Assembly (NCBI GenBank): GCA_905210875.1
Contig: CAJLYN010000027.1
Location: 1-16,264 of the forward strand
Origin: an uncultured Bacteroides sp.
Lineage (GTDB): Bacteria > Bacteroidota > Bacteroidia > Bacteroidales > UBA11471
Length of the DNA: 16,264 nt
Direction: 5' to 3'
Shown here one piece after another: positions 1 to 16,264 of the stretch (positions are counted from its first letter, which is position 1; the number at the start of each line of letters is the position of its first letter). A model generated the notes under the pieces. That model saw only the letters and a program-made list of their open reading frames with translations, had not been told where the DNA came from and ran no database searches. A program made the position numbers and the translations under genes.

Positions 1-1786
1 CCCCCGCCTGCAACAACGCTTAAACGAGAGCCTGCCCGAAGCCCTGCGCAACGACGAGAGCCTCGGCCGGAAAATCGAACGGGCCTACCGCGATGCCGCC
101 CAAAAGACCGGCCGCGGCGATGCCGCCAAAGGCGGATATGTCGAAATCGACTTCTGGGAAAACGACCCGGATAGTCAGGAGGAGAGCCGGGCCAAAGACA
201 AGGCCCTTCGCCGCACGGCCGAGATACTGCGCAACCTGCAAGACCGGGGCATCGCCCTGCACGACATCGCCATACTGGTGCGCACCAAGGAAGAGGGCAA
301 CCGCATCGTACAGCACCTGCTGCACGAACAGTCGGCATCGGCCGACCCGCGCTACCGCTACGACGTCATCTCCGACGAAGCCCTCTACATCGGCAACTCG
401 TCCACCGTACAGCTGGTCATCGCCCTGCTCAACTATATGAACACCCCGCACGACCCGCTCACCTGTTTCAAGGCCCGCTATCTGATGGAGACCGTCTATT
501 TCAAGAAGAATCCCGACGGAGCCATTCCCGAAATATGCCGACAACTGCACGACGACTTGCCAAACGACCTGCTGGGGCGTGTCGAGACCTTCCGCGGCGA
601 ACCGCTTTATGAAATCTGCGAAAAAATCATCGACCTCTTCCCCTGCGACTCGACCGGCGAAGAGAATGTCTTTATTCAGGCTTTCCTCGACCTCGTACTG
701 CAATATTCCGACAAGCGGTCGACAGACCTCAACTCCTTCCTCGTCTGGTGGCACGAGAAGGGAGCCACCCGCTCTCTCGCCACCTCGCAGGAGCAGGACG
801 CCGTACGCATCATGACCATACACAAGTCGAAAGGACTTGAATTCAAGGTCGTCATCATACCTTTCTGCAATTGGACCATCGACCACCGACCCAACCACGC
901 CCCCATATTGTGGGCTCCCACGGCCGCACCTTTCGACGAACTGCCCATCGTGCCGATAGCCTACCACGGTGACCTGGCCTCGACCCGTTATGCCCCCACC
1001 TTCTTTACCGAACAGATACATACCTACATCGACAATCTAAACCTCGCCTATGTCGCCTTTACGCGCGCCCGCGAAGAGTTGTACATCGGTGTGCCCAAGG
1101 TCATGGGATTCAACATCGGCACCCTGCTGCAACAATGCCTGGAAGAGCCGCTGCCTGCCCTGACGGTCGACGGGAAACCCTTTGCCGACCTCGCCGCCGG
1201 TTACGATGCGGCAAACGGCCGCTACACACAGGGTACCCCCGGCCACGACAGCAGCGCCGATCTCCGTCCGCCGGCTCCGGCCACGACGCCCTATCGGTCG
1301 ACACCACCGGGCCGGCGCCTCCACCTGCGGCTCATGGGTCAGGATTTCTTCCGGCCCGAAGACCGCCGTCATCACGGAACGGTGTGCCACCGCGTACTCA
1401 GCACCATCACCACCGTCGACGACATAACGGCCGCCATACAGCAACACGTGCAGGCAGGCGAAATTTCGGCCGCCGAAGACGCCGAAATAGAGACCACCTT
1501 GCGGGAACAGCTGGCCGAGCCCGAAAAACTACGCTGGTTCAAGGCCGGTAACCGCGTACTCAACGAGCGCGACATTCTGCACCCGCGGCAAGGCCCCTCC
1601 CGCCCCGACCGCATCGTCATCGACGACGAAGGAGCCACGGTCATCGACTACAAATTCGGCGCCGAACGCCCCGGCTACCGCAAGCAGGTGGCCGGCTATA
1701 TGCAGTTGCTCAAAGAGATGGGCTACAAAACCCGTGGATACATCTGGTATGTTCCTACCGGAAAAGTCGTTGCGGTCAACAGATAG
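1..1786 (+). CDS. AddA/RecB-like UvrD-family helicase-nuclease, C-terminal part (5' end outside window)
   Basis: The frame is open from base 2, with no stop, to TAG at 1784-1786, giving 594 residues of a larger protein whose N-terminus (Walker A and first helicase motifs) lies upstream. Seen, numbering the codon at bases 2-4 as 1: superfamily 1 motif V-like TIHKSKGLEF (272-281), motif VI-like LAYVAFTRAREEL (348-360), and a C-terminal PD-(D/E)xK nuclease core with D536 (PDRIV) and D549-Y-K551 (VIDYKFG). A UvrD-type motor fused to a RecB-type nuclease is the layout of AddA, which with AddB processes double-strand breaks for RecA-dependent repair in the cytoplasm. AddB is not in the window, so AddA rather than another helicase-nuclease fusion is inferred. 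No terminator follows the stop. Confidence 0.87.
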   Translation, partial: PRLQQRLNESLPEALRNDESLGRKIERAYRDAAQKTGRGDAAKGGYVEIDFWENDPDSQEESRAKDKALRRTAEILRNLQDRGIALHDIAILVRTKEEGNRIVQHLLHEQSASADPRYRYDVISDEALYIGNSSTVQLVIALLNYMNTPHDPLTCFKARYLMETVYFKKNPDGAIPEICRQLHDDLPNDLLGRVETFRGEPLYEICEKIIDLFPCDSTGEENVFIQAFLDLVLQYSDKRSTDLNSFLVWWHEKGATRSLATSQEQDAVRIMTIHKSKGLEFKVVIIPFCNWTIDHRPNHAPILWAPTAAPFDELPIVPIAYHGDLASTRYAPTFFTEQIHTYIDNLNLAYVAFTRAREELYIGVPKVMGFNIGTLLQQCLEEPLPALTVDGKPFADLAAGYDAANGRYTQGTPGHDSSADLRPPAPATTPYRSTPPGRRLHLRLMGQDFFRPEDRRHHGTVCHRVLSTITTVDDITAAIQQHVQAGEISAAEDAEIETTLREQLAEPEKLRWFKAGNRVLNERDILHPRQGPSRPDRIVIDDEGATVIDYKFGAERPGYRKQVAGYMQLLKEMGYKTRGYIWYVPTGKVVAVNR

Positions 1787-2030
1787 CGTCATACTTTCTC
1801 AATACACGACACATCACCGAGAAGTAAACGAGCCATACGCCCGACACACACCGAGGACGGCACAAGGCCAGAACGCCCGCCGTACCTCACGCTATCGTCG
1901 GACTACAAAACTTGGCAACAAGATAAATAGAGAGAAAGAGAAACAAAACCTCAGCCCTTAACACCGAAAGACCTCGGATAAGGAGGGGAAAGAGATATGG
2001 CAGTGCCACAAGGGAGAGAGAACAAAAGAC
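1787..2030. other. Intergenic stretch with no convincing gene
   Basis: Between the helicase-nuclease stop and the tRNA terminator I see no gene, no strong hairpin and no consensus promoter. The short reading frames here (for example a plus-strand one from 1734 to 1961 that overlaps the end of the helicase gene) have low-complexity, basic translations and no recognisable domain. The second half (about 1920-2035) is purine-rich on the plus strand. Confidence 0.5.
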
Positions 2031-2062
2031 AAAAAAAGAAGGCACCGTTTGTCGATGCCTTC
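2031..2062 (-). terminator. Rho-independent terminator of the tRNA-fMet unit
   Basis: Read on the minus strand, a 7-bp stem (GAAGGCA, 2062-2056, pairing with TGCCTTC, 2044-2038) with an 11-nt loop is followed directly by seven T residues (2037-2031). It begins 9 nt after the tRNA 3' end, a normal spacing for a single-tRNA transcript. Confidence 0.75.
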
Positions 2063-2070
2063 TGTCGGAG

Positions 2071-2143
<73 letters not shown>

Positions 2144-2159
2144 ATGTTTTTTCGTGGTG

Positions 2160-2190
2160 CAAAGATAGTACATCTATATACGTTTTGCAA
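2160..2190 (-). promoter_or_regulatory. Bacteroidetes-type promoter for tRNA-fMet
   Basis: On the minus strand, TTG (2190-2188) is followed after 20 nt by TATCTTTG (2167-2160), which matches the TAnnTTTG -7 element of the Bacteroidetes primary sigma factor. Transcription would start about 2150-2155, roughly ten bases before the tRNA 5' end. Confidence 0.7.
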
Positions 2191-2268
2191 TACTACAATT
2201 GTTAAATATTGCTATTTTATATACTATATCTCTCAAGTATCTGTTGGACTGTCGTTTGCAGCCACCAA

Positions 2269-2970
2269 TCACTCAAAGTAAAAGCTAAGCACCACCAACC
2301 GCGAGAAAGCACGGCTCACGGCCTGCGTGTACTTGATATCGAGCGGATCGACCAGGTCGGTGCGCTTATGACGCACCACATCGCTCAGACCGAAACAAAA
2401 CTTCAACTCGGGAATCAACTTGAAGAAAGAGAGGTAGATGTCGCACCCTACCCCCACTTCGAGATAGGTATCGTAGGTATTGAGGCGCAGCAAATCGTTC
2501 CGTTTTTTTGAAATATCGACCGTAGGCGCCACTCCAACAATAAGATAGGGGCAGTAATTATTCAACCGTTTGGCACTGTATTTGAGACTCACCGGCATCG
2601 AAATGTAGGTCGATTTCAAATCGACCGTCCGCCGCGTATCGCTCTGTGCCTCCCTCAACTCTACCGTCTTGTTTCCGAACATGAGCGTCGGTGTAAAACG
2701 CAGATTGAGATACGGGCAAAGATAGAGGTCGCTCACCAGCCCCACATTGAATCCGGGTGAGAACGAGGGCACCTCGGCAAACCACGTCTCCCCATCGGCC
2801 GTTACCGCGCCGGTGTGCCGAATGGCCAAATCCTGCACATGAGCACCCACAGAAAAGCCAAAGTGTATGCGTCGCTGGTCGACAAACGGCAACCGCTGCA
2901 ACTTCTGCTGCTGCCCCCATGCCGACACAACGGCCACCAGACCGACCAATATTATAAGCAACTTCTTCAC
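2269..2970 (-). CDS. porT: PorT/SprT-like outer-membrane barrel protein (type IX secretion)
   Basis: A 233-aa protein if translation starts at the GTG at 2970-2968. That start gives a clean signal peptide, read as MKKLLIILVGLVAVVSAWGQ. The only upstream ATG in frame (3051) would add 27 residues before the signal sequence, so GTG is preferred. The mature part is rich in alternating hydrophobic and aromatic residues typical of a small outer-membrane beta-barrel and ends in phenylalanine-glutamate (SFYFE). Blocks such as FGFSVGAHVQDLAIRH, STYISMPVSLKYSAKRLNNY and EVGVGCDIYLSFFKLIPELK fit my memory of the PorT/SprT family, needed for T9SS export in Porphyromonas and Flavobacterium. Three putative T9SS cargo proteins in this window agree with this. 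It could instead be a generic OMP_b-brl_2 barrel. No consensus promoter is visible upstream. Confidence 0.78.
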   Translation of the reverse strand: MKKLLIILVGLVAVVSAWGQQQKLQRLPFVDQRRIHFGFSVGAHVQDLAIRHTGAVTADGETWFAEVPSFSPGFNVGLVSDLYLCPYLNLRFTPTLMFGNKTVELREAQSDTRRTVDLKSTYISMPVSLKYSAKRLNNYCPYLIVGVAPTVDISKKRNDLLRLNTYDTYLEVGVGCDIYLSFFKLIPELKFCFGLSDVVRHKRTDLVDPLDIKYTQAVSRAFSRLVVLSFYFE

Positions 2971-3083
2971 GCCTTTTTTCTTAAAGTATGAATAGAACGA
3001 AAAATTAGACGGAATATTGCCAGCGTGAAAAAGAAAAAGAGGATTCTGCAAAAACAGTTCCGTTCAAAAAAGATTCAATTTAA

Positions 3084-3114
3084 TTTGTCAGAAAAAAGAA
3101 AAACCGTACTTTTG
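3084..3114 (+). promoter_or_regulatory. Consensus Bacteroidetes promoter for the ferredoxin gene
   Basis: TTTG (3084-3087), then exactly 19 nt, then TACTTTTG (3107-3114), a full match to the TTTG / TAnnTTTG consensus. The start of transcription would be near 3120, leaving an AT-rich leader of about 40 nt before the ferredoxin ATG at 3160. Confidence 0.8.
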
Positions 3115-3159
3115 CCAGACACATTACAACTAATTAGTACTAATTTTAAATTCAAAACT

Positions 3160-3330
3160 ATGGCTTACGTTATTAGCGATGACTGCATTGCTTGCGGTAC
3201 CTGCATGAGCGAATGTCCCTCCGACGCTATCTCCGAAGGCGATATCTACAAAATCAACCCCGACAAATGCGTTGATTGCGGTACTTGTGCCGATGCTTGC
3301 CCCACTGGTGCTATCCACCCGGGTGAATAA
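3160..3330 (+). CDS. 2[4Fe-4S] ferredoxin
   Basis: A 56-aa protein beginning MAYVISDDCIACGTC. Cysteines at 9, 12, 15, 19 and at 37, 40, 43, 47 form two CxxCxxCxxxCP motifs, each arranged to hold one [4Fe-4S] cluster with the fourth ligand exchanged between halves. This is the complete clostridial-type bacterial ferredoxin fold, a cytoplasmic one-electron carrier for anaerobic enzymes such as pyruvate:ferredoxin oxidoreductase; its partner is not in the window. The frame stays open upstream to 3025, but those residues lie across the promoter and look non-coding, so the ATG at 3160 is chosen. A consensus promoter and a strong terminator bracket it as a single-gene transcript. Confidence 0.96.
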   Translation: MAYVISDDCIACGTCMSECPSDAISEGDIYKINPDKCVDCGTCADACPTGAIHPGE

Positions 3331-3347
3331 TCCGCAGCAGAAAAAAA

Positions 3348-3378
3348 TAAAAAGCCCCGATAAAACGGGGCTTTTTTT
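3348..3378 (+). terminator. Rho-independent terminator of the ferredoxin gene
   Basis: GCCCCG (3354-3359) pairs with CGGGGC (3366-3371) around a 6-nt loop, extended by an A-tract on the left pairing with T-residues on the right. Seven T residues (3372-3378) follow. It lies 23 bases past the ferredoxin stop. Confidence 0.9.
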
Positions 3379-3457
3379 ATAACCATTCCATCGCTTACTC
3401 CCTTGAGTAATTCAACATCGCCACTGTGGCCTCAAAGCCACCTTCCTCACATAGACA

Positions 3458-3492
3458 TAGAAAAAGCCGGAATTAAATCCCGGCTTTTTCTA
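3458..3492 (-). terminator. Terminator of the leucine-rich-repeat gene, probably bidirectional
   Basis: A perfect 13-bp stem, TAGAAAAAGCCGG (3458-3470) with CCGGCTTTTTCTA (3480-3492), around a 9-nt loop. Read on the minus strand it lies 21 bases after the stop of the leucine-rich-repeat gene and ends in a T-rich arm. The symmetry means it can also stop plus-strand readthrough from the ferredoxin side. Confidence 0.8.
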
Positions 3493-3513
3493 TATCAGGC
3501 AAGAACAAATTGC

Positions 3514-4899
3514 TTACCGCACAACTACACGTGCCGTTTCGGTTCCGGCCACCACAATGTATATACCTTGCGGCATCTCCCATTCCATGCGGGAACCTTC
3601 CATAACCCGTTCTGCACATTTTACACCCGAAAGAGCATACACGGCTATGGTTTCCGACGGTTCTACGTTTTCCACAACGATACGTCCCGATGCGGCATAG
3701 ACTTTAACAGGAGCTTCGGCAGCAGCCTCATCTATGGCCGATCCCTCCTTCGCCACGACATTTATCATTGTCGTCTTATAGGCACTGGCTCCGGTGAGTT
3801 TGGGGAAGAGCGTCGAAGTAATCTCGCAATACACCGCACTGTCGAGTGCCGATGTAAAGGTGGTTACTCCGTCGGATACGGTATAGGCTTCGGCCGGAAC
3901 AGGAGTTCCGTAAGCATATTTCCAGGTATAGGTCGCTACGTCGTCGGCCGATACCAGGCTCGACAGGTCAAGCGATTCGCCCACCTCTATGCTTTCTCCC
4001 AGTTCATAGGCGGCCAGCGGCGCATAGTTATAGTTGCGCGGTGCCAATCGCGGCAGGGTGGCCGGGGTAAGGCGCGTGCCCGTGCAGGTCAGCGTCGTCT
4101 TCACACTGTCTACTTTCACCTCGGTTACCGGAGCATTCATGAAGAACAACGAGGTCATGACGCGGCCGCTCACATCGATAGATGTCATTCCGCCGTTGTT
4201 GAGATTGACAAACGTCAGGGATTCATAGGCGCTCAAATCAACGGCTCCCGTCAGATTCGGCAAGTTCAGTGCATACAGGTTGGCAAACGTCGTCGAGTTC
4301 TCGGGCCATACTACGCTGCTCAGCGGCGTGTTGTCCGACAGATAGAGGGTCTTCACCATAGTCTGGACACTTAAATCAACGGTTGCCAGTTCGTTTCCTT
4401 CGAGGTGAAGGGTCGACACCTGGGTGTTCTGGCTCAAATCGACACTCGTCAATTGGTTGTTATTCAGGTACAGGGTTTCCAACTGTGTCAAGGCGCTCAC
4501 GTCAACACTTGTCAGTGCGTGGCTCGACAGGGTCAGGCTCGTCAGGTTTGTCACTTTCGACAAATCAATGGCCGAGATTTTCGAACCTTCGGTAGAGCCC
4601 AGCGTTTCAAACGAGGTCAGCAGGCTCGGGGTTGCATACAAGGTTACCGTGCCATTACCGGCTACCGTTCCCGATACGGTGGTGGGCCAGTCGACGTTGG
4701 GATCCGAGGCTATATTCTCATAGGCTTTCAACTCGCCATCACCCCAGTCGACGTTCAAGGTCTGCGACGGTTCGGCAAAATAGATGGAGAAGTCGAGCAT
4801 CTTCCCTGCCTCTGCCGTTAATGTCAGCATCACCTCATTATTTGCTTTCAATACGGAAGCAAATAATACAAACATTAAAAAAAAGGTAATTTTTCTCAT
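3514..4899 (-). CDS. Secreted leucine-rich-repeat protein with T9SS-like C-terminal sorting domain
   Basis: 461 aa from the ATG at 4899-4897, chosen because it starts directly with a signal peptide (MRKITFFLMFVLFASVLKA); the frame runs 13 codons further upstream without adding anything signal-like. Residues about 20-100 form a beta-rich region containing VDWGDG. Residues about 105-265 hold leucine-rich repeats of the type LxxLxLxxNxLxxVDLS, spaced about 21 residues apart, which make a curved solenoid usually used for binding proteins or host surfaces. About 265-390 is a beta-rich region I do not recognise. The last 70 residues (VKVYAASGRIVV to QGIYIVVAGTETARVVVR) look like a T9SS type A sorting domain, cleaved when the protein is anchored at the surface. 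Its ligand cannot be told from sequence. Confidence 0.85.
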   Translation of the reverse strand: MRKITFFLMFVLFASVLKANNEVMLTLTAEAGKMLDFSIYFAEPSQTLNVDWGDGELKAYENIASDPNVDWPTTVSGTVAGNGTVTLYATPSLLTSFETLGSTEGSKISAIDLSKVTNLTSLTLSSHALTSVDVSALTQLETLYLNNNQLTSVDLSQNTQVSTLHLEGNELATVDLSVQTMVKTLYLSDNTPLSSVVWPENSTTFANLYALNLPNLTGAVDLSAYESLTFVNLNNGGMTSIDVSGRVMTSLFFMNAPVTEVKVDSVKTTLTCTGTRLTPATLPRLAPRNYNYAPLAAYELGESIEVGESLDLSSLVSADDVATYTWKYAYGTPVPAEAYTVSDGVTTFTSALDSAVYCEITSTLFPKLTGASAYKTTMINVVAKEGSAIDEAAAEAPVKVYAASGRIVVENVEPSETIAVYALSGVKCAERVMEGSRMEWEMPQGIYIVVAGTETARVVVR

Positions 4900-4927
4900 A
4901 GCAATCGAGTTTTTTTGTATTATTGCA

Positions 4928-4943
4928 TATATTTGCAAAGGTA
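4928..4943. promoter_or_regulatory. Two abutting, divergent -7 promoter elements
   Basis: TATATTTG (4928-4935, plus strand) touches CAAAGGTA (4936-4943), which is TACCTTTG on the minus strand. Both match TAnnTTTG. They lie in the 122-base spacer between the leucine-rich-repeat gene and the metalloprotease gene and could serve the two genes in opposite directions. The -33 elements are poor at the usual 19-21 nt spacing on both sides; only T-runs or off-spaced TTTG are present. The minus-strand promoter is the more believable of the two. Confidence 0.45.
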
Positions 4944-5021
4944 TAAAAATGTTTGAGCAAAAAAAATTTCTTCTTTTTTTTATGCAGAAAACATCACATT
5001 AATACACCAACACCATCAGAT

Positions 5022-7637
5022 ATGAGACTCTTTAACGTAAACCTTATTTGTTTTTTGCTTACGATTGGTATTCTGTCGGGAATATCGACAGAGGCCATGG
5101 CCAAACGAAAAAAGTTGCTGAGAAAGAAAAGCGACACGACACTGGTCGTTCCCAAACCCAAGGAAAATAAAGACAGCGTTGAATATCACAAACTGATAAA
5201 AGATGCCGTCACCCGGGAGGGCCTCCTGACCACCCACTTCACGCCACAAAAGAAACTCTATTGGGAGATTCCCGACTCGGCTTTTGCTCATACCTATATG
5301 CTGTCGAACCGTATCGCTGCCACCAGCAACACACAAGACTTCGTAGCCGGGCAGATGGCCACCCAGCCCATCTTGCTGCAACTCAGCTGCGACAGTATCA
5401 ATGTATACCTGCACAAGGTACAGACCCAAAACAGCGTCGACAAAGACGAGTCGATAGCGGCTGCTTTTGACAAGAATTTCCTGAACCCCGTACTGAAAGC
5501 CTTCAAAATCGAGGCACGCAACAAAGGTAATGTCGTTATCGACGTAACCTCGTTTTTCGGCGGAAATGAAAAATGTATCTCTCCGATAAAACCGTCGAAC
5601 CCTCTTGCCAAGCTATTGGGTGGCGACAGCGGCATAAAAGGGTCGTTCGTCTCAAACGCCTCATCGATAAACGAAGTAAAAACTTTCCCGCGCAATATCG
5701 AGATAAAAAGTTCGCTTACCTTCAACACCTCTCCGATGGATGAGCCCTATACCGTACAGATGCACCGCTCGTTTATCGTCCTGCCCGACGAGCCCATGCC
5801 CATGCGTCTGCAAGACAACCGCGTAGGCTACTTTTACAGCGACCGTTCGCACTATACGACCGAGAAAGACAAGGTCGACGAATATACTTTCATTCACCGC
5901 TGGCGTCTCGAACCGAAACCCGAAGACCGTGAACGCTATTTCGCCGGCGAACTTGTGGAGCCGCAAAAGCCCATCATCTTCTATGTCGACAGCGCTTTCC
6001 CCGACAAGTGGAGAGATGTTGTAAAACAGGGCATCGAAGACTGGAACACCGCTTTTGAAGCAGCCGGATTCAAAAATGCCATTCAGGCCCGCGACTATCC
6101 CAAGAACGACCCCGATTTCGACCCCGACGACATGCGTTACAGTTGCGTGAAATACGCTGCCACGACCATCGCCAACGCCATGGGCCCGAGTTTTGTCGAC
6201 CCCCGCAGCGGAGAGATTCTCACGGCCGATGTCATCTGGTATCACAACATCGTATCACTCCTGCACAACTGGCGCTTCTGCCAGACGGCTGCCACCGACC
6301 CCCGCGTGCGCAAAACCGTCTTCGACGACGAAGTGATGCGCGAATCGATGCGCTATGTCGCTTCGCACGAGATAGGACACACCCTCGGTCTGATGCACAA
6401 CATGGGCGCTAGCTTCGCCTACCCCGTCGACTCCCTGCGCAGTCCCTCTTTCACACAGAAATACGGCACGACCCCCAGCATCATGGACTATGCCCGCAAC
6501 AACTACATCGCTCAGCCGGGCGACTACGAGCGGGGCGTGAAACTCACACCGCCCGTACTGGGAGTCTACGACATATATGCCATTGCCTGGGGCTACCGCC
6601 TCATTCCCGGTGCCGACACCCCCTTGGAAGAGAAGCCCACCCTCAACCGCTGGATTGTTGAGAAAATGGGCGACCCCATGTACGAGTTCGGTGCCCAGCA
6701 GTTCATGGCCATCATCGACCCCACCGACCAGACCGAAGACCTGAGCAATGATCACCTGCGAGCCGGCGACTACGCCATCTCCAACCTGAAAATCATCATG
6801 GACAACCTGGAAAAATGGGCAGCCGAGCCGGGCGAACCCTATGACGATCTCGACGAGACCTATGACCAGCTGGTGAAACAGTATACCCGCCACATAGGCC
6901 ACGTGATGACCTACATCGGCGGTGTGGAATTCAAAGATGCCCGACAAGGCAACGGGAATGCCGCTCGTACCCATCTCGACCGAGCCACCCAGAAGAAAGC
7001 CATGCAATGGCTCATGCGTCAGGCACGCACCTACAACGACTGGCTCACGCCGACCCCGCTGATGATGAAACTCGACCGCAACCTCAACTGCAACGACAAA
7101 CTGGCCAGCAGCATCGTAGGCAGCCTGCTCAACAGCACGGCTCTTTACCGTATCGACGAGAGCGGACAGGTGAACGCCAAGAAAAACTACACCCTCGAGA
7201 CCTATCTCGACGATGCCCTCTACGAACTGTTCAAGACCTCCTACCAGGGGAAACGGCTCAACGATACCGAACGGCTCATTCAATCGTCGGCACTGGCCGT
7301 CATGGTGAAATACAGCGGCCTCACCCCGGCTTCGGGAAAGAAATCGACCTCGGCCAAAGCTCTTGCCGACTATTCCGATGTCATGGCTCTCGGATATAGC
7401 CCCGAAGTACCGTGCAGCCACGCCGCTTGCCAGGCCCAGCGAGAAGAAGAGGTTTCGTTCCTGCGCATCAATATGGGACAACCCGGCATCGAAAATAACC
7501 GCATCGCCCCGGTCATGACCGCCCATCTCAAAAAAATAGAAGCGCTCTACAAACAGCAGCGCTCTCGCACCAGCGACAAGACCACGCGCAACTTCTATGA
7601 CTATCAGCTGCTGAAAATTCAAGAGTTGTTCAACTGA
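5022..7637 (+). CDS. Exported zinc-dependent metalloprotease (metzincin type, DUF5117/DUF4953 family)
   Basis: 871 aa from the ATG at 5022, the start that places a signal peptide (MRLFNVNLICFLLTIGILSG to about residue 27, ending EAMA) at the N-terminus; the frame extends 23 codons upstream without support. The active site is HEIGHTLGLMH at 449-459, the metzincin HExxHxxGxxH pattern with three zinc-binding histidines and the general-base E450. A Met-turn candidate is SIMDY with M488. The order of an N-terminal beta-rich part (about 35-290), the catalytic part (about 330-520) and a long helical C-terminal part fits the Bacteroidetes zinc-dependent metalloproteases carrying DUF5118/DUF5117/DUF4953. 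It has no T9SS tail and no lipobox, so the final location (periplasm or outer membrane) is open. The SusC gene follows after 17 bases, implying one transcript and a role in supplying peptides. Confidence 0.9.
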   Translation: MRLFNVNLICFLLTIGILSGISTEAMAKRKKLLRKKSDTTLVVPKPKENKDSVEYHKLIKDAVTREGLLTTHFTPQKKLYWEIPDSAFAHTYMLSNRIAATSNTQDFVAGQMATQPILLQLSCDSINVYLHKVQTQNSVDKDESIAAAFDKNFLNPVLKAFKIEARNKGNVVIDVTSFFGGNEKCISPIKPSNPLAKLLGGDSGIKGSFVSNASSINEVKTFPRNIEIKSSLTFNTSPMDEPYTVQMHRSFIVLPDEPMPMRLQDNRVGYFYSDRSHYTTEKDKVDEYTFIHRWRLEPKPEDRERYFAGELVEPQKPIIFYVDSAFPDKWRDVVKQGIEDWNTAFEAAGFKNAIQARDYPKNDPDFDPDDMRYSCVKYAATTIANAMGPSFVDPRSGEILTADVIWYHNIVSLLHNWRFCQTAATDPRVRKTVFDDEVMRESMRYVASHEIGHTLGLMHNMGASFAYPVDSLRSPSFTQKYGTTPSIMDYARNNYIAQPGDYERGVKLTPPVLGVYDIYAIAWGYRLIPGADTPLEEKPTLNRWIVEKMGDPMYEFGAQQFMAIIDPTDQTEDLSNDHLRAGDYAISNLKIIMDNLEKWAAEPGEPYDDLDETYDQLVKQYTRHIGHVMTYIGGVEFKDARQGNGNAARTHLDRATQKKAMQWLMRQARTYNDWLTPTPLMMKLDRNLNCNDKLASSIVGSLLNSTALYRIDESGQVNAKKNYTLETYLDDALYELFKTSYQGKRLNDTERLIQSSALAVMVKYSGLTPASGKKSTSAKALADYSDVMALGYSPEVPCSHAACQAQREEEVSFLRINMGQPGIENNRIAPVMTAHLKKIEALYKQQRSRTSDKTTRNFYDYQLLKIQELFN

Positions 7638-9407
7638 ATTTCCTTTTTTAAACTATGATGAAACATATTTCTCTCCTGTTGCTGCTGACTCTCTTCTGCT
7701 CGGCGATAGCCGTCGGGCAAGAGAGCAGTTCGCCCAAGATTACCGGATACATCGTCGACTCTTCGGGTAACCCCATTGCCGGCGCCACCGTGAAGATAAA
7801 AGATTCAACGACAGCCACCATCACCGACGGCAATGGCCAGTTCTCCCTGGCGGTGCCTGCCAGTGAATCGACGCTCATCGCTTCGTTTCTCGGATACCGT
7901 AATCACGAAGTCTCCATCACCCCGACGACACAATCTCTCAAAATCACCCTTGAAGAAGATGCCCAGCAACTCGACGACATCGTTGTCGTAGGATACGGAA
8001 CACAGAAAAAGTCGTCACTCACCAGTTCGGTCGAAGTGGTGAGGGGCGAAGACTTGAAACGTATGCCCGTAATGAATGTCAACGAAGCCTTAGTAGGCCT
8101 CGTGGCCGGTGTGTCGGTACAGAACTCGACCGGCGACCCCAGTTCGGGTAAGGAGTCGGACATTCGTATTCGCGGCATCAACGGAACGCCGCTCCTTGTC
8201 ATCGACGGAGTGCCCCGTTTCGGAGAGAACACCTCCGACGGCGAAATGCGCCTCTCCGACCTTAACCCCGACGACATCGAAAGCATCTCCCTGCTGAAAG
8301 ACGCTGCCGCCGCAGCCGTGTATGGCGCACGGGCCGCCAACGGCGTAATCCTGGTCAAGACCAAACGTGGAGAAGACAACCAGAAGGTGCGCGTCAACTA
8401 CCGGGGACAGTTCAACCTGCAACAGGCCACCTGCCTGCCCGACTTCCTCAACGCCGAAGAGTTTGCCACCCTTTACAACCGTGCCGTCGACGCCCGTGGC
8501 GACGACGTCTACGAAAAATACGACCTCGAAGCCATCAAGAACAACCCCAATCTTTACGGAGACGAAAACCTGCTCGACTACCTCGACAAGTTTGGCTACT
8601 CAACCCTCCACAGCCTCTCGGTATCGGGTGGAAACAAGTTTGTGAAATATTATATATCGGGTGGTTATACAAATATAAAGGGACTCTATTCCGGTGTGGG
8701 ACGCGACCGCTTCAACTATTCGGCCAAACTCGATGCCTACATTGTCAAGGGACTGACCCTCTCGGTCGATATCACCGGGAACCGCTCCAACAACAAAAAT
8801 ACCAGCTATACAACCATCGACGCGGCATACAGCTACTCTCCGTTGCAAGTGCTGCGATACACCTCGGGCGAACTGGCCAGTATCAGCGGCAGCAACCCGC
8901 TGCTGGCTGTCGACGGACTGGGCGGCTATATCCGCAACAAGACCAACTTCAATACACTGTCGGCCACGCTCAATTATGAGTTGCCTTTCTTGAAAGGAAT
9001 GTCGGTCTATCTGAGAGCTACCGTCGACAACAACAACTCCATCAACACGACATTCAGCAGTCCCGAGACGCTCTATCTCTACGACAGCGAGACAGGCGAA
9101 ATATCGGAAGACCCGCTGACCACCTATCCGACCGCCAAAATCAGCCTCTCGCAACGCGACCAGTTTGTCGACAACAAACTCTTTGAGGGAGGCATTAACT
9201 ACACCAACACGTTCCGCGAGCGGCACGATTTCAGCGCCATGCTTGTGGCCAACTATCAGGACTACCGCAACCGCTACATGACCGGTACCAACAACGACAT
9301 GGCCGGGAAATACCCCGAAGTCATCGGTACGGCCACCGACAGCAAACTGGTGGGTAACGAATATTTCTACCAGCGGGCCTCGCTCATCGGACGTTTTACC
9401 TACGGAT

Positions 9408-10727
9408 TTGACAATCGCTATTTCCTCGAAACAAGTTTCCGCGTCGACGGCTCTACCAAGTTACCGCCCGATACGGTGGGGATTCTTCCCCACCGTATCG
9501 GGAGCCTGGGTACTCTCCAACGAGTCGTTCTTCCGCTCGTGGGATCAGCCGGTCATCTCCAACCTCAAATTCCGTGCCTCGACCGGTATTCTGGGTCGTG
9601 ATGCCGTACTCACCGACTTCGGCTATCTCATGAACTACGTCTACACCACCGGCTCGGGCTATCAGATAGGCGGGAATTTCAAGCCGGGTATCATCACCGA
9701 CCCCAACAGTTTTCCCAATCCCGACCTGAAATGGGAAAAGAGTCACGACTACAACATCGCTGTCGATGCCGGATTGTGGAAAAACCGCTTTGCCGTTACC
9801 TATGAATACTATTGGCGCTTCAAGACCGACATGCTCACCTATGCTCCCACCTATCTCTATCCGCCTTCGGCCGGTACGGGAGGTAATGTACCCTACATCA
9901 ACTTCGGCAAGGTGAAGGCCTGGGGCTGGGACCTTACCCTCACACACAAAAACAGTATCGGCCAATTCAAATACGACATCGGTGTCACGGTATCGAAAAC
10001 CTTCGATGTGGTACTCGACTACGGCGATGAATCGTCGGTTGTAGAACATCAGCGCCGCAAAGGGCGCAGTAGCCAGTTGTGGCTGCTCTACCAGTCGGAC
10101 GGGCTGTTCCAGTCCTGGGAAGAGATAGCCAACTATCCCGTCGACCAGGACGGCATGGGCAACACCACACTGGCTCCCGGCGACATCAAATATAAAGATG
10201 TCGACGGCGACCATGTCATCACCGCCAACGACCGGGTATACGTCAAGAGCTCGGCCTACCCCGACTTCTCGATGAGTCTAAGTCTCGGATTGAGCTACAA
10301 AGGGTTCTTCATGAATGCCATGTTGCAAGGAGTTGCCGGTTACCAGCAACAAATAACCGAACTTTATACGCTCGAAAGCAGCAGCTTGCAACGATTCCAA
10401 CGTTACCATCTCACCGATACCTGGACCGAAGACAACCCCGATGCCACCTATCCGCGCATCAAGTTTGCCTCGAAAAACGACAACAACCGCAAAGAGTCGG
10501 ACTTCTGGATTCGCAACTGCAACTACATGCGTCTGCGTTCGCTCACCATCGGGTATGCCCTCCCGGCCAAGCTGCTCCAAAAGAAGAAAATCAACTCGGT
10601 AAGCATTGCCCTGCAAGGAAGCAACCTCTTTACCATCTCCTCCCTTGAAGACGGTATCGACCCCGAATCGCTGCGCGGATATCCCATACAGCGATCTTAT
10701 GGTGTAACTCTCACTTTCGGTTTCTAA
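9408..10727 (+). CDS. C-terminal barrel half of the broken SusC-like transporter
   Basis: This is the second reading frame of the SusC gene. Its true homologous content begins at the CGG codon at 9474 (RWGFFPTVSGAW), about 417 residues, and includes typical late-barrel SusC sequence (for example GDIKYKDVDGDHVITANDRVYV, and SNLFTISSLEDGIDPES near the end, terminating in the strand YGVTLTFGF with a final phenylalanine). The ATG at 9408 lies before the lesion and its first 22 or so codons overlap the first half in another frame, so it is not a natural start. Without a signal peptide or plug this piece would not reach the membrane by itself. Gene finders may call it as a separate gene. Confidence 0.6.
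   Translation: MTIAISSKQVSASTALPSYRPIRWGFFPTVSGAWVLSNESFFRSWDQPVISNLKFRASTGILGRDAVLTDFGYLMNYVYTTGSGYQIGGNFKPGIITDPNSFPNPDLKWEKSHDYNIAVDAGLWKNRFAVTYEYYWRFKTDMLTYAPTYLYPPSAGTGGNVPYINFGKVKAWGWDLTLTHKNSIGQFKYDIGVTVSKTFDVVLDYGDESSVVEHQRRKGRSSQLWLLYQSDGLFQSWEEIANYPVDQDGMGNTTLAPGDIKYKDVDGDHVITANDRVYVKSSAYPDFSMSLSLGLSYKGFFMNAMLQGVAGYQQQITELYTLESSSLQRFQRYHLTDTWTEDNPDATYPRIKFASKNDNNRKESDFWIRNCNYMRLRSLTIGYALPAKLLQKKKINSVSIALQGSNLFTISSLEDGIDPESLRGYPIQRSYGVTLTFGF
9467..9502. repeat. Perfect 16-bp inverted repeat at the SusC frameshift
   Basis: Left arm CCCGATACGGTGGGGA (9467-9482), loop TTCT (9483-9486), right arm TCCCCACCGTATCGGG (9487-9502); all 16 positions pair. It sits inside coding sequence. The right arm encodes conserved SusC sequence (FPTVSG) in the downstream frame, while the left arm contains the frame change. 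Confidence 0.95.
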
Positions 10728-10744
10728 CTTTTAGCTTCATGACA

Positions 10745-12523
10745 ATGAAAAAACTGCTATATACGACACTCCTCTCGTTCCTCTTGCTGAATATATCGAC
10801 AAGTTGCAACGACCTGTTTGAAGAGATACCCTACGATAAACTGTCGGAGAATGCCATCTGGGGCGACGAACTCCTCCTCGACGAGTATGTCCTGCCCTGG
10901 TACCGCAACATGGACGACGGCTTCTCCACCTACGTTACCACCATCATGAAAGGTATCGGTCGGGAATACGAGCCATGGTATGGCGACCAGTTGACCGTGA
11001 GCCGCTCGGAATGGTACAACGCCGACTACGGCGACATACTCCGCAGCAGCCAACAGGAACTTACCACCCGTGGTCGCACCAAATGGAGCTCGTTCTACAC
11101 CCAGATACGCTCAATCAACGTACTGTTTCAGAATGCCGACCAGATTCCGGAAGGCGACCATAAACAACGGGTGCTGGGAGAGGCACACTTTTTCAGGGCC
11201 TACTACTATTACCTGCTGCTACGCATGTACGGAGCACCCATAATCCTCACCGAGCCCTACGACCCACTCACCGACACCCGGCAACTCACCCGTGCCACCT
11301 ATGAAGAGACGGTCAATTTCATTGCCTCTGAGGCCGACCAGGCAGCAGCGCTGCTCGATGCCAACATTCCCGAGAGCGATGCCGGACGTGCCTCCAAAGG
11401 GGCGGCATTCATGCTCAAAGCCAAAACCTACTTCTGGGCTGCCGGCGTGAAATTCCAGAACCGTGCCGAGTCGTATCTCGGCTTCCCCGACGACCGTACC
11501 GACCGCATGTACACCTTGGCGGCCAATGCCTACGACTCACTCATGGCTCTCAACCAGTATGAGCTGATACAAATTGCCGAGACCACACAGGAGGGTATCG
11601 CCGAAGCCTATCACAACATATTCCTGACCAAGAACAGCAAAGAATCGATATGGGAAGTGCAACACAGCGATGACGGCAATTACGATACCGAGTTTGGTCA
11701 CAAGCTCGACCGCGAGACCGCTCCCCCCTCGTGCTACGGCACATTTGCGGCCTATGTGCCCACCCAGAACCATGTCGATGAATACCGCACCGTGAGCGGC
11801 CAGCCCATCGCAACGGCCAGCGACTACGACGAGAACAACCCCTATCTCAACCGCGACTACCGCTTCTACGCCAACGTACTCTACGACGGCTGCTCATTCA
11901 AGGGGAAAACGCTCGAAATACATTACATCTACGACCGTCCGGGCGGCAGTTACACCCGTGGTGCAGACCTCACAGCCTACGGCTCGTCGGAGCAGGCCAC
12001 CTACACCCGCACCGGCTACTACATGAAAAAGTTTGTCAACGAGTCACAGCAAATCGACAACGACGACACCTATGCCAGTAGCCAGAACTGCATCTTGTGG
12101 CGCTATGCCGAGGTGCTGCTCGACTATGCCGAGATTGACTTCAAACAGGGACGCATCGGCGATGCCATGGACAAGCTCAACGAGATACGCCGCCGTGTAC
12201 ACATGCCCGAATATACCTCGATAACGTGGGACGACATCGTAAACGAGCGCCGTGTGGAACTGGCCTTCGAGAAGTCGACCTACTGGGACCTCCTGCGCTG
12301 GGGCATCGCCGAGGAGAAGATGAGTGGGAGCACCAACCCCCTCCGCGGTGTGAACATCTACAAATACCAGGACGGCAGCCCCACGGTCTACCGCGAGAAA
12401 ACGGTCAACGGCACCGACAATACGGTGCGCTACTTCCGCGAGATGCAATATTACTGGCCCATACCCTGGGACGAGATACGCCGCCACGGTATTCCGCAAA
12501 ATCCGCAATGGCTCGAAATGTAA
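10745..12523 (+). CDS. SusD/RagB-like nutrient-binding outer-membrane lipoprotein
   Basis: 592 aa from the ATG at 10745; an ATG two codons earlier (10739) is also possible and would lie 11 bases after the SusC stop. The N-terminus (MKKLLYTTLLSFLLLNISTS, then C21) is a lipoprotein signal with lipid attachment at C21. The block LGEAHFFRAYYYYLLLRMYG in the first third is a hallmark of the SusD TPR-like helical scaffold, and the C-terminal part (about 440-592) has the usual ERRVELAFEKSTYWDLLRWGIAEE and closing PIPWDEIRRHGIPQNPQW sequences. SusD proteins form the lid over the SusC barrel on the cell surface and hold the substrate. Next to two proteases, a peptide substrate as in RagB is plausible but not shown. 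The gene is intact although its SusC partner is broken. Confidence 0.93.
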   Translation: MKKLLYTTLLSFLLLNISTSCNDLFEEIPYDKLSENAIWGDELLLDEYVLPWYRNMDDGFSTYVTTIMKGIGREYEPWYGDQLTVSRSEWYNADYGDILRSSQQELTTRGRTKWSSFYTQIRSINVLFQNADQIPEGDHKQRVLGEAHFFRAYYYYLLLRMYGAPIILTEPYDPLTDTRQLTRATYEETVNFIASEADQAAALLDANIPESDAGRASKGAAFMLKAKTYFWAAGVKFQNRAESYLGFPDDRTDRMYTLAANAYDSLMALNQYELIQIAETTQEGIAEAYHNIFLTKNSKESIWEVQHSDDGNYDTEFGHKLDRETAPPSCYGTFAAYVPTQNHVDEYRTVSGQPIATASDYDENNPYLNRDYRFYANVLYDGCSFKGKTLEIHYIYDRPGGSYTRGADLTAYGSSEQATYTRTGYYMKKFVNESQQIDNDDTYASSQNCILWRYAEVLLDYAEIDFKQGRIGDAMDKLNEIRRRVHMPEYTSITWDDIVNERRVELAFEKSTYWDLLRWGIAEEKMSGSTNPLRGVNIYKYQDGSPTVYREKTVNGTDNTVRYFREMQYYWPIPWDEIRRHGIPQNPQWLEM

Positions 12524-12557
12524 TCCATTAATTATTCACCAATAAAAAAGATTGTCT

Positions 12558-13478
12558 ATGAAAAGAATTGTTACACTTGCACTGCTTTTTGCCGGCGGGC
12601 TCACCTCGGCCGCCTATGCACAAGGCAACCTCTTCACCCCGGCCGACTGCGATGCCAACGGCTGGTTGTGGTTCGACACCCAAGCCAAAATCGACAAATA
12701 TGTAGGCGACGCCAATAGCGAAAAGCTCATCAAGATGATACCTACTGCCTATCAGGAGGAGGTTGAGCCCGATATTTTTGAGCCGCTCTACAACACCGTA
12801 TCACCCACGGTTTACGGAGCCGGCACCGACGGCTATCTGCCGGGCGTTGACTCCACTGGGACTACATTGGGGGCCGACGCCAAACAAGGCGCCATCGTGC
12901 TTGCTCCGGCATCACCCTACACCTCGTTCAACGGCGGAAGCATTCTCCTCCACCTGCCCTCGTGCTATCATCTCGAAGTATTCCTCTCAGCCGAATCGTC
13001 TATCCGTCCGGCCGTGAAGGGTGGTTTTGGAGAGTTGGAAACCGTCGACTGCGCCAATATCAAATCATTCACTTTCCTCTCGTACCACGGTGCCGGACAA
13101 TGTACCTGGGAAGTACAGGACATTGAAAATGCCAGTGGATTCAAACTCAACCAGCAACAGCCTGTAACCGCACAAATCCTCAACGGTAACCAGAGCAAAG
13201 CCGAAATGTATCTGCAAGGCTTGAAAGTGCAGGTTTACGGCGAAGGTGCCGGTATCAGCGGCACAGCCAGCGATGCCAAAGGTATCAACATCGCCCAGAC
13301 AGGCCGTTTCATCTCCCTCTCGCGTGAGGCCGATGTAAATGTCTACAATGCCGCCGGTAAGGTGGTGCTCTCGACCCGTGCCGAAGCACTCGACCTCGGT
13401 GCGCTGGGTACCGGGCTCTACATCGTTCAGGCCCGCGACGCCCAAGCCGTAGCAACCCAAAAAGTGCTGATTCCCTAA
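12558..13478 (+). CDS. Exported protein of unknown function with T9SS-like C-terminal tail, in the SusE position
   Basis: 306 aa from the ATG at 12558; a TTG two codons earlier is in frame but less likely. A signal peptidase I-type signal (MKRIVTLALLFAGGLTSAAY, ending AQ at about 22) is followed by about 215 residues I do not recognise, starting GNLFTPADCDANGWLWFDTQ and rich in beta-forming and small residues. There is no lipobox cysteine. The last 65 residues (from about GRFISLSREADVNVYNAAGK to GTGLYIVQARDAQAVATQKV) match the look of a T9SS type A sorting domain: a VNVYNAAGKVV strand, a short acidic linker, GLYIV, then a basic end. It starts 34 bases after the SusD gene and is probably the last gene of that operon, where SusE/F-like surface binding proteins often sit. 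Substrate capture on the cell surface is inferred from position only. Confidence 0.75.
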   Translation: MKRIVTLALLFAGGLTSAAYAQGNLFTPADCDANGWLWFDTQAKIDKYVGDANSEKLIKMIPTAYQEEVEPDIFEPLYNTVSPTVYGAGTDGYLPGVDSTGTTLGADAKQGAIVLAPASPYTSFNGGSILLHLPSCYHLEVFLSAESSIRPAVKGGFGELETVDCANIKSFTFLSYHGAGQCTWEVQDIENASGFKLNQQQPVTAQILNGNQSKAEMYLQGLKVQVYGEGAGISGTASDAKGINIAQTGRFISLSREADVNVYNAAGKVVLSTRAEALDLGALGTGLYIVQARDAQAVATQKVLIP

Positions 13479-13506
13479 CCGATTCGCATACTCATGAGAA
13501 GAACAG

Positions 13507-13540
13507 GAAGGCTGTGAGTGGAGACCCGCTCACAGCCTTC
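13507..13540 (+). terminator. Hairpin terminator after the SusCD operon
   Basis: A perfect 12-bp stem, GAAGGCTGTGAG (13507-13518) with CTCACAGCCTTC (13529-13540), around a 10-nt loop in which further G-C pairs could form. It begins 28 bases past the stop of the last operon gene. The following bases are TCTACACC rather than a T-run, so termination may be partial. Confidence 0.6.
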
Positions 13541-13649
13541 TCTACACCTGATGTTCTCCACGGGAGGATGTGACACAACAATCGGCAACCGCCTCCCCTC
13601 CGAGAGAAAAAATCCCCTCACACAACCATGAAAACTTCGGCAGCACCTC

Positions 13650-13679
13650 TTGCTCCGCTGTATACTTTTTATATATTTG
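13650..13679 (+). promoter_or_regulatory. Bacteroidetes-type promoter for the M6 metalloprotease gene
   Basis: TTG (13650-13652), 19 nt, then TATATTTG (13672-13679), matching TAnnTTTG. Transcription would begin near 13685, about 19 bases before the ATG at 13704. This rules out the upstream in-frame ATG at 13650 as a start, since it lies inside the promoter. Confidence 0.7.
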
Positions 13680-13703
13680 CAAGACATTCAAACGCTGACT
13701 ACT

Positions 13704-16229
13704 ATGAAAAGATGGATTCTTCTCACCCTTACCCTTCTCGCGCTGGCTCCCGTCATGCGGGCCGCAGAGAAAAATAAAGGCGACCTGAGCAACCTAGTCG
13801 TGTTCCTGCGTTTCGCCAACGAAGGCGACACCCTCTTCGAGAAACCGCTCTCGCACTACGAAGCCCTCTTCAATGACTCGACAGCAGGAGCCAACTCGGT
13901 CTACAACTACTTCAAGGAGGCCTCCTACAACCAGCTCTACTGGCGCAGCCTCTTCTATCCGGCAGCCGATACCGAGGGGCACATCGTCTCCTACCAGGCA
14001 CAGAATCCGCGTGGATATTATGAAAAATATTCCAGCATCAACCCCGACGGCTATGTCGACGACGCACTCGGGGCCAACAAACTGTCCCGGGAGCAAAAAC
14101 TCGTGAAGGAACTCACCGACTACCTCGACACCATCATTCCCGCCGACGCACCTATCGATGCCGACGGCAACGGCGTAGTCGACAACCTCTGCATCATCAT
14201 AAGCGGCCGTTCGGCCATCGGCAGCAGCCATCTGCTGTGGCCCCACCGCTCGCAGCTCTACACCCAGGAAGGCTCGATACAGGGAAAGAAAGTGAGCGAG
14301 TATATCATGCTCTTCGACGATGCCAACGGTTACGGCTCAATGGTAACACCACTCGAAATCAACACCGGAGTGCTGTGCCACGAGATGTCGCACACGCTCG
14401 GCACCTACGACCTCTATCACGGCAGCGCGCGCACCGACCTCAACCCCATCGGGGTGTGGGATCTCATGTCGGACAACCTTACCGTACCACAGAATATGAG
14501 TGCCTACACCAAATACAAATACGGCAAATGGCTCGACGAGATACCCGAGATATCGGAACCCGGCACCTACACGCTGAACCCGCTCAACACGGCCAGTCGC
14601 GAAAACATCGCCTACAAGATATGCCCCACGGGGTCGGACCAGTATTTCGTGGTGGAATACCGCAAGAAAGAGGGATTCGATGCCGGACTGCCCGAGTCGG
14701 GCCTGCTCGTCTACCGGGTAGACCCCCGTTACACGGGCAACAATGCCTACGATGGCAGCTCCAAGTTTGACGAGCTCTACCTCTTCCGCCCCGGCGGCAC
14801 GACAACCACCGACGGCAACATCGAGAAAGCTGCATTCAGCGCCGAGAGCGGCCGCACGGCCTTCGGTGGTGATGCCGAGGAGAAACCCTTCTATACCAAC
14901 GGTGAGATTGCCCGCTTTGCCATCGGCAACGTATCGACCTGCGGCGAGACCCTCACCTTCGACCTGCTGCCCGTAGCCTCGCGCATCTACCTGCCCAGCG
15001 ATACCGTAGTCGTAGCCGGGAACAGCGGCAGCAGCACGGCCATCACCGTAGAGGCCGACACCTCGTGGCAGATAGCTTCGGTACCCGAATGGCTCGACAT
15101 CGCTCCGCTGCAAGGACGCACGGGCAAGACGACACTGGTCATCACCACCCGTTCGAAAAACGAGACGGCAGCCTCACGTTATGCCGATATCACTCTGAAT
15201 GCCATCGATGAAGCCGGCGTCTCGGCCACGCTCACCGTGGCCCAGGCCTCGGGGCAGATACTGGCCCCGTCGGGACTCGCTGCCACGGTAACGGGAGCAG
15301 GTGTCGAACTCACATGGTCGGCTCCGGTGTCGGGCGAAACCGTCCTGAGTGAAGATTTTGAAAATGTCGCCTCGGTGGCCAACTGGACCATTCGTCACGA
15401 CTCGCAGAATCCCAAACAGTGGATACACGCAGCTGCCGACAACAGCACCGAAACTGCCGACGGCTCATACGCCATGAAACTCGAATCAGACTGGGACTAC
15501 ATGCACCAGGACGAGTGGCTCATCTCACCCACGTTTGCCCAGGGGGCACGGCTCTCCTTCCACTCCAAGTCGATAGCTCCGCAGAAAAACAATGCGCACA
15601 ACTTCTACTATGTGCTGGTAAGCTCTGATAATGGAAAGTCATGGGAAATTCTCTACGACCTGAAAACGCAAAGCACGGCCGTGAACGTCTACGAAGAGAT
15701 TGTGCTCGACCTCACCCCCTATCTCTCCGACTCGATGCGCATCGCTTTCCGCGGCTATGACGATAACGACCAGGGCCTCTCCTACTGGTGGATTGTCGAC
15801 GGCGTATCGGTATACCCCACCACCGACCTCTCTACGGTTACCGGCTACAACATCTACCGCAACGGCGTGAAGATTGCCACCGTTGCAGAGTGCAGCTACA
15901 CCGACCTTCTCGCACCCGAAGGTGAGGTTTCCTACCAGATTTCGGCCCTCACGGCCAATGGCGAGACGGCTCTCTCAGCCCCGGTTGTCATCGACATGAG
16001 CGGAATGGACCCAACCGATGCAGAGCCGACAACAGCCTATTACGACACGCATAGCCGGCGGCTGATGGTACCGGGTGCCACACGTGTGGTTATTACAGGC
16101 ATCGACGGGCGCAGCACAGTGCTTACAGCCCCGGCCGGATATATCGACCTCGGCGAATGGCCCACCGGCCTCTACGTGGCCCGCATATCGACAGGCCAGT
16201 CGGTGGCAATAGTCAAATTCCTCCGCTAA
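13704..16229 (+). CDS. Secreted M6-family metalloprotease with BACON, split FN3, jelly-roll and T9SS-like tail
   Basis: 841 aa with a signal peptide (MKRWILLTLTLLALAPVMRA). The zinc site HEMSHTLGTYD (226-236) is the HExxHxxGxxD pattern of family M6 (immune inhibitor A-like), with catalytic E227; D152-A-D-G-N-G-V-V-D160 upstream looks like a calcium-binding loop. After the peptidase (about 25-330) and a beta-rich linker comes a BACON-like domain (about 430-515, with SWQIASVPEWLDI). Next is FN3-like sequence (about 520-545) interrupted by a jelly-roll or 'cleaved adhesin/choice-of-anchor J' module (about 547-706, SEDFENV to WWIVDGVSV) that resumes as FN3 (GYNIYRNGVKIA, to about 765). The end (about 776-841) resembles a T9SS sorting domain (GLYVARISTGQSVAIVKFLR). 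It likely works at the cell surface or is released, cutting proteins; its target is unknown. It has its own promoter, downstream of the SusCD operon. Confidence 0.9.
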   Translation: MKRWILLTLTLLALAPVMRAAEKNKGDLSNLVVFLRFANEGDTLFEKPLSHYEALFNDSTAGANSVYNYFKEASYNQLYWRSLFYPAADTEGHIVSYQAQNPRGYYEKYSSINPDGYVDDALGANKLSREQKLVKELTDYLDTIIPADAPIDADGNGVVDNLCIIISGRSAIGSSHLLWPHRSQLYTQEGSIQGKKVSEYIMLFDDANGYGSMVTPLEINTGVLCHEMSHTLGTYDLYHGSARTDLNPIGVWDLMSDNLTVPQNMSAYTKYKYGKWLDEIPEISEPGTYTLNPLNTASRENIAYKICPTGSDQYFVVEYRKKEGFDAGLPESGLLVYRVDPRYTGNNAYDGSSKFDELYLFRPGGTTTTDGNIEKAAFSAESGRTAFGGDAEEKPFYTNGEIARFAIGNVSTCGETLTFDLLPVASRIYLPSDTVVVAGNSGSSTAITVEADTSWQIASVPEWLDIAPLQGRTGKTTLVITTRSKNETAASRYADITLNAIDEAGVSATLTVAQASGQILAPSGLAATVTGAGVELTWSAPVSGETVLSEDFENVASVANWTIRHDSQNPKQWIHAAADNSTETADGSYAMKLESDWDYMHQDEWLISPTFAQGARLSFHSKSIAPQKNNAHNFYYVLVSSDNGKSWEILYDLKTQSTAVNVYEEIVLDLTPYLSDSMRIAFRGYDDNDQGLSYWWIVDGVSVYPTTDLSTVTGYNIYRNGVKIATVAECSYTDLLAPEGEVSYQISALTANGETALSAPVVIDMSGMDPTDAEPTTAYYDTHSRRLMVPGATRVVITGIDGRSTVLTAPAGYIDLGEWPTGLYVARISTGQSVAIVKFLR

Positions 16230-16244
16230 AAACAATTTTGCCCG

Positions 16245-16264
16245 TGCCGCATCTTCCTGCGGCA
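16245..16264 (+). terminator. Probable terminator hairpin at the window edge
   Basis: TGCCGCA (16245-16251) pairs with TGCGGCA (16258-16264) around a 6-nt loop, 15 bases after the M6 protease stop. The window ends at the last stem base, so a following T-run cannot be seen. Confidence 0.5.

Follow-up and report, generated by a model that had tools for sequence, protein, structure and literature searches.

A SusC gene that is read in two frames raises the question of whether the break is real and, if so, how it arose. The gene belongs to a locus of a gut Bacteroidales bacterium within a stretch of 16,264 nucleotides (contig CAJLYN010000027.1, from an uncultured Bacteroides sp.), which was analysed as a whole and is referred to here as the window. 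The upstream part of the gene occupies 7655–9601, and the downstream part continues in another frame to 10727.

A split SusC gene and its palindrome

The features of the locus, with positions in the window unless a relative is named, are as follows.

4953–7637: Met-zincin with DUF4953, preceding SusC
7655–9601, plus strand: upstream part of SusC, an open frame of 648 amino acids, the last 40 or so of them shifted, with a stop at 9601
9467–9482, plus strand: left arm of the palindrome, the derived and probably rewritten one; the counterpart in the relative L001 (L001:4724–4741) has 18 nt and is imperfect
9472–9476, plus strand: replaced segment of five bases, where the SusC frame breaks; L001 has seven bases (L001:4729–4735); exact complement of the opposite right-arm bases
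9483–9486, no strand: loop of the palindrome, 4 nt
9487–9502, plus strand: right arm of the palindrome, the putative template; identical in L001; encodes part of FPTVSG
9477–10727, plus strand: downstream part of SusC, in the other frame; contains a 365-amino-acid stub from the ATG at 9630
10739–12523, plus strand: SusD partner, intact
After SusD: small protein with a sub-threshold match to a secretion tail
After the small protein, last in the order of the locus: M6-like peptidase with a BACON domain

Pfam searches placed TonB plug and carboxypeptidase-regulatory domains in the SusC part upstream of the break. The downstream part, searched alone, gave no Pfam match, and its relatives in a protein search are SusC/RagA fragments; an intact relative, P0001, gives a full-length match to solved SusC homologues. 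The product of the split gene is predicted to be non-functional, beside an intact SusD, and transport would presumably be lost.

The frame breaks in the left arm of an inverted repeat at 9467–9502, the two 16-bp arms of which are 100% complementary and enclose a 4-nt loop. We reproduced the coordinates, arms and loop given for this repeat in the original prediction, which also stated correctly that the right arm encodes the FPTVSG segment in the downstream frame. No other perfect inverted repeat in the window with a loop of 3–20 nt is as long; the second longest (14 bp, 3457–3493) is intergenic. In simulation, 30 first-order Markov sequences as long as the window had longest arms of 8–11 bp, and the 16-bp palindrome is thus far longer than expected by chance. 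Folded as single-stranded DNA, the site has an energy of −21.4 kcal/mol, compared with −9.9 kcal/mol in L001, and as RNA the hairpin has −36.1 compared with −20.9 kcal/mol. The hairpin lacks a terminator-like tail, and a simple scan found neither a terminator nor a promoter there. No match was obtained when a plasmid collection was queried with 9200–9800 or when the first 28 bases of the palindrome were sought among viral contigs.

The sister sequence and the direction of change

The closest relative found is L001, an uncultured Bacteroidales metagenome-assembled genome (MAG; CALUZW010000003.1) with a SusD that is 96% identical; Porphyromonadaceae, Bacteroidales and Coprobacter MAGs follow at 80–86%. 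SusC of L001 is a single open frame of 1,024 codons, with 92.7% DNA identity to the window over 3,075 bp. On either side of the replaced segment, the window and L001 agree at every base, over 56 bp ending at 9471 and over 68 bp starting at 9477; the latter stretch takes in the right arm and the loop. The left arm of L001, by contrast, is imperfect and two bases longer, leaving a repeat with stems of 6 bp (inner) and 5 bp (outer). The five bases of the window stand against seven in L001, a difference of four edits within seven columns; all four match the right arm, and together they produce its exact reverse complement. The templated match at the replaced segment is 16 nt in length and spans the whole cluster of differences.

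Alignment to the closest homologue had been proposed as a check, and it came out as foreseen: the left arm of L001 is longer and imperfect, and every differing base of the window is the complement of the right arm. The original prediction further held that two bases had been lost and that adding them would restore the frame. The length difference is indeed two bases, but the change consists of four edits and is therefore larger than a bare two-base loss, which strengthens the case for a templated origin. The codons guessed for the left arm, D-T-R, proved wrong, as the nearest relatives (L001, L028 and P0001) encode E-N-R.

The direction of the change follows from the relatives. In a tree of 20 sequences, the window pairs with L001 (support of 0.948) in a clade that also holds P0001, L028 and P0002, all of which have E-N at the site; in the next group, seven of eight members have D-N and one (P0006) has D-T. 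The clade that surrounds the window has the longer form, and the 39 other sites compared have stems of 0–6 bp; the imperfect state is therefore taken as ancestral and the perfect state as derived on the window branch. The longer E-N arm, from which the window differs by four edits, is thus the most likely ancestral form; with a GAT-type D-N arm, three edits would suffice. The site reads intact in the 11 closest full-length proteins among the matches listed (P0001 and P0003–P0012). By pattern, an R/K-W..F-P site is present in 112 of the 120 best matches listed for the upstream frame and absent in 8.

A two-base deletion and separate substitutions might have completed the palindrome by chance. 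Clusters of differences do arise between the window and L001 (158 with at least 2 differences, among 788 differing alignment columns), and a GAT-type ancestor, needing three edits only, would make the match less improbable. However, the four edits fall in seven columns amid 124 bp that are otherwise identical, and all of them match one template: only 1 of the 1,024 possible five-base replacements yields the 16-bp stem. We regard independent mutations as very improbable.

Templated clusters were also sought across three genome pairs, restricted to alignments that reach 85% identity and 1.5 kb and to clusters with 3 or more differing columns. Among the 748 clusters, no other of the 625 flagged as coding had a 16-nt templated match. 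The one other coding-flagged cluster that reached at least 12 nt (4926, 14 nt) sits between divergent genes, where the simple open-reading-frame mask overreaches, and the strongest match of all 748 (13519, 21 nt) is non-coding. At the same threshold of at least 12 nt, control templates gave two matches when reversed, none when complemented and none when distant.

Small inversions and palindromes differ between the window and L001 at other places. In the hairpin at 13507–13540, between the small protein on the SusD side and the M6 peptidase, a spacer of around 10 nt is inverted relative to L001, with a 21-nt templated match, as a template switch with spacer inversion would give. Just 5′ of the metzincin gene (4973–4987), a 14-nt stretch between T and A runs is exactly inverted; only two core columns differ, and chance is possible. 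At 4926–4931, between the divergent genes, the palindrome of L001 is more perfect than that of the window (14-nt templated match). This site may overlap promoter boxes, and selection could also account for the change.

At the SusC site itself, an imperfect ancestral repeat, a perfected derived arm, clustered edits with unchanged flanks and a direction of change are all found, as expected of quasipalindrome correction, the explanation put forward in the original prediction. We consider it likely that the SusC frame was broken in this way, by a template switch in the cell that copied the right arm onto the left. The ancestral gene would have carried 6-bp inner and 5-bp outer stems around the 4-nt loop, separated by an unmatched internal loop of seven bases against five. 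During DNA synthesis, the growing strand would have left its true left-arm template at the hairpin, copied from the right arm instead and then returned, replacing the seven unmatched bases with the complement of the five opposite ones. The palindrome would now be perfect, at the cost of two bases and of a frame broken around 606 codons into the 1,024-codon gene. We infer both the polymerase event itself and its occurrence in the cell, rather than in the tube, from this comparison of alleles.

Age and reality of the break

Downstream of the break, dN/dS relative to L001 is 0.026 (7 nonsynonymous and 64 synonymous differences). The part upstream of the break has 0.072, SusD 0.046, the metzincin 0.055 and the M6 peptidase 0.123. 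As no decay has followed the break, it is either recent or not real. The earlier view that the remainder of SusC and its SusD partner are intact, and that the event is recent if real, agrees with these values.

If the break is not real, a template switch in library amplification or a consensus error produced it, and SusC of the living cell is intact. In addition to the absence of decay, the strong hairpin at the site would favour such an artefact, and so would the protein of the close relative P0002, which ends exactly at R-W, the hairpin core, although probably at a contig end. Moreover, none of the 120 best matches listed for the upstream frame contains any six residues of the shifted tail, so that the allele was not seen elsewhere by that route.

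The downstream stub points the other way. The 365 residues from the ATG at 9630 are identical to a database protein, P0124, which has been called as a gene on two contigs (up to 26,402 bases long) and comprises five member sequences. A protein search with SusD listed no match of 100% identity and thus gave no such contig count for the SusD of the window. A gene caller normally reports such a stub only when the frame is broken upstream; the break has therefore probably been assembled twice, although both assemblies may draw on one set of reads and one of the two contigs may be that of the window. The alignment of the window to L001, 11.5 kb at 93.2% identity, also argues against error. It contains eight indels, and the hairpin indel is alone in breaking a frame inside a conserved gene; the other seven lie closely 5′ of the probable start of the metzincin, in intergenic DNA or at the stop codon of SusD, or have lengths divisible by three. 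Finally, the ancestral arms would share only 6- and 5-bp stretches, which should be too short to confuse a k-mer assembler. On balance, an artefact seems unlikely, and we retain quasipalindrome correction in the cell as the explanation.

Recurrence, precedents and meaning

Outer-membrane genes of Bacteroides are known to phase-vary, and an RNA hairpin of −36.1 kcal/mol is very stable. A reversible on/off switch of SusC and programmed recoding at the stem had been listed among the alternatives, but neither gained support. At W-G-F-F-P sites in other loci, the same-register perfect stem measures only 0–6 bp in 39 of 39 cases, counting identical local sequences once and leaving out loci without a matching motif (L018, L025 and L026, of 26 loci, and L033). 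Recurrent change at the site, as in a phase-variable locus, is thus not seen (0 of 39 with a long stem), and neither is a relative that combines the same perfect palindrome with an intact frame, a case that the original prediction had named as evidence against itself. Templated P-T patterns were found in 0 of 393 Bacteroidales genomes and templated P-S patterns in 0 of 198, each a weak test of limited sensitivity, since the intact-motif pattern itself appeared in only 8 of 60. The lost bases have no template in the perfect palindrome, so the same route could not restore the frame. Recoding would require a +1 shift; inspection revealed no slippery site (the original prediction had noted no strong one), and the stem is not conserved, whereas programmed frameshifting would combine the two. 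Switching or recoding is hardly credible here, and the SusC break looks like a private event rather than a family-wide switch.

The frame is open through the W-G-F-F-P site, as far as the locus reaches, in 38 of the 39 cases. In the exception, SusC of a Prevotellaceae MAG (L012), an in-frame TGA (L012:4680–4682) occupies the codon before the W of the motif, and the palindrome does not explain this stop. Among N-terminally truncated SusC gene calls in other species, some start just after the motif, judged from the protein calls alone.

Template switching at small inverted repeats could also be raised in the lineage of the window or of its sister, with the SusC break as one outcome. Templated matches of at least 12 nt occur in 3 of 71 clusters in the 12.5 kb compared between the window and L001, whereas two other pairs of the family have 1 such cluster in 375 and none in 302 (Fisher P = 0.003; 0.024 without the SusC site; 0.18 without the SusC site and the promoter cluster). 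As the window was chosen for its SusC site, only the values of 0.024 and 0.18 count. With that site set aside the evidence is thin, and we consider a raised rate quite unlikely.

Quasipalindrome mutation has reportedly been described in E. coli and phage T4 (Ripley, 1982), with a hotspot in thyA (Viswanathan, 2000). In the account of the process in the part of PMC7202029 drawn on here, a polymerase stalls at an imperfect inverted repeat and then copies from the nascent strand, so that the two arms end up better matched. The SusC allele resembles the E. coli and phage T4 mutations covered there in that one arm is copied onto the other, bases are gained or lost and the frame changes. Those cases, however, come from mutant selections or reporter systems, and their rates are known, whereas ours is one natural allele of an uncultured Bacteroidales, read from comparison. 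In yeast REG2, according to the corresponding part of PMC8604942, a 5-bp arm became a 16-bp arm; there, too, a coding repeat acquired perfect 16-bp arms on one branch, through clustered changes that match the other arm. The yeast cases in that part are amino-acid replacements, whereas SusC has lost its frame and is predicted to be null. Quasi-palindromes are only touched on in passing in the part of PMC11838912 used here. Literature searches returned nothing on SusC with quasipalindromes (judged by the titles listed), nothing that combined template switching, inverted repeats and TonB in Bacteroidetes, and no papers for template switch mutations in bacterial genomes.

The SusC break, as we read it, is clearly a new example of an already known mechanism, and its general importance is modest because our scans found no recurrence. 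Its value lies in the unmutated sister with identical surroundings, which shows how a single step at a hairpin within a coding region can inactivate the gene. Bacteroidota have numerous SusC genes. Many of them share the W-G-F-F-P motif, the codons of which can form a short hairpin core, and the same accident could therefore silence other uptake genes.
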